Shown here: positions 1 to 64,000 of the stretch, piece after piece | How the letters are laid out: each line of letters begins with the position of its first letter | How positions within the stretch are numbered: the first letter of the stretch is position 1 | DNA from: a virus | Direction: 5' to 3' (one strand) | Length of the DNA stretch: 64,000 bases | Virus record (IMG/VR): IMGVR_UViG_3300025584_000449 | Span: 1-64,000 of that record | Program-made: the position numbers and the translations under genes | Notes under the pieces: model-generated | What the model was told of the DNA's origin: nothing | What the model saw: the letters and a program-made list of their open reading frames with translations, nothing else | Database searches by the model: none

Positions 1-1
1 G

Positions 2-400
2 CTGACTAGTAACTTCAACGACCTTGAAGGAAACGTCGCAACGATCAGCGGAAGCGTTGACGGGCTGACTAGCAACTTCAACGACCTAGAAGGAAACGTC
101 GCAACGATCAGCGGAAGCGTTGACGGACTGACCAGTAGCTTCAACGACCTTGAAGGAAACGTTGCCACGATCAGTGGAAGCGTTGACGGACTTACTAGTA
201 ACTTCAATGACCTAGAAGGAAACGTCGCCACGATCAGTGGAAGCGTTGACGGGCTGACTAGTAACTTCAACGACCTTGAAGGAAACGTCGCAACGATCAG
301 CGGAAGCGTTGACGGGCTGACTAGCAACTTCAACGACCTAGAAGGAAACGTCGCAACGATCAGCGGAAGCGTTGACGGATTAACTAGTAACTTCGAGTCC
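2..400 (+). repeat. Tandem 63-bp coding repeats in tail fibre gene
   Basis: Six near-identical 63-bp units start at 2, 65, 128, 191, 254 and 317, and a seventh, diverged unit starts at 380. Each unit encodes 21 residues of the pattern LTSNFNDLEGN followed by VATISGSVDG, that is three heptads, which fits a trimeric coiled-coil fibre shaft. Unit 5 is identical to unit 1 and unit 6 to unit 2, so there is a higher-order period of 252 bp. The array continues past the left edge. It is richer in G and C than the coding sequence downstream. Confidence 0.93.
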
Positions 401-1765
401 TTAGAGGGAAATGTCACAATCATAAGTGGTAGTGTAAGCACCATCGGTGACACCTTAGAGGGTAAATTCTTATTTACTGAACAAACAGGGTTTGATACTT
501 TTGGTAGAAAAGGCCTTCAAAGAAGTAATTTAGTTATTAATGGTGACCTTAGAGAAGAAAATACAGATAATTGGGAATGTATTCCTGATAAGGTGGGAAC
601 TTTTACATACAAAGCGAAATCAGTAGAAGCTGTTCCAACTACTAGCTTGTGTCCAGGGTCTATTTATAATTCTAAAACAGACAGTGTTGGAACAACAACA
701 CTTTCTAGTTATTATATTCCTGTGGATATTACTCATACATACTCCTTAACAGGGTATATAAAATTTGAAGTGACTTCACTATTAACAGCCGTTGGGGTTA
801 GATGTTATGATGAAAATAAAATAGCAATATCTCCAACTCCAGAGAGATATATTGGCCTAAGATTATACAATAATACTGGCGCAGTTGCAGCAGCAGAGTG
901 GGTTAAATTCCCCTTAGAAGGCACTGTAGCAGACATAGGTAATACAATTGGTAATATCCAAACTGGGTATATAGCTGGATCAGGGACTGGGGATAACGAG
1001 TTTCCTGTAGGTACTAAATATATTCGTATTATTATTGTTGGTAATATGGGTGGAGGCGGGCTTTCCTATGATTATCTATTTACTGATATAAAATTTATAG
1101 ATAATACTTCTAATAATTTCTTAGAATCTGATGGTAGTGTTAATTTCTCGTTTAACGATTCAGCTAGTAATAGCACGTTACTTGGCGCAAACTGGACAGA
1201 CAGCAATGTATTAACCGTTGGAGTGTCTTATACTGACCCAGCACTTTCTGGATGGTCTGGCCCAGAAATAGCAGACATGCTTCCGCTTATGCAAAGTGAT
1301 CTAAAAGATGAATGGCCAAATTCCGGAGCAGGAGAAAATGAGTGCTGTTTATTAGCTGGCACTAGAATACAAATGGCTAGCGGTAAGAAAAAAATAGAAG
1401 ATATAGAGATAGGGGATGAGGTAGTATCCTACAATATTAAAGAAAATAAATTATCCATTAGTGTAGTAAAAGAGCTTGAATCGCCAACAAGAAATGGCTA
1501 TTTTATATTAAATAAAGGACTTCTAAAAATTACTAATGAGCACCCACTTTATATAACAAATAAAAAAGATTGGGTTAAAGTAGAAGATCTAGAAATCGGA
1601 GATAAAATATATATGGTTGGTGGAGATAAGATTGCCATAGATTCAATACAATACGTAGATAGGCGTACTCAAACATATAATATTAAATGGGCTGAAGGAG
1701 ATAATAACTTCTTCGCTAATGGATGTTTAGCTCATAATAAACACCCAGGAGTAAGTAATGGCTAA
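2..1765 (+). CDS. Tail fibre protein, 5' partial, with repeat shaft and C-terminal Hint domain
   Basis: The reading frame is open from the first base, so the true start lies left of the window; the GTG at 593 is only the first start-like codon inside it. Order: 21-residue coiled-coil repeats, a transition region (about 400-590), a beta-rich head (about 593-1335), then a Hint (hedgehog/intein) domain at about 1343-1738. The Hint domain shows an N-terminal Cys-Cys-Leu-Leu-Ala-Gly-Thr block, a T-N-E-H-P-L block B and a C-terminal A-H-N-K block. Only about eight residues follow the HN. This matches bacterial intein-like domains, which cleave themselves off or ligate; the residue after Asn is Lys rather than Cys, Ser or Thr, which favours cleavage over splicing. 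It overlaps the next gene by 8 bp (ATGGCTAA). The fibre role is inferred from repeats and context. Confidence 0.85.
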   Translation: MTSNFNDLEGNVATISGSVDGLTSNFNDLEGNVATISGSVDGLTSSFNDLEGNVATISGSVDGLTSNFNDLEGNVATISGSVDGLTSNFNDLEGNVATISGSVDGLTSNFNDLEGNVATISGSVDGLTSNFESLEGNVTIISGSVSTIGDTLEGKFLFTEQTGFDTFGRKGLQRSNLVINGDLREENTDNWECIPDKVGTFTYKAKSVEAVPTTSLCPGSIYNSKTDSVGTTTLSSYYIPVDITHTYSLTGYIKFEVTSLLTAVGVRCYDENKIAISPTPERYIGLRLYNNTGAVAAAEWVKFPLEGTVADIGNTIGNIQTGYIAGSGTGDNEFPVGTKYIRIIIVGNMGGGGLSYDYLFTDIKFIDNTSNNFLESDGSVNFSFNDSASNSTLLGANWTDSNVLTVGVSYTDPALSGWSGPEIADMLPLMQSDLKDEWPNSGAGENECCLLAGTRIQMASGKKKIEDIEIGDEVVSYNIKENKLSISVVKELESPTRNGYFILNKGLLKITNEHPLYITNKKDWVKVEDLEIGDKIYMVGGDKIAIDSIQYVDRRTQTYNIKWAEGDNNFFANGCLAHNKHPGVSNG

Positions 1766-3929
1766 CGGACTATTTAATCCTACAATTAGTGAAAGTAAAG
1801 CTTACCACTTTACTAATAGTAGCTTCTTTTGGAGTAGCGTAATTATTCCAAATATTGCTACTGGAGAGGATGGAGAACATTTAAACTTTACTTCCTCTGA
1901 TGATTTTTCTATAAGCGTCTGGTGTTATTGGGATAGTGCTGCGGCTGCAGCATCTAGTACTTATGGAAGAGTTTATAGTAAAGCAGGGGCCTCTAATACC
2001 TATATACAATATATGTTATCCAGAGATACTGATGCAAAAATTTCATTTAGAACTAAAGTAGGAACTGGATCTCAAATCACTACAAAAAGTACCACCGTTA
2101 TGGCAGATGATGTCTGGTATCATGTAATTATAACTTATGATTCAGCATCAACTACTATGAAGTTGTATGTTAATGGAGAATTTGAGGTTAGTGCTACAAA
2201 CCATGTAATCGTTGACCAGGGCTTTGATTCTCTAGTCGTTGGTGGTCAGTATGGCGCAACTGAAAGTCCAGATGATTTAACTGTAGCGAGTAGATGGTTT
2301 GGCGGTATTGACGAATTAGCTTTCTGGAGTACAGTATTAAGTGCTGATTCTGTTAAGCAGGTATATAATGATAGAAATATGTTAGATTTAACTACTTCGA
2401 TTTTCTATTATACTTCACCTGGGTCACTTGTGGGCTGGTATAGACTAGGCGATGAAAATGAGGATTTACAGTTAAATGCTGGATTACAGGGAGAAGGCGA
2501 TTTAGTCGGGTCAGCATATGATCAATCAGACTCAGATCATAGTGGTTTAATATATGATATGAATAATACCACACATCTATTAGATAGTAGGGCTATTACT
2601 TGGAACGGCAGTGCTTGGGTAGTAGATTATTTAGAAGCTGGAATAGGATTTAATTCAAATGCTGGAATGTTTAATGGTAATGAATTAACAGGATTAAACT
2701 CTAAAATTAGTTTAAAACTTTTGGATTATACTGATCCTGAAGGAGACGGCCCACAAGTAAAAGAATATAATGGAATATATTTTGGGTTGAATAGAATGAA
2801 TGGTTTTGTAAATAAAGCTCATATGGAGGCATACTCAGTCCCAGCAGAATCAGGCTATAACTGGACCAACTATGACCCTACTGGATACAACGCTACCTCA
2901 GGAAGATATCATAGAAGTTTAAATGGATATAGCCCTGAGCTATTAAATGCTCATTTAAACGAAGAGGATGTGTATCTTGGAGATGGTAATGATTTTTATA
3001 GAACTTGGGGACATTTTAGTTGGGGACCTTTTAATGATTTAAGCCCACTAGACTTTATAGAGATAGGGTTTGTACAAAAAGAAGGAGGTGGTTGGAGATT
3101 TGAAATAAAACCTAGATTCGAAGAAAATGGTGAGGCTAATCCTAGAATAGCGTCTTACCTAAATCCAGGAAAATATTTAGTAGCAATGAGATTTGAAGAG
3201 TTCCCCTCACCAATTATTATTATGGATACTCTACATTTAAATAAACATTGGAATATACAAGATCAATTAGTTACTGAAGGGTATGGTAAAACAGGCGTTA
3301 GAGCAATAAGACAAGCACCTAATCCATACTCCATAGGAGATGGTACTGCAATACGTGTTGATAGGGTGTGGGCATGGAAGTCTGATATTGGAAAAAGTTT
3401 TTGGTGGACTAATGCTACTGCTGACGATGACCCAACAAATTTAAATAATTATACTAGAAAATATATAATTACCTCTATTCCTTTATGGACAGCTTTAGGA
3501 TTTGATGCAGTATTAGATGAAAACGGAGATGTACAAAGAGATAGTTTATTAGATAAATGGTTCTCTACTAGAGTTTATATGAACTTTGACGAACCACACT
3601 GGAACGTAAATATCTATTCCAAGGTCTCAGCATCAGAGGCTTGCACTATAGGAGCTTTATACGGAATGGGTGGAGATGTAGATGTACAAGACAGAATAAC
3701 AGCACAGGCCGGGTTAATGGTTACTGCGAACGCCGTAACTGAAAATGATTCTTACTTTAGAGTTATGGAGGGTGTAGTCTCAGAGTTCAATGATAAAGTA
3801 AGGGTTGGTGGAACAATAGAAATAGGTAAAGGAATAAAAACTGGTAATCTAAACCAAAACTCAGAAGCCTTTAGAATAAATTACAATGAGGACGACGATA
3901 GTTTAGACTTCACCTTCTTCCAAGAATAA
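1758..3929 (+). CDS. LamG-domain fibre/adhesin protein
   Basis: 723 residues. Residues about 15-215 form a LamG/concanavalin-A-like jelly roll: a FSISVWCYWD strand, WYHVIITYDSASTTMKLYVNG, and a closing GGIDELAFWSTVLSADSV helix. Such domains bind carbohydrates, so a role in host-surface binding is likely. The rest is unrecognised and rich in Asn, Tyr and Gly, ending in an acidic tail. The start ATG overlaps the previous stop (ATGGCTAA), so translation is coupled. It sits second in the fibre cassette and the next gene starts one base after its stop. No signal peptide is visible, as expected for a virion protein. Confidence 0.8.
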   Translation: MANGLFNPTISESKAYHFTNSSFFWSSVIIPNIATGEDGEHLNFTSSDDFSISVWCYWDSAAAAASSTYGRVYSKAGASNTYIQYMLSRDTDAKISFRTKVGTGSQITTKSTTVMADDVWYHVIITYDSASTTMKLYVNGEFEVSATNHVIVDQGFDSLVVGGQYGATESPDDLTVASRWFGGIDELAFWSTVLSADSVKQVYNDRNMLDLTTSIFYYTSPGSLVGWYRLGDENEDLQLNAGLQGEGDLVGSAYDQSDSDHSGLIYDMNNTTHLLDSRAITWNGSAWVVDYLEAGIGFNSNAGMFNGNELTGLNSKISLKLLDYTDPEGDGPQVKEYNGIYFGLNRMNGFVNKAHMEAYSVPAESGYNWTNYDPTGYNATSGRYHRSLNGYSPELLNAHLNEEDVYLGDGNDFYRTWGHFSWGPFNDLSPLDFIEIGFVQKEGGGWRFEIKPRFEENGEANPRIASYLNPGKYLVAMRFEEFPSPIIIMDTLHLNKHWNIQDQLVTEGYGKTGVRAIRQAPNPYSIGDGTAIRVDRVWAWKSDIGKSFWWTNATADDDPTNLNNYTRKYIITSIPLWTALGFDAVLDENGDVQRDSLLDKWFSTRVYMNFDEPHWNVNIYSKVSASEACTIGALYGMGGDVDVQDRITAQAGLMVTANAVTENDSYFRVMEGVVSEFNDKVRVGGTIEIGKGIKTGNLNQNSEAFRINYNEDDDSLDFTFFQE

Positions 3930-3930
3930 T

Positions 3931-6900
3931 ATGTCAGAAATAAAACTAGCAACAATAGATTCAATAGGTAATCTAAAAATTAATGGCGGGTACATCGATG
4001 AACGTATGCCTGCCATTATTGGTAATCCTATTATTACAAATACTGATAATATAAACGATGAGCTCATTTGGTATTCTCCTCTAGACGCTACTGATAACCA
4101 AGGCGGTGGTAGAAAAGGCGGAGCACTATCTGATATTATAAGATATAATTTTAATACTTACCCAGCATTAGCTAACGAATTTAGTTCAGAGTATGATGGA
4201 TATATTTCTGCCAGCGGTGTTATAACTTCTGGGGTGATTCTTGATAGTAATTACTATGGTGAACCAGACTCATCATACAAGTTTGATGCTAGCGATGACT
4301 CTTATGTTACTTTTAATAATAATCTTTTTGATGCCTGTGATGATTTTACACTAGGTCTCACAATAAAACCACTTAGTGTAGACGCCACTAGAGATCCTTA
4401 TACTGTATTACATTGTAAAAACTCAGAAAATAAAGACTCTATCTTAATCGAGATAACATCTTCAACTGAATTAACTGTAACAATCGCAGACGGTAAGGCC
4501 TATAGCAAATTCTTATCTTTTACTGATACTTATACTGATGTAGTTATATGTAAAGACGGTGAAGATATAAGAATTTATTCTGGAGATACCGGCTCTACTT
4601 TAAACAAACTTAGAATGAACCTGGAACCGGTACTTGATCCAGTAGAGGTTATATCTACTAGGATGGGTCAGTCTCTAGACGGAGATAATCAGTTCTTAGG
4701 TAATATTGCAGACATGTTTATAAGTGCATATACTATACCGAGCTCTGAAGAAACATTAGTAAATTATTATGTAATAAAAAATCCTACAGACAGACAAGCA
4801 GCATTTAAAAGAACTCCTCCAGCGTTTGATTTTACTGTTACTCCTTGGGGAGCTGAAGTATATAATGAGGCTGGAGTAGTAGATCTGGCCACTAGTAATA
4901 AATTCTTTGAAAATGAAATACATACTTATGAGCAGGGCGATTATCGCTTTATTAGCCACCACGTCGATGGAGAAAATACTAGACCATTTACTTATCTTCA
5001 TAAAAATAACTATGATTACTCTTATAAGGGCGTAGACAGTTTTACCTCTAATAGTCTAGATTTTTTTGTTGGAGATAAAACAAAATTTATACCTGACGCA
5101 AATGCTGTTCCACCACTAACTATAGGAAGACTTTATGGTACCGATATACCATCTTCTACAAAATGTATAACTATATCATTTTGGGTTTATAAATATGGTT
5201 GTGGGTATAATGTCGTTGACAGTTTTTATGGAGAAAATGAATATAGAAATATAGGATCTCCTACAAGTTATTTACGTAATCCTATAACTCTGCATAATAA
5301 AGATATTGTTGTTGGTTGTCATTTTGGTCATCGTTTTATTTCTAACATGTTCCACAATGACGCTAATTTCAATTTATTATTAAATAATGGCTGGCAAAAA
5401 GTATCATGTACGATGCCAAATTTAAATCATACTGAGCAGGATATATTCTATGTTAAATATGATCCAGGTGCTCAAAATAACCATGCTCATGGTAGTAGGT
5501 TCCTTATTACAGGAATTCAGATAGTGTTAGATAAAATAACTACTTGGTATGATTGTGAAAATTATCCAGGAGAGAGTGTAGAGGTTAATCCAAATATAAA
5601 TTTAATTGATTCTGACGTACACACTATAAACGGATCATACGAATTAGACTTATTGCCAGTTAATAGCGACTTTACTATATTTGGTACATTTAATTCTTTT
5701 GAAAATGAATCAGGAAAATCAACGGATCATATAGCAGATGGCGTTTTAAGTTATAATGTCTACACAGAAGATAGAGATCATTATAGTTTATTTAATATAG
5801 TTAAATCTGGTGATTCTAATAAAAAACAAGTTATGTTTCTTGACCATTGTATAGACGGTGCTACAGAAGAAAGCTCATATGATTTCAAAATAATATCCGA
5901 TGATATGAATACTCAAACATCACAAACACTTCAAAGTAGAAAAAATTTAACTTTTGAAAAAACTGTGGGTCCTGACAGTGATAAGCATGGATTAAGTTGT
6001 GCTACTTGTTCTTCTTTAGGATCTAGTTTTAATAATACAGACTTTACAATAGCTCTAAGAATGAAACAAACTTATTGGTGGAATGGTGTTGACTGGGGAG
6101 GCACACAGGGATATTATTATATACAACAGTATTTATTCTCTACTATGACCGATCACGCTAGTTCTGGTGCTGGCATTAGTTTAAAAATTAATAATCCTGG
6201 AAATTTAGCTGATGGGTTTGTTTTATATTTACAAAACGACGCAGGAGCTACACAGCCATTTTATATTCCGCTATATATAAATCATAATAATGAAGATCCA
6301 ATTCTGGAATGGAATCATGTAGTAATTACATTTAATAACACTACTAAAGAATTAAATTTTTATTTAAACGGTGAAGAAAAATTAGGTGGAGCTACTTGGA
6401 ATAATACAATCACTGGCGGACTACAACGAGACTTTGTCCTTGGAGCTCTTAATAACTTCCCCTCTTCTACAATGTGGTATAATTATAATGGGTATATTAA
6501 CGATTTTGCTATTTGGACTGAAGAACTCTCTCCTAGTAAAGTGCTAGAATTAAACAACAACGTGAATACAGATCACAATACTTCTTCTAGCTCATCCAAT
6601 TTAGAAACATGGTGGAGAATGGGAGATGGGCCAGAGACTAAGCCTACACAAGATGCTGTTTTCTCTCTAGCACACGATAATTCTGGAAACGGCAATGATC
6701 TACTTTTACTAGCAAGAGAGAATGATACTGCAAGTTCTCCTGGATTGCCCTCTAATGGAATCACGGCTGGCCCTTACTGGTCAGTAGAATACCCCGGCGA
6801 TAGCTCTGACTTAGTAGACTTAAACATAGCTAAAGGGTCTGAACATACATTCTTCTTAGAGCAAGGTGCCTTTGGGGAAGAAGAGATTAATGGAGTTTTA

Positions 6901-9738
6901 ACTGACTGGCCTAATTATGTTGATACTGTCTATGAAGGAGATTCTCATTATTATAAAATAAATGATGGACATACATTATTTTACCCAAACACTAGCTCTG
7001 ATTATATACTAGAAGATATAGATACATCAGATATATACAAAATGTCTCTTGATATGAGAAAAGAACACTCTAGCTATGATTGTAGACAATATGTGGGACT
7101 TGCTTATTATGATTCCTTAGGTACTAGAATACAAAAACACGAAGTATATAAAAAACCTAATACTTATTTAGAGATAGATACTGGAGGATACCTTACACCA
7201 ATAAATCCTGGTGATGGGGTTAGGAATATGTGTACCTTTAAAGTTGACATTTCAAATTATGATCTTGGAGGGGATGATAGTACTAGATTTGGAACTTTTC
7301 AAGAAAAATGGGAATACACACGAGACTTAACTGGAGGTAAGTGGGGACTATATAGAACTTATTTATACGCCGCATTTAATACAAACCCTGACCCAGACCC
7401 AGGAAGTGCTTGGGATAACAGTGACCTACCTAATAGAGATGTAATTAATCTAGGTAATGACTTAGGCGATGGAGCAGCCACAGACTACGAACTTTGTGAT
7501 GGCGGCTGGGCTGAATGTAATGCTACTGATGATGTAGTGACAATTTATATTGGAATGAAAAGTGAATCAATTTTAACACATCCGAATCAAACTGATTTCC
7601 TAATTTGGAGTAACTCTTCTACTCATGTAAGAGAGAATAAATCAGGGGCTACTTATCATTATTTAGTCTGCGGGGCTAAAGATTTAACATCAGAAAATGA
7701 ATCATGGCAGACTTACGAAGGGTATGTAGACAAGGGAGAACAAACTACTAATCTTCCTAATTATGGGGAATTTTGGGCAGGTGCTTCTAAGGCTAAAATA
7801 TTAATATTAAATAATCACAGCTCTGGGTCTAATTATGATTACAATACTGCATGTCATGTAAAAAATATAAGTATAAAAAAGATTAACGAAAGTAGTTGTT
7901 ACTATGATCTTACAGTAATAGATAAAAATAACGCAACTAATACGCACTCATGGAAAATATTTTCACCAGAAATAGCGACTTATAATAATACGCTAGCTAC
8001 ATTAAATACGGAGAGTGCCCCAGTAAGTCTATCTTATAATAATATAAAACACTTTAATGGAGCATATAATAATACAGGAGTTTATAGAAAACATCTTTCA
8101 CCAACTGAAAAAAAGACAATAGCTTTACATTCATTTAAAATAAAACATCAAGAAGGAATTGGAGTAATTTATCCAACAAATCTTGTAGAAAACACAATGC
8201 CGAAATTACATAGCAGGCTAGACAGCTATGATTTAATAAGTAGATGGGATACAACTTTATTTAATAGCTTTACAGATGTTACTTTTGATGATGCTACTAT
8301 TAATACAATTCCTGTATGGGGTGGATACACCGACGAGTACTACTTAAATTATATTGATGATAACACTCACATTATTTCTAATGTTTATGATCCAGAAATA
8401 GGTGGATGCTTTATTGGTCACCCATATTATAACCAAATTAAATCTCTTGGATTACTTTATAATACATCAATAAATGATGATATTATAGTTGCTTCAGAGC
8501 ATATAAGTATTAATCCAATTGATGGTCCAGCTCCTATATTTTCTTGGGATGCAGTTTATAAATTAATGCCTACAAGTACTCAATCTAATTATTATTTTAA
8601 AGACGAGAATTTAAATCCATTAACTTTTTATAAAGACATAGATACTGATACTTACATGTCTTTTTGGTATTATTATGATGGCAGCGATTCATGTAATTTT
8701 ATATGTAAACTATTTTATGCTGAAAGTTATAACAGCGATGTCTGGATAGACGGTATAGCGGTATCTCCACATAGTTCATCAATTTTACCAAATACTTGGA
8801 CTAAAATTTCTATAAAAATTCCTTTTTTTGGTCCTATATATAAAATCAGAGTAGCTCTTAGACCTGAAGACATCAGTCAAAAAGGATATGTAACAGCACC
8901 AACTGTTTGGAGAAATGAAAAATCTACACACACTCTTGGCAGTGTTCCTCCCTCTATACCTCCATATCAAAAAAAGTATCACCCTAAAGTGTATACTAAT
9001 TTAAATTTAGAACTTATTAATTTTCTATCATTCTGTGAAACTTTAAATTCTTGCGTGTATTATCCATACAATCTTTACGTTAATTTAACAAATACTGAAA
9101 CTTCTGGATTTTATTATTATAGTAATCGTTGCCCACAAGGAACAGTTGGAATTAGTATTAATAAAACAGAATATCTTGATCAAGCTGGGTCTGGTATAGA
9201 TACCAAAGCTTTAGCATTTAATGTAGCGAATGAAACTGCTTATTTTGATTTAGGAACATCGAGAAACTATATACAGGTTGAATTAAAAACTACTACTGAT
9301 GCAGATAATATTAAACTTAAATGTTCTAGTAATGACGAAGCTGTAGAGATTGATTCTGGAAAAAATATCATAGATGACTACAATGTTGGAGATTGGATTA
9401 ACATTATAGCCGTCTGGAATAAAGATGGAATAGAATCATCAACAGATACAATTAGATTATATTTAGATGGAGTGTTAGTTGGGTCTAGTTCTAGTTTCAC
9501 TGGAATTGGCTATGGTGATGACTCTGTTGTAACTGATAATACATATGTTGACTATTTTGATGTAGGTAGAGAGTCTATTTATTCTGGATATACCAACGCG
9601 TATATAAAGAACTTATTTACAGTTAAAAGAGCATTGACTCAAGTAGAAATAAATAATATATATAATACAAGAATGTCTATTAATAGTGATAAGGACCTAG
9701 TTATTTACGATACTTTATTAGAGGGCGAAACTTTATAA
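3931..9738 (+). CDS. Giant multi-LamG fibre/adhesin protein (1935 aa)
   Basis: 1935 residues, the largest structural gene in the window. At least three LamG-like segments can be seen: near residues 40-270 (FTLGLTIKPL onward), 700-890 (FTIALRMKQTYWW, WNHVVITFNNTTKELNFYLNG, YINDFAIWTEELSPSKVL) and the C-terminus (WINIIAVWNKDG, IRLYLDGVLVG). The N-terminus, MSEIKLATIDSIGNLKI, resembles those of the next three genes and may be a shared docking segment. It follows the previous stop by one base, and its own last base overlaps the next start. It probably forms a receptor-binding or side fibre; the ligand is unknown. Confidence 0.78.
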   Translation: MSEIKLATIDSIGNLKINGGYIDERMPAIIGNPIITNTDNINDELIWYSPLDATDNQGGGRKGGALSDIIRYNFNTYPALANEFSSEYDGYISASGVITSGVILDSNYYGEPDSSYKFDASDDSYVTFNNNLFDACDDFTLGLTIKPLSVDATRDPYTVLHCKNSENKDSILIEITSSTELTVTIADGKAYSKFLSFTDTYTDVVICKDGEDIRIYSGDTGSTLNKLRMNLEPVLDPVEVISTRMGQSLDGDNQFLGNIADMFISAYTIPSSEETLVNYYVIKNPTDRQAAFKRTPPAFDFTVTPWGAEVYNEAGVVDLATSNKFFENEIHTYEQGDYRFISHHVDGENTRPFTYLHKNNYDYSYKGVDSFTSNSLDFFVGDKTKFIPDANAVPPLTIGRLYGTDIPSSTKCITISFWVYKYGCGYNVVDSFYGENEYRNIGSPTSYLRNPITLHNKDIVVGCHFGHRFISNMFHNDANFNLLLNNGWQKVSCTMPNLNHTEQDIFYVKYDPGAQNNHAHGSRFLITGIQIVLDKITTWYDCENYPGESVEVNPNINLIDSDVHTINGSYELDLLPVNSDFTIFGTFNSFENESGKSTDHIADGVLSYNVYTEDRDHYSLFNIVKSGDSNKKQVMFLDHCIDGATEESSYDFKIISDDMNTQTSQTLQSRKNLTFEKTVGPDSDKHGLSCATCSSLGSSFNNTDFTIALRMKQTYWWNGVDWGGTQGYYYIQQYLFSTMTDHASSGAGISLKINNPGNLADGFVLYLQNDAGATQPFYIPLYINHNNEDPILEWNHVVITFNNTTKELNFYLNGEEKLGGATWNNTITGGLQRDFVLGALNNFPSSTMWYNYNGYINDFAIWTEELSPSKVLELNNNVNTDHNTSSSSSNLETWWRMGDGPETKPTQDAVFSLAHDNSGNGNDLLLLARENDTASSPGLPSNGITAGPYWSVEYPGDSSDLVDLNIAKGSEHTFFLEQGAFGEEEINGVLTDWPNYVDTVYEGDSHYYKINDGHTLFYPNTSSDYILEDIDTSDIYKMSLDMRKEHSSYDCRQYVGLAYYDSLGTRIQKHEVYKKPNTYLEIDTGGYLTPINPGDGVRNMCTFKVDISNYDLGGDDSTRFGTFQEKWEYTRDLTGGKWGLYRTYLYAAFNTNPDPDPGSAWDNSDLPNRDVINLGNDLGDGAATDYELCDGGWAECNATDDVVTIYIGMKSESILTHPNQTDFLIWSNSSTHVRENKSGATYHYLVCGAKDLTSENESWQTYEGYVDKGEQTTNLPNYGEFWAGASKAKILILNNHSSGSNYDYNTACHVKNISIKKINESSCYYDLTVIDKNNATNTHSWKIFSPEIATYNNTLATLNTESAPVSLSYNNIKHFNGAYNNTGVYRKHLSPTEKKTIALHSFKIKHQEGIGVIYPTNLVENTMPKLHSRLDSYDLISRWDTTLFNSFTDVTFDDATINTIPVWGGYTDEYYLNYIDDNTHIISNVYDPEIGGCFIGHPYYNQIKSLGLLYNTSINDDIIVASEHISINPIDGPAPIFSWDAVYKLMPTSTQSNYYFKDENLNPLTFYKDIDTDTYMSFWYYYDGSDSCNFICKLFYAESYNSDVWIDGIAVSPHSSSILPNTWTKISIKIPFFGPIYKIRVALRPEDISQKGYVTAPTVWRNEKSTHTLGSVPPSIPPYQKKYHPKVYTNLNLELINFLSFCETLNSCVYYPYNLYVNLTNTETSGFYYYSNRCPQGTVGISINKTEYLDQAGSGIDTKALAFNVANETAYFDLGTSRNYIQVELKTTTDADNIKLKCSSNDEAVEIDSGKNIIDDYNVGDWINIIAVWNKDGIESSTDTIRLYLDGVLVGSSSSFTGIGYGDDSVVTDNTYVDYFDVGRESIYSGYTNAYIKNLFTVKRALTQVEINNIYNTRMSINSDKDLVIYDTLLEGETL

Positions 9739-11354
9739 TGGCCGAATTAAAGACAAACTCAACAGCAGGAAATGCAAAAATTATTAGTTATGATAATAGT
9801 TTGTATATTATCCCAATAACTAACTATTTAAATTCTGTTTTAAATTTTAGATATGACTCTCTTGAAGGTATATGGGGGATTGATGTACCTTATGGAGTAA
9901 AAGATAGGCCACTACAGGGAGTATATCGTACAGACGAGTACGTAATTGACGATAATGACACAACCCCTGGTACTGGCGATGACACCTACCATGATATGGC
10001 AGAGTGGTTCTCAGATAAGGTATTAAATATTTATAGTCCTGGCGTTGCTATAAAAGGTGACCAATATTTAAAGAAAATTCAAGTACGTCCTAAATTTGAA
10101 TGGGATACTACAAATACTCCTGGCCCATTAGATGTTACTGTTTCTACTGGTTTTTATTATACCTTTATTGCACAAGCTTCACAGTATTCAACATATCATT
10201 ATGATCTAGATGGCTGCGGATTTATAACGCCTACTCAATACCCAAAAGAATTATCTAAAACATTTTCTGTATCTAGCTCATCTGACTTTGGAGATTTACT
10301 AGAGATAGAGCTTGGAGATAAAGATTTATACTTAGTTGGCCCACTACAAGAGGAAGGATCTTTTAAGTTTCCCGGCAGTGTAGATAGTGCAGGAATTAAT
10401 TTCGGACCTAATTCCGTTTTCGATGATCCTACTACTCAGCCATACTCTGTTTCCATGTGGGTAAAACCAAATGAACTTGGTGTGGCGGGGGGATCTGGAC
10501 GATCAGGTAGACTGTTTTCTATAGGAACTTGGAGTTCAACTGTGGGCCATGGCTTCTTAATTGGTATATATAAGTCAGCAACTACAGATCTTTATAGCTT
10601 TCATATATATCAGGCTACTACAGACAATTCTTCTTATAATCTTCACACCTCAATAGCTATACCTGATAATGAATTAGATAAATGGTACCACATAGTAGCA
10701 ACGTTTGATTATGATGCTCCAGAAAGTACATTAACTTTATACCTAGATGGGGAATATGCTAATGATGTTTCATATAGTGCTTATCCTCCCAAACCACCGA
10801 ATACGAATGAGGATGCTTGGGTATTAAGATATTCGACCACTGATACCTCTCCTCCTGACGGTGAACATATATCTACAGTTAATCTAGTAGCGATTTGGGA
10901 TGAAGTCTTAGCGGCGGGCGCTATTAGAGATTTATATAATAATCCTATGCAAGATCTTAGAAACAATACTAATAAATATTTACAGTCTGATGCCTTACGA
11001 AATTATTGGAAATTTAATATTAATTCTGATGTTGTAACAGATCTTTGTGAGGATAATAATGGGGTAGTAAATAATTCTTACAATTATATGAAGTATGAAA
11101 CTCCTGCATTAACCGCAAATTACTTGGATGACTCAATTATTATATACCCAACAATGGACCTAGGAGGACTTTCAGGGTGGAGTAGTGGTAGTACAACAAG
11201 AATGTTTATAGATTGGAGAGAAGTTACTCTACACATGATTCATAAGTTATCATTTAATAAGTCCCAGTTTAACTTAACTGCCCCAGGTAGCTTATTACCT
11301 CAATTTCTAAATATAGAAAATTATATTACAACTACTTTTATAGAGAACGTATAA
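9738..11354 (+). CDS. LamG-domain fibre/adhesin protein
   Basis: 538 residues. The N-terminus (MAELKTNSTAGNAKIISYDN) belongs to the family shared by neighbouring fibre genes. A LamG-like domain covers about residues 225-395: YSVSMWVKPNELG, WYHIVATFDYDAPESTLTLYLDG and a late VNLVAIWDEVLAAGAI element. The tail is unrecognised. It overlaps the genes on both sides by one base (TAATG), typical of coupled translation. Inferred role: minor fibre or adhesin exposing a carbohydrate-binding jelly roll. Confidence 0.75.
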   Translation: MAELKTNSTAGNAKIISYDNSLYIIPITNYLNSVLNFRYDSLEGIWGIDVPYGVKDRPLQGVYRTDEYVIDDNDTTPGTGDDTYHDMAEWFSDKVLNIYSPGVAIKGDQYLKKIQVRPKFEWDTTNTPGPLDVTVSTGFYYTFIAQASQYSTYHYDLDGCGFITPTQYPKELSKTFSVSSSSDFGDLLEIELGDKDLYLVGPLQEEGSFKFPGSVDSAGINFGPNSVFDDPTTQPYSVSMWVKPNELGVAGGSGRSGRLFSIGTWSSTVGHGFLIGIYKSATTDLYSFHIYQATTDNSSYNLHTSIAIPDNELDKWYHIVATFDYDAPESTLTLYLDGEYANDVSYSAYPPKPPNTNEDAWVLRYSTTDTSPPDGEHISTVNLVAIWDEVLAAGAIRDLYNNPMQDLRNNTNKYLQSDALRNYWKFNINSDVVTDLCEDNNGVVNNSYNYMKYETPALTANYLDDSIIIYPTMDLGGLSGWSSGSTTRMFIDWREVTLHMIHKLSFNKSQFNLTAPGSLLPQFLNIENYITTTFIENV

Positions 11355-12043
11355 TGGCTAAAATAATGACTGATAGTAAGGTAGGAAATGACCTTATTCT
11401 AACTAATAAAAAACTTATTGACCAGGGACCACTTGCATTTAGATATCATGAATTTCCTTTAAGCATAATATATAAAGGAGACAACGAAGTAGGTGAGGCC
11501 GACCCGTATGATAAATTTAATGGTCCAGAAAATTATACAATGTTTAGATTTAATACAGACTATGGGGTTGAGCTATTACACAGAAATATTGATGGGTCGT
11601 ATGTTCACGACCATAGAAACTCTTCTGCAATGTCTAAAATTGAGTTATCAGAAAATAGTGGAACTGACCCAGTATTATTTGGGTATATGGTGCTTCCTTT
11701 TAATTTTAGACTTCAAGGTTTTTATTTTTATGCTGATAAAATTAGATGGGATAGGCCAGATGATGTAGAAGGTTGGGGAGAAAATTTTAAGATCGATGAA
11801 TATCGACTATATAAAAACAATGATGCCCCCAATGTAACTGTGTATGATAATAATATAGAAGAGCCAGCAACTGCTCATGGCTCTTGGTATCAGAACCTTC
11901 TTATAGAAATTAATTGTGAATCAGAGCCAGTAGGTTACACTGATTTTCTTTCTGGTGATTTGCTCAAATTAACTTTTTTAGCATCTAAAGACTATGCTAG
12001 ATTTTCTGGAGTATCTATGGGAGTTTGGGGAGTAAAGATATAA
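11354..12043 (+). CDS. Small fibre-cassette protein with shared N-terminus
   Basis: 229 residues, no recognised domain. Its N-terminus (MAKIMTDSKVGNDLILTN) matches the Met-Ala-x-Ile/Leu-Lys-x-x-Ser-x-x-Gly-x pattern of the adjacent fibre genes, so it is probably a paralogue of their attachment segment carrying a different, shorter head. It is rich in aromatic and acidic residues. TAATG overlaps at both ends place it in the same operon. Function beyond virion structure cannot be stated. Confidence 0.65.
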   Translation: MAKIMTDSKVGNDLILTNKKLIDQGPLAFRYHEFPLSIIYKGDNEVGEADPYDKFNGPENYTMFRFNTDYGVELLHRNIDGSYVHDHRNSSAMSKIELSENSGTDPVLFGYMVLPFNFRLQGFYFYADKIRWDRPDDVEGWGENFKIDEYRLYKNNDAPNVTVYDNNIEEPATAHGSWYQNLLIEINCESEPVGYTDFLSGDLLKLTFLASKDYARFSGVSMGVWGVKI

Positions 12044-13011
12044 TGGCAAATATAAAAAAGAGCTCTACTTTAGGAAAATCAAAAATATTATCTATTAATG
12101 ATAGTTCTGAGTTAACACTATACCCACAAGAACTTAGAAGTAGATTTATAAATCTAAAATATGCTAATGTTGGCGTGAAATATAACCATTGTAGTGTTAT
12201 ACATAAATCGTTTAATGTTGGAGTTCTTATAAACCAATCTCAAATGGGTGATTTAGAGGATTATGGGCCTGTTGGCTGGTTTGGGCCTGATTCAAAGCCA
12301 GATGATTGTGTAGGCCATTGTGCGCAATCTCCTGGGTATGATATGATGCCGGATCTTACTACTGGAATACGAGGAATTGATGGAGAAAGTGGAGACGCAG
12401 ACTACTACTTAAATTATTATAATACAGGACAAGGGATGGAGATTAAAGGGTGGACTTATTTAAAAACACAGGCTCATTACTTTAGAAAAAGTGTTAAAAT
12501 TATATCTTGTACTTTTTCAGCTAGAATAAATGGGTTTGATGAGGATTCTGGACACTTAAGGCAAGATTTTATTAGCTATGCAGGATCTAGCACAAAAGAC
12601 GGTCTTGGTGTAAAGCTATTAATAAAAGATTCTTCTGATACAAGATCTTTTAATTATGGTGTTGATGGGCACGACGATTTACATGCTGCATCTTTTCAGC
12701 CTGATTTATTACATGACTTTGATGCGTCACTTATAGGTGATTCTCATCAGATTCGACCGTATGCTAAAAATACCTTTCATAAAGCAAAGCTAGTCCCTAA
12801 AATATCTGAATTTTCTCATAGTCCAAATTCTTTTGTGTTCACTCATATAATGACTCCTGATAGCCCAGTAGTTGTTGATGCCTCAAGCTTAGTATGTGGT
12901 GCTGTTTGTATAGGCACTCTTGAAGGATTTGGCGACCATGGCTATGGATCTTACTCAAATTTTGTAGGAAAAGACTTTAATGTTTGTATAGAATATGCTT
13001 TATTAGAGTAA
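12043..13011 (+). CDS. Fibre-cassette protein with shared N-terminus
   Basis: 322 residues from the ATG at 12043, which overlaps the previous stop by one base like its neighbours; an upstream TTG at 12025 would add six residues but has no such junction. The N-terminus MANIKKSSTLGKSKILSIND matches the family shared by the three preceding genes. The body has several His, Asp and Gly residues and no recognised domain. It is the last gene of the fibre cassette, and a promoter-like sequence follows it. Confidence 0.65.
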   Translation: MANIKKSSTLGKSKILSINDSSELTLYPQELRSRFINLKYANVGVKYNHCSVIHKSFNVGVLINQSQMGDLEDYGPVGWFGPDSKPDDCVGHCAQSPGYDMMPDLTTGIRGIDGESGDADYYLNYYNTGQGMEIKGWTYLKTQAHYFRKSVKIISCTFSARINGFDEDSGHLRQDFISYAGSSTKDGLGVKLLIKDSSDTRSFNYGVDGHDDLHAASFQPDLLHDFDASLIGDSHQIRPYAKNTFHKAKLVPKISEFSHSPNSFVFTHIMTPDSPVVVDASSLVCGAVCIGTLEGFGDHGYGSYSNFVGKDFNVCIEYALLE

Positions 13012-13016
13012 TTCAT

Positions 13017-13045
13017 TTGCTTTTTTACTTTTAAAGTAGTATATT
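13017..13045 (+). promoter_or_regulatory. sigma70-like promoter
   Basis: TTGCTT, a 17-base spacer and TATATT lie in the 69-base gap before the gene at 13081. The -35 box is weak but the -10 box is the same TATATT seen at eight other sites in this window. Confidence 0.5.
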
Positions 13046-13080
13046 TAAGCATCAATAACCCTAACCGTTTAAAGAAGATA

Positions 13081-13317
13081 ATGGAAAATACACAACCAAC
13101 AATGACTATTAAAGAGCAAATAGATGCTCTAACCTCTTCACAAGGGCAAAGAGCTACAGAAGTGAAGAGATTAAATGATGTAGAGCAAGAACTCATCGCA
13201 AAAAGAACACATCTTAAAGAGCAAATGACTTTTACAGCTGGGCAAATTGACGCACTAAAATCAGTCATGCCTCCTGAAGTAGAGCCCGAGCCATTGCCTG
13301 AAATAGAAGAAGACTAA
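13081..13317 (+). CDS. Small coiled-coil protein
   Basis: 78 residues. The central part (about 10-60) is heptad-like and rich in Glu, Gln, Lys and Leu, predicting a coiled coil. The tail is Pro- and Glu-rich. AAGAAG just upstream of the ATG may be its ribosome binding site. The stop is directly followed by the next ATG. No function is recognised; it may be a virion or lysis accessory protein given its place before a membrane protein and the endolysin. Confidence 0.65.
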   Translation: MENTQPTMTIKEQIDALTSSQGQRATEVKRLNDVEQELIAKRTHLKEQMTFTAGQIDALKSVMPPEVEPEPLPEIEED

Positions 13318-13911
13318 ATGTTTGATTTTAAAGGACTTACCAAATTTTTTGATAAACCAAAAAGAGTTTGGGCGTTCTTTTTAATGCTCGGAATGATCGC
13401 AGCATTTACACAGGGTAAAAAAGTAAACACTGTGTATGTTGTTGGAGACGAAGTAGTTACAGTAACAGACACACTTTATCAGACAAAGTGGAGAGTTAAG
13501 AAAGAGGTAGAAGTAAGAACTGACACCTTGGTAGTGTCTTATACTGATACTCTAACTCAAACAGTTCATGATTCTATTTTTGTAACAAACGTCGCAGAAA
13601 TCGACACAATATTAGGTGATGATGGAGAGCTTAATGTTAAGTATTATTATACTCCGTCTATGTTTGATATAACCTGGAACCCGTATCCTATAGAAGTTAG
13701 GTGTAAACAAATACTTGGTGGACAAGTAAGCTTAGTAGACCCAAGAGATAATTTCATTAAGTTTGGAATTGGTCTTGGTGCTGGACAAACCTGGGATAAT
13801 AAATTTAATTATTCTGGGCTAATTACAGGACGTATTGGATCTTATGGATCTTACCTGCAAGCAAGCAGGTACGACGGATACACATTGGGAGTGTTTTATG
13901 AATTTAAGTAA
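13318..13911 (+). CDS. Membrane-anchored protein, possible lysis/envelope factor
   Basis: 197 residues. One hydrophobic segment (about 17-32, VWAFFLMLGMIAAFT) is followed by a Thr/Val-rich stretch with repeated TDTL motifs (about 40-95) and a Gly/aromatic C-terminus with alternating beta pattern. The topology is an N-terminal anchor with an external domain, compatible with a spanin-like or envelope protein, but no family is recognised. It starts right after the previous stop, and the next gene starts inside its last 14 bases. The endolysin is two genes downstream. Confidence 0.6.
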   Translation: MFDFKGLTKFFDKPKRVWAFFLMLGMIAAFTQGKKVNTVYVVGDEVVTVTDTLYQTKWRVKKEVEVRTDTLVVSYTDTLTQTVHDSIFVTNVAEIDTILGDDGELNVKYYYTPSMFDITWNPYPIEVRCKQILGGQVSLVDPRDNFIKFGIGLGAGQTWDNKFNYSGLITGRIGSYGSYLQASRYDGYTLGVFYEFK

Positions 13912-14320
13912 ATTAGGATTTAAAAAAGAAGCTGATATATACCTTGGGCCAAAAGACCAAAAGGTACCTACTAAAGTTACCGCTGAAGGAATATTTGTAG
14001 GAGCTACTAAAGATTGGGAAGCAAAAGCTAAGGATCTGGATAGTATGTTAAAAAAGCATAAGTCTATTCAAAAAACAAGAGCAGCGTATGTAAAAAAATA
14101 TCCTAAGGATTATACTACAGTTTCTATGAAGTCAGAGAAAATTCCTAAAAAACCAATATTTTTTGGAAAGAAAAAATATAAAGCAAAAATGCAAGAATTA
14201 AATCAACATCCTAAAGTTTATTTACAAGTATTTAAAGCTGGTGGAAAAGAACAAATTCAATTTTATAATGATATAGCTAGAGGGCACAAAGAGAAAACCC
14301 TCGTAAAGAAAAAGAAATAG
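13898..14320 (+). CDS. Basic Lys-rich hypothetical protein
   Basis: 140 residues from the ATG at 13898 (MNLSKLGFKKEADIYLG), which overlaps the end of the previous gene; a start further upstream at 13835 would overlap it by 77 bases and is less likely. Very rich in lysine (KKYKAKMQE, KTLVKKKK), so it may bind nucleic acid or another virion component. No domain is recognised. Confidence 0.6.
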   Translation: MNLSKLGFKKEADIYLGPKDQKVPTKVTAEGIFVGATKDWEAKAKDLDSMLKKHKSIQKTRAAYVKKYPKDYTTVSMKSEKIPKKPIFFGKKKYKAKMQELNQHPKVYLQVFKAGGKEQIQFYNDIARGHKEKTLVKKKK

Positions 14321-14342
14321 TTGCTGGAAAGAATAAAAAATA

Positions 14343-14906
14343 ATGTTTAAATTCAGTTGGAAAAGATTTGTTAATTTCTTTAAGAAAGCTACTCATGTAG
14401 AGCTTAAAGATGTGCGAAAAGAACTACCTTGGCACGAGACTAGAAAATGGGCTAAAAGGTCATTGTCTCGTATAGACAAGATCATAGTTCATCAAGCTCT
14501 ATGTACTACATCTGCAAAGAGTATAAATAAGTATCATATTACACCAGCTGAAAATAATCACTTATCTAAAGATGGCGCTCCTCATATAGCATATCATTAT
14601 GCTATTGACTTTAATGGAGATGCTTTGTTTTGTAATTCGCATACCGATGTGACATGGCACTGTAAAGGTAAAAATACTTCTAGTCTCGGTATAGTAGTTT
14701 GTGGTGACTTTGACTATCCTGGGCAAACAAAGGTTAGTGAAGCTCCTAGTAAAAAACAAATGAAAAATTTAAAAAAATTATTAAACTATTTAAAGAAAGA
14801 ATTTAATCTGAAAGATCAGGATGTTTATGGCCATTGCGATTTTGGTAAACCAAGCTGTCCTGGTATTGCAATATACAAGCTTATTAATGAAAGGAAAGCT
14901 GTATGA
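14343..14906 (+). CDS. N-acetylmuramoyl-L-alanine amidase endolysin
   Basis: 187 residues, of the Amidase_2/PGRP family that includes T7 lysozyme. It cleaves the amide bond between MurNAc and L-alanine in peptidoglycan. Likely zinc ligands are H50 (IIVHQ), H164 (YGHCDF) and C172 (SCPG). K169, just before the cysteine, and Tyr 85 match the T7 catalytic pair. The N-terminal 40 residues are basic (FSWKRFVNFFKK) and replace a signal peptide, so release probably needs a holin. The stop overlaps the next start (ATGA). It is the main lysis enzyme candidate in the window. Confidence 0.92.
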   Translation: MFKFSWKRFVNFFKKATHVELKDVRKELPWHETRKWAKRSLSRIDKIIVHQALCTTSAKSINKYHITPAENNHLSKDGAPHIAYHYAIDFNGDALFCNSHTDVTWHCKGKNTSSLGIVVCGDFDYPGQTKVSEAPSKKQMKNLKKLLNYLKKEFNLKDQDVYGHCDFGKPSCPGIAIYKLINERKAV

Positions 14907-15994
14907 AATCTATTCTGTCTATGTCGCTTGATATAGTGGATGGAGTTGTAGAGGGAAATTTTGAAAAGATTTCTCAAATTACTGAGCCATTAAGTGATGA
15001 CGCTAAAACTGCTTACATTCCTAGCCTAGAAGAGCAAGGTCTTATGGCAGACTCATCCTGTGCTTTACGGTTGTTTCATCCACACTCTGGCGTATTAAAC
15101 AAATACGCTCATAATACTAAAGAAATAACAGAAATTAATGTAGCCTATTTATTAGACAGCATGGACTCTTTGCCAGAAGAAGTAGTAAAGACCGCAGCGG
15201 CTAACTTAATTTGTGCTTGTAATCATTATAAGCTAACTGTTCCTAAATCTTTAGAAAAATACGCATCATCAAAATATATTGATAACTTAATAGATATCAG
15301 AGATATTGATGAAGTAAGCTATCTAGATAAAATTGCTAGCAACGCCGATCAATTTTATGCACTAGAGCAAGAAAAAACATATCCACTAAATACTCAAGCT
15401 GATGTAGAAAAAGCTGCTGAGTATTTTGATGTTTATGAGGATAAGTTTCCTTTAGCTAAGAAGTATGAGTTTGCCTTAAATACTAAGAAAGCTGTTGATC
15501 GATTATCTATGGAATTAGATGACAGTTCAGCCATCAAATGTGCAAGTTTAGTATCAGATGTATTTAATGAGGACTTCTACAATCATGTCCAGGTACGTAA
15601 GGGCTATTTAAAAGATCACGAAGATGACCAAGAGCTAGTTGATGCTTACGATAGCCTGATTAAATCTGCTGATGAGCATGGTCCTACAAAGACTGCTTCT
15701 TTATTATATGATATTGATAAGAAAGCAAACTTACTTAGCAATTATGGGCACGGAATTGAAGATGCCGTTATTAGTACTTTAGCAGAAAAAAGTCCTGATC
15801 TATCTACTATAGACGGACAGACCATCTCGAAAACAGCATTATTTAAATTGGCTAGCACTAAAGATATTAATAAGAATTTAACTGACTTAGTTGGCACTGA
15901 AACCATCGCTGAATTAAAAGGTGACGAGGGACTAGCTGTTTTACAAAGTCTTCCCAAGCCTATTAGACAAGAAATACTAGAGCGTTTAGAGTAA
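14903..15994 (+). CDS. Hypothetical virion-region protein (363 aa)
   Basis: 363 residues, acidic and almost wholly alpha-helical by composition, with many Lys/Ala/Glu/Leu segments. There is no signal peptide, membrane segment or recognised motif. It overlaps the endolysin stop by ATGA and ends on the A of the next ATG (TAATG). Its place between lysis and portal genes suggests a structural or assembly protein, but that rests only on position. Confidence 0.6.
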   Translation: MKSILSMSLDIVDGVVEGNFEKISQITEPLSDDAKTAYIPSLEEQGLMADSSCALRLFHPHSGVLNKYAHNTKEITEINVAYLLDSMDSLPEEVVKTAAANLICACNHYKLTVPKSLEKYASSKYIDNLIDIRDIDEVSYLDKIASNADQFYALEQEKTYPLNTQADVEKAAEYFDVYEDKFPLAKKYEFALNTKKAVDRLSMELDDSSAIKCASLVSDVFNEDFYNHVQVRKGYLKDHEDDQELVDAYDSLIKSADEHGPTKTASLLYDIDKKANLLSNYGHGIEDAVISTLAEKSPDLSTIDGQTISKTALFKLASTKDINKNLTDLVGTETIAELKGDEGLAVLQSLPKPIRQEILERLE

Positions 15995-16272
15995 TGATTT
16001 TTGAATTAATTATTATTGCCGAACTGGGTGGACTATTATTTATAGGATCTAAGCTTTTAAAATCTATTAAAGGTATTAAGAGATCTGTAGTTATGTCTCC
16101 TCATGTAAATGGAAAGAGTTTTGACTCTTCTAGAATAGATGTGATGGACGTAGAAATGCCTACAGTTAATGTTGCTACACCTAGTGACTCTAATATAACT
16201 TCAGAGAGCTCTACCGTAGACACTTCTAGTACTACGGATAAACTAAGAAAGCTAAGAGGAAAACGTGGCTAA
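15994..16272 (+). CDS. Small N-terminally anchored membrane protein
   Basis: 92 residues. Residues 1-20 (MIFELIIIAELGGLLFIGSK) form a hydrophobic anchor, followed by a basic patch (KSIKGIKRSV) and a Ser/Thr-rich polar tail ending in KLRKLRGKRG. The positive-inside rule predicts a cytoplasmic tail. It overlaps the actin-like gene by 8 bases and could be a membrane partner or adaptor for that filament protein; this is inferred from position only. Confidence 0.6.
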   Translation: MIFELIIIAELGGLLFIGSKLLKSIKGIKRSVVMSPHVNGKSFDSSRIDVMDVEMPTVNVATPSDSNITSESSTVDTSSTTDKLRKLRGKRG

Positions 16273-17287
16273 AGGTCTTGATTGTGGAACTGGTAATTAT
16301 GTAGCATGCCTCTCTGATAAGGTGAAAACCCAGAGAAATGCTTTTATTACAATTGACCAGTCAATGAATACTAAGAAATCGTTAAAGCGATTAAATATTC
16401 CTTATGTAGAAATAAATAATAAATTACATGTTATAGGAAAAGCAGCTTTTGAGTACGCTCAAGTTTTTGGTAACGTAGCATTACGTAGACCAATGGCTGA
16501 TGGGCTTTTGAATCCTAAAGAGCGAGATGCACTTCCTGTACTTAGATCTATTATATATGAATTATTAGGTGAGCCAGAGACTCCAGGTGAGCGTGTTATA
16601 TACTGTGTTCCTGGTACCCCTATAGATAAAGACACTATGGTAGATTACCATGAATCAGTCCTCCAGAGCCTTATAGACGGCTTAGGTTACAGCTCACGAG
16701 CTATTAACGAGGCTGAGGCTCTAGCATATACAGGGTTGGTAGATAATAACTTAACTGGAATAGCAATCTCATTTGGCGCAGGTATGTGTAATGTAGGAAT
16801 CTTTTATGGTGGGATGACGGCTAAGGCTTTTAGTGTCAGTAGGGGTGGGGATTTTATTGATCACCACGTTGCTCTCGATACAGGTATTTCGCAAGCTAGA
16901 GCACAGTTTATTAAAGAAGAGTCCTCCACTGATATTGGTAATTCTAAGTTAGTGGTTGAAGAAGGAATCGCTAGCCTATCAGAGAAAGATCTTACAGTAG
17001 AGCAAAGGGCTATACAAACATACTATGGAGTATTAGTTAGATATCTATTAAGTAATATAGGTAAACAATTTGAGGCTGCAGAAGATATCCCAGCATTTAA
17101 AGATCCTGTTCCTATAGTTGTTGGTGGAGGAACTGCCATGACTAAAGGATTCTTAGACGTATTTAATAAAGAATTAGAAAGTTCAGATTTTCCAATTAAT
17201 ATTTCAGAAGTTAGGCTGGTAGAAGATCCATTTAATGCAGTAGCAAGAGGGTGTTTTGCTGATGCGCTACTAGAAGAGGAAGAATAA
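16265..17287 (+). CDS. Actin/ParM-like ATPase
   Basis: 340 residues of the actin/Hsp70/ParM superfamily. Visible ATP-binding elements are phosphate-1 GLDCGTGN (residues 4-11), connect motif NEAEALAY (about 153-160), phosphate-2 ISFGAGMCNVG (about 167-177) and adenosine motif VVGGGTAMTKG (about 282-292). Length fits ParM/AlfA-type segregation actins rather than Hsp70. The start is GTG at 16265 inside the previous gene. Phage actins can segregate genomes or position DNA in the cell. Its place among late structural genes is unusual for plasmid-type segregation, so a role in positioning virions or packaging is possible. The family call is strong, the role is inferred. Confidence 0.85.
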   Translation: MAKGLDCGTGNYVACLSDKVKTQRNAFITIDQSMNTKKSLKRLNIPYVEINNKLHVIGKAAFEYAQVFGNVALRRPMADGLLNPKERDALPVLRSIIYELLGEPETPGERVIYCVPGTPIDKDTMVDYHESVLQSLIDGLGYSSRAINEAEALAYTGLVDNNLTGIAISFGAGMCNVGIFYGGMTAKAFSVSRGGDFIDHHVALDTGISQARAQFIKEESSTDIGNSKLVVEEGIASLSEKDLTVEQRAIQTYYGVLVRYLLSNIGKQFEAAEDIPAFKDPVPIVVGGGTAMTKGFLDVFNKELESSDFPINISEVRLVEDPFNAVARGCFADALLEEEE

Positions 17288-17598
17288 TGCTATTAAAATT
17301 AGGATTTAAAAGTAAACAACAATTATCCAATAATGAAGATTCTTTCAAGAATGTTAAAGGTGTGATTGCAGGCGGATTATCCGGATTAACCACTGCTATA
17401 ATTACCCACCCATTAGAAACGATACAGGTAAATCAGCAAGTAGAAAAAAGTACAAAAAAAACTAAAAGTTTAAAAGCTTTATATAAAGGATTTCCTGTAA
17501 GAGCTGTAAGATCTGTTATAAGCATGGGTGTTGGGTTTGGTGCGTATAACGCATACATGAGAGCACTAGATAAGAAATGGACTAAAACTACACTATGA
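17287..17598 (+). CDS. Single mitochondrial-carrier-like repeat protein
   Basis: 103 residues. Residues about 25-95 fit one repeat of the mitochondrial carrier family (Mito_carr): a first helix with the family's GGxxG pattern (IAGGLSGLTTAIITHPLE), the P-x-[DE]-x-x-[KR] motif as PLETIQ, Gln pairs after it, and the second half YKGFPVRAVRSVISMGVGFG plus AYNAYMRAL, which follows the family's Y-x-G(6-7)R pattern closely. The matrix helix between them is shorter than usual. Normal carriers have three such repeats, so a single one would have to oligomerise. It is fused end to end with the actin-like gene and overlaps the next gene by four bases. Confidence 0.6.
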   Translation: MLLKLGFKSKQQLSNNEDSFKNVKGVIAGGLSGLTTAIITHPLETIQVNQQVEKSTKKTKSLKALYKGFPVRAVRSVISMGVGFGAYNAYMRALDKKWTKTTL

Positions 17599-18101
17599 AC
17601 CCAACATTAGTAGCTATTACAGCAGCTTTAGAAACATACGATAATGACTCTATTACTAGACTCTATCCTATGTTATCTGATAATGAAGTTAAAAAAATAC
17701 AAGTATTAAATGTATTGCAAACGTCAAGAGCTGCCTATGAGGATATGCATGTTTTTGAAAATGCTGTATTAGTTTTGAATGGCATAGATGCAGATGTTAC
17801 AAAGATTGAAGGCTGTGAGCCAAAGCATATTTGGAAAGCTTTAATTATTATAAAAAATATGCATCCTGATGTAGAACTATCACATGAAATTAAAATGTAT
17901 ATTAAATATATATTTAGTGATTATGGTTATAATTTTTATCCTCCTAATTTTAGTCTTGGGAAAGAGGACATGTTAAAAGATTTAGAATCAGCTGCGTTAG
18001 GTGCTCAGACAGGACCGGAACTAGATGATAATTCAGCATTCGACATTCAACTAACTAGATACTTATTAATAAAAGAGTACTTAACAAGGAGTAACATTTA
18101 A
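17595..18101 (+). CDS. Hypothetical helical protein upstream of portal
   Basis: 168 residues, acidic, alpha-helical by composition, with no recognised motif. It overlaps both neighbours (ATGA at its start, TAATG at its end) and lies directly before the portal gene, where phages often have a head-assembly or packaging protein. Function is not recognised. Confidence 0.55.
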   Translation: MNPTLVAITAALETYDNDSITRLYPMLSDNEVKKIQVLNVLQTSRAAYEDMHVFENAVLVLNGIDADVTKIEGCEPKHIWKALIIIKNMHPDVELSHEIKMYIKYIFSDYGYNFYPPNFSLGKEDMLKDLESAALGAQTGPELDDNSAFDIQLTRYLLIKEYLTRSNI

Positions 18102-19969
18102 TGGCTGTTACTAGACTAACAGAGGCTGGGCTTGGAAATGGGTTAAATGCTCGTAAGTATCCTAATCCCTTCTTTGATATTTCATCTACAATAATACCTA
18201 AAAATATTAAAACTCTTTTTAGTTACTGTCGTAATTTCTTCTATACTAATGGATTTCTACGAAACGTTATAACTAAACTTACAGAGTATCCAATTACAGA
18301 TGTATTATATGTGGGCGAGTTAGATGAGATTACGAAAAAGAAGTATGATTCTTATTTACATGAGTCTTTAAAGATTAAAAGTTTTTTAATCGAGGTTGGG
18401 TTAGACTATTTCACCTATGGTAACTCCTTTATTGCAACACAGTTTAACCCTAAAAGATTCTTAGCATGCCCAAACTGTAAAGAAAAACATCCAATTAATA
18501 AGGTAGAATATAAATTTAGAAGATATAACTTTGAGGGCCCTTGTCCTAAGTGTACAGATTATGTTACATTTAAAGTTGAAGACCAAACTATAATTGATAA
18601 ATCTAATCTAAAATTTGTTAGACTGTCTCCTGAAAATATAGATATAGAGTATAATCCTATTACAGGTGATACTCAATATTACTATTCTATGCCTAATAAA
18701 ATTAAGCAAAGAATAATGAAAGGTGATAAAAGTATATTAAAAAATATACCTATAACCTTTATTGAGTCTTTAAGCGAAAAAAAGAAAATCACATTTAATA
18801 GCGAGAATCTATACCACTTTAAACGACCTACACTAGCAGAAGAAGATATGGGTTGGGGAAAACCTTTGTTACTGCCTGCTCTAAAAGAAGTATATTATTT
18901 ACAGCTTTTAAAGAAGGGTAATGAGGCTATTGCCAATGAGCATATAGTTCCAAAGAAAAGCATCTTCCCTGCAAATACTACAGGCATCGACCCATTTACT
19001 CAAATGAGTCTTGGTAAGTGGCGTTCTAAAATTGAAGAGCAAGTTAATAAGTGGAAAACAGATCCTAATCATATAGGTATCTTTCCTATTCCTATAGGGT
19101 ATCAAGAGCTTGGCGGTAACGCTAAGATGTTAATGCTTACTCCTGAGATGAAGTTTATTGAAGAATCAATAATAAACTCTCTTGGAGTTCCTCTTGAATT
19201 TATTAAGGGCGGAACTACTTGGACAGGGTCTAGTATTTCATTAAGAATAGTTGAGAATCATTTCTTAACTTATAGAGAACTACTCTTAGACTTTGTTAAT
19301 CACTTTGTATTAAGTAAAGTAAGAACACATTTACAATACCCTGATGTAAAAATAAAATTTAAAAAGTTTAAAATGACTGACGACTCAGAAGCTAAACAGC
19401 TTGCTATAAATCTAAATCAAACTGGTAAGATTTCTGATAAGATGCTGCTTGATGAGTTTGGAATAGATGTTATAGAAAATGAGAAACAATTAAAGGCTAG
19501 TAAGAAAGAATACTATGCAGATTTAATTGAGACTAGAAAAGCAGAAGCTGAAGCAGAAGGTATTGCTACAGAAATTATGGCAAGGTATCAAGTACGTGCA
19601 CAGCATATGGCACAGCGTGAGGTACTTAGAGTTAAAACTGAACTATTCCAAGAAGAGTTAGCTCAAGAGCACTCACCTATCCCAGATGATCCTGTAAAGT
19701 TAATAGAAAAATTTGTACAACAGTTAGTACTTTATAATCTTGACGAGCAGGAAATGATGCTTGCACAAATGAAAAAGGATATGCCTATTACAGCGTCTAT
19801 GGTAGTTGAGCAGCTATTATTTATGAATAGACAATATGCAGAAGAGCCAGAAGAAGAGGAAGCAGAAACTCCTAAAAAAGAGGGCGCCCCTAAAAAGAAG
19901 GTAACTAAAAAGGATGAAGTTAAAGTAGGGCCAGATAAAAAGAAAGGACCTACAAAAGGATCAGCATGA
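18101..19969 (+). CDS. Portal protein with inserted zinc-binding module
   Basis: 622 residues. The portal forms the ring at the capsid vertex through which DNA is packed. The order fits large-phage portals: an N-terminal region, a stem/wing core, then FIKGGTTWTGSSISLRIVEN and a long helix with TYRELLLDFVNHFV, and a charged Lys/Glu/Pro tail (about 570-622). Residues C123, C126, C148 and C151 (CPNC and CPKC) form a four-cysteine zinc-ribbon-like insertion. The small ORF at 19966 overlaps its stop (ATGA). The portal call rests on the core pattern and context, not on a search. Confidence 0.75.
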   Translation: MAVTRLTEAGLGNGLNARKYPNPFFDISSTIIPKNIKTLFSYCRNFFYTNGFLRNVITKLTEYPITDVLYVGELDEITKKKYDSYLHESLKIKSFLIEVGLDYFTYGNSFIATQFNPKRFLACPNCKEKHPINKVEYKFRRYNFEGPCPKCTDYVTFKVEDQTIIDKSNLKFVRLSPENIDIEYNPITGDTQYYYSMPNKIKQRIMKGDKSILKNIPITFIESLSEKKKITFNSENLYHFKRPTLAEEDMGWGKPLLLPALKEVYYLQLLKKGNEAIANEHIVPKKSIFPANTTGIDPFTQMSLGKWRSKIEEQVNKWKTDPNHIGIFPIPIGYQELGGNAKMLMLTPEMKFIEESIINSLGVPLEFIKGGTTWTGSSISLRIVENHFLTYRELLLDFVNHFVLSKVRTHLQYPDVKIKFKKFKMTDDSEAKQLAINLNQTGKISDKMLLDEFGIDVIENEKQLKASKKEYYADLIETRKAEAEAEGIATEIMARYQVRAQHMAQREVLRVKTELFQEELAQEHSPIPDDPVKLIEKFVQQLVLYNLDEQEMMLAQMKKDMPITASMVVEQLLFMNRQYAEEPEEEEAETPKKEGAPKKKVTKKDEVKVGPDKKKGPTKGSA

Positions 19970-20115
19970 TTAAGTACGGAACATATAAATTATTTAAAAA
20001 TAAAGATACTGAAGAAATAATTCAAATACCACTTACAGAGGAAAGTAAAATAGAAGAGTTTTCCAAAAAGGCTGAATGGGTAGAGGAGTCTAAAGATGAG
20101 CGACAAGGAAGTTAA
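19966..20115 (+). CDS. Small hypothetical protein (49 aa)
   Basis: 49 residues, MIKYGTYKLFKN onward, charged, ending in ERQGS. Its ATG overlaps the portal stop (ATGA) and its end overlaps the start of the next small gene by 20 bases. The composition and the coupled junctions support a real gene. No function is recognised. Confidence 0.55.
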   Translation: MIKYGTYKLFKNKDTEEIIQIPLTEESKIEEFSKKAEWVEESKDERQGS

Positions 20116-20272
20116 AGTAGGAGTATTTCATTTAGCAGACCCTATGGAGTTAGACGAATATGAAAAACTACTTAATAATGAAGAAGTATCTATTGTAAGT
20201 CAAAAAGAAAACTGGGATAAATTTGGCAATCTTGCCATCTACTGTAAATGGGAAATAGAAGATATTTTATAA
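20096..20272 (+). CDS. Small acidic hypothetical protein (58 aa)
   Basis: 58 residues, MSDKEVKVGVFHLADPM onward, acidic. AAAGATGAG context with coupled translation from the gene above. It is the last gene of the plus-strand late block and is followed by a strong terminator at 20285. No domain is recognised. Confidence 0.55.
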   Translation: MSDKEVKVGVFHLADPMELDEYEKLLNNEEVSIVSQKENWDKFGNLAIYCKWEIEDIL

Positions 20273-20284
20273 GCTAAAAAAAGA

Positions 20285-20310
20285 AACACCGGGAAATTAC
20301 TCCCGGTGTT
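20285..20310. terminator. Bidirectional rho-independent terminator
   Basis: AACACCGGG and CCCGGTGTT form a 9-bp stem around an 8-base loop, with an A-rich left flank and a T-rich right flank. It separates the convergent structural block and glycosyltransferase gene and can serve both. Confidence 0.9.
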
Positions 20311-20315
20311 TTCTT

Positions 20316-21620
20316 CTACTCACCTAAGGTTTCTTCAAACCATTTCTTTAGCCGCTCTACTTTATCTCCCCATTGGAAAGCTTCATTAGCATGATCCAAG
20401 CATGCTTTATTTACTGTTTTCTGCTCGTCAGTATTTTTCCACTTTTTATATTCGATCTCTAAAGCCTTAACTACTTCTTTCATATCAACAATAGGTCTTA
20501 AATGTGCGTTATCTAGCGGCATATTAAAGACAGTTGTATTGCTAAGTAAGTGTCCAGTATCTAGTAACATCTCTGGTATAGCAGAGTTCCTTGGAGCAAT
20601 GCTAGGAGTACCAGTTGCTGCTGACTCAATTAATGATAAACCAACACCTTCTCCAAGAGTGGTGGAGAAGTTTATATTAGAGGCATTATAAATATCATTA
20701 ATAACCGAAGCTGGTACTTCGTCTTTATAAATGTTCTTTGCATTAATTCCAAGTATCTTATTAACATCCGTGTCTACAAAACCATTATTCAATAAATGAG
20801 CTTGTAATAGATTTGCTCTTCCAGGACCCATAGATGGCTCCTGTGGCATCATGTGTAAATATAAAAATACATCCTCTTTTACTTCATCGTGTACTTCTAT
20901 AATATCTTCTTCAGGGCACATATTTAAATCACACTTGACTCTATCAATCGGCATCCAATTTCCACATTTACATACTTTATACCCTTTAGCAAACATTGAG
21001 AATGCTCTCATGCCCAAAGGAACTGCTTTTCTAGGTTGGAATCTATTAACATTACACACTACAAACTTATCATTCCACTTCCAGCTATCTCTAATTTTCT
21101 CTATGTGCTGTTTAGCGTGTGGATAGAAGACTTTGAAGTCTACTCCGTGATATAAGTATTCAATTTTCTTTTTATTATCTGGGAATCTCAACTGTATTTG
21201 TTCTTTTGCCCAAGCAGTATATGTAATAATCTTATCTGAGTTTGTAAGAACATTATCCCACGCAGTAGATACTGGTGATCCATCTATAGGGAAGTAAGAT
21301 ACAACAGGGATATCAGGGAATTCTTTTTTAATATGAGGTAGTACCTCACTTATATGAAATATGTCTTGGAACAAGAAAATTAGATCTGGTTGATCTTGTT
21401 TTATTACTTGTATAATACGTTTAAATCCAAGCATATCCGGTGGCACAATAGGATACACAAAATATTTAGATGTATCATATTTCTTTAGTCCATGATTATT
21501 TATTCCGAGGACTGTTACGTCGTAATCTTCGTGCATTGTGTCTAATAGATTTTTAGCAACGATTCCAAAACCAGTATCAACTAAAAAATCGCACCAGACA
21601 AATAGTTTCTTTTTATGCAT
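20316..21620 (-). CDS. GT4-like glycosyltransferase with zinc-finger insertion
   Basis: 434 residues of GT-B fold, glycosyltransferase family 4 type. The N-terminal half has the acceptor domain (FVWCDFLVDTGFGIVAKNLL), and the C-terminal half has the nucleotide-sugar site with the E-x7-E-like motif GEGVGLSLIESAATGTP. Between them, near residues 212-232, an inserted CKCGNW ... CDLNMC group of four cysteines probably binds zinc, which is not typical for the family. It may glycosylate phage DNA, a virion protein or the host surface; the acceptor cannot be told. The gene has its own sigma70-like promoter with flanking palindromes. Confidence 0.85.
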   Translation of the reverse strand: MHKKKLFVWCDFLVDTGFGIVAKNLLDTMHEDYDVTVLGINNHGLKKYDTSKYFVYPIVPPDMLGFKRIIQVIKQDQPDLIFLFQDIFHISEVLPHIKKEFPDIPVVSYFPIDGSPVSTAWDNVLTNSDKIITYTAWAKEQIQLRFPDNKKKIEYLYHGVDFKVFYPHAKQHIEKIRDSWKWNDKFVVCNVNRFQPRKAVPLGMRAFSMFAKGYKVCKCGNWMPIDRVKCDLNMCPEEDIIEVHDEVKEDVFLYLHMMPQEPSMGPGRANLLQAHLLNNGFVDTDVNKILGINAKNIYKDEVPASVINDIYNASNINFSTTLGEGVGLSLIESAATGTPSIAPRNSAIPEMLLDTGHLLSNTTVFNMPLDNAHLRPIVDMKEVVKALEIEYKKWKNTDEQKTVNKACLDHANEAFQWGDKVERLKKWFEETLGE

Positions 21621-21636
21621 TTTTTTCTTTCGCGTT

Positions 21637-21710
21637 AAAGTAAACTTAGGTTACTTTAATATATAATTTCTATAGAAATTGTCAAGTAAATAGTAACCTA
21701 AATTTACTTT
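21637..21710. promoter_or_regulatory. Paired operator-like palindromes flanking a promoter
   Basis: The sequence at 21637-21657 (AAAGTAAACTTAGGTTACTTT as two halves) is imperfectly palindromic, and its core recurs inverted at 21692-21710 with one mismatch. The two copies lie on either side of the glycosyltransferase promoter, a layout typical of repressor sites. The binding protein is not identified. Confidence 0.45.
21658..21685 (-). promoter_or_regulatory. sigma70-like promoter for glycosyltransferase
   Basis: On the minus strand: TTGACA (21685-21680), 16-base spacer, TATATT (21663-21658), about 40 bases ahead of the start codon at 21620. Confidence 0.75.
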
Positions 21711-21719
21711 TAATATAAA

Positions 21720-21740
21720 AAAGTGGAAGAGAGCCACTTT
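21720..21740 (-). terminator. Rho-independent terminator
   Basis: AAAGTGG and CCACTTT stem with a 7-base loop, followed on the minus strand by TTTT. It closes the noncoding transcript to its right. Confidence 0.8.
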
Positions 21741-22440
21741 ATTTGTTTATACATCTGATAGGCCTGGTAAGTCATTTAAAATCAAGGACTTATAGAAATC
21801 GTCTATCAGTTGTGTACATCCGGAACCCTGGTACCGTTGCGACCTGTAGAGTAGGCCTTTCCGAGCCCTTCGTGCACGTGGTCAGCGTTAGACCTCTTAA
21901 GTTAATATAATATATATTAAGTATATGGATCCGTCGACGACGTCTTCAGCAGGCTCGCCGGGCGGGCGGAGCTGAGGACCTTTCGAACACGAGTACACAT
22001 CGTACTGTACTGTATTAAGCGCTTTAGACGTTTAGTACTCTTAACAGCTGCAGAACCGAACTCGGGTGAGTCGGTGAGCTCCGCAGGCATGCGCATACAA
22101 CATGTAGTTGGCCACGTCTCATCCCTTAGGAGAGGAAAGTAATTAACGACAGGACAATAAATCGAAAACCGACCGCTGTCCACGCGTGCACATATCGATA
22201 AATCGACATCGTAACACTCGAGGCGCCGACGACCGGTCAGTCATCATTCTTACCAGGTAACCGGATAAACGTAATTTAAGTTTTGTGACGCGGACGTAAG
22301 TTTAGTTTGACACCGCGCGGTGTCTCACTTAAACTTTAGTCTCTAAGACTACAGAACTTAAATTACAACGAGGCTGTACCGTCTCCGAAACGAAGACGAA
22401 ACTTCTTTTGAAATGAAAATAAAACTATAAACAAATGTAT
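21741..22440 (-). ncRNA. Long structured noncoding RNA candidate 1 (about 700 nt)
   Basis: There is no credible gene over 700 bases; the only longer frame (21917-22183) has unnatural composition. The region is visibly richer in G and C than its flanks and full of short perfect palindromes, for example a 16-nt palindrome at 22309-22324 inside a larger stem (22298-22304 with 22330-22336). A terminator at 21720-21740 in minus orientation ends it, and the upstream gene on that strand stops at 22445. This suggests a structured RNA made by read-through from the radical-SAM/retron unit. Size and setting recall giant phage RNAs, but the class is unproven. Confidence 0.55.
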
Positions 22441-22444
22441 GTTT

Positions 22445-23278
22445 TTAGAGTTTACCTAAGCCACAGTTATTACAATGAAACTTAGATCCAATATACCCAC
22501 ATCGTTCTTTATGCTTACTCCAATCAGAGTGCATTTTTATAGGTATTAGCGCGTTCTTATACTTGTATCGTTTTGATTCAATTAAAGACTCCCAGGATTC
22601 TTCTGGTAAAACCAGCTGAATTAAATCTTTTTTGAAAAAACGTAACGGAGTAATGAGAAACGGAATACCATATTTTTCCCAGGCTTTGATGTTTTTAGGT
22701 ATACTACTGGTAATATCGACTACAATACGTAAGTACACGTTGTTACCAGCTTTATGGTATCTTCTAGCGACTTTTAGTCTGGCTTCATTATCGAAACCTC
22801 TATTAGCAGCGCCCTCTTCTAAATTATCATATCCCATTGAGATATGTAACGTACTATTATGTACCTTTAGAAGTTTAGATACTTCAGGATCCCAATCTAA
22901 AATCTTAGTGACTAGTATAGTTTTTAGATTGTGTTTATTGTTTAGCTCAAGCGAGTTCACTAAAAGTTCTCGTGATTCTCTTCCACCGGGTTCGACCATT
23001 TTACCAATCCTGATAACAGGTAGCTCTAATTTAGCTTTGTCCCATTCTCTTGGATCAATAGTTTTGTTCTTGACGAACCCCTTCTTATGTACATACATGG
23101 CGTAACAATATTGACAGCGCTTCGATGACTCGTACGCCGCGTCTTTATTAAGAGCTACAGGACAACCGCCTGTAGTAATGTCAATATTATGGTTGCATAT
23201 ACATGCCTGGTGAGCTTGTCCCTTTCCAGGGATTATTTTTAACTTTGTAGTAGCTGTAGGTATCTGTATATTAGTCAT
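22445..23278 (-). CDS. Radical-SAM-like protein (spore photoproduct lyase/DUF5131-like)
   Basis: 277 residues from the ATG at 23278, which overlaps the preceding stop in the ATGACTAA way seen elsewhere here; a start at 23302 would overlap more. Cysteines C26, C28, C39, C55 and C58 include the RCQYCYAMY segment, like the iron-sulfur loop of phage Gp37/Gp68-type radical SAM proteins. The middle part (ILVTKILDWDP, LHISMGYDN, then a Gly-x-x-x-VYLRIVVDIT strand) fits the TIM barrel of spore-photoproduct-lyase relatives. The C-terminus has CGYIGSKFHCNNCG, probably metal binding. Substrate unknown. It lies downstream of the retron genes and upstream of the long RNA. Confidence 0.65.
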   Translation of the reverse strand: MTNIQIPTATTKLKIIPGKGQAHQACICNHNIDITTGGCPVALNKDAAYESSKRCQYCYAMYVHKKGFVKNKTIDPREWDKAKLELPVIRIGKMVEPGGRESRELLVNSLELNNKHNLKTILVTKILDWDPEVSKLLKVHNSTLHISMGYDNLEEGAANRGFDNEARLKVARRYHKAGNNVYLRIVVDITSSIPKNIKAWEKYGIPFLITPLRFFKKDLIQLVLPEESWESLIESKRYKYKNALIPIKMHSDWSKHKERCGYIGSKFHCNNCGLGKL

Positions 23279-23459
23279 ACTTACTTGATACAGCTTCTTC
23301 AAATTCTGCCTTGCTTATCGGCTTCACGTAATTTATTTGCCCACCTTTTATACGTGCTGCCTTGTGATAAGCTTCAGCTATGTTGTCACATAAAACATAA
23401 ATACGTTTATTGCCACTTCCATTTTTGCCCATTGAAAGGCTAGCTAGATAGTGTTGCAA
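23271..23459 (-). CDS. Small hypothetical protein (62 aa)
   Basis: 62 residues if the TTG at 23459 is used; an internal ATG at 23432 would give MGKNGSGNKRIYVLCDN and 53 residues. Neither has a good ribosome binding site, so the start is uncertain. The central IYVLCDNIAEAYHKAARIKGG has a plausible alpha/beta pattern. Its stop overlaps the radical-SAM-like start. Function not recognised. Confidence 0.5.
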   Translation of the reverse strand: MQHYLASLSMGKNGSGNKRIYVLCDNIAEAYHKAARIKGGQINYVKPISKAEFEEAVSSKYD

Positions 23460-23521
23460 TTAACGTTTCTTTTCTTCCTATTTTTTAATTTTTCATTTTC
23501 ATATTTTGTTTTAAAATTAGA

Positions 23522-23665
23522 CTATTCCATGAAGAAAGGCTTAAGTGCCTTAACGATAGTTTTAAAAACCATTTCTGATTTTGTTTCTTTCGTTTCAGTT
23601 TCTAATTTTAAGTTTTCTAATTCATTTAAGTCATCAAGTAAGTCAGGAAATTCTGAATTAGTCAT
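23522..23665 (-). CDS. Small acidic protein (47 aa)
   Basis: 47 residues: MTNSEFPDLLDDLNELENL onward, then KLETETKETKSEM and a hydrophobic basic tail. Glu/Leu-rich helices suggest a short coiled coil. It lies between the ORF at 23687 and the gene at 23459, in the same direction and closely spaced. There is no clear Shine-Dalgarno sequence. Real but unrecognised. Confidence 0.5.
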   Translation of the reverse strand: MTNSEFPDLLDDLNELENLKLETETKETKSEMVFKTIVKALKPFFME

Positions 23666-23686
23666 GAAAAATTAACGGTTAAATTA

Positions 23687-24184
23687 TTAATTATCGCAGT
23701 ACATTAGATGAAATCTTGTACATTCGTCTAATAGTACATCTAGTTGGTTAGCAACTACGTCAGCACTTGTGGTATTTAAATACCGCTTAATAGTTACTTT
23801 CCTTGAATTCCAGGAGTATCGAAAGCCAGATCTTTTATCAATAAAAGTATCTATGACTTTACCTGGAAAGATTTGTTCTAAAAATACTTTATATGAAGTA
23901 CCCTTAGATGTTTCGACTCTTCTAAAAGTAAGAGTCGTGTAGTTTATAGCCAACCCGAGATTGTAATTCTGTTCAAAAATCTCAGGCTCTACTGCTCCGA
24001 AGATTGCTCCAGATTCCTCTAAGATAGGAGTCAGCTTACCATAGTGCCCATAAGGAAGTCTAATCTGAAGTCTTGAAAGAGCGGGACCAAATTTTTCTTT
24101 AACTCTTAGGAACTCCTTAAAGGAATTTCTCCAAGCTGTTTGAGAAATTTCTTCCCCCGCGTCGGATTCAATAGTCGCATCCAT
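23687..24184 (-). CDS. Retron-associated hypothetical protein (candidate effector)
   Basis: 165 residues from the ATG at 24184; a TTG at 24193 is also possible. It overlaps the 3' end of the reverse transcriptase by 79 bases in another frame and has no later start codon, so the overlap is real or the product arises by frameshifting from the reverse transcriptase. The sequence is mixed alpha/beta with several aromatic and basic residues (FRYSWNSRKVTIKRYL) and matches no family I recognise. Retrons normally pair with an effector gene next to the reverse transcriptase, and this is the closest candidate. Confidence 0.6.
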   Translation of the reverse strand: MDATIESDAGEEISQTAWRNSFKEFLRVKEKFGPALSRLQIRLPYGHYGKLTPILEESGAIFGAVEPEIFEQNYNLGLAINYTTLTFRRVETSKGTSYKVFLEQIFPGKVIDTFIDKRSGFRYSWNSRKVTIKRYLNTTSADVVANQLDVLLDECTRFHLMYCDN

Positions 24185-25029
24185 TCTATCCAACCCCTTA
24201 GTTGTTGATATTCTTTAGTCGAGATAGTCTCTCCATCTCGTTTTAAGTTATGTAGCTTAGCTTGGAAATTACGCCATCTCCATCTCTCAACTGAAAGTTT
24301 TTCGTTTACTACTACGCCTGTAACTTTCATTCTACGGTTTTGTCTAGTAATTCTAGTCTTCTTGTAGTTTATTTTAAAACCACAAGATCGCGCTATCGTC
24401 TCTATTTCTTGTACCAAATTTTTAGGGTTTTTTGTAGTTTTAGTTTTACGACTAAAATTTACATCGTCAGCATATCTATGATATGTATAGCCTTCCCTTT
24501 TACTAAAGTTTTCTAACTTATAATCTAATCCTATGCAGATTAAATTAGCAAGGGCCGGGCTAGTCGGAGCTCCTTGTGGTACTTGATCGAAATAGGTTAA
24601 TAGTGTAGCTATAATGTTTGCGTCCGCAACATCACACTTAAAGTTAGGATTAATCTTTTTATATCTATTAAAAAGATATAACATACATTTCTTAACTCTC
24701 GTTATTTTAATAGAGTTAAAGAAATCTTTTAAATCCATACTTATTAATATTTTTGCCTTCTTATGTAAATTAGCTCCATCCTTTACATTCCTGTTTTTAA
24801 CAAAGCCATAAGCTTTTTTATGAGGCTCGAACTTATATAAGAATTTATATAATATTGCTTTCTGAACTGCTTTTAGTTCATCATCTGGTGCATCAATCCA
24901 TCTAGTCTTTCCGCTAGATTTTTTAATTGGAAATGACAAATAATGTGCATTCACAGAATTCGCCATTTTAATTAAATCTTTTTCTTTAAATCCTAAAATA
25001 TCGTAAATTGTTACTTTTTTTGTTGCCAT
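24106..25029 (-). CDS. ret: Retron-type reverse transcriptase
   Basis: 307 residues. Motifs in order: an N-terminal FPIKKSSGKTRWIDAP segment, GANLH (85-89), which aligns with the retron NAxxH region, catalytic MDLKDFF (D99), PQGAPTSP (151-158), catalytic YADD (186-189), and VTG (236-238), a mark of retron reverse transcriptases. The QG..SP box rules out the DGR type. The length is usual for retrons. A structured RNA with a1/a2 ends lies directly upstream on the same strand (25061-25237). Known retron enzymes prime from a branching guanosine of that RNA and make multicopy single-stranded DNA. A hairpin lies 8 bases before the ATG. Confidence 0.9.
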   Translation of the reverse strand: MATKKVTIYDILGFKEKDLIKMANSVNAHYLSFPIKKSSGKTRWIDAPDDELKAVQKAILYKFLYKFEPHKKAYGFVKNRNVKDGANLHKKAKILISMDLKDFFNSIKITRVKKCMLYLFNRYKKINPNFKCDVADANIIATLLTYFDQVPQGAPTSPALANLICIGLDYKLENFSKREGYTYHRYADDVNFSRKTKTTKNPKNLVQEIETIARSCGFKINYKKTRITRQNRRMKVTGVVVNEKLSVERWRWRNFQAKLHNLKRDGETISTKEYQQLRGWIEWMRLLNPTRGKKFLKQLGEIPLRSS

Positions 25030-25037
25030 AAAATAAA

Positions 25038-25057
25038 CGGGGAGGTTACCCTCCCCG
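25038..25057 (-). terminator. Terminator-like hairpin between retron RNA and RT start
   Basis: CGGGGAGG, a 4-base loop and CCTCCCCG, followed on the minus strand by TTTATTTT and then the reverse transcriptase ATG. It may end the retron RNA and attenuate the enzyme, or hide the GGGAGG ribosome binding sequence. Confidence 0.75.
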
Positions 25058-25060
25058 CTC

Positions 25061-25237
25061 CAGTTCTACTATCTGTTGATTCAAGTCTTGTGATTTTCAA
25101 AACTTTCAAGAAGCTCCTTGAAACGTTTTGAAATTAATCACAAGGACTGAAAAGGTGAAAGATTGTATCAGAATGTCTTCTTTCATTTCGTTACTAAGCC
25201 TGATTTACGAACCGCAAATCTTAATGGTCTAGAACTG
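25061..25237 (-). ncRNA. Retron msr-msd RNA
   Basis: On the minus strand the RNA begins right after the stop codon of the VWA gene. Its first 8 bases, CAGTTCTA (25237-25230), pair perfectly with TAGAACTG (25068-25061), the expected a1/a2 ends, and a G follows a1 as a possible branch point. Inside are an msr-like part with a GAAAGA/TCTTTC hairpin (25157-25184) and a long msd-like hairpin whose arms are 25136-25148 and 25084-25095. The msd hairpin is extended by TTCAAAAC/GTTTTGAA and TTCAAG/CTTGAA stems. The reverse transcriptase follows. The boundaries are inferred from pairing. Confidence 0.75.
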
Positions 25238-26836
25238 TTAAATTCTTCCAAAGATGTCCATCGCAATAGAATCTCCTGGAGAACCCTCATGTATATTCAT
25301 ATTAGAAACTTTCTCAATACGATCTGAGAACTCCTGTAATGACTTTGTATATGATGATCCCCATCCAGAGTCTATCAACACAGAAAAGATCTTAACCTTG
25401 TTAGCGACCTTCCATTCCTTAAGTTCCTTTAAGAAACTGTCTGAAACAGGAGCCTCACCATCAGTGACAAATACAATATCTGCTTTAGAGAAAGCAGAGT
25501 CATCACCAACTTTTTTCATACATTCTTTTAAAGGGGGTTCAAAATCTGTCCCGCCATTTATAAAGTATGTAGCCAAGTCAATAACCTTTTCAACATTATG
25601 CGGGTCACCTTTTAAGAATGTATTTGTATACAAACTTTGGTAACCGGACGCAAAATGAATACAATGAAAATCTCGCTTTTGGGTTCTTGCAATCTCAAGC
25701 ATAGCGAGAGCCACAGACTTCGACCATATTTCAGGATCTCCATTCATGGATCCAGATTCATCTATACAGATGATGATTGGGCCGCGCTGTTTTTTCTCTT
25801 TACCGCTATACTTATACTGTAAGAGTTTACCTTCTGCGAGATCTTTAAAGAATAACCATTTAAGTAATGGGTGTCCTAAACGCATTAATTCGGACGGCAG
25901 AGCTTTAGCTAAATCTCCGCCCATCTCGATTTCATATAATTCGTCTACTCCACGCTTTACTTTCTGGTGTTGTGCAGACATAGCCAAACGCTTAAAGCGG
26001 CCAGCGAGTTCTGCAATCATTTTAAGTTTAGGATCATTTCTTAATTTCTCCAGAAGTTGTAGCTTCTGATCATAAGACTTTCTCCCAAACGTTTCGTCAG
26101 AACCAAGACCCCAGTTACGTATAAGATCATCTACTTCACGAGCTTTGTGAATAGTATTACTTAGCGCTCTCGGCATATTAGTTTGCAGAGGCTTCTCGAC
26201 ATTTTCCTTCATGTCCTTCGCGGCCTCAGCTTGCTTTTTCTTTGCAGCTTCTAAACGTTTCTTAGCTTCTTCAAGAGTTAAAGCTTCCTGGGATTTTCCC
26301 TTCCCTTTTCCATCTTTACCCTCTTCACCTTCATCAGCCGCATCAGCAGCTCCTTGAGCCTCATCAACGGCGTCTTGCGCCTCCTGAGCCTCTTTAGCCG
26401 CATCCTCTGCCGCCTTCTTAGCTTGTTCAAATGCTTCCTTTAACTCTTTAATTAACTCTTTAACTTCGCTTCCTAATACTTCTAAACCTACTCCTGAAGT
26501 AATAGGGTCTAGCCTTGTCATTGTTCTAAGTTCTTTATACTTAGGGTTTTCTACAACAGACCTCATTACTTTGTTATTAAGTAAATAAGGCATTAACATT
26601 CTGGCTTCATCAACTAGTTCAGGAACGTATTTGTATAAAGAAGAATATAAATCCTGCTGTAGCGCCTCAATCTGTGGATAATCATCAACCATCTCTTCAC
26701 GAGTATGTTTTACATTTGCATTATGCTTTAAAGTGTCTTCAAAGTTTTGTTTATCAAATGCATCATGCTCAATTGAATGTTGAGATAATTTTAGATCATC
26801 GGACACAGATGTTTTCTTCTTATTAATTTTTCTCAT
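25238..26836 (-). CDS. ViaA-like VWA domain protein
   Basis: 532 residues. The C-terminal third is a von Willebrand A domain with a MIDAS metal site: DESGS at 359-363, a Gly-Gly-Thr-Asp (NGGTDFEPP) loop and VTDGEAP. The middle part has a long Ala/Glu/Lys coiled coil (about 120-225), and the part before the VWA (LAGRFKRLAMSAQHQKVKRG) matches the ViaA type. In bacteria ViaA partners with the MoxR-family ATPase RavA. Here a RavA-like gene lies 12 bases upstream in the same direction, so the pair probably acts together as a chaperone-like or metal-dependent remodelling complex. The retron RNA begins at its stop codon. Confidence 0.85.
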   Translation of the reverse strand: MRKINKKKTSVSDDLKLSQHSIEHDAFDKQNFEDTLKHNANVKHTREEMVDDYPQIEALQQDLYSSLYKYVPELVDEARMLMPYLLNNKVMRSVVENPKYKELRTMTRLDPITSGVGLEVLGSEVKELIKELKEAFEQAKKAAEDAAKEAQEAQDAVDEAQGAADAADEGEEGKDGKGKGKSQEALTLEEAKKRLEAAKKKQAEAAKDMKENVEKPLQTNMPRALSNTIHKAREVDDLIRNWGLGSDETFGRKSYDQKLQLLEKLRNDPKLKMIAELAGRFKRLAMSAQHQKVKRGVDELYEIEMGGDLAKALPSELMRLGHPLLKWLFFKDLAEGKLLQYKYSGKEKKQRGPIIICIDESGSMNGDPEIWSKSVALAMLEIARTQKRDFHCIHFASGYQSLYTNTFLKGDPHNVEKVIDLATYFINGGTDFEPPLKECMKKVGDDSAFSKADIVFVTDGEAPVSDSFLKELKEWKVANKVKIFSVLIDSGWGSSYTKSLQEFSDRIEKVSNMNIHEGSPGDSIAMDIFGRI

Positions 26837-26848
26837 TAGACGTCCTGT

Positions 26849-27988
26849 CTATGTTGGGTCATACCCGCACATCTCTTGTAAGACTTTACCAAGCAAGGAG
26901 TCTAATTCCCTTTCCTTTGCTAGCACAATCTTTGTGTCTCTTCCTTTGGTCTGGATTTCCTTTCTTAAAGTAGCTAACTTTTTCTTAGCAGTTTTAAGCT
27001 TTGCGGCAATTTCCATACCAAGGGAAATCTTCTTTTGTGAAGTCAGCTTTTTACCTAAAGCATCTTTCGCTGTTTTGTTTGCGATTTCGAAGATTTCATG
27101 AATCTTATTCTTATCAGGATTGGTAAGATTCAGAATCTCCCCATACAGCATTTTATGATCATCGGGATTTGTCCAAAGAGCGTGTTGTAGAAATTCAAAA
27201 TGCTCTTCCTCTACCGAATCACATCCATCAAGCCAAGCCTCAGCCTTAAGGATTTGACAAGCCTGAAAGAAAGTTCTGTCTGTTACGATAATCTTTTTCT
27301 TACTAAGGTTGCGTCTTAGATTAACCAAAACAACCAAAGCCTCTTTAGATAACACAACGTCATTAACTTCTTTCTTAGCTTCCTTAATTTCACTTAAGCT
27401 GATAATTGGCTTAATTTTAGCCATAGAGTTAAGAGCAAGCATCTTCCTGAAGTTGCTGTCTTCCCTAATAGGGCTAATGACAAACTTAACCAAGAACCTA
27501 TCAAATAAGGCCTGAAGTGAGTCATCTTCCTCGGGAATTTCATTAGAGGCTCCAACTACAGAAAGTAGATCTAGCTCCTCAAGTCCTTCATTATAGAACT
27601 TGCGCTCATTTAGAACTGTAAGAAGAGCATTCAAAACACCAGCATTACATTTGAAGATCTCGTCTAGAAATGCAATATTTGCATCAGGCAGTTTGCCTTT
27701 TGTGACTCTGACATACTTATCATTCTGCAGTGCAGAAAGAGAGTAAGGGCCGAATAGTTCTTCTGGCGTACTAAACCTGGTTAACAACCAAGTAAATACT
27801 TCTGCTTCTTCGATCATTGAGTTCAAAGAAGTAATAAGTAGCGACTTTGCCGTTCCTGGAGGTCCTAGCAGCAAAGTATTAGCGCCAGAAACCAATGAAA
27901 CTACTAGTCCGTGAATCTCTTCAGATCTTTCCATAAAGAGACCATCAAGCTTTTCCTCCACTTGGAGGAGCTTTTCTCGTGAATTCAT
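26849..27988 (-). CDS. RavA/MoxR-like AAA+ ATPase
   Basis: 379 residues. Walker A GPPGTAKS (42-49), Walker B NIAFLDEIFK (about 104-113), and a sensor region with GASNEIPEEDDSLQALFDRF that is typical of RavA-type MoxR ATPases. The C-terminus is a lysine-rich coiled coil. MoxR ATPases remodel partner proteins together with VWA proteins, and the ViaA-like partner follows at once. The start is preceded by AAGGAAAATTAA. The two genes form one unit upstream of the retron. Confidence 0.9.
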   Translation of the reverse strand: MNSREKLLQVEEKLDGLFMERSEEIHGLVVSLVSGANTLLLGPPGTAKSLLITSLNSMIEEAEVFTWLLTRFSTPEELFGPYSLSALQNDKYVRVTKGKLPDANIAFLDEIFKCNAGVLNALLTVLNERKFYNEGLEELDLLSVVGASNEIPEEDDSLQALFDRFLVKFVISPIREDSNFRKMLALNSMAKIKPIISLSEIKEAKKEVNDVVLSKEALVVLVNLRRNLSKKKIIVTDRTFFQACQILKAEAWLDGCDSVEEEHFEFLQHALWTNPDDHKMLYGEILNLTNPDKNKIHEIFEIANKTAKDALGKKLTSQKKISLGMEIAAKLKTAKKKLATLRKEIQTKGRDTKIVLAKERELDSLLGKVLQEMCGYDPT

Positions 27989-28017
27989 TTAATTTTCCTT
28001 TTGGAATTTAAAGGTAG

Positions 28018-28713
28018 TTAACCAGGAAAGGAACCAGGATCATTGGGACCTTTTAAGAATTGAGCAAGCTGAGGTAATGTGCTAGGATGATATTTTCCGA
28101 ACACATTAATATGATTGATAAAGTCTAGCGTTCTCTGCAAGACTTCCATGTATTGAGGTTCAAAGTCTTTACCTTCTGAATCTTTAGAGATTAAAGGTAA
28201 TGTTAGCTCCAATTTAACTTCAGGGGATCCTCCGAAAACTCTAAGTACTCTTGGTTCAACAAAAATACTACACGGATCCATCCCTGTTTTTTCGTAGATC
28301 TCTCTTCTTTCCGCTATTGAAAGAGGTTTTGATTCAGTCAATTCTGCAGGAGCTTCTTTAGGAGGTGACGTATCACAAGATGTTGAAGCATTGTCTAATA
28401 TAGAGCTAATCTGCTCTTTGATAGCGGCTTCATCAATAACTTCGTCTTCTTGAGAATCTACATCATCATCGTCAAACTCATCAATAGAAGTATTATTAGC
28501 GATTTGAATAGCTTCTCGAATTTCAAGATCTAGACTATCACGACCACACTCTTCGGGAGAGCATAGTGGAATAGCAGCGTTACCTGTTAATTTGCGCATT
28601 TCTAACGTACGATTAATTAAGCAGAAAAAGCACAGTCCGTCTTTTTCTTCTAGTTCCTGCTTTGTTAGAACTACTTTTTGGCATCCTAAACATATTCTAT
28701 CTTGTTTTGTCAT
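28018..28713 (-). CDS. Zinc-ribbon hypothetical protein
   Basis: 231 residues. The N-terminus has CLGCQKVVLTKQELEEKDGL then CFFCL, a C-x2-C...C-x2-C zinc ribbon (about residues 8-31). The middle is acidic and low in complexity (EFDDDDVDSQEDEVID), and the C-terminus is a small mixed domain. A sigma70-like promoter lies just upstream, so it may be expressed early. It may be a nucleic-acid or protein binding regulator; no specific family is recognised. Confidence 0.65.
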   Translation of the reverse strand: MTKQDRICLGCQKVVLTKQELEEKDGLCFFCLINRTLEMRKLTGNAAIPLCSPEECGRDSLDLEIREAIQIANNTSIDEFDDDDVDSQEDEVIDEAAIKEQISSILDNASTSCDTSPPKEAPAELTESKPLSIAERREIYEKTGMDPCSIFVEPRVLRVFGGSPEVKLELTLPLISKDSEGKDFEPQYMEVLQRTLDFINHINVFGKYHPSTLPQLAQFLKGPNDPGSFPG

Positions 28714-28718
28714 ACCTT

Positions 28719-28747
28719 AATATACCCTTTTTGTATGTTTAAGTCAA
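28719..28747 (-). promoter_or_regulatory. sigma70-like promoter
   Basis: Minus strand TTGACT (28747-28742), 17-base spacer, TATATT (28724-28719), just before the start at 28713. Little or no leader would remain, so the message may be nearly leaderless or begin downstream of the -10 within AAGGTATG. Confidence 0.65.
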
Positions 28748-29107
28748 CTAAAATAACTTCAGCTGGTTTCTTTCTAGCTCGTAAGCGGCTAAGTTCTCTC
28801 TCAAGAGAGTATTTGATTCATCAAAGATATCTGAAATTTGTGTAAATAGTTCATCTCTTGTTTGAAAACTTATTGGCAAGATGAATAAATCTACTGTAGC
28901 TGTGGGGTCATTGAATCGTAAACTTTTAATTACAAAATTAATACTCTGTAAAAGCCCTAAACTATTATTTTTCAAATAGATATCTACTAGAATTCTATCA
29001 TGCGACCCATTACAAATTCTACCGGTGGCCTTATCAACTATTTGCAAGTCAAATAGTCTTTTATTAATTCCTCTTATAAACTCTAAAGTAGTCAATTTAT
29101 CCATCAT
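28748..29107 (-). CDS. Hypothetical protein (119 aa)
   Basis: 119 residues (start MMDKLTTLEF; the second ATG is possible). It has an alpha/beta pattern with a Leu-rich middle (LLQSINFVIKSLRF) and a C-terminal helix. No motif is recognised. It is closely followed by the promoter of the zinc-ribbon gene. Confidence 0.6.
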   Translation of the reverse strand: MMDKLTTLEFIRGINKRLFDLQIVDKATGRICNGSHDRILVDIYLKNNSLGLLQSINFVIKSLRFNDPTATVDLFILPISFQTRDELFTQISDIFDESNTLLRENLAAYELERNQLKLF

Positions 29108-29174
29108 TTTGTTCTTTAATTTAAAGTATAAAAAAAGTTTTACCGCTTTTGTTAACCTTGGCTGTTATTTAATC

Positions 29175-29258
29175 TTAGTTGTCTTTAAATTCGCCATCAT
29201 ACACTTCAGAAGACGCAGATACAGGTTTAAATTTAACACTCCAAGTGGACTTTGTCAA
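29175..29258 (-). CDS. Very small protein (27 aa, TTG start)
   Basis: A TTG at 29258 follows AAGGAGG by about six bases, an ideal ribosome binding site, and opens MTKSTWSVKFKPVS and 13 more residues. The good ribosome binding site is the main support. It lies first behind the GGTATAAGAA element at 29328. Confidence 0.45.
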   Translation of the reverse strand: MTKSTWSVKFKPVSASSEVYDGEFKDN

Positions 29259-29278
29259 TTTATGCCTCCTTATAAGAC

Positions 29279-29307
29279 TTGACATTCGCGGTTTGAAAAA
29301 CTATATT
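29279..29307 (+). promoter_or_regulatory. sigma70 promoter for RNA polymerase gene
   Basis: TTGACA (29279-29284), exactly 17 bases, TATATT (29302-29307), 55 bases before the ATG at 29362. It is a near-consensus host-type promoter, which implies that the phage polymerase is made by the host enzyme early in infection. Confidence 0.85.
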
Positions 29308-29327
29308 TAGTATAGTTCTCCTCTTAC

Positions 29328-29337
29328 TTCTTATACC
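29328..29337 (-). promoter_or_regulatory. GGTATAAGAA promoter-like element
   Basis: Minus strand GGTATAAGAA, pointing towards the minus-strand genes at 29258 and 29107. It is one of nine such elements in the window, all on the minus strand and all upstream of minus-strand units. Confidence 0.55.
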
Positions 29338-29361
29338 AAAAAATATATCGAAAGGTATTTT

Positions 29362-32300
29362 ATGGAAAGCTCTTTAAGGCATTACGAACAGAATAAACTG
29401 ATCCAACAAACAGTTGAATCAATAATAAAAAAACAATTTCCAGTTGAGACGGGCAATCGTAGACTAGAAATAGAAGAACTCACTATAAAAGATGAGTTAT
29501 CTGGCGACGATTTTCCTACTCAAAAAGAAACTAAGCTATCTAGAAAGACTTGGCAAGTCCCTATCAATGCGTCATTTAAGCTAATTGATACAGACACCGG
29601 CAGAGTTATAGATAAATCTAAAGCTATACAAATCGGGTATATACCTAAAATAACTAATAGATTTACAGCTATTATTGAGGGTAATGAGTATCAAACTACC
29701 AACCAGATTAGACGTAAATCTGGGGTGTACGCTCGTGTAAAGGCTAATGGAGAACTAGAGAACGAGTTCAACTTAGCCCAAGGGTTTAATTTCAAGATGC
29801 AGCTAGACCCTATAAGTCAGTTATTCTATATCATCCTAGATAACCGTAAGTATAGACTATGGACCCTCTTACACGTTTTAGGCGTCTCCGATGAGGCTAT
29901 TGAAAAAGAGTGGGGAGCTGAACTATTACTAAAGAATAAAAAAGGCGCTCTAAACACTGAAGTTAGTGAAATGACTAACATCTTTAAAAAGCTATTAAAG
30001 AAAGACCCTAAAGATTACAATGAAGTAATGAAAGGACTTAATCAGTATTTCAAAGAGTATACTAAGGTAGATCCAGAAACAACTAAAATTACTCTAGGTA
30101 AGAGCTTTGAACATGTAACTCCTGAACTATTACTTACTAGCGCTACTAAACTTCTTAATATCGAAAAAGGTAATACTCCTCCAGATGATAGAGATAGTTT
30201 ATTATTTAAACAATTATTTGGTGTAGATGATCTTTTAATAGCTCATTTTGATAAGCAAAAAGACCCCATACTACGTAAAATTAAGAGAAGTCTTGGGCAT
30301 AAAGAAAAAGTAAGAGAGATAGTATCTTCAGGTACATTTGGTAAAAGCATTAAAAAATTCTTTACTGATGGCGATCTTAGTGCCACCCCTCCTCAAACTA
30401 ACCCTGTTACAATTATAGCAGATTGGCGTAAAACAACACCCATGGGTACTGGTGGAATCGGTAGTATGCATGCTATTACTTTAGAGACTAGGGACATACA
30501 CCCTTCCCAGTTAGGATTCTTAGATCCTACAGCTACTCCAGAATCTGGTAAGGTTGGAGTAACTGTTGGCATGGCTATGTCAGTTAAAAAAGAGGGCAAG
30601 AATATAAAGACTCCGGTCATTAATGCTAAGACTGGAAGAACTATTAACTTAACTCCTACTCAAATGTGGGACAGTTACGTAGGGTTCCCTGATCAATATA
30701 CTATTAAAGACAAAGTAGTTAAAGCTAAATCTGCTCAAGTAAAGGTAATGTATAAAGGTGAAGCGGACACCGTGTCTTCCTCTAAAGTTGATTATTATAT
30801 AATGCATGCTAATACCATGTTTTCGTATCCCACGAATCTTGTGCCATTTATAAATAGTGTACAGGGTAATAGAGCAGCGACTGGTGGACGTATGATCCAG
30901 CAGGCCCTTGGATTAGATGATAAAGAAGCCCCGTTAGTACAGGTTAATGCAGATGTTCTATCTGGGGAAAGAACCTTCGAAGACTTCTTAGGTAATTACC
31001 TGAATCCTAGAATAGACCTCACTGTAGATGAGGACGGTAAGGAAAAAAGACTTGGTGGAGAGGTTACCAAGATAACTAAAGACTATATTAATATTACTTT
31101 AGAGAATGGTAAGAAGATTAAAAAAGGATTGTATAATAATTTCCCTCTTAACCAAGACGGATTCTTACATTCTAAAGCAACTGTAAAGGTTGGAGATAAA
31201 GTAAAGTGGGATACCCCTCTAGCAGAGAATAACTATAGCTCTGGTCGTACTCTTTCTTTAGGTAAGAATCTTACTGTAGCGTATATGCCGTGGAAAGGTT
31301 ATAATTTTGAGGATGGTGCTGTTATTACTGAAAGTGCCTCTAAAAAATTAACACACTCTTCTATGCACAAAAAGAATATATTCTTTACTCCATCTAAAAC
31401 TACATTTGATATTGATAAGTTTATAGCATGGTATCCTGGGCTACTTACTGGAGAAAATAAGGCTAAGCTAGATAAAGAAGGTTTGCCTAAAATAGGTGAG
31501 ACGTTCCAGCCAAAAGATGTGTTAGCTGCCTATCTGGAAGAAAGAGAATTATCAGAAGAAGAAAAGATCATTAGAAAAATCAGTAAAGCTGCAAGATTCC
31601 CATTAGCTAAAAAATTAGTAGAGTGGGATGAAGAAGAAGCGGGAACTGTTATTGATATACGAAAGAATGGGAGACATATTGATATTTACTTAAAAGCAAG
31701 TCACCCATTTAAAGAAGGAGACAAGCTTTCAGGTAGATATGGTAACAAATCTATTGTGACTAAAATTATCCCTGACAGTGAAGCACCACATCGTCCAGAT
31801 GGTACGGCTGTAGATATAATGATTAACCCCCACGGGGTCCCTGGACGAATGAATATTGGCCAAATTCTTGAGACTGCTGCAGGAAAGATTGCCAAGAAAA
31901 CTGGAAAGCGTTATGTTGTAAATTCATTTAGTGGAGAAGACAACGCAGATAAAGTTCTAAAAGAAATGAAAGAGCTGAAGATAGAGCCTAACGAAACTCT
32001 TACTGATGGAGCTAAAGGAGATAAGTTTGAAAAACCTATATTTGTAGGCCATCAATACTTTATGAAACTTCGTCACATTGTTAAGAAGAAAGCTGGAGAA
32101 CATTCATTTGGTAATTATGATATTAATGAAACTCCTGTAGGAAAAGGTGCTCAAAAATTAGACCCTATGCTTTCTCATAGTTTACTAGCTCATGGAGCAA
32201 AAGCTAATCTATATGAAATGAGTGCGTATAAGGGAAGAGCAAATGAAGAGTACTGGACTAACTTATCTCTAGGATTGCCCGCACCACCTCCATCAGATAA

Positions 32301-35300
32301 TTTTGTATTTAATAAAATGATTAACTATATGAAGTCTGCTGGAGTTAATGTAAAAAAAGAGGGAAACAAGTTTAGAATATTTCCATTAACTGATACGCAA
32401 GTTAAGGAATGGTCAACAGGTGAATTAAAAGATCCTGGCGCATTACTTGTTGGTAAAAATCTTGCAGAGCGTAAAGGTGGATTATTTGACAGAGAGATGA
32501 CGGGTGGTTTACGGGGCGAGAAATGGTCTCACATAAAACTCATTAAAAAAATACCTAATCCTATGTATGAGTTAGCAATAACCAAGTTACTTGGGCTGAC
32601 TGAGAATAAGTTTAATAAGATTCTAGATGGCTCTTTAGAGTTAGACGGAAAAACAGGCGTAGAAGCAATTCATGCGGCATTAAAAGGTATTGATGTTAAA
32701 AAAGAGCTAAAGAAAACTAAAGCTGAATTAAAAGATGCCTCCGATAGTGCAGTTAATGGTTTAAATAAAAAAGCTAGATATTTAAAAGCTTTAAAAGATT
32801 TAGACTATACTGCAGATGAGGCATACATGACTCAGTATTTGCCTGTACTACCTCCCATCTTTAGACCAGTGTATCCATTACCTAGCGGAGATCTGATGAA
32901 GTCAGACCTCAATGAACACTATAGAGACATAGGAGTTATTAATAATAATTATAAAGCTATTAAAGATAAGCTAGGCAAAGAAGAACAGCTAGAGTACGAT
33001 CAATCTATTTATAAAGCTGTAAAAGCTTATCAAGGATTTATTGATCCTATATCTTTCTCTGGAAAGAAATATAAGGGAGTTATTAAAGAACTATCCGGCA
33101 CACAGGTTAAGCATGGATTAATCCATAGCTCTACGTGGTCGAAGAGGCAGGACTTGTCTGCGAGATCAACTATTACTGTTGAGCCTGATTTAGGTATTGA
33201 TGAAGTAGGTCTCCCGGAAACAATGGCTAAAGAAATATTTAAACCATTTATGATTCAAAAATTAGTTAGTCAAGGTATACCATCATTTAAAGCTAACGCA
33301 GAAGTGCAAGACTTTACTCCTACAGCTAGGCAAGCGCTAGTAGCAGTTATGGAAGAACGCCCGGTTCTTCTTAACAGAGCCCCTAGTCTTCATAAGCACG
33401 GTATACAGGCCTTTCGTCCCTTATTAATTAAGGGTAAGGCTATGCAATTAAACCCAATTATATTTTCTGGGTTTAACGCTGACCTTGATGGTGACACTAT
33501 GGCTGTTCATACACCTATAAGCCAAGAAGCTGTTACAGAGGCGTACGGATTACTGCCAAGCAAGATTATATTTAAACATGGTGATAATGGAGTAGTACCA
33601 GAAATTTCTCAAGAATATATTGTTGGTATGTATTTCTTAAGTAAATTAGGAAAAAATACCAAGAAGGAGTTTAGTTCAATAACAGAGGCTAAAGCAGCTA
33701 AACTACATCCTACTGACGTCTTCTTATTAAATGGTCAGAAAATGACTATAGGTCAGTTCGAGATTAATAAAGTATTACCTAAAGAATTAAAAGATTATTC
33801 TCGAGAGATGGATAAAAAAGCAATTAATAAAATATTTACAATTATAGGTAAGAAGTATAAAGCAGACTTCGCAAAGGTAGCAACAAGATTTAAAGAGTTA
33901 GGAAATCAGTATAGTCATAAACGTAGCTTCACTATTTCTATAACAGATTTTGCACAAGATAAATCTTATAGAGATAAAATTGTTAAAGAAGAAATGCCTA
34001 AAATTAAAAAACTAAAAGGTGATAAGCGTTCAGCAGCTATTCTAGCAATGACTGATAAAATTGAAAAAGCACAAGACAAAGTGTCAATAGGTAAAAATAA
34101 TATCTATGATATGTTAGATGCTGGTAGTATTTCTGGTGGTAAACGTGGCAGTGTTAGACAAATTTTATCTATGCCTGGGCTGTTAGCTAATGTAAAAGGT
34201 GTTCCTTTAAAAAATCCTGTATTAAAATCATATGGAGAGGGCATAGATACTAGTGCTTATTGGAACCATCTGTATGCTGTACGAAAAGGAACTGTTGACA
34301 GATCAGTTAATACGGCAGATTCTGGAGCATTAGACAAGGCTTTAATAGGAGTAACTAGAAGATTACTTATTACTACTGAGGATTGTAAAACAAATAAAGG
34401 TATCTATGTTGATGTAAATTCTAATGATATTTTAGATAGACACTTAGCTAGCTCTATAAAAGGCGTTGCTAAAAAGAATGATCTAGTTGATTCTGCGTTG
34501 CTACTTAAATTAAAATCTGCTGGATTAAAGAAAATAGAGGTAAGAAGCGCCCTTACTTGTGATGCTGCCAGTGGCGTATGTCAGCTATGCTATGGGTTAT
34601 TGCCTAATGGCCAACTTCCTAAAATTGGTGAGAATGTAGGCGTGTTGGAGTCCCAAGCCATTACTGAGAGAAGTACTCAGCTAACTATGAGAACTTTCCA
34701 CACTGGAGGAGCTGTAACCGCTGGAGGTGGTGGTGTCACAGAAGGATTCCCAAGGCTAGTTCAGTTATTAGAGGTGCCAAAGAAATTAAAGGGTAAGGCT
34801 ACGCTAAGTTCTGTAAAAGGAACTGTTAAAGCTATAACAAAAAACTTAGTTGGTGGGTATGACATTAGAATAGAAGGATACGGTACTGAAAATGATAAAA
34901 CGTTTACTATACCTTCTACAAGAAAGATAGTAGTTAAACTTGGAGATAGAGTTACTCCAGGAGATAGATTAACTGATGGAGCTATAAAACCTCAAGAGCT
35001 TGGAGACTACAAAGGGCACCTTGCTGCACAGCAGTATATAGTCGATGAGATAGATAAGATCTATGGCGGTGATTTCCATAAGAAAGGCATAGAGGTAGTA
35101 TTAAGAGGAGTGTCGGATAATGCTGAAATTATTAAAGCACCAGATAATAGTGGGTATTTAAGGGGAGATAAAGCTAGTATTTCATCTTTAGACGCATTAA
35201 ATAAAGATAGACGTAAAGAAGGCCTTGACACAATTAAGTATAAACCTTATTTTAAATCAATTGAGACTCTTAATGTAGATAGTGAAGACTGGTTAACACG

Positions 35301-35433
35301 ATTCTATACTAATAGAATTAAGTCAGCTATCCAAGAAGGAGCATCAAAAGCAGTGTATGGGGATATCGCAGGAAAAGATCCGATACCAGCATACGCTTAT
35401 GGTGACGAGTTTGGTAAGGGAGACTTTTACTAG
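29362..35433 (+). CDS. rpoBC: Single-chain fused RNA polymerase beta-beta' subunit
   Basis: 2023 residues. The N-terminal half is beta-like: GVYARVKANGE in the protrusion, GYNFEDGAVITE (646-657), GDKLSGRYGNKSIVTKI (from 786), GVPGRMNIGQILE, and a beta C-terminal DPMLSHSLLAHGAKANLYEM (from 934). The rest is beta'-like: EKWSHIKLI near its start, DLSARSTITVEPDLG, ERPVLLNRAPSLHKHGIQAF, catalytic NADLDGD (D1374, D1376, D1378), RKGTVDRSVNTADSG (from 1641), a zinc site with C1733, C1740 and C1743, and TQLTMRTFHTGG. The beta' N-terminal zinc ribbon appears lost. It should catalyse DNA-dependent RNA synthesis. No alpha or omega gene is in the window; a sigma-like gene is at 50185. A sigma70 promoter precedes it. 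Confidence 0.95.
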   Translation: MESSLRHYEQNKLIQQTVESIIKKQFPVETGNRRLEIEELTIKDELSGDDFPTQKETKLSRKTWQVPINASFKLIDTDTGRVIDKSKAIQIGYIPKITNRFTAIIEGNEYQTTNQIRRKSGVYARVKANGELENEFNLAQGFNFKMQLDPISQLFYIILDNRKYRLWTLLHVLGVSDEAIEKEWGAELLLKNKKGALNTEVSEMTNIFKKLLKKDPKDYNEVMKGLNQYFKEYTKVDPETTKITLGKSFEHVTPELLLTSATKLLNIEKGNTPPDDRDSLLFKQLFGVDDLLIAHFDKQKDPILRKIKRSLGHKEKVREIVSSGTFGKSIKKFFTDGDLSATPPQTNPVTIIADWRKTTPMGTGGIGSMHAITLETRDIHPSQLGFLDPTATPESGKVGVTVGMAMSVKKEGKNIKTPVINAKTGRTINLTPTQMWDSYVGFPDQYTIKDKVVKAKSAQVKVMYKGEADTVSSSKVDYYIMHANTMFSYPTNLVPFINSVQGNRAATGGRMIQQALGLDDKEAPLVQVNADVLSGERTFEDFLGNYLNPRIDLTVDEDGKEKRLGGEVTKITKDYINITLENGKKIKKGLYNNFPLNQDGFLHSKATVKVGDKVKWDTPLAENNYSSGRTLSLGKNLTVAYMPWKGYNFEDGAVITESASKKLTHSSMHKKNIFFTPSKTTFDIDKFIAWYPGLLTGENKAKLDKEGLPKIGETFQPKDVLAAYLEERELSEEEKIIRKISKAARFPLAKKLVEWDEEEAGTVIDIRKNGRHIDIYLKASHPFKEGDKLSGRYGNKSIVTKIIPDSEAPHRPDGTAVDIMINPHGVPGRMNIGQILETAAGKIAKKTGKRYVVNSFSGEDNADKVLKEMKELKIEPNETLTDGAKGDKFEKPIFVGHQYFMKLRHIVKKKAGEHSFGNYDINETPVGKGAQKLDPMLSHSLLAHGAKANLYEMSAYKGRANEEYWTNLSLGLPAPPPSDNFVFNKMINYMKSAGVNVKKEGNKFRIFPLTDTQVKEWSTGELKDPGALLVGKNLAERKGGLFDREMTGGLRGEKWSHIKLIKKIPNPMYELAITKLLGLTENKFNKILDGSLELDGKTGVEAIHAALKGIDVKKELKKTKAELKDASDSAVNGLNKKARYLKALKDLDYTADEAYMTQYLPVLPPIFRPVYPLPSGDLMKSDLNEHYRDIGVINNNYKAIKDKLGKEEQLEYDQSIYKAVKAYQGFIDPISFSGKKYKGVIKELSGTQVKHGLIHSSTWSKRQDLSARSTITVEPDLGIDEVGLPETMAKEIFKPFMIQKLVSQGIPSFKANAEVQDFTPTARQALVAVMEERPVLLNRAPSLHKHGIQAFRPLLIKGKAMQLNPIIFSGFNADLDGDTMAVHTPISQEAVTEAYGLLPSKIIFKHGDNGVVPEISQEYIVGMYFLSKLGKNTKKEFSSITEAKAAKLHPTDVFLLNGQKMTIGQFEINKVLPKELKDYSREMDKKAINKIFTIIGKKYKADFAKVATRFKELGNQYSHKRSFTISITDFAQDKSYRDKIVKEEMPKIKKLKGDKRSAAILAMTDKIEKAQDKVSIGKNNIYDMLDAGSISGGKRGSVRQILSMPGLLANVKGVPLKNPVLKSYGEGIDTSAYWNHLYAVRKGTVDRSVNTADSGALDKALIGVTRRLLITTEDCKTNKGIYVDVNSNDILDRHLASSIKGVAKKNDLVDSALLLKLKSAGLKKIEVRSALTCDAASGVCQLCYGLLPNGQLPKIGENVGVLESQAITERSTQLTMRTFHTGGAVTAGGGGVTEGFPRLVQLLEVPKKLKGKATLSSVKGTVKAITKNLVGGYDIRIEGYGTENDKTFTIPSTRKIVVKLGDRVTPGDRLTDGAIKPQELGDYKGHLAAQQYIVDEIDKIYGGDFHKKGIEVVLRGVSDNAEIIKAPDNSGYLRGDKASISSLDALNKDRRKEGLDTIKYKPYFKSIETLNVDSEDWLTRFYTNRIKSAIQEGASKAVYGDIAGKDPIPAYAYGDEFGKGDFY

Positions 35434-35435
35434 AA

Positions 35436-35792
35436 ATGCCTTATTTTAAAGATACATCTACTAATAGAATATTATATAATAAGAATCAATATAATATAGA
35501 ATATATGGATGGATTGATTGATTTAGTTGATGACTTTTGTGAGTGTTATTTAATAGTGAGTGGGGCTGTTACTGAAGAAGGAGTTTTACAGGAGCTATAT
35601 GAAGACAACCAAGATATACTAAATAATAATACTTATATTATGGAGATAGAATTTTATAATGAGGACGGAGTAGTTATAGAAGAATTTAAACCTGTAGCTA
35701 CCGATGTTCCAGCTGGGTTTCAACTAGTTAGTGAAACGGAATCACCAGTATACACATACAAATCTCCAAAGAAAAAATATACAGAATTTTAA
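35436..35792 (+). CDS. Hypothetical acidic protein downstream of RNA polymerase
   Basis: 118 residues, strongly acidic, with many Tyr, Asn and Glu residues (NKNQYNIEYMDGLIDLVDDF, CECYLIV). It starts two bases after the polymerase stop and is followed by a terminator, so the two genes form one transcript. An accessory or regulator of the polymerase is a natural guess, but nothing in the sequence proves it. Confidence 0.6.
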   Translation: MPYFKDTSTNRILYNKNQYNIEYMDGLIDLVDDFCECYLIVSGAVTEEGVLQELYEDNQDILNNNTYIMEIEFYNEDGVVIEEFKPVATDVPAGFQLVSETESPVYTYKSPKKKYTEF

Positions 35793-35799
35793 GATAAAA

Positions 35800-35826
35800 A
35801 AAAGAGGAGATATTTTCTCCTCTTTT
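35800..35826 (+). terminator. Rho-independent terminator of RNA polymerase operon
   Basis: AAAAGAGGAGA and TCTCCTCTTTT form an 11-bp stem with loop TATTT, followed by T residues. Confidence 0.92.
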
Positions 35827-35972
35827 TATTGGACATGCAGCAGTTGACAAAACCCTAAGTATCTCTATTACGGTCGGCGTACAGTTTTAACTTAACCTAG
35901 CTTCCTACTAAAGATGCAAAGGTAAATTCACCCGAAATATCCCAACCATGACGAAACGAACAGGAGCCAAGG

Positions 35973-36046
35973 TACGCCTAGTAGGATTCGAACCTACACC
36001 TGACAGCTTAGAAGGCTGTTGACCTATCCAGTTGGACCATAGGCGC
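35973..36046 (-). tRNA. tRNA-Arg(TCT)
   Basis: Cloverleaf with anticodon stem ACAGC/GCTGT, loop CTTCTAA and T-arm GGTTCGAATCC. 74 nt. It reads AGA, a common codon in AT-rich phages. No CCA is encoded directly after the discriminator A. Confidence 0.92.
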
Positions 36047-36052
36047 AATAAG

Positions 36053-36080
36053 AAGAAGGGGAGGATAACCTCCCCTTCTT
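36053..36080. terminator. Strong hairpin terminator
   Basis: AAGAAGGGGAGG and CCTCCCCTTCTT form a 12-bp stem with loop ATAA. It lies between the SPFH gene and tRNA-Arg and fits termination of the SPFH transcript on the minus strand. Confidence 0.85.
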
Positions 36081-36103
36081 TTGTAGGCATTGGCTAGGAG
36101 CTT

Positions 36104-37369
36104 TTAAGGAGAGCCTACATTAGTATCTAGGTCAAGACTAAGATCCTTAGCTGTCTTCACCAACAGCATATTAATCAAGTCCATCCCACCGTTGGCATAC
36201 TCACCATCACCGGAACCACCGATGACAGTCTGAGGTACCCAATCTCCGTTGTAGTTCTGCAAAGCAAGAGCGTAGTTCTGGTGGATATACTTTGCGGCTT
36301 CAATCTTAGCCTCAAGAGCACCATCCGCTTCCATCACAACTCTCTTACGGTAAGCTTCACCATCACCACGGAGTTTATTCGCAGTCTTTTCCTGACCAGC
36401 AGCCTGAGCATCAAGTTCGGCTACACGAAGAAGCTTCTTAGCCTGAAGTTCAGCAACAGCCTTCTCCTGCTCAGCCTTGGTTACAGCCTTAGCCTTAATG
36501 ACTTCCTGCTCCCACTTAGCCTTAGCAGCATCAGCTTCACCCTCTTTGACCGCAGTCAAAGCACGCTGTTCTGCAGCCTTAGCATCAGCCTTTGCAGTCT
36601 GAACATTGATAATCGCTCTACGCTGATCCTCAATCTGACCAGCCACCTCAGGATCATACTCAATGCCATTGATCGCTACGTTCTCAACTCTAATACCATA
36701 CTTGGTAAGAGCCGAAACTTCCTGACGCTTATAGTTTCCAGGAGCGGTAGAATCCTCAACGATCTTAACCTCTGAAACTGTTACTTCATTTCCAGAAATA
36801 GGATCGATAGTCTTTTTATCAACCGTAACGGTCTGATACACGCCATTGATCATCATGTCTTCAATATACCTAAGAAGGTCGGGGCGCTTCTCAGAAGTAG
36901 ATTCCATCGAAGACATTAGAGGACCAGCGTTATATACGCACTTCTCTGCCACTGTGCGAATCAAATCAAAAGAAAGACCCTCTTCAGTCTGATAGTCGTT
37001 ATAGCACATAGTGAGATGCTTCTCATCTAACGGCATATACCAACGGAAAGACAGGGAAAGAGACGCTCCACCCTTATCATTAAACCTAATACGAAGGGCC
37101 TGATTATGCGTTCCTCCCTGATCTTCCTTTGAGGAGAACCATGCCTGAGAGGACTTGTGCCAATCATAGGTCTGCCCAAGTCTCTGAGCTTTCATTCCAG
37201 CAGTGGTATGCCAATGGTAATCACCATCGATGGGATCCACTGTCAGGAGAATCTTATCACCATCAAGCCGCTCAATGAGCTTACTTGACGAAGCCACAAC
37301 GAAAATTAATGCGATGACGATGACAATAAGTCCGCCAATCTTAAATCCGTTAAAACTGTTATTAGCCAT
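36104..37369 (-). CDS. SPFH/prohibitin-like membrane protein
   Basis: 421 residues. An N-terminal membrane anchor (about 12-28, GLIVIVIALIFVVASS) is followed by an SPFH/Band 7 domain (about 35-240) and a long Ala/Glu/Lys coiled coil (about 255-345, QTAKADAKAAEQRALTAVKE onward), then a Gly-rich tail. This order is that of stomatin/prohibitin/flotillin proteins, which oligomerise at membranes and scaffold proteases or membrane domains. Some phages carry such genes; the role here may be to protect or organise the host membrane. The gene's G+C is higher than that of its neighbours, so it may have been acquired. Confidence 0.85.
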   Translation of the reverse strand: MANNSFNGFKIGGLIVIVIALIFVVASSSKLIERLDGDKILLTVDPIDGDYHWHTTAGMKAQRLGQTYDWHKSSQAWFSSKEDQGGTHNQALRIRFNDKGGASLSLSFRWYMPLDEKHLTMCYNDYQTEEGLSFDLIRTVAEKCVYNAGPLMSSMESTSEKRPDLLRYIEDMMINGVYQTVTVDKKTIDPISGNEVTVSEVKIVEDSTAPGNYKRQEVSALTKYGIRVENVAINGIEYDPEVAGQIEDQRRAIINVQTAKADAKAAEQRALTAVKEGEADAAKAKWEQEVIKAKAVTKAEQEKAVAELQAKKLLRVAELDAQAAGQEKTANKLRGDGEAYRKRVVMEADGALEAKIEAAKYIHQNYALALQNYNGDWVPQTVIGGSGDGEYANGGMDLINMLLVKTAKDLSLDLDTNVGSP

Positions 37370-37413
37370 TTTTTTTCTTACCTCGAAAAAATTGAATTGT
37401 TTAAACTGTTAAA

Positions 37414-37740
37414 TTACTTATTAAACCTATTTACTCTTTTCTGAGCTTCCTTCTCAGATTTAGTCGCTTGATCTAACATCTCTTTTGCATGCTCTCCTTG
37501 CTCCTTAGAGGATTTTACTCCCTCATCTGCATACGCCATTGATTCATCAAGCAACCTATCTGATTCTTTAATGCAATCCGCTGGTTCTATGTTATCGCCA
37601 TAAATCTTTTTACTAGACTTACGACGAAACCATGGCCACCAAGGAGTGCCCTGAACCTGTGGAACTAGTGTATTAAATACTAATACCACAAATATAGCCA
37701 ATATAAATAATGGCTGTGCAATCACCCATAAATGGATCAT
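37414..37740 (-). CDS. Membrane-anchored coiled-coil protein
   Basis: 108 residues with an N-terminal transmembrane segment (about 5-25, WVIAQPLFILAIFVVLVFNT), a Trp/Arg patch (WWPWFRRK) and a charged helical tail. It sits 44 bases upstream of the SPFH gene on the same strand and may be its membrane partner. No family is recognised. Confidence 0.6.
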   Translation of the reverse strand: MIHLWVIAQPLFILAIFVVLVFNTLVPQVQGTPWWPWFRRKSSKKIYGDNIEPADCIKESDRLLDESMAYADEGVKSSKEQGEHAKEMLDQATKSEKEAQKRVNRFNK

Positions 37741-37821
37741 TTTTGTTTACCTTTCTTTTTATCTTGCTTTTCTGTCTTAGACTTAGTAGATTATGTTATT
37801 AAACATAAGACAAAGGAAATT

Positions 37822-38187
37822 ATGAAATATTGTATAATATGTGAAACTCAGTTAATAGGAAGACAAAGGAAATTTTGTTCAACCAAATGTAAGAATAGAT
37901 CTACAAACTACAAACATCAAAATTATAAAACTCAACAAACTAGAGGAAGATCTAGAAAGTTAGAACTTATAAAAATGAAAGGAAATAAATGTGAAGTTTG
38001 TGGATACTCTAAAAACTATGCAGCTTTATGTTTTCATCATAAGAATCCAAAAAAGAAAGAATTTCAATTAGATTTAAGACATTGTAGTAATACTTCTTGG
38101 AAAGAGTTAATTAATGAAGCCTCTAAGTGCAGACTTCTTTGCAGCAATTGCCATTCAGAAACTCATAATCCTGAATGTAGTTTATAG
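37822..38187 (+). CDS. HNH homing endonuclease
   Basis: 121 residues from the ATG at 37822. An N-terminal four-cysteine knuckle (CIICETQLIGRQRKFCSTKC) is followed by an HNH motif: CEVCGYSKNYAALCFHHKNP and LLCSNCHSETHNP. It is on the plus strand while every neighbour is on the minus strand, which suggests an independent mobile gene. It is a clear paralogue of the gene at 57626. Such enzymes nick or cut DNA and spread themselves. Confidence 0.85.
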   Translation: MKYCIICETQLIGRQRKFCSTKCKNRSTNYKHQNYKTQQTRGRSRKLELIKMKGNKCEVCGYSKNYAALCFHHKNPKKKEFQLDLRHCSNTSWKELINEASKCRLLCSNCHSETHNPECSL

Positions 38188-38188
38188 G

Positions 38189-38263
38189 TGGGCCCTACTG
38201 GGCTCGAACCAGTGACCTATCCGTTATGAGCGGATTGCTACTAACCAACTGAGCTAAAGGCCC
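38189..38263 (-). tRNA. tRNA-Met or tRNA-Ile2 (CAT)
   Basis: 75 nt. Anticodon stem ATCCG/CGGAT, loop CTCATAA, T-arm with GGTTCGAGCC. The GGGCCTT acceptor resembles tRNA-Ile2, which needs lysidine, but elongator Met cannot be excluded. Confidence 0.85.
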
Positions 38264-38270
38264 GAAAAAA

Positions 38271-38344
38271 TCTCCACACTGGTCAGCCGCTCGCTACCCA
38301 CCACGGATTTTCACCGTGCCTAAGCCTCGTCCGCTGTGTGGAGA
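38271..38344 (-). ncRNA. Closed-stem structured RNA between tRNAs
   Basis: 74 nt with a perfect 9-bp terminal stem (TCTCCACAC/GTGTGGAGA), an internal CACGG-TGAAAAT-CCGTG hairpin and further CAGC/GCTG pairing. It is tRNA-sized but has no T-arm or anticodon arm. It sits between two tRNAs on the same strand. The class is unknown; a processing element or small ribozyme is possible but no known core was found. Confidence 0.5.
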
Positions 38345-38347
38345 AGG

Positions 38348-38421
38348 TACAGGAGATGGGACTTGAACCCATAACCTTCGCCTTATAAGGACGATGCTCT
38401 GACCGGTTGAGCTACCCCTGT
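38348..38421 (-). tRNA. tRNA-Ile(TAT)
   Basis: 74 nt. Anticodon stem TCGTC/GGCGA, loop CTTATAA. It reads AUA, a rare codon in many hosts and common in AT-rich phages. Confidence 0.9.
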
Positions 38422-38426
38422 ATAGG

Positions 38427-38498
38427 TTGGTGGATTAGGGATTGAACCTAAGATACAAGAGCCAAAGTCTTGTGTGTTACCAATTACACCATCCACCA
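38427..38498 (-). tRNA. tRNA-Gln(TTG)
   Basis: 72 nt. Acceptor TGGTGGA/TCCACCA, anticodon stem CAAGA/TCTTG, loop CTTTGGC. Confidence 0.92.
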
Positions 38499-38532
38499 AA
38501 AAATGTGGGCAGGATAGCCTACCCACAAAGAT

Positions 38533-38589
38533 CTAATCTTTTAACCACCAGAAAAGATCGAGAATCTGAAGGATACAACAAATTTTCAT
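38533..38589 (-). CDS. Possible hydrophobic micropeptide (18 aa)
   Basis: ATG at 38589 follows GAGAGGAGGAATCAACTT, an excellent Shine-Dalgarno sequence, and opens MKICCILQILDLFWWLKD before a stop. The peptide is hydrophobic and Cys/Trp-rich, like small toxins or leader peptides. A leader role is possible. Support is the ribosome binding site only. Confidence 0.35.
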   Translation of the reverse strand: MKICCILQILDLFWWLKD

Positions 38590-38637
38590 AAGTTGATTCC
38601 TCCTCTCAAATTACACAGTGTGCTACACCAGTGCAGG

Positions 38638-38716
38638 TGGAGGTGCAGGGTATCGAACCCTGGTCCTACTACAGTGCGCTTCGGCTTTGCAGTAGTCGAA
38701 CAGCCTTTTCACCCCC
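38638..38716 (-). ncRNA. tmRNA-like tRNA domain without message region
   Basis: 79 nt. The 5' part (GGGGGTGAAAAGGCTGTTCGAC) matches the GGGG-x-TGA...TTCGAC start of tmRNA. The 3' part has T-arm CAGGG-TTCGATA-CCCTG and acceptor CACCTCC. The acceptor carries G3-U70, the alanine identity pair used by tmRNA. There is no D-stem or anticodon arm; instead a CTACT/AGTAG helix with inner TGC/GCA hairpin replaces the tag-coding part. In ordinary tmRNA about 300 nt lie here. It may be a reduced tmRNA or a decoy for SmpB or alanyl-tRNA synthetase. Confidence 0.6.
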
Positions 38717-38718
38717 AA

Positions 38719-38812
38719 AGTGGTTGTGAGTATAAACCTCTCTCGCTTATACTGTTCACAGTTTCGCCAGGCACTGAGAGTACGTTTGAACGCTCTCGTG
38801 AATACAACCACT
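38719..38812 (-). ncRNA. Closed-stem multi-hairpin RNA
   Basis: 94 nt with a 9-bp terminal stem (AGTGGTTGT/ACAACCACT) and three inner hairpins: GAGAG/CTCTC with a CGTT/AACG top, CAGT/ACTG, and AGTATAA/TTATACT. The shape is cloverleaf-like but it is not a normal tRNA. It lies directly 5' of the tmRNA-like domain in the same transcript. Class unknown. Confidence 0.5.
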
Positions 38813-38815
38813 AGG

Positions 38816-38888
38816 TGCGGAATGACGGACTTGAACCGCCGACACTCTGGATGTAACCCAGATGCTCTTCCAGCTGAGCTAATCCCGC
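38816..38888 (-). tRNA. tRNA-Val(TAC)
   Basis: 73 nt. Acceptor GCGGGAT/ATTCCGC, anticodon stem TCTGG/CCAGA, loop GTTACAT. Confidence 0.93.
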
Positions 38889-38890
38889 AA

Positions 38891-39487
38891 TTAATTAAAC
38901 ATTATTTCTATATGCTCTTTTGGCAATTCTTTTTTAATTGCTTGTGCTAATTCTCTAATTTCCCAAAGAGCAGCTTTGGACATTCTTAAACTTAAAAAGT
39001 TTCTTAAACTTCTAGCATTAATAGTCCATACAGCCTCAAACTTTAAAGACTCTGGTATTTTGTGTTTAAATCTGTCTGGAACTAACCCTTTACGTTTTAC
39101 GATCTCTATGAGATTTTTAACATATTCAAATTCTAATTGATCCAAATCAGGATCGGTGCTTACAAACTGCTCACTTAATTCTTCATCTGTAAGTTTACTT
39201 AATTTCTTTAAAGTATACCGAGTACTTCTTACAGAAGGAGAAGCGATTCTATGTCTCGCTAGCTCCTGCAATACTGCTCTACTAAATCCCTCAATCTTAA
39301 AAGTATATACTATATGCTCTATTACACTCTCATGATTTTTAGCTAAAATACTTTTTAATAGAGCCATATCGCGTGGTCCATTATTGTCACTTTTATCCAT
39401 TGAATCCCAGCAAGTTCTTGCTGCTAATACTGCTAAATCAATCGGACTATTATATAATAGTTCCACACGTTGTGTATTTTTACTCAT
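38891..39487 (-). CDS. thyX: Flavin-dependent thymidylate synthase ThyX
   Basis: 198 residues. It contains the ThyX signature RHR-x7-S as RHRIASPSVRS (R78 to S88) with the following TRY. It makes dTMP from dUMP with methylenetetrahydrofolate, NADPH and FAD. The length is at the short end of the family but the fold elements around the motif are intact, and the C-terminal SLRMSKAALWEIRELA matches the family. It stands between two tRNA genes and supplies dTTP for an AT-rich genome. Confidence 0.95.
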   Translation of the reverse strand: MSKNTQRVELLYNSPIDLAVLAARTCWDSMDKSDNNGPRDMALLKSILAKNHESVIEHIVYTFKIEGFSRAVLQELARHRIASPSVRSTRYTLKKLSKLTDEELSEQFVSTDPDLDQLEFEYVKNLIEIVKRKGLVPDRFKHKIPESLKFEAVWTINARSLRNFLSLRMSKAALWEIRELAQAIKKELPKEHIEIMFN

Positions 39488-39576
39488 TGTTTTCTTTCTG
39501 TTTAAGTACGCTCGGAAGGGATCGAACCTTCGACCACCTGATTAACCTACCACACTGGCTTTCACCAGCCAAAGCT

Positions 39577-40071
39577 TTATTGCTTTGTTGTAGTCTGGAC
39601 CATCTCTTCACCATCAGCATTACCTGTTACGGTGGGTAACGTATGGCCTCTGAGGGCTTCCTCAAAGGATCTGTAGTTATCCATGTAGTGCACGTTTTTT
39701 TCCTGATTATTCTTTGTAGGAATAGTCCTAAAAGACATGGTCTTTCTTTTTCCTTTTGACAAAAGATACTTACTATTTATATAAGCTATTTTATCTTCCT
39801 CAAAAGCATATAGAGCAAAAATATCTATATCCCCATCATCGTAAATATACGAATAATTTGGACCAGATTTTTTCGTATCTATAGTTACCAGATCTTTATG
39901 TGCTTTTCGTGCCTTTACTTGGATTTTTACAGGTCTTTGACCAACTAGTGCAATTAAATCCACTCTTGAGTTGTCTCCATATTCTATAAATACGGGATAT
40001 CCTCTAGAAAGTAGATCTTTCATTATAACTAGCTCGCCCAAAGCGCCTTTTTCTTTTGAGTGTAGTTCCAT
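39577..40071 (-). CDS. Intron-encoded PD-(D/E)XK homing endonuclease
   Basis: 164 residues. The N-terminal part has KGALGELVIMKDLLSRGYPV, then DNSRVDLIALV and VKIQVKARKA, the D...(x)K pattern of the PD-(D/E)XK nuclease fold. This is the same fold and host-gene type as I-Ssp6803I, which lives in a tRNA group I intron of Synechocystis. It should cut intronless tRNA-Lys genes to spread the intron. The 3' end of the gene doubles as intron core. A promoter-like sequence lies inside the intron upstream. Confidence 0.8.
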   Translation of the reverse strand: MELHSKEKGALGELVIMKDLLSRGYPVFIEYGDNSRVDLIALVGQRPVKIQVKARKAHKDLVTIDTKKSGPNYSYIYDDGDIDIFALYAFEEDKIAYINSKYLLSKGKRKTMSFRTIPTKNNQEKNVHYMDNYRSFEEALRGHTLPTVTGNADGEEMVQTTTKQ

Positions 40072-40094
40072 ATTAGTTTATCTCCTTTTCAACT

Positions 40095-40123
40095 AATATA
40101 GTACTACTCTAACGCTTTGTCAA
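40095..40123 (-). promoter_or_regulatory. sigma70-like promoter inside the intron
   Basis: Minus strand TTGACA (40123-40118), 17 bases, TATATT (40100-40095), 24 bases ahead of the endonuclease ATG. It overlaps the catalytic core sequence, so it may be partly coincidental, but it would let the endonuclease be expressed separately. Confidence 0.65.
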
Positions 40124-40296
40124 GGGTTGCCTGCTGATTACCCATTACTATCTTGTAGATTTTCACTAAAGGATTAGTACCACAAGCTTTAGGGCGTTCC
40201 AGCATATAGTTACCTCCACTTTATAGATTTCTCTATAAAGGCTCCATTTCTTAAAGTCAGATGCTCTTCCAACTGAGCTACGAGCGCATAAGTGGA

Positions 40297-40314
40297 TGGG
40301 GAGAACTCTCCCCA
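40297..40314 (-). terminator. Hairpin between small-gene operon and tRNA-Lys
   Basis: TGGGGAG and CTCCCCA with a 4-base loop lie between the stop at 40334 and tRNA-Lys. There is no T tract, so it may be a processing or pausing hairpin rather than a full terminator. Confidence 0.45.
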
Positions 40315-40333
40315 CCCTTCTCTAAATCAACTA

Positions 40334-40612
40334 TTAAAGCGTATTAGCTCTAATATACTGCATACCCTGCTTAGTCACACGAGGAATGCCGTTGTCCATA
40401 ACGATTCTACCGTGCTTCACAGAGCGCTGCCAAAAACTATTATAGTAATTGCCACGGCTGTTAGGACTTGTTCCAATTACCTTCGCGGTCAAAGCAATCT
40501 TATTTACTTCAGTCTTTCTCTTCGGCATCTTCTCTGTGCCATTGAAATTGCGAACTTCCTGTAAGTACTTAGCAGCCTTTGTCGCGTAATTAATTCTCTT
40601 TCTACGTGCCAT
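40334..40612 (-). CDS. Small basic hypothetical protein
   Basis: 92 residues, strongly basic (MARRKRINYATKAAKYL, KMPKRKTEV), with a C-terminal segment NGIPRVTKQGMQYIRANTL. It may bind nucleic acids. It is the last gene of the operon that begins with the Cys protein at 42254 and includes ClpP. No family is recognised. Confidence 0.6.
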   Translation of the reverse strand: MARRKRINYATKAAKYLQEVRNFNGTEKMPKRKTEVNKIALTAKVIGTSPNSRGNYYNSFWQRSVKHGRIVMDNGIPRVTKQGMQYIRANTL

Positions 40613-40614
40613 TG

Positions 40615-40824
40615 TTATATCATATCCTTCATATTATTTACATTATAAATTTCGGTGTATTGAGTCATAAACTCTTCAAAAATTTTTAGTCTTAGTGCTT
40701 CATCTTCGATATTCTCTTGTAAAACTTCACCTAAGATTGTTTTAACTTTAGTTTTATGAGCTTTTTTAGCCTCTAAAACTTGTGGAGAATTAAGAAAAGC
40801 TTCTAGCATTTTATTTTTGAACAC
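40615..40824 (-). CDS. Small helical hypothetical protein
   Basis: 69 residues, Lys/Glu-rich helices (AKKAHKTKVKTILGEVLQEN). It overlaps the end of the upstream gene by 14 bases and is followed at 2 bases by the next gene. Function not recognised. Confidence 0.55.
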   Translation of the reverse strand: MFKNKMLEAFLNSPQVLEAKKAHKTKVKTILGEVLQENIEDEALRLKIFEEFMTQYTEIYNVNNMKDMI

Positions 40825-41167
40825 TATTATCCTTCTGAAAAAACAGTTCTAAATTACCGTCTTTATTTTCTTGAGCAAAAGCAAAGCGCCAACTTTCTTC
40901 ATATAGCTTATCTAACGCCCCAATAGTTATTTTTTTGGATGAGGTTAGTTCTATAGTTTTCCAATTATCGCTTTTCTTTTTTCTCTTTGCTTTCTTTTTA
41001 GCTGTCGGTATAACTGTTTTAGTTTCTTTTTTTACTTCTTTTTTTGCTGGTGTTTTAGCTTTTGCTTTAGTCACTTTTTTGACTGAGGTTCTGCTTTTTG
41101 CTTTGTCCTCAAGCGTAACACCTGCTGCAATTTCTGCCTTGGTTCGTCTTACTCTTTTTTGAGCCAT
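40811..41167 (-). CDS. Histone H1-like Lys/Ala-rich protein
   Basis: 118 residues. Residues about 1-66 are rich in Lys, Ala, Thr and Pro (KAKAKTPAKKEVKKETK), like the disordered tails of H1-like bacterial nucleoid proteins, and the remaining 50 residues form a small alpha/beta part (WKTIELTSSKKITIGALDKL). It may coat phage DNA or RNA. It shares its last base region with the ClpP gene junction (TAATGG). Confidence 0.6.
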   Translation of the reverse strand: MAQKRVRRTKAEIAAGVTLEDKAKSRTSVKKVTKAKAKTPAKKEVKKETKTVIPTAKKKAKRKKKSDNWKTIELTSSKKITIGALDKLYEESWRFAFAQENKDGNLELFFQKDNSVQK

Positions 41168-41784
41168 TATATTATCTCATCTATAAGTTCAAACTCTAAA
41201 CACTGCTCAGCAGTGAGATAAAAATCATGCTCCATTTTTCTTTTCCAATAAGCTATATCCTTATTAGAAAATTCTGCGAAAAGTTCATACAATCTATTTT
41301 GTAATTTTGTTAAATGTTTAACTTCATTGGTGATTGTAGAAACTTTCCCGCTATACCAAGAGCTTATTTGATGAATCATAGCATAGCTATCTTGACCCAT
41401 CGACCTTACCCCTGTGCCTGAAACTAATAGTACTGCTGCTGCAGACATTGCTGTTCCAAAACATCTTGTATTAATCAGGACTGGGGCTGTTCGAACAATA
41501 TCAACTAACCCGTAACACCCATATATATCTCCCCCATAAGAGGATATTTCTAGGGTGATGGGTTTCTTTTTATCAGCTTCATCAGATAATTGATTTATTA
41601 ATCTAATTATTTGTGAAAGCCAAATAGGTGATATAAGTTCAACATCATCAGTAAAGTATATTATTCTTTCTTTTGAATTAAAGGACCATTCGGTCTCGTA
41701 GAATAATAATTCTTTACGTTTTAGATCTAAATCAGATCCTTCTAAAATTTTTGGTTTTTTACTATTTTCTATAGAAGGATTCAT
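41167..41784 (-). CDS. ClpP-like serine protease
   Basis: 205 residues of the ClpP/crotonase-fold protease family. The expected triad is visible: S114 in GTAMSAAA, H138 in AMIHQI and D187 in MEHDFYLTAEQC. The SSYGGDIYGCYGLVDIV loop is the oxyanion segment. The length matches ClpP. Such phage proteases may act in head maturation or in host protein turnover with Clp ATPases. Its operon carries cold-shock and DNA-binding-like proteins and no capsid genes, which favours a cellular role. The start overlaps nothing but lies 8 bases from the cold-shock gene. Confidence 0.9.
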   Translation of the reverse strand: MNPSIENSKKPKILEGSDLDLKRKELLFYETEWSFNSKERIIYFTDDVELISPIWLSQIIRLINQLSDEADKKKPITLEISSYGGDIYGCYGLVDIVRTAPVLINTRCFGTAMSAAAVLLVSGTGVRSMGQDSYAMIHQISSWYSGKVSTITNEVKHLTKLQNRLYELFAEFSNKDIAYWKRKMEHDFYLTAEQCLEFELIDEII

Positions 41785-41791
41785 GGACTAC

Positions 41792-42016
41792 CTATTCCTC
41801 TACAGATGCCAGTATAGTCACATCAAAAGCCTGAAGACCCTTGCCTGTATCTTGAATCTCAAACTCTACAGCTTGATTTCTTCTAAGCTTTTTATATCCA
41901 TCCATGTCGATTTGAGAAAAATGAACAAAGATTTCACTAGGATTACCATCTTCTTCTAGAAAACCATATCCTTTCTTTGCCGAAAACCATTTAACTCTTC
42001 CTTCAACTTTTTCCAT
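41792..42016 (-). CDS. Cold-shock domain protein
   Basis: 74 residues, one complete cold-shock domain. RNP1 is KGYGFL and RNP2 is IFVHF, preceded by VKWFSAKKGYG. It should bind single-stranded RNA or DNA and melt RNA structures, which could matter in a genome with so many structured RNAs. It overlaps the upstream gene by 14 bases. Confidence 0.93.
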   Translation of the reverse strand: MEKVEGRVKWFSAKKGYGFLEEDGNPSEIFVHFSQIDMDGYKKLRRNQAVEFEIQDTGKGLQAFDVTILASVEE

Positions 42017-42254
42017 TCTTCACTTCCTTAACAAAATTCTCTATGTATCTTAGTTGTCTTATTAGACTATTTAAATTATTTCCATATAGCTGAATTTCCT
42101 GACTATTAACATCAGTGGCCTTTTTAAATTTGCAATGTAATAATGTTACATTAGATGATTGCTTACATACTTTTTCGCATGTCATACATATTTTATTAAT
42201 TCCAAATTTTTCAGCTGCTGGCCAATTCTCTATTTTATTTTTCATTCTTTTCAC
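42003..42254 (-). CDS. Cysteine-rich hypothetical protein
   Basis: 83 residues with ICMTCEKVCKQ and LLHCKF, suggesting a small metal-binding module, then Asn/Leu-rich helices. A second ATG at 42245 is possible. It is the first gene after the long noncoding region at 42265-43111, with no clear terminator between, so that RNA may be the leader of this operon. Confidence 0.55.
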   Translation of the reverse strand: MKRMKNKIENWPAAEKFGINKICMTCEKVCKQSSNVTLLHCKFKKATDVNSQEIQLYGNNLNSLIRQLRYIENFVKEVKNGKS

Positions 42255-42264
42255 ACGGTTTAGC

Positions 42265-43111
42265 TATACTTGCTAGACTGCTTTGAGTCACGCTCTTTTG
42301 AGCGCAACAGACCTCAATGGCAGTCTTTGGCGATAGAGCTTCTTTTTAGAAAGCTCCGTTTCTTTTAAACCACCAATTCTTTTGATGAACGGAACGTTTA
42401 TCTTTGTGTCACCAGTGACACACATCTATAGCTAGTTTGATTACACACGTCGTCGAGACCCAGTTATTAACATTACTAATAATACGAATAATTGAATATT
42501 GTATATAATTCAACTGTATTTTGTAATGTTACAACTATAGATCACATGTAAGTAATAACTATTTATTTATAATAACGTTAGATATTATAACATAAACTAA
42601 TTATTATCTTCTTGTGAACTATCAGTTTTAATATTGACTGAAGTCACAACAATAAGATTGGTATTTTGTGCAAGTATTCGATTATTCGTATTATTAGTAA
42701 TATTAATAACCACTTAATGGTGTGGCACAAATTAATTCTTCTCGTTAGCGAAACGTTAACGTTCTTTACATTTGTAAAGATTAGACTGTAATCAGTACTT
42801 CAACTCAGGACCTACTTGTCGTTATAAACTATAGCGTCCTATAGTTCTTTCGCGCAAAGCATATATCCCGCGAATTCGTACTTGTCGAAGACAACTAGAA
42901 AAAGTTCTTACCTGGGGTACTTTTTTAAGTTTTATATGACGAAGTCTTCATAAAATTAAAAGGTGCCCTTGGTTGGAACTTTCTTCGTTACGTGTTTCTT
43001 CGAAGAAGTTAAAATACAACACTAACGGATCGTTAGTGTCTTCTATAAATTAATATAAAATTATGACTACGAATTCTAAATCATAGCTCGGCTACGATTT
43101 TATTTGCTATA
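42265..43111 (-). ncRNA. Long structured noncoding RNA candidate 2 (about 850 nt)
   Basis: No gene fits in this 850-base stretch. It begins on the minus strand just after a GGTATAAGAA element with a 9-bp hairpin (AATCGTAGC/GCTATGATT). Further helices are at 43019-43039 (ACACTAAC/GTTAGTGT), 42827-42846 (AACTATAG/CTATAGTT), 42764-42779 (CTTTACA/TGTAAAG), a 30-nt arm pair 42681-42710 with 42463-42492 (29 of 30 positions pair), and a 3' domain 42275-42281 with 42320-42326 containing CGCTC/GAGCG. It is probably an ornate RNA of the giant phage type or a very long operon leader. Confidence 0.65.
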
Positions 43112-43121
43112 TTCTTATACC
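43112..43121 (-). promoter_or_regulatory. GGTATAAGAA promoter-like element
   Basis: Minus strand GGTATAAGAA directly upstream of the long noncoding region 2, ten bases left of the stop codon at 43130. Confidence 0.6.
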
Positions 43122-43129
43122 GTAATAAT

Positions 43130-43450
43130 CTACGTATTATCAAGCAGTTTGTCAACCTTTTTATTTAATTCATTGACTTCAGCTAGTAACCCGGCTACGG
43201 CTTTAAGTATTAAAGTTGTAACTTCATCTTCTGGATCTACATCAATATCATTAAATGTTACATTACTCCAGCCAGACGGCATATTAATTAATGGAGTAGT
43301 AGTACTATGTGTTTTACCTGTGGTAGAGCCACCAGAAGTATCGACATAGAGCGTGTTTTGGTTTTCACTCCAAGTTGTATTATCTATATAGGATTTGAGC
43401 TCTCCATAGAACACACCTATACCTTTTTTGTTAGCCTTTTCATCCTTCAT
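43130..43450 (-). CDS. Hypothetical protein with virion-like C-terminal helix
   Basis: 106 residues from the ATG at 43450, which has GAGGA five bases upstream; an ATG at 43462 is less well placed. A Thr/Ser-rich middle (DTSGGSTTGKTHSTTTPL) precedes DVDPEDEVTTLILKAVAGLL and a short coiled coil (AEVNELNKKVDKLLDNT). This end resembles C-terminal trimerising segments of phage fibre proteins. It overlaps the upstream gene by 11 bases. Confidence 0.5.
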   Translation of the reverse strand: MKDEKANKKGIGVFYGELKSYIDNTTWSENQNTLYVDTSGGSTTGKTHSTTTPLINMPSGWSNVTFNDIDVDPEDEVTTLILKAVAGLLAEVNELNKKVDKLLDNT

Positions 43451-43784
43451 ATGATTCCTCAATTAGTTTTATAATATTATTCTTTTCTTCTTCTGTATTA
43501 TACTCATACGTCATTATAGCAGTAAACGTAGTAGGTATAAAACGCAAGAATCCCTCCTTTAAAGGAGCTGGAGATATTACGTAACTAGAGTGAATCCATA
43601 TTGTTGGCATCTCTTGATAAGCTTTTTCATCTGGCTTCTTATTTAATAAGCTTATCGAAGTTCCTTTAGCCTCTGAGCATTTTCCTGATAGCGCATCCTC
43701 TAGAGTTGCGTCCAGCCAGAAAATCTCTCCTCCCATTACGTGTATTTCTGAAATTGTGTGTTTCTTTAGAATATCAAATGTCAT
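43440..43784 (-). CDS. Hypothetical protein (114 aa)
   Basis: 114 residues, mixed alpha/beta, with no recognised motif (MTFDILKKHTISEIHVMGG onward). It starts three bases after the PurA stop. Function unknown. Confidence 0.55.
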   Translation of the reverse strand: MTFDILKKHTISEIHVMGGEIFWLDATLEDALSGKCSEAKGTSISLLNKKPDEKAYQEMPTIWIHSSYVISPAPLKEGFLRFIPTTFTAIMTYEYNTEEEKNNIIKLIEESYEG

Positions 43785-43786
43785 AT

Positions 43787-44815
43787 TTATATATCGGTTG
43801 GGTTTCCTGAAAAAATTATTTTGTTCTCTTTAATATTGTTATGTTCTAATAAAAAGTCAAGCACAAAACCTTTAAACACCTCAAAAGTTTCAAATACTTG
43901 TAATCTATTGTAAGCATGTAACTTAAATGTTCCTACTAGAATTAAAATATCAATCTTGTTGAAGATCACATTGTTAGTTCCAGTAGCTGTTATTGCATAG
44001 GATAGTTTATCTAGATCTAGCCATCCTATATGTCTCTGTCTACCAGTAGTTACTCCGATCTCATTTCCTTCTATACGAATTTTATCGAAGATTTCATCGT
44101 CAAGACCTTGTTCTCTGAATTGTTTAAATCCTGAATAAGTCTCGTACACTTTAGCACATCCATAGATATCTCTAAGACTTTGAGGAGCTACTCCAGCCGT
44201 GAAGGCAGAGCAGGGCAATACACTGCTTGAGGTTACATATGGGTAATCTCCATGGTCTATGTCTAGCCAGAACCCTTGAGCGCCTTCGAATAATATATTG
44301 ATGTCTCGAAAGCCATCCAATTTATTTAATACTTTTACCGGATCCACAGTAAAGTCTTTTAGTAACGGGTGTGTCTCTGCTCTGATGTTTGTTCTATGCA
44401 TTTTTCCAGCATAGCACGGGCCGTTGCCTTGAAGCGTGACTCCAATAGAGCTATCTTTTTTATCTTGTTTTAGATGTTTATCTTCTATTACGTGAGCATT
44501 CTTTGCAATAAATAATCTATTGCGAATGTCCATATCAGAGGCATTTTCAACTTCTTCAAGCTCTTCTAAGAATTTCTCTGGATTGACTACGCAACCCGGC
44601 CCTATTAAAGATTTGGTTGATGCTTTTACTGGAAAGGGAATAGAATGTGTTTGTATCTTTTTTCCATCTATATATGATGTATGTCCTGCATTATGTCCGC
44701 CGTTGAAGCGAACTACCCAATCATAATTAAATGTTTTTTGGAGAGATGTGCTCACCTTCCCTTTCCCTTCGTCGCCCAGCTGTAACCCCACCACAATGTC
44801 TGAATTCAAATTCAT
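43787..44815 (-). CDS. purA: Adenylosuccinate synthetase PurA
   Basis: 342 residues; bacterial PurA is about 430, so this is a compact phage/archaeal-type form. Motifs: the GTP loop GDEGKGK (catalytic D15), FNGGHNAGHT, GPGCVV, QGNGPCYAGKMHRTNIRA, FEGAQGFWLDIDHGDYPYVTSS and VTTGRQRHIGWLD. It makes adenylosuccinate from IMP and aspartate using GTP. The catalytic Asp is kept; in the related phage enzyme PurZ (2-aminoadenine pathway) I recall it as replaced, which favours ordinary PurA. It starts inside the end of an HNH gene (ATGA). Confidence 0.9.
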   Translation of the reverse strand: MNLNSDIVVGLQLGDEGKGKVSTSLQKTFNYDWVVRFNGGHNAGHTSYIDGKKIQTHSIPFPVKASTKSLIGPGCVVNPEKFLEELEEVENASDMDIRNRLFIAKNAHVIEDKHLKQDKKDSSIGVTLQGNGPCYAGKMHRTNIRAETHPLLKDFTVDPVKVLNKLDGFRDINILFEGAQGFWLDIDHGDYPYVTSSSVLPCSAFTAGVAPQSLRDIYGCAKVYETYSGFKQFREQGLDDEIFDKIRIEGNEIGVTTGRQRHIGWLDLDKLSYAITATGTNNVIFNKIDILILVGTFKLHAYNRLQVFETFEVFKGFVLDFLLEHNNIKENKIIFSGNPTDI

Positions 44816-45660
44816 ATTTTCTTATATTCCTTATAATATTGTGCAAATTTTGCAAATGTTGCATGATTTCTACCATATTTTTTATGATAGTTTTTATGAC
44901 AAATTTCACATAAAGTTATTCCATTATATAAATTATATCTGTCTTCCGGAAAGTTAGCCCAACTATTTAAATGGTGAGCATTTAAATTTTTTCCCTTGTT
45001 ATTTTTACATATACAGCAAGTATACTTATCGCGGGCAAAGATAGAAGTGCGCCACTGTTTATTTTCACTAGTGCTTCTTTCTGCTAGACGCTCTTTATCA
45101 GATTTATTATGATTGTAATTAAAATGGTAAATACCTTTTTGTCTAGATATGCACCCACAAGATTTAGTTACTCCAGTTTTTAAACTATGGGCAATAACAG
45201 TCGGTTCATTGCCGCAGTCACATTTACATACCCATTTAGTAAATCCATTTAAATCATTTTTAGCTCTTTTAATTACAATTAATTTACCAAATCTTTGATT
45301 AACAAGATTGTCAAGTCGTGTTATACAGCCACAAGATTTAGTACGTTTACTTTTTAAACTTTTAGATTTTACAATTTTTTCATTTCCACAACTACATTTG
45401 CATAACCATTTTTGATTTCCAACATATTTAACTACAGTTAGTTTGCCAAAAATTTTCCCTACTAAGTCTTTAACTTTTAAAACTAAACAACCACAAGATT
45501 TAGTATGACCTGAAAGCAATTTACTTCCTACAATAACTTTTTCATTTCCACAATCACACTTACAAGCCCATAATATTTTTCTGTGTTTATTTTTACCAGC
45601 TATTTTAATTACTGTTAATCTACCAAACTTTTGTCCAGTTAAATCTATAAGTTTACCCAT
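44812..45660 (-). CDS. HNH homing endonuclease with three zinc-repeat DNA-binding modules
   Basis: 282 residues. Three repeats (about 5-58, 64-109 and 116-173) each follow the pattern FG-(K/R)-LTV-(I/V) ... W-x-CKC-(D/S)-CGNE ... KSCGC, with four or more cysteines each; they look like DNA-binding modules of phage homing nucleases. The C-terminus is an HNH nuclease (YTCCICKNNKGKNLNAHH and LCEICHKNYH). It is inserted just upstream of purA with ATGA coupling and followed by no terminator, so it behaves like a freestanding mobile gene in the operon. Confidence 0.85.
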   Translation of the reverse strand: MGKLIDLTGQKFGRLTVIKIAGKNKHRKILWACKCDCGNEKVIVGSKLLSGHTKSCGCLVLKVKDLVGKIFGKLTVVKYVGNQKWLCKCSCGNEKIVKSKSLKSKRTKSCGCITRLDNLVNQRFGKLIVIKRAKNDLNGFTKWVCKCDCGNEPTVIAHSLKTGVTKSCGCISRQKGIYHFNYNHNKSDKERLAERSTSENKQWRTSIFARDKYTCCICKNNKGKNLNAHHLNSWANFPEDRYNLYNGITLCEICHKNYHKKYGRNHATFAKFAQYYKEYKKI

Positions 45661-45679
45661 TCATTTTCCTTAAACAAAA

Positions 45680-45709
45680 ATAGGATGTGAGAATGTTCTC
45701 ACACCCTAT
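45680..45709 (-). terminator. Rho-independent terminator
   Basis: ATAGGGTGTGAGAA and TTCTCACATCCTAT pair in a 14-bp stem with one mismatch, followed on the minus strand by TTTTTG. It closes the lipoprotein/lyase operon. Confidence 0.92.
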
Positions 45710-45728
45710 CTCAATAATTTTAAATCTA

Positions 45729-46859
45729 CTATATGTCCGGTATACTTGTGACAGAGGTTGCACGTTCTGAGACATAATTTATAGTATCATAATGTAAGTC
45801 TAATTCGCTAAACGACCCAGGCCTTAGTAGAGCAAACTCTCTTTCACCTAAATCATATTCGCTACTCGCTATATCCAAGAACTCGTTCGCCCACGAATAA
45901 GTACCACGCTCTTCCCTTTCAAAATTAATAAAATCTCCCAGTACTTGGTCCATAATGAAAAAGTTAGTTGTAAGAAAAATACTACTTACTTTTCCATTTG
46001 GAAATAGCTCTGTCTTTTGAAAAGGCTCAAATGGGTCATACTCAGCATAGTAATTCTGCAATGCTGCTTCACACACAACTAGCCTTTGCTTACTTAAGAA
46101 AGGTAAACTGTTTAAATGTGCTATTTGTCTGTGTCTATCTATGTGTAGCTCTGACGGTGAATGAATAGTTCCAAAATGATTCTTCATAGCACCTGTTACA
46201 TAACCTTTATGTCCTTTAAATAGACTTAAATTGATAATATGATTAGCTTGTTCAACCACTGTGGGAATTTGCTCTGCCGCCCCATTAGGGAAAGTAAAGC
46301 TTTCTCCTAATACTCTATTATCATAATCTACTATCTCTACCCCATTAAACGTTGACCCATACCATTTATTAGTCCAGAAAGAGGGCCAACGTCTAACTAT
46401 ATCATATAGTTTTATATCCTGGTGTGGTATACCATACTCTATTAAAGAGTTAGTTACTGCTCTAGCAAACGTAGGTGATGAGTTAGGTAAATCCTCATCG
46501 TAGCAATTCATATTCATTTTTATTGCTACTTTATCTCCTGATTGATAATTACTTAATACTAGACCCCACGCTTCGGTCATAGAGCTAGTATCAGAAAGAC
46601 GCATTAATCCCCACTCAAAAGCGTTCTTCAAATTATCGTAATTATTATAATCTTCCCAATAGTTAGAGCTATAATCCCAATCGTTAAGATTAGGATCATA
46701 GGCTCTTACTATTCTATTCGTGGCTACTACTGAAGCTGATGTCGGCGGCGAATGTTGATTACCATTAGGAAAATAGAGTGTAGAGATATCCCTACACCCC
46801 ATTATTCCCATGCTTCCTATAAGAGTGCCAAGAAAAGTACGTCTAGTATACTTACTCAT
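45729..46859 (-). CDS. Tat-exported DUF362-like lipoprotein
   Basis: 376 residues. The N-terminus carries a twin-arginine signal (RRTFLGTLIGSMG) ending in a lipobox-like IMGC, so the protein should be folded in the cytoplasm, exported by Tat and lipid-anchored. The body resembles DUF362 proteins: KVAIKMNMNC, a helix with FARAVTNSLIEYGIPHQDIKLYD, and later GYVTGAMKNHFGTIHSP. DUF362 has no settled function. The start overlaps the lyase stop by one base (TAATG), so both exported proteins are made together. It is very unusual in a phage. Confidence 0.7.
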   Translation of the reverse strand: MSKYTRRTFLGTLIGSMGIMGCRDISTLYFPNGNQHSPPTSASVVATNRIVRAYDPNLNDWDYSSNYWEDYNNYDNLKNAFEWGLMRLSDTSSMTEAWGLVLSNYQSGDKVAIKMNMNCYDEDLPNSSPTFARAVTNSLIEYGIPHQDIKLYDIVRRWPSFWTNKWYGSTFNGVEIVDYDNRVLGESFTFPNGAAEQIPTVVEQANHIINLSLFKGHKGYVTGAMKNHFGTIHSPSELHIDRHRQIAHLNSLPFLSKQRLVVCEAALQNYYAEYDPFEPFQKTELFPNGKVSSIFLTTNFFIMDQVLGDFINFEREERGTYSWANEFLDIASSEYDLGEREFALLRPGSFSELDLHYDTINYVSERATSVTSIPDI

Positions 46860-49420
46860 TAGTTATTTTCTCTATTCTTAATAGCTCCCGCTATTCCAAA
46901 TCCTACTAATACTAATAACGCTATTAACGCTTTAGACTTAATAGGTGAAGCTTCTTCTATCTCTGCTGTTGTTAGCAGAAGACTTTTTCCACTTATACTA
47001 TAATGTATAGATCCAGCTTCAGTTGAGACCACTGTCTCAATATCTTTTCCATCCACTGCTACGTTGTATGCAGTGTTAGGAAGTAAGTCGAAAATATAGC
47101 AGTCATAATCCCCAGGCACAGTATAATAGAGGGATACCAGTGCTGAGTCCTGATTGTAAGTGTCAAGGAAAGACACTAACACATTTCCAATCTTAAACGA
47201 AGCTCTACTGTCAGACTCGTGACTGAGCTTAATTACTGTATCTGCTATAGAGTCTTTCGGATTAGCTTGTACCACGGTTAAGTAATTATAGTAGTCAAAG
47301 GTGTCTTTCGTACTATACTCAACTCTCCACTGTCCACCATAAATATTTTCGGAATTTGGGAAAGGATCAAAATTGTGAGTATCTACCCAATATTCATACC
47401 CTTCTCCACCGATTTTCTTAATTTCTATTTCATGGTTAGACCATATATCTACTGTAGCCTTACCTGTGTTACCTATAATATTGAATGTACTATTAGGGAA
47501 TGTACTTATATGTCCAGGAACTTCTACGCTATCTGGACTTAAGGTAAACTCAGGCTCATAAATACTATTTAAATTCAATGTTACTGGGAAATCAAATCCA
47601 TCATAAACATCTATCCTATCAAAAGTGATTACTATATCGTGATCACGTAAGTATACGTACTCTCTATCTACGTGATCTACTTTAGGCCTACAGTCGAGTT
47701 TATTTAATCTTGACTCTCCGTAAGTTTCAAGCCAACCCTCGTTAGCGTACGCATTAGTTAAATCACCTAATCCATACACATAGGATTCATCTTGATATCT
47801 ACGGGTCATGTCTGCAGTATCATGCAATATTAGCTGTCTATTATATGGCACATCAAAGCTATTTACTCCATCAAGTTCAGCAGTTTCTAGAGTTTCTCTC
47901 CATGGGAACATTTGACCACCAACATTTAATAGAACAGGATCTCCTTCGAAGGAGAAGTCAGTTCGTTGGTAATCTAGATTATTCCACCCTTTATTTTCTT
48001 CTGGATCAAAAACTCTTATAGTATTTCCAGCTACTGCTTGGTGATGATGCTTCAGAACAGTGATTCCACCGCCACCGTCGTATAATCCTGCATGTGTTAA
48101 CAAGATGTCACCAAATGCATATAAGTAGTGAGTACCTTGATCTGCGCAATTCTGATTAAACCAAATACTATTACCAGCTTGGAAGGAAGTCCACATTCTG
48201 GGCTCTACGCCAGCAGGAGTCCACTCAGAGCGCGAGAGCATTAAACCTACCCAATCACCATAATAAGATAACGGTAGGTTACTTTCTGTAATAGGCTCTA
48301 CTGAAGACTCTTTATCTTTAAATATTACACCCCAATGACTAGAGTATCTATAATCTCTAGAGGGCTGTAATTCTGCAGTAGGTTGATTGTTTAAGAACCA
48401 TCTTACATATTTACCATTAATATCTTCTGGATACCAATCACTTAAAATATAAGCAGTTACAGCCTCGCTCGGGAAATATCCATCACCCTTTTGAGCGTTA
48501 AACCCGTGAGGATTTCTCCAGAAATGGTACTTACTATGCTCATCTACCCACACATAATCATATATAAATGCTTTTAAGTAATTTTTAAAATGTGGGATCT
48601 CTGATGCTGCATCATAATTTACTGCTGTTCTCATAGCATCTGCATATAAAGCCACATTTTTCATTGTACCAGCGCCATAGTCTCTTCCACTTGGTGGGAG
48701 ACCACTTTTCCAGGTAGCTAGATTATCGTGTTCAGGGCCTGCGTATCCTAATGACATTCTAACCCATTTCCAACGATCTTCCATACCAGTTTCTACATAA
48801 TCTTCCCATCTGGGATCTTCACCACCAATAGCTAATCCCCATACAGGAGCACCCCATAAAGCTTTTACAGCTCCATTAAAATAAGGTGAGCCGTGTCGTC
48901 TAGGAACCCCATATTCATCTTCCCAATTATATATATCATACCAATTCCAGAAACCAATTGTTGGGTTATCGGGATCTTTAAATTTAGGTACTGCACATAC
49001 CCAATCTCTATATTCAGCTTTTAGGCTATCCGTGAATCCTGGGTAGTTATATATCCAGTCGTATATGCACGCAAAACTATTAAATAAATGACCATTAGAG
49101 TTAAAATTAACTTTAAGCTCATTTTCAATCATGTAGTCAAATGTTTTTTGTAGCGCAAGTTCTGCGTGTGTAGTATCTCCGGTAACTGCATATATTAATG
49201 CGTTTCCTTTGGCACCTTCCCAATTACTTCTATTTGCAAGATCATTTAGCTTACCCCATTCATATGAGTCTGGTAAATAATGTTGATTGTAAGCTCTTTC
49301 AATACGCTCAGGAGTTAAATAGAGTCTTGGATGATCATTAAAATCATACTCTTGAGCAGTTGCAAAACTAGCTGTACATACTAGAAGTAAAGAGAAAATA
49401 CCAACAAGTAGTTTATTCAT
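46859..49420 (-). CDS. Secreted heparinase II/III-like polysaccharide lyase with C-terminal anchor
   Basis: 853 residues from the ATG at 49420, which opens a Sec signal peptide (MNKLLVGIFSLLLVCTASFATA) and has GGAGAG just upstream; the ATG further upstream at 49465 would bury it. Residues about 20-370 form the alpha/alpha toroid of the family (YDFNDHPRLYLTPERIERAY, HLFNSFACIYDWIYNY), and about 380-780 the beta-sandwich (SFQAGNSIWFNQNCADQGTH, LKHHHQAVAGN). Near the end, LIALLVLVGFGIAG plus KNRENN forms a membrane anchor. It would degrade uronic-acid polysaccharides at the host surface. Family and export are clear; the substrate is not. Confidence 0.75.
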   Translation of the reverse strand: MNKLLVGIFSLLLVCTASFATAQEYDFNDHPRLYLTPERIERAYNQHYLPDSYEWGKLNDLANRSNWEGAKGNALIYAVTGDTTHAELALQKTFDYMIENELKVNFNSNGHLFNSFACIYDWIYNYPGFTDSLKAEYRDWVCAVPKFKDPDNPTIGFWNWYDIYNWEDEYGVPRRHGSPYFNGAVKALWGAPVWGLAIGGEDPRWEDYVETGMEDRWKWVRMSLGYAGPEHDNLATWKSGLPPSGRDYGAGTMKNVALYADAMRTAVNYDAASEIPHFKNYLKAFIYDYVWVDEHSKYHFWRNPHGFNAQKGDGYFPSEAVTAYILSDWYPEDINGKYVRWFLNNQPTAELQPSRDYRYSSHWGVIFKDKESSVEPITESNLPLSYYGDWVGLMLSRSEWTPAGVEPRMWTSFQAGNSIWFNQNCADQGTHYLYAFGDILLTHAGLYDGGGGITVLKHHHQAVAGNTIRVFDPEENKGWNNLDYQRTDFSFEGDPVLLNVGGQMFPWRETLETAELDGVNSFDVPYNRQLILHDTADMTRRYQDESYVYGLGDLTNAYANEGWLETYGESRLNKLDCRPKVDHVDREYVYLRDHDIVITFDRIDVYDGFDFPVTLNLNSIYEPEFTLSPDSVEVPGHISTFPNSTFNIIGNTGKATVDIWSNHEIEIKKIGGEGYEYWVDTHNFDPFPNSENIYGGQWRVEYSTKDTFDYYNYLTVVQANPKDSIADTVIKLSHESDSRASFKIGNVLVSFLDTYNQDSALVSLYYTVPGDYDCYIFDLLPNTAYNVAVDGKDIETVVSTEAGSIHYSISGKSLLLTTAEIEEASPIKSKALIALLVLVGFGIAGAIKNRENN

Positions 49421-49433
49421 ATCTCTCCAATAT

Positions 49434-49793
49434 TTAAGTAAGTTTTTTATTCGATAAATTAGCAATTTTTGATAAACTAGCCAATGAATCTATAGGTTCA
49501 AGAGTTTCCAATAATTCCATACCTTCTAAAAATTCGTCAAACTCTTCTTCTGTTTCTGTCTTAACTACTATAATAGCTAAATTATATACTAATTGATCTA
49601 AATTGGTTAAAATACAGTTTGGTGTATTTAACCACTGATCTAGCCTAGTTAAAACTTCATGAGTACGTTGAACACCTTTAACTAAAACATAAAATTGAAC
49701 TTCTTCTAAGTCGTTTATTGTTTGCGCGTTATCATTTATGTTTTTCTTTAATGAGCACTCTTCATCAATTTCTATCGCAACTAAGTAGTTCAT
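49434..49793 (-). CDS. Hypothetical protein (119 aa)
   Basis: 119 residues, acidic, with alternating strands and helices (FYVLVKGVQRTHEVLTRL) and a Glu/Leu-rich tail. It is preceded by a near-consensus host promoter at 49827-49855, so it is probably an early gene, and it lies just upstream of the lyase. Confidence 0.6.
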   Translation of the reverse strand: MNYLVAIEIDEECSLKKNINDNAQTINDLEEVQFYVLVKGVQRTHEVLTRLDQWLNTPNCILTNLDQLVYNLAIIVVKTETEEEFDEFLEGMELLETLEPIDSLASLSKIANLSNKKLT

Positions 49794-49826
49794 GAAAACC
49801 TACCTTTAGGGTATAAAAGTTATTAT

Positions 49827-49855
49827 ATAATACCCCAAATATGGCTGGCTGTCAA
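49827..49855 (-). promoter_or_regulatory. sigma70 promoter
   Basis: Minus strand TTGACA (49855-49850), exactly 17 bases, TATTAT (49832-49827), 34 bases ahead of the start at 49793. Near-consensus. Confidence 0.8.
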
Positions 49856-49857
49856 TG

Positions 49858-50130
49858 TCAATCCCAGCCTTCTTCTGTCTTTTTATCAAGCCATTTCTTG
49901 AAACATCCTGAATTTCCATCATAATGTTTTCTTGTTTTTGTGGATTTTACTTTATCTTTTCCATATTTAGTTGTGGTATATCCGCTATATCCTTGATACC
50001 CACTATCATATAATACAGGTTTACCGCAAAATTCACATATTTTCAAACGTTCGTCATCTAAAGAAATAATTTCTTCGTCTGGCTTACCTTCCCGTTTTCT
50101 TTTCTGTCTTCTATTTGCTGCTTTAGACAA
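49858..50130 (-). CDS. Small zinc-finger-like protein
   Basis: 90 residues. A basic N-terminus (NRRQKRKREGK) is followed by CEFCGKP, a Tyr/Gly-rich loop and a distant KHYDGNSGCFKKW, together a possible zinc site. AAAGGAGG lies upstream of the start, and a GGTATAAGAA element lies 20 bases further up. Function unknown. Confidence 0.6.
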   Translation of the reverse strand: MSKAANRRQKRKREGKPDEEIISLDDERLKICEFCGKPVLYDSGYQGYSGYTTTKYGKDKVKSTKTRKHYDGNSGCFKKWLDKKTEEGWD

Positions 50131-50150
50131 ATATTCCTCCTTTACTATTT

Positions 50151-50160
50151 TTCTTATACC
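50151..50160 (-). promoter_or_regulatory. GGTATAAGAA promoter-like element
   Basis: Minus strand GGTATAAGAA 20 bases before the start at 50130, just below the terminator of the sigma gene. Confidence 0.6.
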
Positions 50161-50177
50161 TTTATAAGATAAAAAAA

Positions 50178-50194
50178 TGGGGTATTAAACCCCA
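50178..50194 (-). terminator. Terminator overlapping the sigma-gene stop codon
   Basis: TGGGGT and ACCCCA form a short stem with a T-rich tail on the minus strand (ATTTTTTTATC). The stop codon of the sigma-like gene lies in the loop. Confidence 0.8.
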
Positions 50195-50982
50195 CTTTTT
50201 ACTCTTCTGTTCTTTAGCATTTTGTCCCTGATCTTCATACCCTTAATAATGTTAGCTACGTTTTTTGTAATCACTTGACCATTGCCTTTATTAATCATAA
50301 AGTCAATTTTAGCATTCCCAATATCCTCATCTAACAGTTCGCTTACTAGCTTTCTGTTAGACAATGAATACCTGAGCCAACTTCTTATTCTTACTATCTG
50401 ACCTCTAACCGTATCCTCTGTGGTCTCGGCTATTTTTGCTACTTCAGCGCTGGTGTGTTTTTCATGTCCGTCAAGGCCATAAAGAAGACAAACTAAATCT
50501 TTTTCCCACGGCTCAAGCCAAAGAGTTAACATTTTATTTATTAGCTCTTGTTCTTCTTTAGTCTCGTATTGTATGTCTGAAGTATTACCTACAATAACAC
50601 TCGAATACTCTAAGAAATCATGTTTGTTCACAAAATTTTTCTGCAAAGCTTCAATAGAGAAAGTTCCAATAGGAAGTTGCTTTTTAATTCTAAATGTGTT
50701 AATGATAAAATGTTTAATTTTAACAGCACACCTAACATCAAAAGTAACTTCTTCTTCAGAAGAACCTTTCCACGTGTCAATTGCTTTTAATACTCCCAGT
50801 CTTCCTATTTGCTTAAGATCGTCTATATCGTGTGTTGGTATACAACGGTTAGGTTTGAGATACCTATCATATCTCTTAGCAAAATAGATAATGGCAGGTG
50901 TGGCTATTTTTAATATTTCTTCAATAGCTTTCTTATCTTTATTTTGAGCTTTAAAAATTATAGAGTCTTGAACATTTTCCAC
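50185..50982 (-). CDS. Sigma70-family RNA polymerase sigma factor
   Basis: 265 residues. Region 2 (about 45-100) shows THDIDDLKQIGRLGVLKAID and VTFDVRCAVKIKHFIINTFR, matching the conserved DL-x-Q-x-G-x-x-GL...A and the -10 recognition helix pattern. Region 4 (about 170-225) shows WEKDLVCLLYGLDGHEKHTS with EVAKIAETTEDTVRGQIVRI, the -35 helix-turn-helix type. There is no region 1.1. The C-terminal 40 residues are basic. It should direct the host or phage polymerase to phage promoters; the GGTATAAGAA elements are the obvious candidates. tRNA-Ala lies just upstream. Confidence 0.85.
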   Translation of the reverse strand: MENVQDSIIFKAQNKDKKAIEEILKIATPAIIYFAKRYDRYLKPNRCIPTHDIDDLKQIGRLGVLKAIDTWKGSSEEEVTFDVRCAVKIKHFIINTFRIKKQLPIGTFSIEALQKNFVNKHDFLEYSSVIVGNTSDIQYETKEEQELINKMLTLWLEPWEKDLVCLLYGLDGHEKHTSAEVAKIAETTEDTVRGQIVRIRSWLRYSLSNRKLVSELLDEDIGNAKIDFMINKGNGQVITKNVANIIKGMKIRDKMLKNRRVKSGV

Positions 50983-51011
50983 TAACTTCTCCTTAATAGT
51001 GAATGGGTATG

Positions 51012-51083
51012 TGGAGCTGAAGAGGATCGAACTCTTGACCGCCGGATTGCAAACCCGGTGCTCTACCGCTGAGCTACAGCCCC
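51012..51083 (-). tRNA. tRNA-Ala(TGC)
   Basis: 72 nt. Acceptor GGGGCTG/CAGCTCC with the G3-U70 alanine pair, anticodon stem CCGGG/TCCGG, loop TTTGCAA. Confidence 0.93.
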
Positions 51084-51089
51084 AGTAAC

Positions 51090-51389
51090 CTAGTTACTTA
51101 ATTCTTTATGTAATTCTTCTTTTGTTAGCAATGCAGTATGAATGGTTCCATCTGCCATAAGAATTCTACCATAGTTCCTGCCTGTGGGAAGAGGAAGTCC
51201 TCTTTCCTTAGCAATCTTTAATTCTTTTGACCATTTTCCGCCAGAAGGGTCTGCTACCTCAGGAACTTGCCCAACTCCAGGAAGCCTAGACTGCCTAAGC
51301 TCCATAATATGCTCTGGATTGATAATGGCCATGCGAGTCTTACCAGCATCAGGATGGCCAACGAATACTTCAATCTCTCTAAATCTCAT
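51090..51389 (-). CDS. Hypothetical protein (99 aa)
   Basis: 99 residues, mixed alpha/beta. VFVGHPDAGKTRMAIINPEH looks superficially like a P-loop but lacks the rest of an ATPase. A C-terminal strand-helix unit (GRILMADGTIHTALLTKEEL) follows. No family is recognised. Confidence 0.6.
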   Translation of the reverse strand: MRFREIEVFVGHPDAGKTRMAIINPEHIMELRQSRLPGVGQVPEVADPSGGKWSKELKIAKERGLPLPTGRNYGRILMADGTIHTALLTKEELHKELSN

Positions 51390-51474
51390 TAGAAAACCTC
51401 TGTTTAAATTTAATTATCATACAACTTTTTCAACCGTTCCAACTCTTTACGCTCTCTCACTTCTTTATTAGCTG

Positions 51475-51768
51475 CTAAAGTAATTTTCTTTTTCTAGCAG
51501 ATACTTTAGCTTTCTTATTTCTCTCTATTCGAGCATCGTACTCTGTGTCAGTCTCATCGCGGGTATATTTTATCTCTGCTTCTAGTTGTGGATCTACATC
51601 ATTATAATAGCCCCAGCATACTCCTGCTTCTAGGCGTAATGTTGCTTTTTCCCCATAGTTTACTATTAACTCTTGAATTACTTCTTCCCATTTTATTAAT
51701 GGAATTTCACCTAGATATTTGAATTTATCTTCAACATCTACTTTCTCATTTATTTGTTTTTTCTTCAT
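51475..51768 (-). CDS. Hypothetical protein (97 aa)
   Basis: 97 residues, acidic middle (YYNDVDPQLEAEIKYTRDETD) and basic C-terminus (KKAKVSARKRKLL). The start follows GAGGTGATAAATGAAG, a good ribosome binding site. No family is recognised. Confidence 0.6.
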   Translation of the reverse strand: MKKKQINEKVDVEDKFKYLGEIPLIKWEEVIQELIVNYGEKATLRLEAGVCWGYYNDVDPQLEAEIKYTRDETDTEYDARIERNKKAKVSARKRKLL

Positions 51769-51781
51769 TTATCACCTCAGG

Positions 51782-51865
51782 TACAGGAGGAGAGACTCGA
51801 ACTCTCAAGCCCTTTCGAGCACTAGAACCTAAATCTAGCGTGTATGCCAATTCCACCACTCCTGC
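51782..51865 (-). tRNA. tRNA-Leu(TAG)
   Basis: 84 nt, class II with a variable arm. Anticodon stem CTAGA/TCTAG, loop TTTAGGT, T-arm GAGAG/CTCTC, acceptor GCAGGAG/CTCCTGT with a G1-U72 wobble. Confidence 0.92.
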
Positions 51866-51872
51866 ACTTATT

Positions 51873-52103
51873 CTATTCTAATTCAGCTTTTTTCTTTTCA
51901 AGTTCGCGCACTTCTCTTTCGAGTTTTGCTATTTCTTTACGAAGAGCTTTTTCTTCATTTTTCTTTCTATGCCAGTCGTCCTCGAACTGTTCGAGATCTT
52001 TTATTTGTTCAATCTTAGCTTCCATACGATTACCCATGCTTTGGGCTTCTTCAATTAATCCAAGAAATCCTGCGAAATTACGGCTTTTATACATTTTTCG
52101 CAT
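51873..52103 (-). CDS. Small coiled-coil protein
   Basis: 76 residues; residues about 25-76 are a continuous charged coiled coil (LRKEIAKLEREVRELEKKK). The start codon lies in the T-arm of a degenerate tRNA; a later ATG at 52094 or 52034 could also serve. Function unknown. Confidence 0.55.
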   Translation of the reverse strand: MRKMYKSRNFAGFLGLIEEAQSMGNRMEAKIEQIKDLEQFEDDWHRKKNEEKALRKEIAKLEREVRELEKKKAELE

Positions 52104-52187
52104 AGGGCTCGAACCTATATTTACTCATTTGTCTCGGTGCCAGGAAAAAAATCAATGAGTCTTCTACCAATTGAATTACAGGGACAC
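52094..52187 (-). pseudogene. Degenerate tRNA-like sequence
   Basis: A good T-arm (ATAGG-TTCGAGC-CCTAT) and D-arm (ATTCAATTGGTAGAAG) are present, and CTCAT/ATGAG could form an anticodon stem, but the loop between them is 26 bases and the acceptor halves do not pair. It is probably a decayed tRNA, or one rearranged by insertion. Confidence 0.45.
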
Positions 52188-52203
52188 ATTAATTTCTCAC
52201 AGG

Positions 52204-52287
52204 CGGATAGTATAGGATTTGAACCTATAAGAGCTTTCACACTCGATGCATTAGCAGTGCACTTCCTTACCGTTCGGACAACTATCC
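52204..52287 (-). tRNA. tRNA-Ser(GCT)
   Basis: 84 nt, class II. Acceptor GGATAGT/ACTATCC, anticodon stem GTGCA/TGCAT, loop CTGCTAA, variable arm with GTGAAAGC. Confidence 0.9.
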
Positions 52288-52295
52288 TTAAAAGT

Positions 52296-52321
52296 AAAGC
52301 CCTCCATAATTAGAGGGCTTT
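52296..52321 (-). terminator. Rho-independent terminator
   Basis: AAAGCCCTC and GAGGGCTTT form a perfect 9-bp stem around an 8-base loop, between two tRNA-Ser genes, with a T-containing tail on the minus strand. Confidence 0.75.
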
Positions 52322-52327
52322 AATTGG

Positions 52328-52415
52328 CGGCACGTCTAGGATTTGAACCCAGAGAAGCTGTTACACTCGTGGCCGATTTCAAGTCGGCTGCAATACCAGA
52401 TTATGCGAACGTGCC
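52328..52415 (-). tRNA. tRNA-Ser(TGA)
   Basis: 88 nt, class II. Acceptor GGCACGT/ACGTGCC, anticodon stem GCCGA/TCGGC, loop CTTGAAA. Discriminator G and an encoded CCA follow. Confidence 0.93.
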
Positions 52416-52418
52416 AAA

Positions 52419-53324
52419 TTACATAAATTGCGCCCAAGTCTTAGGATTTGTAAATGCGTGAGAGCTGCATTGGCTACCGCCAAATTCTGGTCTTTCCTCA
52501 TAACATAACCCTACCTTAAGATCTGTTTGTCTAGCTATTTCTAATACCTCTCTAAAAATTACTTCTAGAGATGTTCCAATTGGATGTCCACCTTCTGGTC
52601 TTACTGTTTTCACCCAGTCTGTTCCATTAGACGCCAGACCTTTTACTAGTACTGAATCATTTGGTTGTGCTCCTTCAGCTAGCTCTTCAGGAGAGATCCA
52701 TTTACCTACGGATTCCCAAAGTCTAGCACCATATCTACGACCTCTTCCATTGACCATCATCTCTTTATTACGGAGAGCACCAAATGCTCTGCACATGTGC
52801 TCGCATTCTTCTAGCATCGGTTGTGCCCAGTCTCCTGGTCCATATAGAGGCCATGCAGTTGTTCTTATATAATACGGTAGCTGCCAATAGTTTTTATTGG
52901 GAGACCAGTCATCTAAGAATAAACCACATCCTTCTAATTTATTAGCCATGTCCCACACCATTTGAAGGAATCTTTGGTTATGGAATTTATCTATAACGAA
53001 TAGATAAGGGCTTTTAATGCTTTTTAGTTCCGGCATTCCCAAGTCACCGGGAGCTGCATGGAATCTGGGGGAACTAGAGTCGATTACCTTGTAGATAGAA
53101 TCGCCCCACCAATCAATATACTTATATGATTTTTTGTGGAACTCTTTACCTAGTTTGGGATCAATATCTCTGTCAACAGAGTGTGATCCTCCTGCTGTAA
53201 ACACGAACTGATCATAAGGGATCAGGTCTTCTACTTGCCCATTTTGTACTGCCCAGTATGGGGAGTTGCCATACAAGAAGCAGATATTTCTGACAGCTCC
53301 TTTTTTTGTTTTTGATTTTGCCAT
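52419..53324 (-). CDS. Hypothetical enzyme-like protein (301 aa)
   Basis: 301 residues, compositionally well balanced and probably a globular alpha/beta enzyme. The pattern CGLFLDDWSPNKNYWQLP and the preceding strand (SPYLFVIDKFHN) recall the acidic catalytic loops of TIM-barrel glycosidases, but no family can be named. It has its own host-type promoter at 53375-53402 and lies between tRNA genes. No signal peptide. Confidence 0.6.
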   Translation of the reverse strand: MAKSKTKKGAVRNICFLYGNSPYWAVQNGQVEDLIPYDQFVFTAGGSHSVDRDIDPKLGKEFHKKSYKYIDWWGDSIYKVIDSSSPRFHAAPGDLGMPELKSIKSPYLFVIDKFHNQRFLQMVWDMANKLEGCGLFLDDWSPNKNYWQLPYYIRTTAWPLYGPGDWAQPMLEECEHMCRAFGALRNKEMMVNGRGRRYGARLWESVGKWISPEELAEGAQPNDSVLVKGLASNGTDWVKTVRPEGGHPIGTSLEVIFREVLEIARQTDLKVGLCYEERPEFGGSQCSSHAFTNPKTWAQFM

Positions 53325-53374
53325 TATTTCCTACTTTGTTTATATGATTATGTCTAACATTGAATGTTTCCTAT

Positions 53375-53402
53375 AATATACTAAAACAAAGTAAAAAGTC
53401 AA
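53375..53402 (-). promoter_or_regulatory. sigma70-like promoter
   Basis: Minus strand TTGACT (53402-53397), 16 bases, TATATT (53380-53375), about 50 bases ahead of the start at 53324. Confidence 0.7.
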
Positions 53403-53406
53403 TAAG

Positions 53407-53480
53407 AAAGGCTGGTCGGACTCGAACCGACGAATAATGGATTTGCAATCCATCGCCTTAGCCAACTTGGCAACAGCCTT
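53407..53480 (-). tRNA. tRNA-Cys(GCA)
   Basis: 74 nt. Acceptor AAGGCTG/CAGCCTT with discriminator T (U73, the cysteine identity base), anticodon stem ATGGA/TCCAT, loop TTGCAAA. Confidence 0.92.
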
Positions 53481-53488
53481 TTAGGATG

Positions 53489-53560
53489 AGCGGGTAGTCG
53501 GGATCGAACCGACGACAAGCAACTTGGAAGGATGCCACTCTACCACTGAGTTATACCCGC
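53489..53560 (-). tRNA. tRNA-Gly(TCC)
   Basis: 72 nt. Acceptor GCGGGTA/TACCCGC, loop CTTCCAA. The anticodon stem GCATC/GTTGC has one T-T mismatch. Confidence 0.88.
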
Positions 53561-53565
53561 TTAGG

Positions 53566-53639
53566 TATGGAAGGTGAGACTCGAACTCACGACCCCCTGC
53601 TCCCAAAGCAGGTACGCTACCGGACTGCGCCACTTCCAT
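53566..53639 (-). tRNA. tRNA-Pro(TGG)
   Basis: 74 nt. Acceptor ATGGAAG/CTTCCAT, anticodon stem CCTGC/GCAGG, loop TTTGGGA. Confidence 0.93.
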
Positions 53640-53646
53640 ATGCAGA

Positions 53647-53707
53647 GTGCCAGGTGCCCATTAAAAACGCGACCTCTTAATGTTGGGTTGCACCCAACCC
53701 CTGGCAC
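53647..53707 (-). ncRNA. Closed-stem structured RNA next to tRNA-Pro
   Basis: 61 nt with an 8-bp terminal stem (GTGCCAGG/CCTGGCAC), a tight GTTGGGT/ACCCAAC hairpin and an ATTAA/TTAAT pair. It resembles in design the elements at 38271 and 38719. Class unknown. Confidence 0.45.
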
Positions 53708-53709
53708 AA

Positions 53710-53907
53710 TTAAACTAGACCTTTCCTTACTCCTGGAAGGTCCATAAATCTATTCATATTGTCTTCCCTATTCTCCATGATTACTTTTATCTCATCAAGA
53801 GAGTAAGGAAAGAAATCGTGGGTATCAACTCCGACATCTATTTGTTTCCCGATGCCTGGAAGTGTACCATGTGAATGACCATATAGTTGCCATGAATTAA
53901 AATGACT
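53710..53907 (-). pseudogene. C-terminal remnant of a calcineurin-like phosphoesterase
   Basis: The frame after the stop at 53908 reads SHFNSWQLYGHSHGTLPG, then GKQIDVGVDTHDFFPYSLDE and a helical tail. This is the Gly-His-x-His metal motif and DVGVD end of phage metallophosphoesterases. No start codon or N-terminal metal motifs are present, so only about the last 65 residues of the enzyme remain. It appears to be left from a deletion that joined it to the gene at 53908. Confidence 0.7.
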
Positions 53908-54186
53908 TTAGTCGCCATTGTGTGATCCTTCCATGACAGACTCCCAATCAATCTCTGTTTTGTCGCAGACTAAATGGTTGCTGTTGTTCCAGTAGAAATC
54001 TAGTCTGTGTGTGATATCGCGGAAGGGGACGTTTACCTCATCCTCACTTGTAGGAACAACGTATCTTCCTTCAAGAGCCATCCTTCGCACTAGCGCAGTA
54101 GCTATAGTTTTTCTTGGTTCTGTAATTTCACATATGCCAAGGTCTTTAACTTCTACAACCATACCTTCTGAAAGAGGAATAATCAT
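53908..54186 (-). CDS. Hypothetical protein (92 aa)
   Basis: 92 residues with a beta-rich N-terminus (GMVVEVKDLGICEITEPRKT) and a Trp/Asn C-terminus ending EGSHNGD. GGAAAC precedes the start. Its stop abuts the phosphoesterase remnant, so its own C-terminus may be altered. Function unknown. Confidence 0.55.
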   Translation of the reverse strand: MIIPLSEGMVVEVKDLGICEITEPRKTIATALVRRMALEGRYVVPTSEDEVNVPFRDITHRLDFYWNNSNHLVCDKTEIDWESVMEGSHNGD

Positions 54187-54207
54187 TCTGTTTCCTTTCT
54201 TTTAGGG

Positions 54208-54280
54208 GTGACCGACGGAATTCGAATCCGTATATGACCAGTACCACAAACTGGCGCTTTACCAATTAAGCTACGGCCAC
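54208..54280 (-). tRNA. tRNA-His(GTG)
   Basis: 73 nt. Acceptor GTGGCCG/CGGTCAC with discriminator C as expected for His, anticodon stem CCAGT/ACTGG, loop TTGTGGT. Confidence 0.9.
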
Positions 54281-54283
54281 GGG

Positions 54284-54411
54284 TGGAAAGATCTGGATTC
54301 GAACCAGAGTCTGATGGGTTTAGCCCATTGTTTTAGCCACGTTACTTACTAAACGTTTAAATAGACACTGTACACATGTCCCGTTAGCTTTCATTCCAAA
54401 ACTATCTTCCC
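54284..54411 (-). other. Oversized class II tRNA-like gene (128 nt)
   Basis: Acceptor GGGAAGA/TCTTTCC, T-arm TCTGG-TTCGAAT-CCAGA, a class II variable hairpin ATGGG-CTAAA-CCCAT and a D-arm-like TAGTTTT/AAAGCTA helix are present. A 5-7-5 anticodon-arm candidate GACAT-GTGTACA-GTGTC would give anticodon GTA. About 40 extra bases with an ACGTT/AACGT hairpin lie between it and the variable arm. It may be a tRNA with a giant variable region, a small intron, or a decayed gene. Confidence 0.45.
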
Positions 54412-54414
54412 AGG

Positions 54415-54486
54415 TGGCGGAGGTGGGTAACGATCTCACTTGCCCTGGCTTATGAAACCAAGTACCGTACCTACGGTGTCTCCGCT
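54415..54486 (-). tRNA. Atypical tRNA(CAT), possibly initiator Met
   Basis: 72 nt. Acceptor AGCGGAG/CTCCGCC with an A1-C72 mismatch, as initiators have an unpaired first position; anticodon stem TTGGT/GCCAG, loop TTCATAA. The D-loop is very small and the T-loop reads ATCGTTA rather than TTCGAAT, so it may be degenerate. Its 5' end overlaps the last 16 bases of the HNH gene. Confidence 0.4.
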
Positions 54487-54917
54487 CTATAATTATTATC
54501 TCTTATATCTTGTATAGTTTTTCTATGTACTCCATATTTTTTAGCAATCTGATTTATACCTTTTTTATTTGTTATATCTTTTCTAATATTTTTAATATCT
54601 TTATCAGAAAGTTTACAATTTGGATGTTTTTCTCCTTTTAATCTTGTACTTACTCTACAATTACAAGACAAGTGAGAAAATGCTATATTATCTAAATCCC
54701 AAAATAAGTCCGGGCTATTATCAAGCCATGGTTTTTTATGATCTATTGAAAATTGTTCTATTGTTTCAATTTTCTCGTTACATTGAAAACATATATCTTT
54801 TTTTAGCTCTTGTGCTAATTTGAACATAACTTTTTTTCTTAGTCTGTTACATGCAGTACTATAAGACACTCCAAGTTGTTCGGTTTTTCTACTATTGTGA
54901 TTTTTCTTTTTTTTCAA
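54471..54917 (-). CDS. HNH homing endonuclease with helix-turn-helix tail
   Basis: 148 residues. A central HNH motif (CFQCNEKIETIEQFSIDHKK and IAFSHLSCNCR) follows a basic N-terminus; the C-terminus (LSDKDIKNIRKDI, KKGINQIAKKYGVHRKTIQD) is a DNA-binding helix-turn-helix. It is a freestanding homing nuclease inserted among tRNA genes; its end overlaps a tRNA-like sequence, which suggests a tRNA target. Confidence 0.85.
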   Translation of the reverse strand: MKKKKNHNSRKTEQLGVSYSTACNRLRKKVMFKLAQELKKDICFQCNEKIETIEQFSIDHKKPWLDNSPDLFWDLDNIAFSHLSCNCRVSTRLKGEKHPNCKLSDKDIKNIRKDITNKKGINQIAKKYGVHRKTIQDIRDNNYRAETP

Positions 54918-54949
54918 ATTAAAGTTTCAGGTTAAGGTTAGTTAATGGG

Positions 54950-55021
54950 TAGCCCTAGGGAGAATCGAACTCCCATTTCCAGGTCGAAAACCTAGCGTCC
55001 TAGCCGTTAGACGATAGGGCC
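54950..55021 (-). tRNA. tRNA-Glu(TTC)
   Basis: 72 nt. Acceptor GGCCCTA/TAGGGCT, anticodon stem CTAGG/CCTGG, loop TTTTCGA. Confidence 0.93.
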
Positions 55022-55024
55022 AGC

Positions 55025-55044
55025 GCTGGTAGTTTCCTACCAGC
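55025..55044. terminator. Hairpin between small membrane gene and tRNA-Glu
   Basis: GCTGGTAG and CTACCAGC with loop TTTC. No T tract follows, so it may be a processing hairpin. It begins at the stop codon of the gene at 55044. Confidence 0.55.
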
Positions 55045-55196
55045 TATTTATCAAAGTAATCAAGAATAAAATACCCACCAACCATGAGAATTATACCGCT
55101 AATTCCTAAAAACCCTAAGATCATTAAGAGTTTAATAAATAGAAATATAGCTCCTAATCCTAAAACTCCTAATCCTAACAATTCAGTAAACTTCAT
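55044..55196 (-). CDS. Small two-helix membrane protein (50 aa)
   Basis: 50 residues, almost wholly hydrophobic: LLGLGVLGLGAIFLFIKLL and LGFLGISGIILMVGG, two membrane helices with a Lys between, ending FILDYFDK. The ATG overlaps the ligase stop (ATGA). The topology fits a holin or a small membrane modulator. It is not near the endolysin, so the lysis role is uncertain. Confidence 0.6.
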   Translation of the reverse strand: MKFTELLGLGVLGLGAIFLFIKLLMILGFLGISGIILMVGGYFILDYFDK

Positions 55197-55987
55197 TCGT
55201 AATTCCTCTCTGAATGATAAGCCGGATGTCTAGGTATTCCAGCTTTAGTTTTTTCAAAATAAGTAAATGTTACTTTACTCCCTATTGCGGGTGGGTTCTC
55301 TCTTTCTTCATCAGAAAACCCCGTACCAACCTTAAATTGCTTTCCTTCAAACTCACATATTAGAGCACCTAGGCGTCCTTCATGTTTTCCTTTGCCTGGT
55401 TGATACTCCATCACTAGCGCTTCATCAGAGATAAACTCTTTTACTTTTAGAAGATGGGAGCTACGTTTCCCTACATATGGGGAGTCAGGCGCTCTTAGCA
55501 TTGTGCCTTCTCCACCACCATCTAATATCTTTTGTTTGAACTCATTAAAGTGCTCTAAGTCTCTACATAGTGTTTGTTCTACTATTTTACAATGCTTTGG
55601 TAGAGCTAGGCTATCAAGTTCTGTTTGTCTTTCTTCAAATGTACCTTCATCTATAATATCAAATATCATAAAAATAACATCTGTCCAAGGATCTTCGTGA
55701 CGTCTTACAACTCCTACTGTATTCTGGAACTCTCCTCTACCAATCCATAATTCCCCATCGAGAATAGTATCTTTTGGAAGATCTTTGATAAATCGTTCAG
55801 GTGCATAAAATACTTTATCTGCACGAGATCTTAACTCTGTTCCATTCCATACAGCGCGTACGCCATCTAATTTTTCACTCATCCAATGGCCGGATGGGTC
55901 TTCATCTTTATATGTCTTCGCTAACATTACTTTTATCACGTATTCATTTTTTTTAATTCTTTCCTTTTCTTTTATATATTTAGTCAC
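55193..55987 (-). CDS. ATP-dependent DNA ligase
   Basis: 264 residues from GTG at 55987; a later ATG at 55927 would lose 20 residues but keep all motifs. Motif I EKLDG has the AMP-accepting K39. Other motifs: LDGELW (III), FMIFDI (IIIa), GEGTMLR (IV) and LLKVK (V). The C-terminal OB fold (VTFTYFEKT) is present. This is the compact two-domain ligase type of phages and Lig E-like enzymes, sealing nicks in replication or recombination. Confidence 0.92.
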   Translation of the reverse strand: MTKYIKEKERIKKNEYVIKVMLAKTYKDEDPSGHWMSEKLDGVRAVWNGTELRSRADKVFYAPERFIKDLPKDTILDGELWIGRGEFQNTVGVVRRHEDPWTDVIFMIFDIIDEGTFEERQTELDSLALPKHCKIVEQTLCRDLEHFNEFKQKILDGGGEGTMLRAPDSPYVGKRSSHLLKVKEFISDEALVMEYQPGKGKHEGRLGALICEFEGKQFKVGTGFSDEERENPPAIGSKVTFTYFEKTKAGIPRHPAYHSERNYE

Positions 55988-56135
55988 CTTGGATATCCAT
56001 CAAGCGTTTCGAATTAACTCATTACTAATTCTTAAAGAACTAGTAACCTCAGCCTATTGAGTTAGGACGATGACCAGGAAGACTTAACTTACAATACTTA
56101 CAAAAGCATTATAATCGTGTGTCCCTCCCTTTAGG
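55988..56135 (-). promoter_or_regulatory. Structured leader of the ligase gene
   Basis: No gene fits. On the minus strand it contains a long hairpin TTACTAGTTCTT/AAGAATTAGTAA (one mismatch) close to the start codon and several weaker stems. It may control ligase translation or stabilise the message after cleavage at tRNA-Asn. Confidence 0.35.
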
Positions 56136-56208
56136 CGACTCATCTTGGATTCGAACCAAGGACAATCCGGTTAACAGCCGAACGCTCTACGCACTGAGCT
56201 AATGAGTC
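56136..56208 (-). tRNA. tRNA-Asn(GTT)
   Basis: 73 nt. Acceptor GACTCAT/ATGAGTC with discriminator G, anticodon stem TTCGG/CCGGA, loop CTGTTAA. Confidence 0.93.
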
Positions 56209-56212
56209 AAGG

Positions 56213-56285
56213 AGCCACCAGCAGGGATTGAACCCGCGACATCCTCATTACAAGTGAGGTGCTCTGCCAGCTGAGCTATGGTGGC
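56213..56285 (-). tRNA. tRNA-Thr(TGT)
   Basis: 73 nt. Acceptor GCCACCA/TGGTGGC, anticodon stem CCTCA/TGAGG, loop CTTGTAA. Confidence 0.93.
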
Positions 56286-56546
56286 ATTTCTCTCTAACGT
56301 TACATGCTAAGATTATTAGCATCATGCATATCTTTTTAACATGTTGTAGTTTGCTAGAGACAGGAGTGGCGAAATATCTTACGCCTTAGTCTTTGAATTT
56401 GTATATTATATAAAAATATATAATACGCTACTCCCTTAAAATTAAAACTTAGTTACCTAACAGCTTCACTCATCAGTACAAGTACTGACTTCGGGTCTTT
56501 CGAGGGTTCTGGTTTGTAACTCTTACTACAACCCTTTTTTCAGAGG
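56286..56546 (-). ncRNA. Structured spacer between tRNA-Thr and tRNA-Ile
   Basis: About 260 bases without a gene. Two structured parts can be seen: 56363-56434, closed by GGAGTGGCG/CGCTACTCC and holding a perfect TATTATAT/ATATAATA hairpin, and a right part with TCAGTAC/GTACTGA and GGTTGTA/TACAAACC hairpins. It may be one RNA processed with the flanking tRNAs or two small RNAs. Confidence 0.4.
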
Positions 56547-56620
56547 TGCACGAAAATGGACTTGAACCATTGACCTTTCGGTTATCAGCCGAATGCTCTA
56601 ACCAACTGAGCTACCCGTGC
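56547..56620 (-). tRNA. tRNA-Ile(GAT)
   Basis: 74 nt. Acceptor GCACGGG/TTCGTGC with two G-U pairs, anticodon stem TTCGG/CCGAA, loop CTGATAA. Confidence 0.93.
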
Positions 56621-56630
56621 AACCAGCAAT

Positions 56631-56873
56631 TTAACAATCGCAGACTGGTTCATCAAGCTCACTAGTGCTAGGATCTGTGTCCAGCATCTTAGCAATGACT
56701 CTGTCAGTCATGTTGTTGGCCTGACGAGTTCTCTCTTTGTCAAGCTCTAGGATAACTCGCTTATTAACTGCTTTGTTATTTCTAGTGACCCATCTGTGGA
56801 TCATCTCAAAAATCTTCGAACGTAGTCCCTTAATATCTCCGACTTGCTCTTCAACAATACTTCTGATATCCAA
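56631..56873 (-). CDS. Hypothetical protein (80 aa)
   Basis: 80 residues, charged and helical (SKIFEMIHRWVTRNNKAVNKR, ELDKERTRQANNMTDRVIAK), ending CDC. It lies between tRNA-Tyr and tRNA-Ile. AGGAG lies seven bases upstream of the ATG. Function unknown. Confidence 0.6.
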   Translation of the reverse strand: MDIRSIVEEQVGDIKGLRSKIFEMIHRWVTRNNKAVNKRVILELDKERTRQANNMTDRVIAKMLDTDPSTSELDEPVCDC

Positions 56874-56898
56874 AGCATTTCTCCTGTTTATTGTTTGG

Positions 56899-56988
56899 TG
56901 TAGAGGGCAGGATTTGAACCTGCAGTGTTAGCTCTCGCATCATTCAGGGTTACAGCCTGACGCCTTCAACCAATTCGACCACCTCTAC
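56899..56988 (-). tRNA. tRNA-Tyr(GTA)
   Basis: 90 nt, class II with a long variable arm. Acceptor GTAGAGG/CCTCTAC, anticodon stem TCAGG/CCTGA, loop CTGTAAC. Confidence 0.93.
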
Positions 56989-56998
56989 ATTAGTTTAT

Positions 56999-57008
56999 TT
57001 CTTATACC
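56999..57008 (-). promoter_or_regulatory. GGTATAAGAA promoter-like element
   Basis: Minus strand GGTATAAGAA ten bases before tRNA-Tyr; it would start the unit tRNA-Tyr, the gene at 56873 and the tRNAs beyond. Confidence 0.6.
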
Positions 57009-57012
57009 TTAA

Positions 57013-57144
57013 TTATCCGGAACGTGTGGCACCACATACAGTGCATTTATAATCCTTCGCACCCTCGTTGTGGACTCTCTTTCCTTTTCCATACTTCTCA
57101 TCCTGATACTTATGCTTACAAGAGCATCTCATGATCTTACCCAA
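57013..57144 (-). CDS. Small zinc-ribbon protein (43 aa, TTG start)
   Basis: TTG at 57144 follows GGAGG by six bases. MGKIMRCSCKHKYQDEKYGK onward, then YKCTVCGATRSG: two Cys pairs (CSC and CTVC) form a rubredoxin-like or zinc-ribbon knuckle. An ATG four codons later is possible. Function unknown. Confidence 0.55.
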   Translation of the reverse strand: MGKIMRCSCKHKYQDEKYGKGKRVHNEGAKDYKCTVCGATRSG

Positions 57145-57145
57145 T

Positions 57146-57226
57146 TTATTCCTCCGGTCGTGAATTTTTAACAATAGCACCTATAAATACTAATAAAATA
57201 AACACTAAACTATAAATTATAATCAT
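57146..57226 (-). CDS. Single-span membrane micropeptide (26 aa)
   Basis: MIIIYSLVFILLVFIGAIV followed by KNSRPEE: one membrane helix and a short charged tail. It overlaps the end of the upstream gene by 17 bases and its stop is followed at once by the next gene. AGAAGAG lies upstream of the ATG. Operon-like packing supports it. Confidence 0.5.
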   Translation of the reverse strand: MIIIYSLVFILLVFIGAIVKNSRPEE

Positions 57227-57395
57227 TTTTCTCTTCTTTTGTTACTAACGATTTACGCCTTTCTACTTTAAACTTTGGTACTGCGTTACACCAAGGGCAA
57301 CTCCCGTGGTTTCTACAGGTTCTGTCAAAAGCTTTACATCCTCTATATGGTTTTCTCCAGTCTTTTCTATTCGGATAGACTTTATCAAATGACAC
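57210..57395 (-). CDS. Small cysteine-rich protein (61 aa, GTG start)
   Basis: GTG at 57395 follows GGAGG by seven bases. The sequence GCKAFDRTCRNHGSCPWCNAV has four cysteines and a His, a likely zinc site, between basic arms. No family is recognised. Confidence 0.6.
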   Translation of the reverse strand: MSFDKVYPNRKDWRKPYRGCKAFDRTCRNHGSCPWCNAVPKFKVERRKSLVTKEEKNDYNL

Positions 57396-57418
57396 TAAAC
57401 AACCTCCTAATTATAAGG

Positions 57419-57494
57419 CGGGAGCGACGAGACTCGAACTCGCAGTCGCCGGATCGACAGTCCGGTGCTTTACCAAAAGTTAAGCTACGCCCCC
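57419..57494 (-). tRNA. tRNA-Asp(GTC)
   Basis: 76 nt. Acceptor GGGGGCG/CGCTCCC with discriminator G, anticodon stem CCGGA/TCCGG, loop CTGTCGA. The D-loop is slightly long. Confidence 0.92.
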
Positions 57495-57498
57495 AAGG

Positions 57499-57571
57499 TG
57501 GCTTCGGGAGGGATTGAACCTCCGACGCCGGGATCTTCAATCCCGCGCTCTACCAACTGAGCTACAAAGCC
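57499..57571 (-). tRNA. tRNA-Phe(GAA)
   Basis: 73 nt. Acceptor GGCTTTG/CGAAGCC, anticodon stem CGGGA/TCCCG, loop TTGAAGA. Confidence 0.93.
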
Positions 57572-57574
57572 AAA

Positions 57575-57600
57575 AATCTCCAGTCCTTAGACCAGAGATT
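57575..57600 (-). terminator. Rho-independent terminator of HNH gene
   Basis: AATCTC/GAGATT outer and GTC/GAC inner stems, followed on the minus strand by TTTTTGG. It lies just beyond the stop at 57626. Confidence 0.75.
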
Positions 57601-57625
57601 ATACTAAAAAATAATATATATAAAT

Positions 57626-58045
57626 CTACGGCTTAGGATCAATATAATCTCTTCTGTGCTCTTCGTAATGTAAAATATGGTGACAATTCGAACATAATAA
57701 TATGCATTTGTCTAATTCCTTCTTTAGTGAAGTCCATTTACGAGTTAAGCCGATAGAGGATATCGGAAAAGATTTTTGTTTGGGGTCCACGTGGTGGAAT
57801 GTGAGTGCTGCACGATGTTGGTCATATCCGCACTTTTCACATTTACCCCCTTTGTAAGCAATAGCTTTTAATTTAGATTGGTGTCTTCTTTTAGACACAC
57901 CGAATTTATTTTTACATGACTTAGAGCAAAAACGTTGTTGTTTACCCTCTAAAAGAGTTTCACACCAAATGCATTTTTTAAGCTGGCCATTCTTCTTGCC
58001 ATTCTTACCATTCTTGCCGTTGCGATGTCCGTTAGTTCGACTCAT
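57626..58045 (-). CDS. HNH homing endonuclease
   Basis: 139 residues. A basic Gly/Asn/Lys N-terminus (NGHRNGKNGKNGKKNG) precedes a Cys knuckle (CIWCETLLEGKQQRFCSKSC) and an HNH motif (CEKCGYDQHRAALTFHHVDP, LLCSNCHHILH). It is a close paralogue of the gene at 37822, with its own promoter and terminator. Confidence 0.87.
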   Translation of the reverse strand: MSRTNGHRNGKNGKNGKKNGQLKKCIWCETLLEGKQQRFCSKSCKNKFGVSKRRHQSKLKAIAYKGGKCEKCGYDQHRAALTFHHVDPKQKSFPISSIGLTRKWTSLKKELDKCILLCSNCHHILHYEEHRRDYIDPKP

Positions 58046-58051
58046 ATAATT

Positions 58052-58080
58052 AATATATGAAGCGAGTTAGCTCTTGTCAA
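58052..58080 (-). promoter_or_regulatory. sigma70 promoter for HNH gene
   Basis: Minus strand TTGACA (58080-58075), 17 bases, TATATT (58057-58052), directly before the start at 58045; the start codon falls close to the expected transcription start. Confidence 0.75.
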
Positions 58081-58091
58081 GAAAAAAAGAT

Positions 58092-58117
58092 AAAAAAGGG
58101 GTGTTAACCCCTTTTTT
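58092..58117. terminator. Rho-independent terminator
   Basis: AAAAAAGGGG and CCCCTTTTTT with a short loop; ends the gene at 58136 on the minus strand. Confidence 0.92.
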
Positions 58118-58135
58118 AAAACAACTGTCCTATGC

Positions 58136-58471
58136 CTATCGGTGCTTCCTTTGAAGTAGCATGTAAGACTTACGGACATGCTTGAAGTCGTCGTCGGTCT
58201 CGGCTTCTTTGATACCTGAGATGAGTTCATCGACTTCCTCGATGTCGTCCTCGTCCTCGAGGGACCCCTTGAACGCATTGAGCTTGTCAACCATCTTGTT
58301 GGTGAGAACCTCAACGCGTTTCTCACTCGCCATGTTCCCGACAGCTTCGGCGGCTTTATAGCCAAGCATTACACCAAACACTGCAAACAGCGTTGTGGTG
58401 AAGGCGGCAACAACGCTGCCACCAAGTTCTGACATAGTATAGCTTCCGCTACTATGATCTATCTGTTGCAT
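58136..58471 (-). CDS. Membrane-anchored acidic protein
   Basis: 111 residues from the ATG at 58471, which follows AAGGAG by six bases. One membrane segment (about 18-40, GSVVAAFTTTLFAVFGVMLGYK) is followed by a charged, acidic helix region (GSLEDEDDIEEVDELISGIK). It is richer in G and C than its neighbours. It is framed by a GGTATAAGAA element and a strong terminator, so it is a single-gene unit. Function unknown; the topology would fit a membrane regulator or holin-like protein. Confidence 0.65.
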   Translation of the reverse strand: MQQIDHSSGSYTMSELGGSVVAAFTTTLFAVFGVMLGYKAAEAVGNMASEKRVEVLTNKMVDKLNAFKGSLEDEDDIEEVDELISGIKEAETDDDFKHVRKSYMLLQRKHR

Positions 58472-58509
58472 TGGTAACTCCTTGTTAATGTGTTAGATCT
58501 ACCACATTA

Positions 58510-58519
58510 TTCTTATACC
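58510..58519 (-). promoter_or_regulatory. GGTATAAGAA promoter-like element
   Basis: Minus strand GGTATAAGAA 38 bases before the start at 58471; the only gene behind it is terminated at 58092. Confidence 0.65.
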
Positions 58520-58555
58520 TATTTTAAGCTAAAAAATTTTGAATTATAGCTAAAA

Positions 58556-58575
58556 AAGACCTCAATTGAGGTCTT
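58556..58575 (-). terminator. Terminator of the long-RNA/tRNA-Leu unit
   Basis: AAGACCTC-AATT-GAGGTCTT, followed on the minus strand by TTTTTT. It lies 5 bases beyond tRNA-Leu. Confidence 0.9.
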
Positions 58576-58579
58576 GCGG

Positions 58580-58663
58580 TACCGGTACCCGGACTTGAAC
58601 CGGGACGCCCATGACGGGCAACGGATTTTAAGTCCGTAGTGTCTGCCATTCCACCATACCGGC
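58580..58663 (-). tRNA. tRNA-Leu(TAA)
   Basis: 84 nt, class II. Acceptor GCCGGTA/TACCGGT, anticodon stem ACGGA/TCCGT, loop CTTAAAA, variable arm TGCCCGTCATGGGCG. It is the 3' part of a transcript that begins with long noncoding RNA 3. Confidence 0.93.
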
Positions 58664-59519
58664 ATATCCAAATAGTGAGTAACCTGAGATTATGGTTCCT
58701 CGTCTGATGACCTTTCGCACTCCGTACAGAACAAGGGCAACCCATTCCTTAAAGGCTTATCCACTAGAATTTCTCCTAGTATTCATCACTGGCTGATATT
58801 TAAGGCTATCACTACCTATCACCCTGATTAGCTTACGCCACTCCAACACACTTGACCCTGGCCAGGGCTTCGAATGTTATCATGACGACCTCTCTTTTGC
58901 CTTGCGAGCTAGGAGAGACTGTACGACTCTGAGAGCTACAGTGTTAGCCAGCTTCTTGAATCGGGGCGTGTCAGAACTTTTGCTTTATATTAGTTTGAAA
59001 TAACCATTTCAAGTGGTGATCCTTTTTGATCATGACCGGCGCTGACTTCCCTTTATACAACTTTCGAAGTACAAAATAGGAACCAGCCACTGACTCTGGG
59101 GTTAGCAGATTCGATGGTATACTATCACAGCCTTCTCAGGCTACGATTTATATAACAATGCCATTAAGCTCTAACTACAACCTGCAGCTCGAACAAAATA
59201 ACTTATATCCTTAGTACGAGTTTCTTCCGTTGGTCAAGGCTCGTAGGTGACCAAACCCACGACGCACTGCAATAGTGCTTACCTCTTTGGAATTCCCTCC
59301 CGCTAGATCCACATTACATGAATCAACCTCGCCCTGAAGGCGGCCCAGCATCAGATTGAAGTCCTAAAGACGCAGTGCATAAATGTTCCGACACAGTCAG
59401 ACTGTGCTGGCGAGAATAGCATCACCTATTCCCCTTTTCCAATGTCACCATTGGTATTCTAACGACATCATGCTGCCGTCGAGCCAATTAGTTTAAAAAC
59501 TAATGACTCGAATGTAAGA
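58664..59519 (-). ncRNA. Long structured noncoding RNA candidate 3 (about 855 nt)
   Basis: No gene fits. On the minus strand it starts after GGTATAAGAA with a strong hairpin (CGAG...CTCG enclosing ATTAGTTT/AAACTAAT, 59487-59504). Further perfect stems lie at 59439-59454 (CCAATG/CATTGG) and 59392-59406 (CACAGT/ACTGTG). It runs without a break into tRNA-Leu(TAA), and one terminator (58556) ends both. Size, single promoter, rich structure and tRNA junction resemble giant phage RNAs such as GOLLD and ROOL, but class membership is unproven. Confidence 0.7.
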
Positions 59520-59529
59520 TTCTTATACC
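59520..59529 (-). promoter_or_regulatory. GGTATAAGAA promoter-like element
   Basis: Minus strand GGTATAAGAA directly before long noncoding RNA 3 and just after the stop of the gene at 59538. Confidence 0.65.
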
Positions 59530-59537
59530 AGAATTTA

Positions 59538-59996
59538 TTAAAAAATTAATAAACCCTTTTTGACTCCCCAATTATTTGCTTCTTCTCTAGTAGGATGCCA
59601 GATATCAACGTAGTCTTTATATCTTTTATTCATAGCATCCTCTACTATAAATGGACCTAGAGAATCTCCATCTATAATAATATAAATCTCATGTCCCCAA
59701 TCAAATGGGGCTTCAGCATCAAACTTCTTTAGTAGATTTCTACTGAGAGCTATCACTCCCCGCTCTACACGTTTATTTGATGCAGTGATAAATGGATCAT
59801 CATCACATTGGTCAACTGTAGAAGAATAAGCAGTAATAGTTACTGGAATAGTTACTATCTCTACTGTGTCCACTACCGCTGGAACAACAGTAATTAATGT
59901 GTCTGCCATAGCCTCTTGGGTTGGCAATACTTTACTGGAAGTCACAGGTATAGATAATATAAATAATAATACTATAAAAATCAAATAAATTTTCAT
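59538..59996 (-). CDS. Exported 3D-domain (RlpA/MltA-like) protein
   Basis: 152 residues. An N-terminal signal peptide or anchor (MKIYLIFIVLLFILSIPVTSS) is followed by a 3D domain: TAYSSTVDQCDDDPFITASN, RGVIALSRNLL, FDWGHEIYI and FIVEDAMNKRYKDYVDIW, with the three conserved aspartates. 3D domains occur in peptidoglycan-acting proteins. It may modify the wall during infection or lysis. It overlaps the deaminase gene by one base. Confidence 0.8.
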   Translation of the reverse strand: MKIYLIFIVLLFILSIPVTSSKVLPTQEAMADTLITVVPAVVDTVEIVTIPVTITAYSSTVDQCDDDPFITASNKRVERGVIALSRNLLKKFDAEAPFDWGHEIYIIIDGDSLGPFIVEDAMNKRYKDYVDIWHPTREEANNWGVKKGLLIF

Positions 59997-60424
59997 TATT
60001 CCTCAATTATATCCACTTTTATGTTACAATCCATTAAGTATTGCACTCCATCAGGACATGCATCTTGGTTTCTAGCCTGTTTGTTATAGCATACTACGCG
60101 CACTATACCTACATTAGCAATAGATTTAGCACAATACATGCAAGGTCTAACGGTTACATATATTGTTGCTCCTTCTAAGGCTTTACCACCTTCCTTAGCT
60201 AAATACTCTATTGCGTTTGTTTCTGAATGTATTTCATCTAGCTCATAGGATCCTTCTCTTTTATCTTTACCTAGCTTAGGATCCCAACCATTATATCCTG
60301 TAGAAATAGTTCTATTATTCTTGATAATAGCTGCTCCTACTTGAAATGGTACTTTAGATCGTCGAGCATACACCTTTGCTACATCCATATGTGTTTCATC
60401 CCAAGATGGTCTACTATCTATCAT
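59996..60424 (-). CDS. dCMP deaminase
   Basis: 142 residues of the zinc cytidine/deoxycytidylate deaminase fold. Zinc and catalytic residues: H66 and E68 in IHSETNA, C95 and C98 in RPCMYC. The N-terminus (SWDETHMDVAKVYARRSKVP) is typical of dCMP deaminases. It makes dUMP for ThyX (38891), so the two supply dTTP. It overlaps both neighbours by a few bases. Confidence 0.93.
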   Translation of the reverse strand: MIDSRPSWDETHMDVAKVYARRSKVPFQVGAAIIKNNRTISTGYNGWDPKLGKDKREGSYELDEIHSETNAIEYLAKEGGKALEGATIYVTVRPCMYCAKSIANVGIVRVVCYNKQARNQDACPDGVQYLMDCNIKVDIIEE

Positions 60425-61209
60425 GGTGTTTTAATCCTTAATAGGCTACCCCATGGGTTGCATATTTTTTGATAGTCACACCATTTACATAAGAACTGTG
60501 CATTCTTTTCAAACTCGTTAGACTCTATGGACCGAAGAATGGAAGACCACACATCATCCATTTTACGAATAGGGATATCCTTCGTAACTGTTTCATCATC
60601 CTCAATCATATACTGTTTGATGTTAACTCTAAAGGGAGGTTCTGATTGTTGCATGACTAGTATCTTAGATGTTGGCAGTTTATCCCATCCAGGCTTTTTT
60701 ACCAACGGTTTCTTTTGCAATACACTTTCATGCCACACAGACTCATACAGTTCGAGCTGATCTAAGTATTTCTTTGGATAGGGTTTCTTTCCAGTCTTTA
60801 TCTCTATGAGGTGTATGTTGCCATCAGCATCCATACCAACTATATCAATAAACCCTTTAATAATTAAACCAACAGGGGTAACAAAATTAAACTCTACTTC
60901 ATTCATTTGGAACTGAGCAATTGCGTTGTCATACACACTAGTGTCAGCTTCAGTCCACGCATGTTGTAGTTCTTGAAGTAAAGTTAGTGTTTCTATTCCA
61001 GCAGCTTTTTCAAATTCCTCTTCAGACATATATGGGTCATCTTGTAGCCACCCATGAAATGCATTACCAAGATGTAGGAAATAGCTTAGAGGAGCTTTCT
61101 CCACTGGTGTCTTCCATACTTTACGGTGAGCGAATTTGTGCGCACATGATTTATACTCCTTCATCGCACTAAAAGACATGTGCGGAGGAATGTTATTTAG
61201 ATTTGACAT
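60421..61209 (-). CDS. PD-(D/E)XK nuclease, Cas4/RecB-like, iron-sulfur
   Basis: 262 residues. FSAMKEYKSCAHKFAHRK gives the first Cys (C22); KGFIDIVGMDADGNIHLIEI and then KTGK form the D...E-x-K nuclease core; the C-terminal CKWCDYQKIC gives three more Cys, so an iron-sulfur cluster as in Cas4 and AddB is likely. QLELYESV is the QxxxY motif. It is probably an exonuclease in recombination or host DNA breakdown. No CRISPR array is present. It overlaps the next small gene by 17 bases. Confidence 0.88.
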   Translation of the reverse strand: MSNLNNIPPHMSFSAMKEYKSCAHKFAHRKVWKTPVEKAPLSYFLHLGNAFHGWLQDDPYMSEEEFEKAAGIETLTLLQELQHAWTEADTSVYDNAIAQFQMNEVEFNFVTPVGLIIKGFIDIVGMDADGNIHLIEIKTGKKPYPKKYLDQLELYESVWHESVLQKKPLVKKPGWDKLPTSKILVMQQSEPPFRVNIKQYMIEDDETVTKDIPIRKMDDVWSSILRSIESNEFEKNAQFLCKWCDYQKICNPWGSLLRIKTP

Positions 61210-61393
61210 TTACTTTGCGTTTCTTTCTTTTCGTTCTCTTTGGCTGTGCTATGCCTGCATAAAATTTCTTTATGCTCTCTGATTCAGCGACATCACCAGC
61301 AATGCCCCCGCAAGCAGGGCACTTTGGCATTTTTGCTGGTTTTGTTTTTAGTGACCAGTCATTACCACACGCACAAATGTATATGTATATCAT
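61193..61393 (-). CDS. Small zinc-ribbon protein
   Basis: 66 residues with CACGNDW and KCPACGG (two Cys pairs, zinc ribbon), and a very basic tail (PKRTKRKKRKVNVKSK) that could bind nucleic acid. It lies between the nuclease and another zinc protein in one operon. Confidence 0.65.
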   Translation of the reverse strand: MIYIYICACGNDWSLKTKPAKMPKCPACGGIAGDVAESESIKKFYAGIAQPKRTKRKKRKVNVKSK

Positions 61394-61780
61394 CTACATA
61401 AACTCTTGTGCTTGCGCTGATAAATTAACCGTTGCTTTGAACTCAAAACTTTTCATCGTGTATTCATGTCCACATTGAGGGCAAAGAATTTTTATAGCCC
61501 ACCAACTGTAGAGCCTATGATAAAACTTTATGATCTCTGGAAGTCCGCCCTTACCACATTCATCACAAGAGGTCATGATAGTGGCATGCTTGTGTGGAAC
61601 AAGGGTAGCTTCTTCTTGAATCATATGTTTTAATCGTAGAAGTTCTCTCTCAGTATTATCCAACTCATCAAAAAGTTTTTTTGCTGCTTCAACTATTTGC
61701 TTTTGTTTAGCCTTTTCCCTCTTAGCAAGATTAAGGGCTTTATTAACTTCTTTTTCAGTGAATTCACTCAGATCGGACAT
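61394..61780 (-). CDS. Coiled-coil zinc-ribbon protein
   Basis: 128 residues. The N-terminal half is a coiled coil (REKAKQKQIVEAAKKLFDEL), the C-terminal half has CDECGKGG and CPQCGHEY, a zinc ribbon. The stop is directly followed by the previous gene's start. Possibly a regulator or DNA metabolism accessory. Confidence 0.62.
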   Translation of the reverse strand: MSDLSEFTEKEVNKALNLAKREKAKQKQIVEAAKKLFDELDNTERELLRLKHMIQEEATLVPHKHATIMTSCDECGKGGLPEIIKFYHRLYSWWAIKILCPQCGHEYTMKSFEFKATVNLSAQAQEFM

Positions 61781-61783
61781 TGT

Positions 61784-62137
61784 TTAAACCTCGATTGTTG
61801 CAGCTTCGATACTTCTCGGCCTAACGCCCATTTCTGTTAAGAATTCTGTGATGTCTTTTCTAAGGGTAATGTCAACATCGTTAGGAAGATCTACGGTGAC
61901 GCCGTATTCTTTGCTGTTAGTGCGGCCCTCAGCTTTGATTCTACCTTTGGACTTAATGAAGTGATCATTGGTAGAACAAATAGATACAGCATAAAAAACT
62001 TTCCGCTCTACATCGTCTACTCTAAAGCATTCCGTGTAAGCCCTAGCTTCGTTTGCAGTGCCGCAATAACAAACTGTAGCGTCTACTGCATGAGGTGTCT
62101 CAAACCTGATATGGTTAAAAAATGTTAATGATTTCAT
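61784..62137 (-). CDS. Hypothetical protein (117 aa)
   Basis: 117 residues with alternating strands (VERKVFYAVSICSTNDHFIK) and several Cys (CYC, CF, C). No motif is recognised. It has a good TTATGA-type junction with its neighbours in the operon that starts at 62679. Confidence 0.58.
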   Translation of the reverse strand: MKSLTFFNHIRFETPHAVDATVCYCGTANEARAYTECFRVDDVERKVFYAVSICSTNDHFIKSKGRIKAEGRTNSKEYGVTVDLPNDVDITLRKDITEFLTEMGVRPRSIEAATIEV

Positions 62138-62139
62138 AA

Positions 62140-62679
62140 TTATCTCCGAACAATTTTATAAGGTGTTCCCATTTTGGGATGTAATTCAATGTCATACCAA
62201 AAATAATTGCTTGACATCTTTTTTATTGTTTCTTCTGGTACTTTGTGTACGTTGCGTTTGGTCAATTCATCTAACAAAGATTTAGTAAATTTTACACCCT
62301 TTTTCTTAAAAAGGTCTTCGTGCATATCTACTATCTCTACTGTATATCCCATTTTGTGTAAATCAAAATATACATTCATCTCACTTATAGAGATGTTCGT
62401 GTTATCTATAATAACTATGTCAGTCTTTTCATATACAGCAGAATGTGCTTTATAAAAACAAGACTGGTGAGCTTGACCGGCACGACTTTTAACGTACCTA
62501 TACTCACCAGTCTCTTTATCAATATGATGATCGTCAGCAGAACATACCACAACAGATTTTTTATCTTTCTTTGCGGCCTCTATTAGTTCTTTTACTTTAG
62601 TGGATTTACCAGAACCAGGAAGCCCCCTCATGATAACAATCTTTGGTAATATTCTCTTTTCTTTCTTATCTTTTGTCAC
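62140..62679 (-). CDS. P-loop kinase (polynucleotide-kinase/N4BP2-like)
   Basis: 179 residues from GTG at 62679. Walker A GLPGSGKST (19-27), SADDHHIDKETGEYR, and IVIIDNTNISISEM, the DNTN motif of the AAA_33 (Pnk-type) kinases. It resembles the kinase half of phage polynucleotide kinases without a phosphatase domain. It may phosphorylate RNA or DNA 5' ends, which would help repair cleaved tRNAs when paired with a ligase. Confidence 0.85.
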   Translation of the reverse strand: MTKDKKEKRILPKIVIMRGLPGSGKSTKVKELIEAAKKDKKSVVVCSADDHHIDKETGEYRYVKSRAGQAHQSCFYKAHSAVYEKTDIVIIDNTNISISEMNVYFDLHKMGYTVEIVDMHEDLFKKKGVKFTKSLLDELTKRNVHKVPEETIKKMSSNYFWYDIELHPKMGTPYKIVRR

Positions 62680-62742
62680 TACGGTATAATCCTTATGTTA
62701 ATATAAAGAAAATGTTGAGTATGTCATCACTCAATCCTATAT

Positions 62743-62752
62743 TTCTTATACC
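62743..62752 (-). promoter_or_regulatory. GGTATAAGAA promoter-like element
   Basis: Minus strand GGTATAAGAA 64 bases before the P-loop kinase gene, at the stop codon of the gene at 62754. Confidence 0.62.
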
Positions 62753-62753
62753 G

Positions 62754-62927
62754 CTAAAAAGAAGGTTTTTGACCTGTCATAGTCAGCCAACAACGCTTCC
62801 AGAAAGGCTTAGACTTGTATCGTCTTTTCTCTAATCTTATACTCCAACAATTGTTTGGATTAGAATGAACAATGCCTTTTCGCTCCTCTTTCCTTCTGCG
62901 CTTTTGTATAAACTCATCAGTATTCAT
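62754..62927 (-). CDS. Small basic protein (57 aa)
   Basis: 57 residues, MNTDEFIQKRRRKEERKG onward, then VHSNPNNCWSIRLEKRRYKS and WKRCWLTMTGQKPSF; strongly basic and Trp-containing. GAGG lies six bases before the ATG. A leader with a perfect hairpin (AGAGCT/AGCTCT, 62949-62974) and a host-type promoter at 63032-63060 lie upstream. It is likely an early protein; it might bind nucleic acid or inhibit a host enzyme. Confidence 0.58.
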   Translation of the reverse strand: MNTDEFIQKRRRKEERKGIVHSNPNNCWSIRLEKRRYKSKPFWKRCWLTMTGQKPSF

Positions 62928-63031
62928 ACTACCTCGCTTGTTAGGGCAGAGCTAACTCATTATGAGTAGCTCTCTTAGAGAAGATGTCCTAAATAATAGA
63001 CAGTGTTCTCCGTGCTGCTAGATAACCTTTT

Positions 63032-63060
63032 AATATAAGAAAATACATATAAAAAGTCAA
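63032..63060 (-). promoter_or_regulatory. sigma70-like promoter
   Basis: Minus strand TTGACT (63060-63055), 17 bases, TATATT (63037-63032). It is about 105 bases ahead of the start at 62927. Confidence 0.72.
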
Positions 63061-63086
63061 GAGAGACCTGTAAATACAGGTCCCTC
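63061..63086. terminator. Hairpin terminator
   Basis: GAGAGACCTGTA and TACAGGTCCCTC, with a T tract to the right on the plus strand. On the minus strand it ends the unit at 63095 and leads directly into the next promoter. Confidence 0.7.
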
Positions 63087-63094
63087 TTTTTAAG

Positions 63095-63274
63095 TTACAG
63101 TTTGTTCATATGACTACAAATCGGATTATACGGGCTATCCAGTAGTTCTGGATGATCTCGCAAATCCGCCTCTTGCTCAGTTGTAATGTACCTTGGAGGT
63201 TCATAGAAGTCGTCAATAATGACTAGTTCTTCATGATCAACCAAGGCCCCACCAATCACAACTGTATCTGTCAT
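63095..63274 (-). CDS. Small acidic protein (59 aa)
   Basis: 59 residues: MTDTVVIGGALVDHEELVII onward, then DDFYEPPRYITTEQEADLRD and a short tail. Acidic with one strand-rich part. It lies behind a GGTATAAGAA element and before a terminator, a single-gene unit. Function unknown. Confidence 0.55.
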   Translation of the reverse strand: MTDTVVIGGALVDHEELVIIDDFYEPPRYITTEQEADLRDHPELLDSPYNPICSHMNKL

Positions 63275-63328
63275 ACTCTGACCTACCCTTGTGCTTCTAA
63301 ACTTTTAAAACGACACTACCACTTAAAG

Positions 63329-63338
63329 TTCTTATACC
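63329..63338 (-). promoter_or_regulatory. GGTATAAGAA promoter-like element
   Basis: Minus strand GGTATAAGAA 54 bases before the start at 63274. Confidence 0.6.
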
Positions 63339-63426
63339 CTAAAAGAAGGAGAGAGATTTCTCTCTCTCCTCCCGAGGAGAGGCCGGTAGGTAGATATTAG
63401 GAGCACCAACATCTTAACCTCTCACT

Positions 63427-63651
63427 CTATGAAATGTTATTTGATTTCTTCTTTGCTGTGCTCAGCAAAGGAATCAAAGACACAATGCTCGTATCTTCTT
63501 TCGGAGGGATAGGAGCCATATTTTGTAGTTGCCTAATATGCTCATCCCTGCGCTGTATTCTAAGTTCAAGAGTTCTATGTTTATTTACATAGTAAGCTCT
63601 CATACTTAGCAGAGTAATCAGAAACACTGCTCCCAATAGCAAATAAATCAT
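63427..63651 (-). CDS. Single-span membrane protein (74 aa), spanin-like
   Basis: 74 residues. One N-terminal membrane helix (MIYLLLGAVFLITLLSMRAYY), then a charged coiled-coil (RTLELRIQRRDEHIRQLQNM) and a Pro/Ser tail. The layout fits an i-spanin or a small lysis protein, but there is no o-spanin in sight. GAGAGGAGG lies six bases before the ATG, the best ribosome site in the area. It is followed by a 5'-GGAGAGAG repeat-rich spacer. Confidence 0.6.
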   Translation of the reverse strand: MIYLLLGAVFLITLLSMRAYYVNKHRTLELRIQRRDEHIRQLQNMAPIPPKEDTSIVSLIPLLSTAKKKSNNIS

Positions 63652-63667
63652 ATGACCTCCTCTCTAT

Positions 63668-63677
63668 TCTTATGCCA
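63668..63677 (-). promoter_or_regulatory. GGCATAAGAA promoter-like element (variant)
   Basis: Minus strand GGCATAAGAA, one base from the usual element, 17 bases before the start at 63651. Confidence 0.5.
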
Positions 63678-63696
63678 ATATTTAAGATAAAAAGAA

Positions 63697-63719
63697 GGAA
63701 GGTCGCTTAGCGTCCCTCC
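63697..63719 (-). terminator. Rho-independent terminator
   Basis: GGAGGGACGC and GCGACCTTCC pair around a TAA loop, with TTCTTTTT on the minus strand. It closes the noncoding transcript to the right. Confidence 0.75.
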
Positions 63720-63722
63720 CTC

Positions 63723-64000
63723 TATCATCTAATCATAGTATCTTTATAATTATTGTAAATGCTAAAGAGTCCTAAGGCTCTCCACACCCAGCAGACCATT
63801 ATTCACTAGAAGTATTCGTTCCCGTTAGCGTACTAGATAAGGAACAACCACATTAGCTGCCTCAAGTGCTCAACGCGTTAAATGTTATCTAATGGGGTCT
63901 TAACTGTTTACCCCGTAACCGAGGTATGGTTCACATATTTTAATAGTTTTAAATCTACCTAGTTCAACCATATTCCTGTTTAAACATTATTGTGCCTCTT
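63723..64000 (-). ncRNA. Noncoding RNA candidate 4, cut by the window edge
   Basis: No gene is visible over 278 bases. A terminator in minus orientation follows. Stems include GGGGT/ACCCC (63893-63915) and AGAG/CTCT with CCTAAGG between. It may be the 3' part of another long RNA that continues past the edge. Confidence 0.4.

Follow-up and report, generated by a model that had tools for sequence, protein, structure and literature searches.

We describe a short viral gene whose product is almost certainly a true homologue of a single repeat of the SLC25 mitochondrial carriers. It lies in a window of 64,000 nucleotides (the whole stretch of DNA analysed here, positions 1 to 64,000 of IMG/VR record IMGVR_UViG_3300025584_000449). 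To judge from the sequences, large uncultured viruses of bacteria encode a protein that amounts to one third of a transporter, and they do so beside a capsid gene. The assignment to one carrier repeat, and not to a whole carrier, follows from the profile matches, from the presence of one repeat in each related protein and from the single copy that a family profile finds in the 179,902-base record from which the window was taken, with no additional carrier repeats detected elsewhere in that record.

Genomic context of the carrier-repeat gene

The original prediction had located a frame of 103 residues within an operon of virion genes; it was right about the boundaries of the frame, and the operon is of this kind by position, the gene lying among portal, o168 and amidase genes. 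The gene block comprises the following features:

14343 to 14906, plus strand: amidase/endolysin (PHROG lysis families, best E 1.3e-20)
14903 to 15994, plus strand: o363, a conserved gene belonging to this block, assigned by synteny
16265 to 17287, plus strand: actin-like protein of the volactin family (PF25216, E 3.9e-67), directly upstream of the carrier-repeat gene with a 1-base overlap
17287 to 17598, plus strand: single mitochondrial-carrier-like repeat protein, 103 aa, ATG to TGA (PF00153 and a family of 21), consisting of a leader (residues 1-8, MLLKLGFK), helix 1 with AGGLSG and PLET, a loop, YKG and helix 2
17595 to 18101, plus strand: o168, a conserved protein overlapping the carrier-repeat gene by 4 bases (no Pfam family above cut-off)
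18101 to 19969, plus strand: portal protein, 622 aa (phrog_16240 portal, E 7.3e-7)

The volactin, carrier-repeat, o168 and portal genes follow each other in this order as an overlapping operon. The first base of the carrier-repeat frame is also the final base of the stop codon before it, and its end overlaps the next start; the gene is thus part of one tightly packed gene block, and with an amidase/endolysin and a portal gene this neighbourhood is of the late or virion type. The portal is 33% identical to the annotated portal of Salmonella phage Arash. A virus of eukaryotes as the source of the window was considered and found unsupported, given the portal, the amidase and the fact that Vibrio and Salmonella phages have related portals.

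The arrangement recurs in the related phages described below, where 19 of the 21 family members are followed immediately by o168 and next by the portal gene, with o168 always in between. Conservation of o363, o168 and the portal extends far past the phages with a carrier repeat. In two phage types, the L012/L014 group and L009, the slot is devoid of the carrier-repeat gene, which is found elsewhere in the genome (L028, L050). These displaced copies bear on the reading of the protein as a holin-like lysis factor, a two-helix membrane protein making lesions that release the amidase. The amidase/endolysin three genes upstream, the two-helix architecture and the lack of gates would suit such a role, but in the L028 and L050 phages the carrier-repeat gene has moved far from the amidase, and the conserved carrier signature exceeds what a holin needs; we regard a holin as rather unlikely.

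Volactin lies directly upstream in 13 of the 19 members that occupy the slot, as would be expected if the carrier repeat served as a membrane anchor or partner for volactin and had no role in transport. This function appears quite improbable, as volactin is missing upstream of the remaining 6 of the 19 slot members, and the slot of other phages contains volactin but no carrier repeat. Volactin, a family with an archaeal name, is here part of a phage operon; volactin-type genes are present in many of the related phages, and similar genes occur in the huge uncultured phages LR745208 and LR756511.

Three further features of the window lie outside this block. At the start of a tail-type block, the frame at 593-1765 ends in a HINT/pretoxin-HINT-like self-processing domain (PF07591, E 4e-10). 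A VWA/CoxE-like protein (PF13519, PF05762) is encoded in this phage genome at 25238-26836, and 21 tRNA genes occupy the minus strand between 35971 and 58663, with an adenylosuccinate synthetase gene (43787-44815) among them.

Homology to a single carrier repeat

The match to one Mito_carr repeat that had been proposed from the letters of the sequence holds in an HMM search: PF00153 (Mito_carr, SLC25) scores 44 bits (E 1.9e-11; curated cut-off 22.3), well above background, and matches the protein in two stretches, one per half of the repeat. A profile built solely from 15 repeats of solved carriers gives the window protein 31.1 bits (8.9 for the best of 2000 shuffles of it), and a profile of its 20 other phage relatives gives 72.9 bits (13.7 for the best of 2000 shuffles). 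As a lone sequence, it is closest in the PDB to the ADP/ATP carrier 1okc (E 0.0012). Mito_carr was found in none of 14 control genomes and in none of ten other proteins of the related phages, several of them Gly-rich. The window protein has no match in PHROGs and, by tblastn, none among the INPHARED phages.

Because the carrier-repeat protein evolves fast, relatives were sought via the portal gene. A first scan yielded 22 contigs, in which the slot immediately preceding o168 and the portal encodes small proteins that likewise contain the GG..G, PLD/PLE and YKG motifs. PF00153 scored above its cut-off in 13 of 24 whole records, the two cultured distant phages among them (Vibrio D181 and Salmonella Arash) being negative (0/2). 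A second, alignment-based portal scan returned 157 related stretches; the best 80 of the 157 were kept, 20 of which had already been searched, and the remaining 60 gave PF00153 matches above cut-off in 8 of 40 and 0 of 20. Among these best 80, the matches fall to the closer portals, with an identity of at least 42%. Some related phage records are thus without a carrier repeat by PF00153, but many of the records are fragments, and a missing match does not prove absence.

After removal of near-identical copies on other contigs and of weak matches without the motifs (L153, L154, L155), the alignment comprised 21 distinct members from related uncultured phages. All 21 contain one repeat by motif count, which bears out the single repeat noted for the window protein and extends it to the whole family. 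PF00153 is matched independently by 18 of the 21 at E<=1e-3, a level reached by no other Pfam family, and none of the 21 has a PHROG match at E<=0.01. In the reverse direction, the 21-member profile retrieves from the PDB ten distinct SLC25 sequences (E 1.6e-19 to 5.5e-8), followed by histone H2B at 0.045, which is noise; a 10-member profile gives the same picture (best E 5.9e-15). An hhalign comparison of the family with seven repeats of solved carriers yields a probability of 98.1%.

A chance match was rejected on the strength of the reverse profile search, the 18 members and the shuffles. The same evidence weighs against convergence, whereby an unrelated two-helix phage protein would have come to resemble a carrier repeat by chance. 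Short, hydrophobic, Gly-rich helices might favour such a resemblance, three members miss the E 1e-3 level against PF00153 and Foldseek returns no match, but independent PF00153 matches in divergent members, a reverse search that returns SLC25 first, far lower scores of shuffles and the lack of Mito_carr matches in other Gly-rich proteins of these phages make convergence highly improbable.

When viral contigs were scanned with individual members, L050 was the sole new type to emerge. No relatives beyond the phage group were found in two genome-contig scans, the INPHARED phages and plasmids, and the family profile matched none of five named phages (0/5). The contig scans used short exact peptide patterns, which miss fast-evolving proteins, so that this lack of outside relatives is weak evidence. 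In Fusobacterium phage FNU1, the label 'mitochondrial carrier homolog 2' was discarded, the match being noise (E 8.5). Searches of open-access texts on mitochondrial carriers in connection with phage, jumbo phage, mimivirus or LncP brought up no phage carrier-repeat family among the entries listed.

Two of the related phages probably read TGA as tryptophan: in the portal genes of L075 (7001-8866) and L079 (7001-8872), in-frame TGAs fall at conserved Trp positions, which suggests this reading. The carrier-repeat genes of both phages likewise contain TGA. In genome G007, whose portal gene uses TGG, the carrier-repeat gene (L050, 7998-8297) nevertheless has one in-frame TGA; recoding, a sequence error or a broken gene are alternatives.

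Retained packing motifs and lost gates

The family retains residues by which carrier helices pack and has lost salt-bridge partners by which carriers close. The first Gly of GxxxG is present in 21 of 21 members, the signature Pro in 20, an acidic residue two positions after it also in 20 and the Gly of [YW]xG in 18; the packing motifs GxxxG and [YW]xG of SLC25 proteins are therefore found throughout most of the family. Of the glutamines stressed in the original prediction, the one nine residues after the Pro is kept in just 13 of 21 members, and P-x-[DE] and [YW]xG are better marks of the family. The hydropathy of both helices is within the range of carriers, a weak test of the membrane insertion that the original prediction expected. 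Three tandem repeats with six helices in a chain of about 300 residues, as in SLC25 proteins, are reduced to one repeat in 103 residues.

In carriers, the basic residue five positions after the Pro pairs with an acidic residue of the neighbouring repeat. This residue is present in 14 of 15 carrier repeats and in none of the 21 phage proteins, so that the matrix gate motif P-x-[DE]-x-x-[KR] is left with its acidic half. The cytoplasmic gate motif [FY][DE]xx[KR] is incomplete too: the window protein reads YNAYM, [KR] is found in 13 of 21 members, and the acidic residue of this even-helix motif in 2 of 21, as compared to 10 of the 12 carrier repeats with letters at that position, leaving 19 of 21 members without the acidic partner. 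As a homotrimer would need both partners in one chain, the canonical salt-bridge gates cannot form.

Two AlphaFold models are of low confidence (pLDDT 60, pTM 0.21-0.22), and Foldseek found no match for these low-confidence models. For the window protein (pLDDT 60, pTM 0.22) the low-confidence model has a helix at residues 3-53, a short helix at 62-66 and a helix at 69-102, which is the element order of a carrier repeat. From the residues kept and lost, the family looks like a carrier-fold membrane hairpin that might trimerise, yet lacks the canonical gates.

These losses count against a homotrimeric metabolite transporter, for example for nucleotides, that would serve phage replication by normal alternating access. 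Such a transporter would agree with the genuine SLC25 homology and with the finding that one member, searched as a single sequence, comes closest to a GTP/GDP carrier (E 4.5e-8). Each salt-bridge gate, though, is without one partner in nearly all members, and the gene lies among head genes and not metabolism genes; we consider this function rather improbable.

The N-terminal leader

A leader of the form hydrophobic-x-K-[LYV]-[AG] stands at the start of 16 of 20 members and is absent from 4; L050, whose start precedes the in-frame TGA, was left out of this count and reads FEKLA there. Shuffles gave a mean of 1.5 and at most 6, a figure that is too favourable because the pattern was widened to fit after the data had been seen. 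The 849 ORFs of G007 contain 8 copies of an extended version of the motif (200 shuffles: mean 1.1, most 6), and six of the eight are in five ORFs within 8 kb, beside the relocated carrier gene. The bearers in G007 include a protein 80% identical to the SNF2-type helicase of the matching G010 cassette, as well as a Gly-rich protein. In the slot protein of L022 (236 aa), the leader motif forms the junction between a Gly-rich segment and the carrier repeat. The FEKLA form was not found in the genome of the window itself, where the leader has the LGFK form, common to the ORF at 13835-14320. A leader common to unrelated proteins suggests sorting to one place.

In L047 (7956-15487) and L050 (7998-15927), a cassette encodes an SNF2-type helicase, a DUF5662 protein, a carrier repeat and Gly-rich proteins. 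Cassette proteins of different folds have an MDKAxxxFEKLA-like motif, which is N-terminal, or sometimes internal or C-terminal, and is a possible sorting signal. The looser pattern hydrophobic-x-[KR]-x-[AGS] is slightly enriched across all ORFs of the window's own genome (425, and 398 in shuffles). The o363 protein is rich in it (11, and 2.6 in shuffles), as are some other ORFs of the same genome and of G007; such copies may serve as multiple sites for a single partner or protease.

A possible mode of action

The protein probably functions in ejection or as a late membrane protein, and most likely acts in the inner membrane, either as the genome enters or late in infection. We put forward the overall mechanism, that of a late, membrane-inserting, homo-oligomeric carrier-fold protein without normal gates, tentatively and with somewhat less than even confidence. 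The carrier-repeat protein would be made late, along with the head genes, and its two helices would enter the inner membrane of the bacterium as a hairpin. As one repeat is a third of the carrier barrel, the hairpins may form a homo-oligomer, in the simplest case a trimer with three-fold symmetry in which the six-helix barrel is restored. Since all members lack the basic half of the matrix gate, and nearly all lack the acidic half of the cytoplasmic one, the barrel would not be a normal alternating-access exchanger, but perhaps an ungated or differently gated pore, or a membrane anchor.

The least certain step concerns the leader. Internal proteins of phage T4 bear a capsid-targeting sequence, and by analogy the leader probably sorts the carrier-repeat protein into the prohead, a destination that is a guess. 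A protein sorted in this way would enter the cell with the DNA and act in the inner membrane at genome entry.

Origin and significance

The available text of a 2026 study (PMC13385207) gives the triplication model of SLC25 carriers along with its known exceptions. In our tree, phage repeats are separated from carrier repeats with 66% support, the carrier repeats themselves not being told apart, and the phage group is not nested inside carrier repeat 1, 2 or 3. For 17 of 21 members the highest score comes from HMMs of carrier repeat 2, but the repeat 3 pieces used were shorter, and for this reason the result was not used for questions of origin. As no carrier repeat encloses the phage repeats in the tree, the family might preserve the single-repeat stage before triplication, a homotrimeric proto-carrier kept in viruses of bacteria; this is unlikely, and capture of a eukaryotic repeat by a phage, followed by erosion, fits as well or better.

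One repeat is the form from which the transporter family is thought to have begun, and a diverse and conserved phage family offers a living, expressible example of this missing form. Two questions become testable, namely, whether one repeat can assemble a working barrel and what an ungated barrel does. The family also offers a clue to what a conserved gene next to the portal does in a large group of uncultured phages.

Comparison with known systems

With T4 internal proteins, the family has in common a short N-terminal leader found on unrelated proteins, yet the leader of the phage family has a different sequence and is a putative targeting signal. Giant viruses of the Mimivirus type encode carriers, and their hosts are eukaryotes; the likeness lies in a virus-encoded carrier, the difference in viruses of eukaryotes as opposed to a single repeat in tailed phages. 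Carriers in 'a virus' are also mentioned in the available text of PMC13385207. Legionella LncP resembles the phage family as a carrier homologue encoded outside eukaryotes, but according to the available text of PMC3252375 it is a six-segment family member and a secreted bacterial protein, as opposed to one repeat in phages. Closest are the SLC25 proteins themselves, including ADP/ATP carriers, UCP1/UCP2 and yeast Ggc1, with which the phage proteins share the sequence profile, GxxxG, P-x-[DE], [YW]xG and, in the low-confidence model, the order of the helices. Unlike these carriers, which have three repeats, the phage protein has one, is without the [KR] five residues after the Pro and mostly without the [DE] of the even-helix motif, and is encoded by a phage, adjoining the portal gene.

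Follow-up and report, generated by a model that had tools for sequence, protein, structure and literature searches.

A phage clade with a single-chain bacterial-type RNA polymerase in which the beta and beta' subunits are fused

A complete fusion of the bacterial-type beta and beta' subunits of RNA polymerase (RNAP), with all catalytic residues intact and activity predicted, was confirmed in one uninterrupted ATG-to-TAG frame encoding 2,023 amino acids (Table 1). The frame lies in the window, by which we mean the whole stretch of DNA analysed, namely, bases 1 to 64,000 of an IMG/VR virus record (G000) of 179,902 bases, which lacks terminal repeats and is possibly incomplete. We suggest, with a probability of roughly 60%, that its product is a virion-carried single-chain RNAP which has its own sigma factor and promoters and derives from one old fusion.

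Pfam, NCBIfam, and PDB searches concurred in assigning the N-terminal half of the protein to beta and the C-terminal half to beta'. In particular, Pfam placed RNA_pol_Rpb2_6 at residues 617 to 920 (E, 3e-65), Rpb1_2 at residues 1329 to 1397 (8e-30), and Rpb1_5 at residues 1627 to 1902 (1e-25), together with Rpb2_3 (2e-7) and weaker matches to Rpb1_1, Rpb1_3, and Rpb2_2; the NCBIfam model rpoC extended over residues 1081 to 1979 (2e-154) and rpoB over residues 198 to 997, and bacterial beta' chains were matched in the PDB with a best E value of 8e-110. In the alignment with Escherichia coli, D1374/D1376/D1378 correspond to beta' D460/462/464 and K788, K796, and H905 to beta K1065, K1073, and H1237, while the bridge helix, the trigger loop, and all four cysteines of the second zinc site are retained. 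Both double-psi barrels are present, with the catalytic Asp triad and the active-site lysines. The original prediction of a motif-complete fusion of this length, made from the sequence alone, was borne out, since every motif that it quoted was found; the profile searches that it had proposed matched both halves to beta and beta' models, with the aspartate triad kept. All three residues of the zinc site that it had listed (C1733/C1740/C1743) are present, but the fourth cysteine, C1675, had been omitted.

Table 1. Features of the RNAP gene and of its genomic context (positions in the window, unless the record is named)
Feature	Position	Strand	Evidence
Single-chain RNAP, beta and beta' in one protein	29362..35433	+	Frame; Pfam/NCBIfam/PDB matches; E. 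coli alignment
Beta part, residues 1-1001	29362..32364	+	rpoB models stop at 997; E. coli beta alignment
Beta' part, residues 1002-2023	32365..35430	+	rpoC model 1081-1979; alignment
Junction, residues 995-1008: strand, two-residue turn G1001-N1002, strand	32344..32385	+	Model, alignment, loci
Beta active-site lysines K788, K796 in GDKLSGRYGNK	31723..31749	+	E. coli beta K1065, K1073
Catalytic NADLDGD, residues 1372-1378	33475..33495	+	E. coli and phage alignments
Second zinc site C1675, C1733, C1740, C1743	34384..34590	+	Alignments
Trigger loop MRTFH, residues 1776-1780	34687..34701	+	Alignments
Site without beta' N-terminal zinc-binding domain, residues 1040-1055, GLFDREMTGGLRGEKW	32479..32526	+	E. 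coli alignment
Class 2 (sigma70-like) promoter candidate TTGACA-N17-TATATT, 55 bases ahead of RNAP start	29279..29307	+	
Class 1 promoter candidate GGTATAAGAA, upstream of divergent genes	29328..29337	-	
Class 1 promoter candidate GGTATAAGAA	43112..43121	-	
Class 1 promoter candidate GGTATAAGAA	50151..50160	-	
Class 1 promoter candidate GGTATAAGAA	56999..57008	-	
Class 1 promoter candidate GGTATAAGAA	58510..58519	-	
Class 1 promoter candidate GGTATAAGAA	59520..59529	-	
Class 1 promoter candidate GGTATAAGAA	62743..62752	-	
Class 1 promoter candidate GGTATAAGAA	63329..63338	-	
Portal protein gene, same strand, 5' of RNAP gene	18101..19969	+	E 3e-90 to Arash portal gp204
Sigma-v, Gp010 homolog	155114-155845 of record		E 1e-25 to Gp010
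Second, canonical sigma, gp196 homolog, early strand	118996-119811 of record		E 1e-21 to gp196

The four cysteines of the E. coli beta' zinc-binding domain (C70/C72/C85/C88) have no counterpart in the aligned phage protein, and a pattern search recovered the short form of this site in 37 relative loci. The same E. coli alignment indicated that SI3 is missing from the phage beta' and that its C-terminal omega-binding region is shorter. With regard to rifampicin, the positions of E. coli beta D516, H526, and S531 are occupied by P, D, and T in the window protein and by D, N, and T in the cultured Salmonella phage Arash.

At the junction, the last strand of beta (VNVKKE, 995 to 1000) is followed by the turn and then by the first strand of beta' (KFRIFP, 1003 to 1008). 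A structure prediction of the full chain had been proposed in the original prediction; our AlphaFold2 model, built from a 30-sequence alignment, covers residues 790 to 1446 of 2023 (mean pLDDT, 83.7), and this fragment matched bacterial beta' among known structures (E, 8e-31; TM-score, 0.54). Both junction segments were modelled as strands with a local pLDDT of about 88 to 95, and we are confident in the predicted hairpin with a two-residue turn. No insertion or deletion occurs at the junction in any of 53 aligned phages, and the ten bacteria aligned show tails of variable length between the beta and beta' genes. Furthermore, every one of the 154 loci spanning the junction has the fusion, and their junction segments take at least 120 distinct forms; the stops found in 11 of these loci are either TGA in a tryptophan context or lie 3' of the junction, at the type C split described below. 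The fusion of all 154 loci, together with the constant length of the junction in the 53 phages, points to one old fusion.

The breadth of the clade emerged from three scans: the first, with the window protein, gave 12 loci; an alignment-based scan reported 520 relatives, the best 80 of which were analysed; and a second scan, from the Arash side, contributed a further 80 loci. Hundreds of IMG/VR relatives carry the fusion-type RNAP, mostly in uncultured phages, the cultured members being Arash and the Vibrio phages D69, D181, and D148. In full-length relatives, a single frame of about 2,020 to 2,190 amino acids encodes both subunits, and the 74 full-length sequences fall into 70 groups at 90% identity and 61 at 70%. 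Since the same unbroken fusion occurs, at about 32 to 69% identity, on contigs from many metagenomes, it is not an assembly artefact, and a one-off or assembly-made fusion was rejected also on the evidence of the 154 loci. The contigs labelled as Staphylococcus, Listeria, or Enterococcus phages, with 26 to 30% matches, appear to be host DNA and were excluded; matches in plasmid records proved to be bacterial rpoBC in mislabelled or large records.

Besides the one-chain form, two further architectures could be recognized. In architecture B, a beta-beta'N protein (about 1,470 to 1,530 amino acids) is accompanied by a beta'C protein of about 600, and in architecture C the chain is divided into beta-beta'N1 (about 1,130), beta'N2 with the catalytic loop (about 390), and beta'C. 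In the cultured members, beta' is split again, so that their first protein, annotated in the deposits as "beta" or "hypothetical protein," in fact corresponds to beta-beta'N. An in-frame TGA stands where tryptophan is expected, and was read as such, in loci L042, L043, L045, L046, L048, and L049, and L097 has one in-frame TGA; a recoded stop was rejected for the window gene, which contains none, such codons being confined here to relatives. L049 and L101 carry an insertion of about 330 to 360 amino acids at GDKL|SGRYGNK, which is intein-like in L049.

In the trees, the phage sequences group together, separately from 23 bacteria (support, 100), in agreement with the phage origin that the original prediction had assumed and that is upheld by the portal, terminase, capsid, and tail genes which Arash also has. 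That the gene was recently acquired from a bacterium with a natural rpoB-rpoC fusion, or stems from bacterial contamination of the assembly, has practically no chance of being correct: the fusion models NF007172 and NF011417 do rank among the best NCBIfam matches, but NF007172 scores 534 bits against a cut-off of 5,372, and this score, the tree, and a phage gene context in common with Arash led us to reject it. Type C nests inside type B, and the two make one group (SH-aLRT, 96) among the one-chain enzymes; near the root, the tree gives no resolution on whether the wholly fused sequences make one clade. Where the chain is split again, the split lies inside beta' and never at the beta-beta' junction, and the simplest reading of the sequences would be a single fusion first, with later re-fragmentation inside beta'. 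Moreover, the gp23-type capsid family PF07068 was matched in 0 of 16 records of the fusion clade, G000 among them, and in all five phages in which beta and beta' are separate genes or are divided further (GN1, Carin-5, TM30, Va2, and L013), in four of them over the cut-off. Because of this distribution, the fusion-clade phages and the gp23-capsid phages look like two distinct groups.

The window phage has homologs of the Arash portal, terminase, capsid, sheath, and both sigma factors. The Gp010-type sigma (sigma-v) was found in 20 of 21 clade records, including G000, with region 3 above the Pfam cut-off and region 4 weak; in the canonical sigma, regions 1.2, 2, and 4 are above the cut-off. From the presence of these genes, sigma-dependent initiation by the phage RNAP is predicted. 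The portal was matched in 115 of 159 relative loci, on the same strand and upstream of RNAP in the rows listed. In the subclade of the window, a MoxR-VWA pair adjoins RNAP instead. No DGR-type repeats of at least 40 bases were found beside the reverse transcriptase.

In purified Arash particles, Gp206 (beta-beta'N) tops the list with 3,516 spectra and 128 unique peptides, and beta'C Gp216 (1,210 spectra) and the sigma Gp010 (467) are also present, gp196 not being listed; the list includes replication and metabolic enzymes as well, and its authors gave early transcription or carry-over of abundant proteins as possible reasons for the particle RNAP (PMC10585845). By analogy, the RNAP of the window phage may be packaged in its virions. 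The sigma70-like promoter candidate ahead of the RNAP gene makes early expression by the host RNAP possible, and with it a non-virion enzyme that would be made early by the host RNAP and would serve the middle or late genes, like the nvRNAPs of the phiKZ type. The canonical sigma, with its regions 1.2, 2, and 4 retained, would also fit such an enzyme; however, RNAP and sigma were detected in the purified Arash particles, the RNAP and sigma-v genes are located among structural genes, and the whole record yielded a single match to the beta barrel family, so that we hold this explanation to be rather unlikely.

Two motifs are enriched in the upstream regions of G000, namely, GGTATAAG and TTGACA-N17-TATATT. 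GGTATAAGA occurs in 12 of these regions against 0.1 expected. GGTATAAG is found 23 times on the minus and 4 times on the plus strand of G000 (about 3.5 expected on the minus strand), 25 and 6 times in the record G002 (about 3.7 expected against 25), and 30 times and once in Arash (about 2.4 expected against 30), where the sites lie mostly 20 to 60 bases ahead of genes; the bias is alike even though Arash has 53% GC and an RNAP about 31% identical to the window protein. Since shuffled-letter controls of the 8-mer reached maxima of 23 to 27 (medians, 4 to 7), the count of GGTATAAG is in itself weaker evidence than strand bias and position. Further records also contain GGTATAAGAA and extended versions of it, again with a strand bias and with reversed-pattern controls near zero; some records with a fused RNAP are without the exact class 1 motif. 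No conserved -35 element accompanies GGTATAAG. The class 1 motif looks like an extended -10 element. Sigma70 promoters normally carry T at -7, and the G found there in the class 1 motif argues against host sigma70, by which we infer that it is probably not read. TTGACA-N17-TATATT lies mainly on the plus strand in G000, and the plus-strand genes of Arash have TAAAAT in its place. It is possible to hypothesize that the GGTATAAG sites are candidate promoters of the early-strand genes and that each sigma is paired with one motif class.

In the virion-carried enzyme that we favor, one old fusion would have joined the C-terminal strand of beta through a two-residue turn to the N-terminal strand of beta', with loss of the zinc-binding domain. 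The RNAP would be made late, from the structural-gene strand, packaged together with the dedicated sigma-v, and injected with the DNA; it would then transcribe the opposite-strand early genes from GGTATAAG promoters lacking a -35 element, and the canonical sigma, made early, would redirect it to the late strand, thereby closing the loop.

In bacterial RNAP, alpha is needed as the assembly platform and the chains are normally separate; a beta-beta' fusion removes this need. The original prediction had reported no alpha or omega gene in the window, and neither was detected when the search was extended to all 179,902 bases of the record, with control genomes giving a signal; two weak matches to the alpha family PF01193 in relatives were rejected, both containing stops. 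Most likely, the enzyme works without a phage alpha or omega, and a very diverged alpha substitute in the phage has some residual probability. A hybrid enzyme, in which the fused chain would sit on the host alpha dimer, perhaps with omega, as a substitute beta-beta' in the host enzyme, would suit the bacterial-like core and the lack of a detected phage alpha. Nevertheless, we consider it improbable, since the hosts of the cultured members differ (Salmonella in the case of Arash and, going by their names, Vibrio in that of the others), the C-terminal region that binds omega is shorter, and the fused chain makes the alpha platform unnecessary. More tentatively than the virion-carried enzyme itself, and at somewhat less than even odds, we propose a self-contained system comprising a one-chain RNAP without alpha and omega, a packaged sigma, a cross-host promoter, a start independent of host RNAP, and a second sigma that switches strands.

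If true, no sigma-dependent holoenzyme of the bacterial type simpler than this one, with its two polypeptides, would be known. A natural one-chain beta-beta' with its dedicated sigma would offer a two-protein system for learning what the bacterial core really needs, and possibly a tool. Moreover, the stepwise breaking up of a once fused chain, first behind the catalytic loop and then a second time, bears on the origin of the phage polymerases made of many pieces. With Arash in culture, the question can already be put to the test.

Bacterial-like beta and beta' in phages (mReC) were already reported by Weinheimer and Aylward in 2020, with no mention of a fusion (PMC7481178). In the largely open-access literature searched, we found no publication reporting this beta-beta' fusion in phages. 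The original prediction was right that the fusion is real, but it missed both this breadth and the earlier work. Like the window protein, the mReC enzymes combine a bacterial-like beta and beta' with NADxDGD and branch apart from bacteria, and the features that delimit them (COG0085/COG0086-type beta and beta' of at least 800 amino acids, NADxDGD, and a separate branch) were found here on one chain, as judged with rpoB and rpoC models in place of the COG models; in contrast to the fusion clade, the eight capsids that those authors detected are of the gp23 type, PF07068 (PMC7481178). The Helicobacter- and Wolbachia-type rpoB-rpoC fusions (NF007172 and NF011417) share the order of beta and then beta', whereas the window chain falls about 870 residues short of the 2,890-position model of the Helicobacter type, lacks the zinc-binding domain, has a tight turn of two residues at the join, and clusters with phages in the tree. 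As the original prediction had claimed, the enzyme also differs from the phiKZ and crAss/YonO types in being one chain that aligns with bacterial beta and beta'. The phiKZ/AR9-type RNAPs are likewise phage encoded and related to bacterial ones, and their vRNAP is packaged, but they consist of four or five polypeptides, in phages in which no sigma is found (PMC7598289, PMC7824862). YonO, gp66 of crAss-like phages, and P23-45 gp64/gp96 have both catalytic barrels in one chain, like the window protein, but are highly diverged, whereas most of the window protein can be aligned with bacterial beta and beta' (PMC10770324). The RNAP of Arash (Gp206 and Gp216; PMC10585845) belongs to the same clade, with the same junction and no zinc-binding domain, in a phage with orthologous portal, terminase, capsid, and both sigmas and with the GGTATAAG motif; different from the window phage, its beta' is split again after the catalytic loop (1,525 and 606 amino acids), and it has an altered trigger loop, the catalytic motif AADYDGD, and another late-strand motif.

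In Salmonella phage Arash (OQ632216), where the polymerase is split again inside beta', both gp206 and gp216 were deposited as "subunit beta", while gp206 comprises beta together with the N-terminal part of beta' and gp216 corresponds to the C-terminal part of beta'.

In the RNA polymerase genes of seven related phage loci (L042, L043, L045, L046, L048, L049 and L012), in-frame TGA codons occur opposite Trp residues of the window protein, so that TGA is probably decoded as Trp in these relatives. The polymerase gene of one of them, L012, presents several in-frame stops. Insertions of about 330 to 360 residues are found in beta of L049 and L101, at GDKL|SGRYGNK, that of L049 being intein-like at its start; the L006 polymerase carries an insertion too, and in Vibrio phage D181 (L016) a homing endonuclease gene interrupts the beta portion.

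Features of the window other than the fused polymerase gene
Feature	Position	Strand	Remarks
Reverse transcriptase	24106-25029	-	RVT_1 match, E 2e-25
MoxR-type AAA ATPase and VWA protein	25238-27988	-	adjoin the polymerase gene
tRNA genes (21)	35971-58663	-	most amino acids represented
421-aa protein	36104-37369	-	weak SPFH/Band 7 match
265-aa protein	50185-50982	-	weakly matches sigma70 region 2 and HTH_16

The ATPase/VWA pair is kept beside the polymerase in seven relatives, belonging to the same subclade as the window phage. No direct repeats of at least 40 bases were found near the reverse transcriptase gene, and thus there is no sign of a diversity-generating element with repeats of that length. 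Judging from its domain matches, the 265-residue protein could possibly represent a third sigma-like factor.

Different from the fused-polymerase clade, of which none of 16 records gave a match to the T4 gp23-type capsid family, the phages with separate or further fragmented beta and beta' genes, namely, G012 (locus L013), LC779065, MW073017, MN988521 and PV155638, all matched this family.
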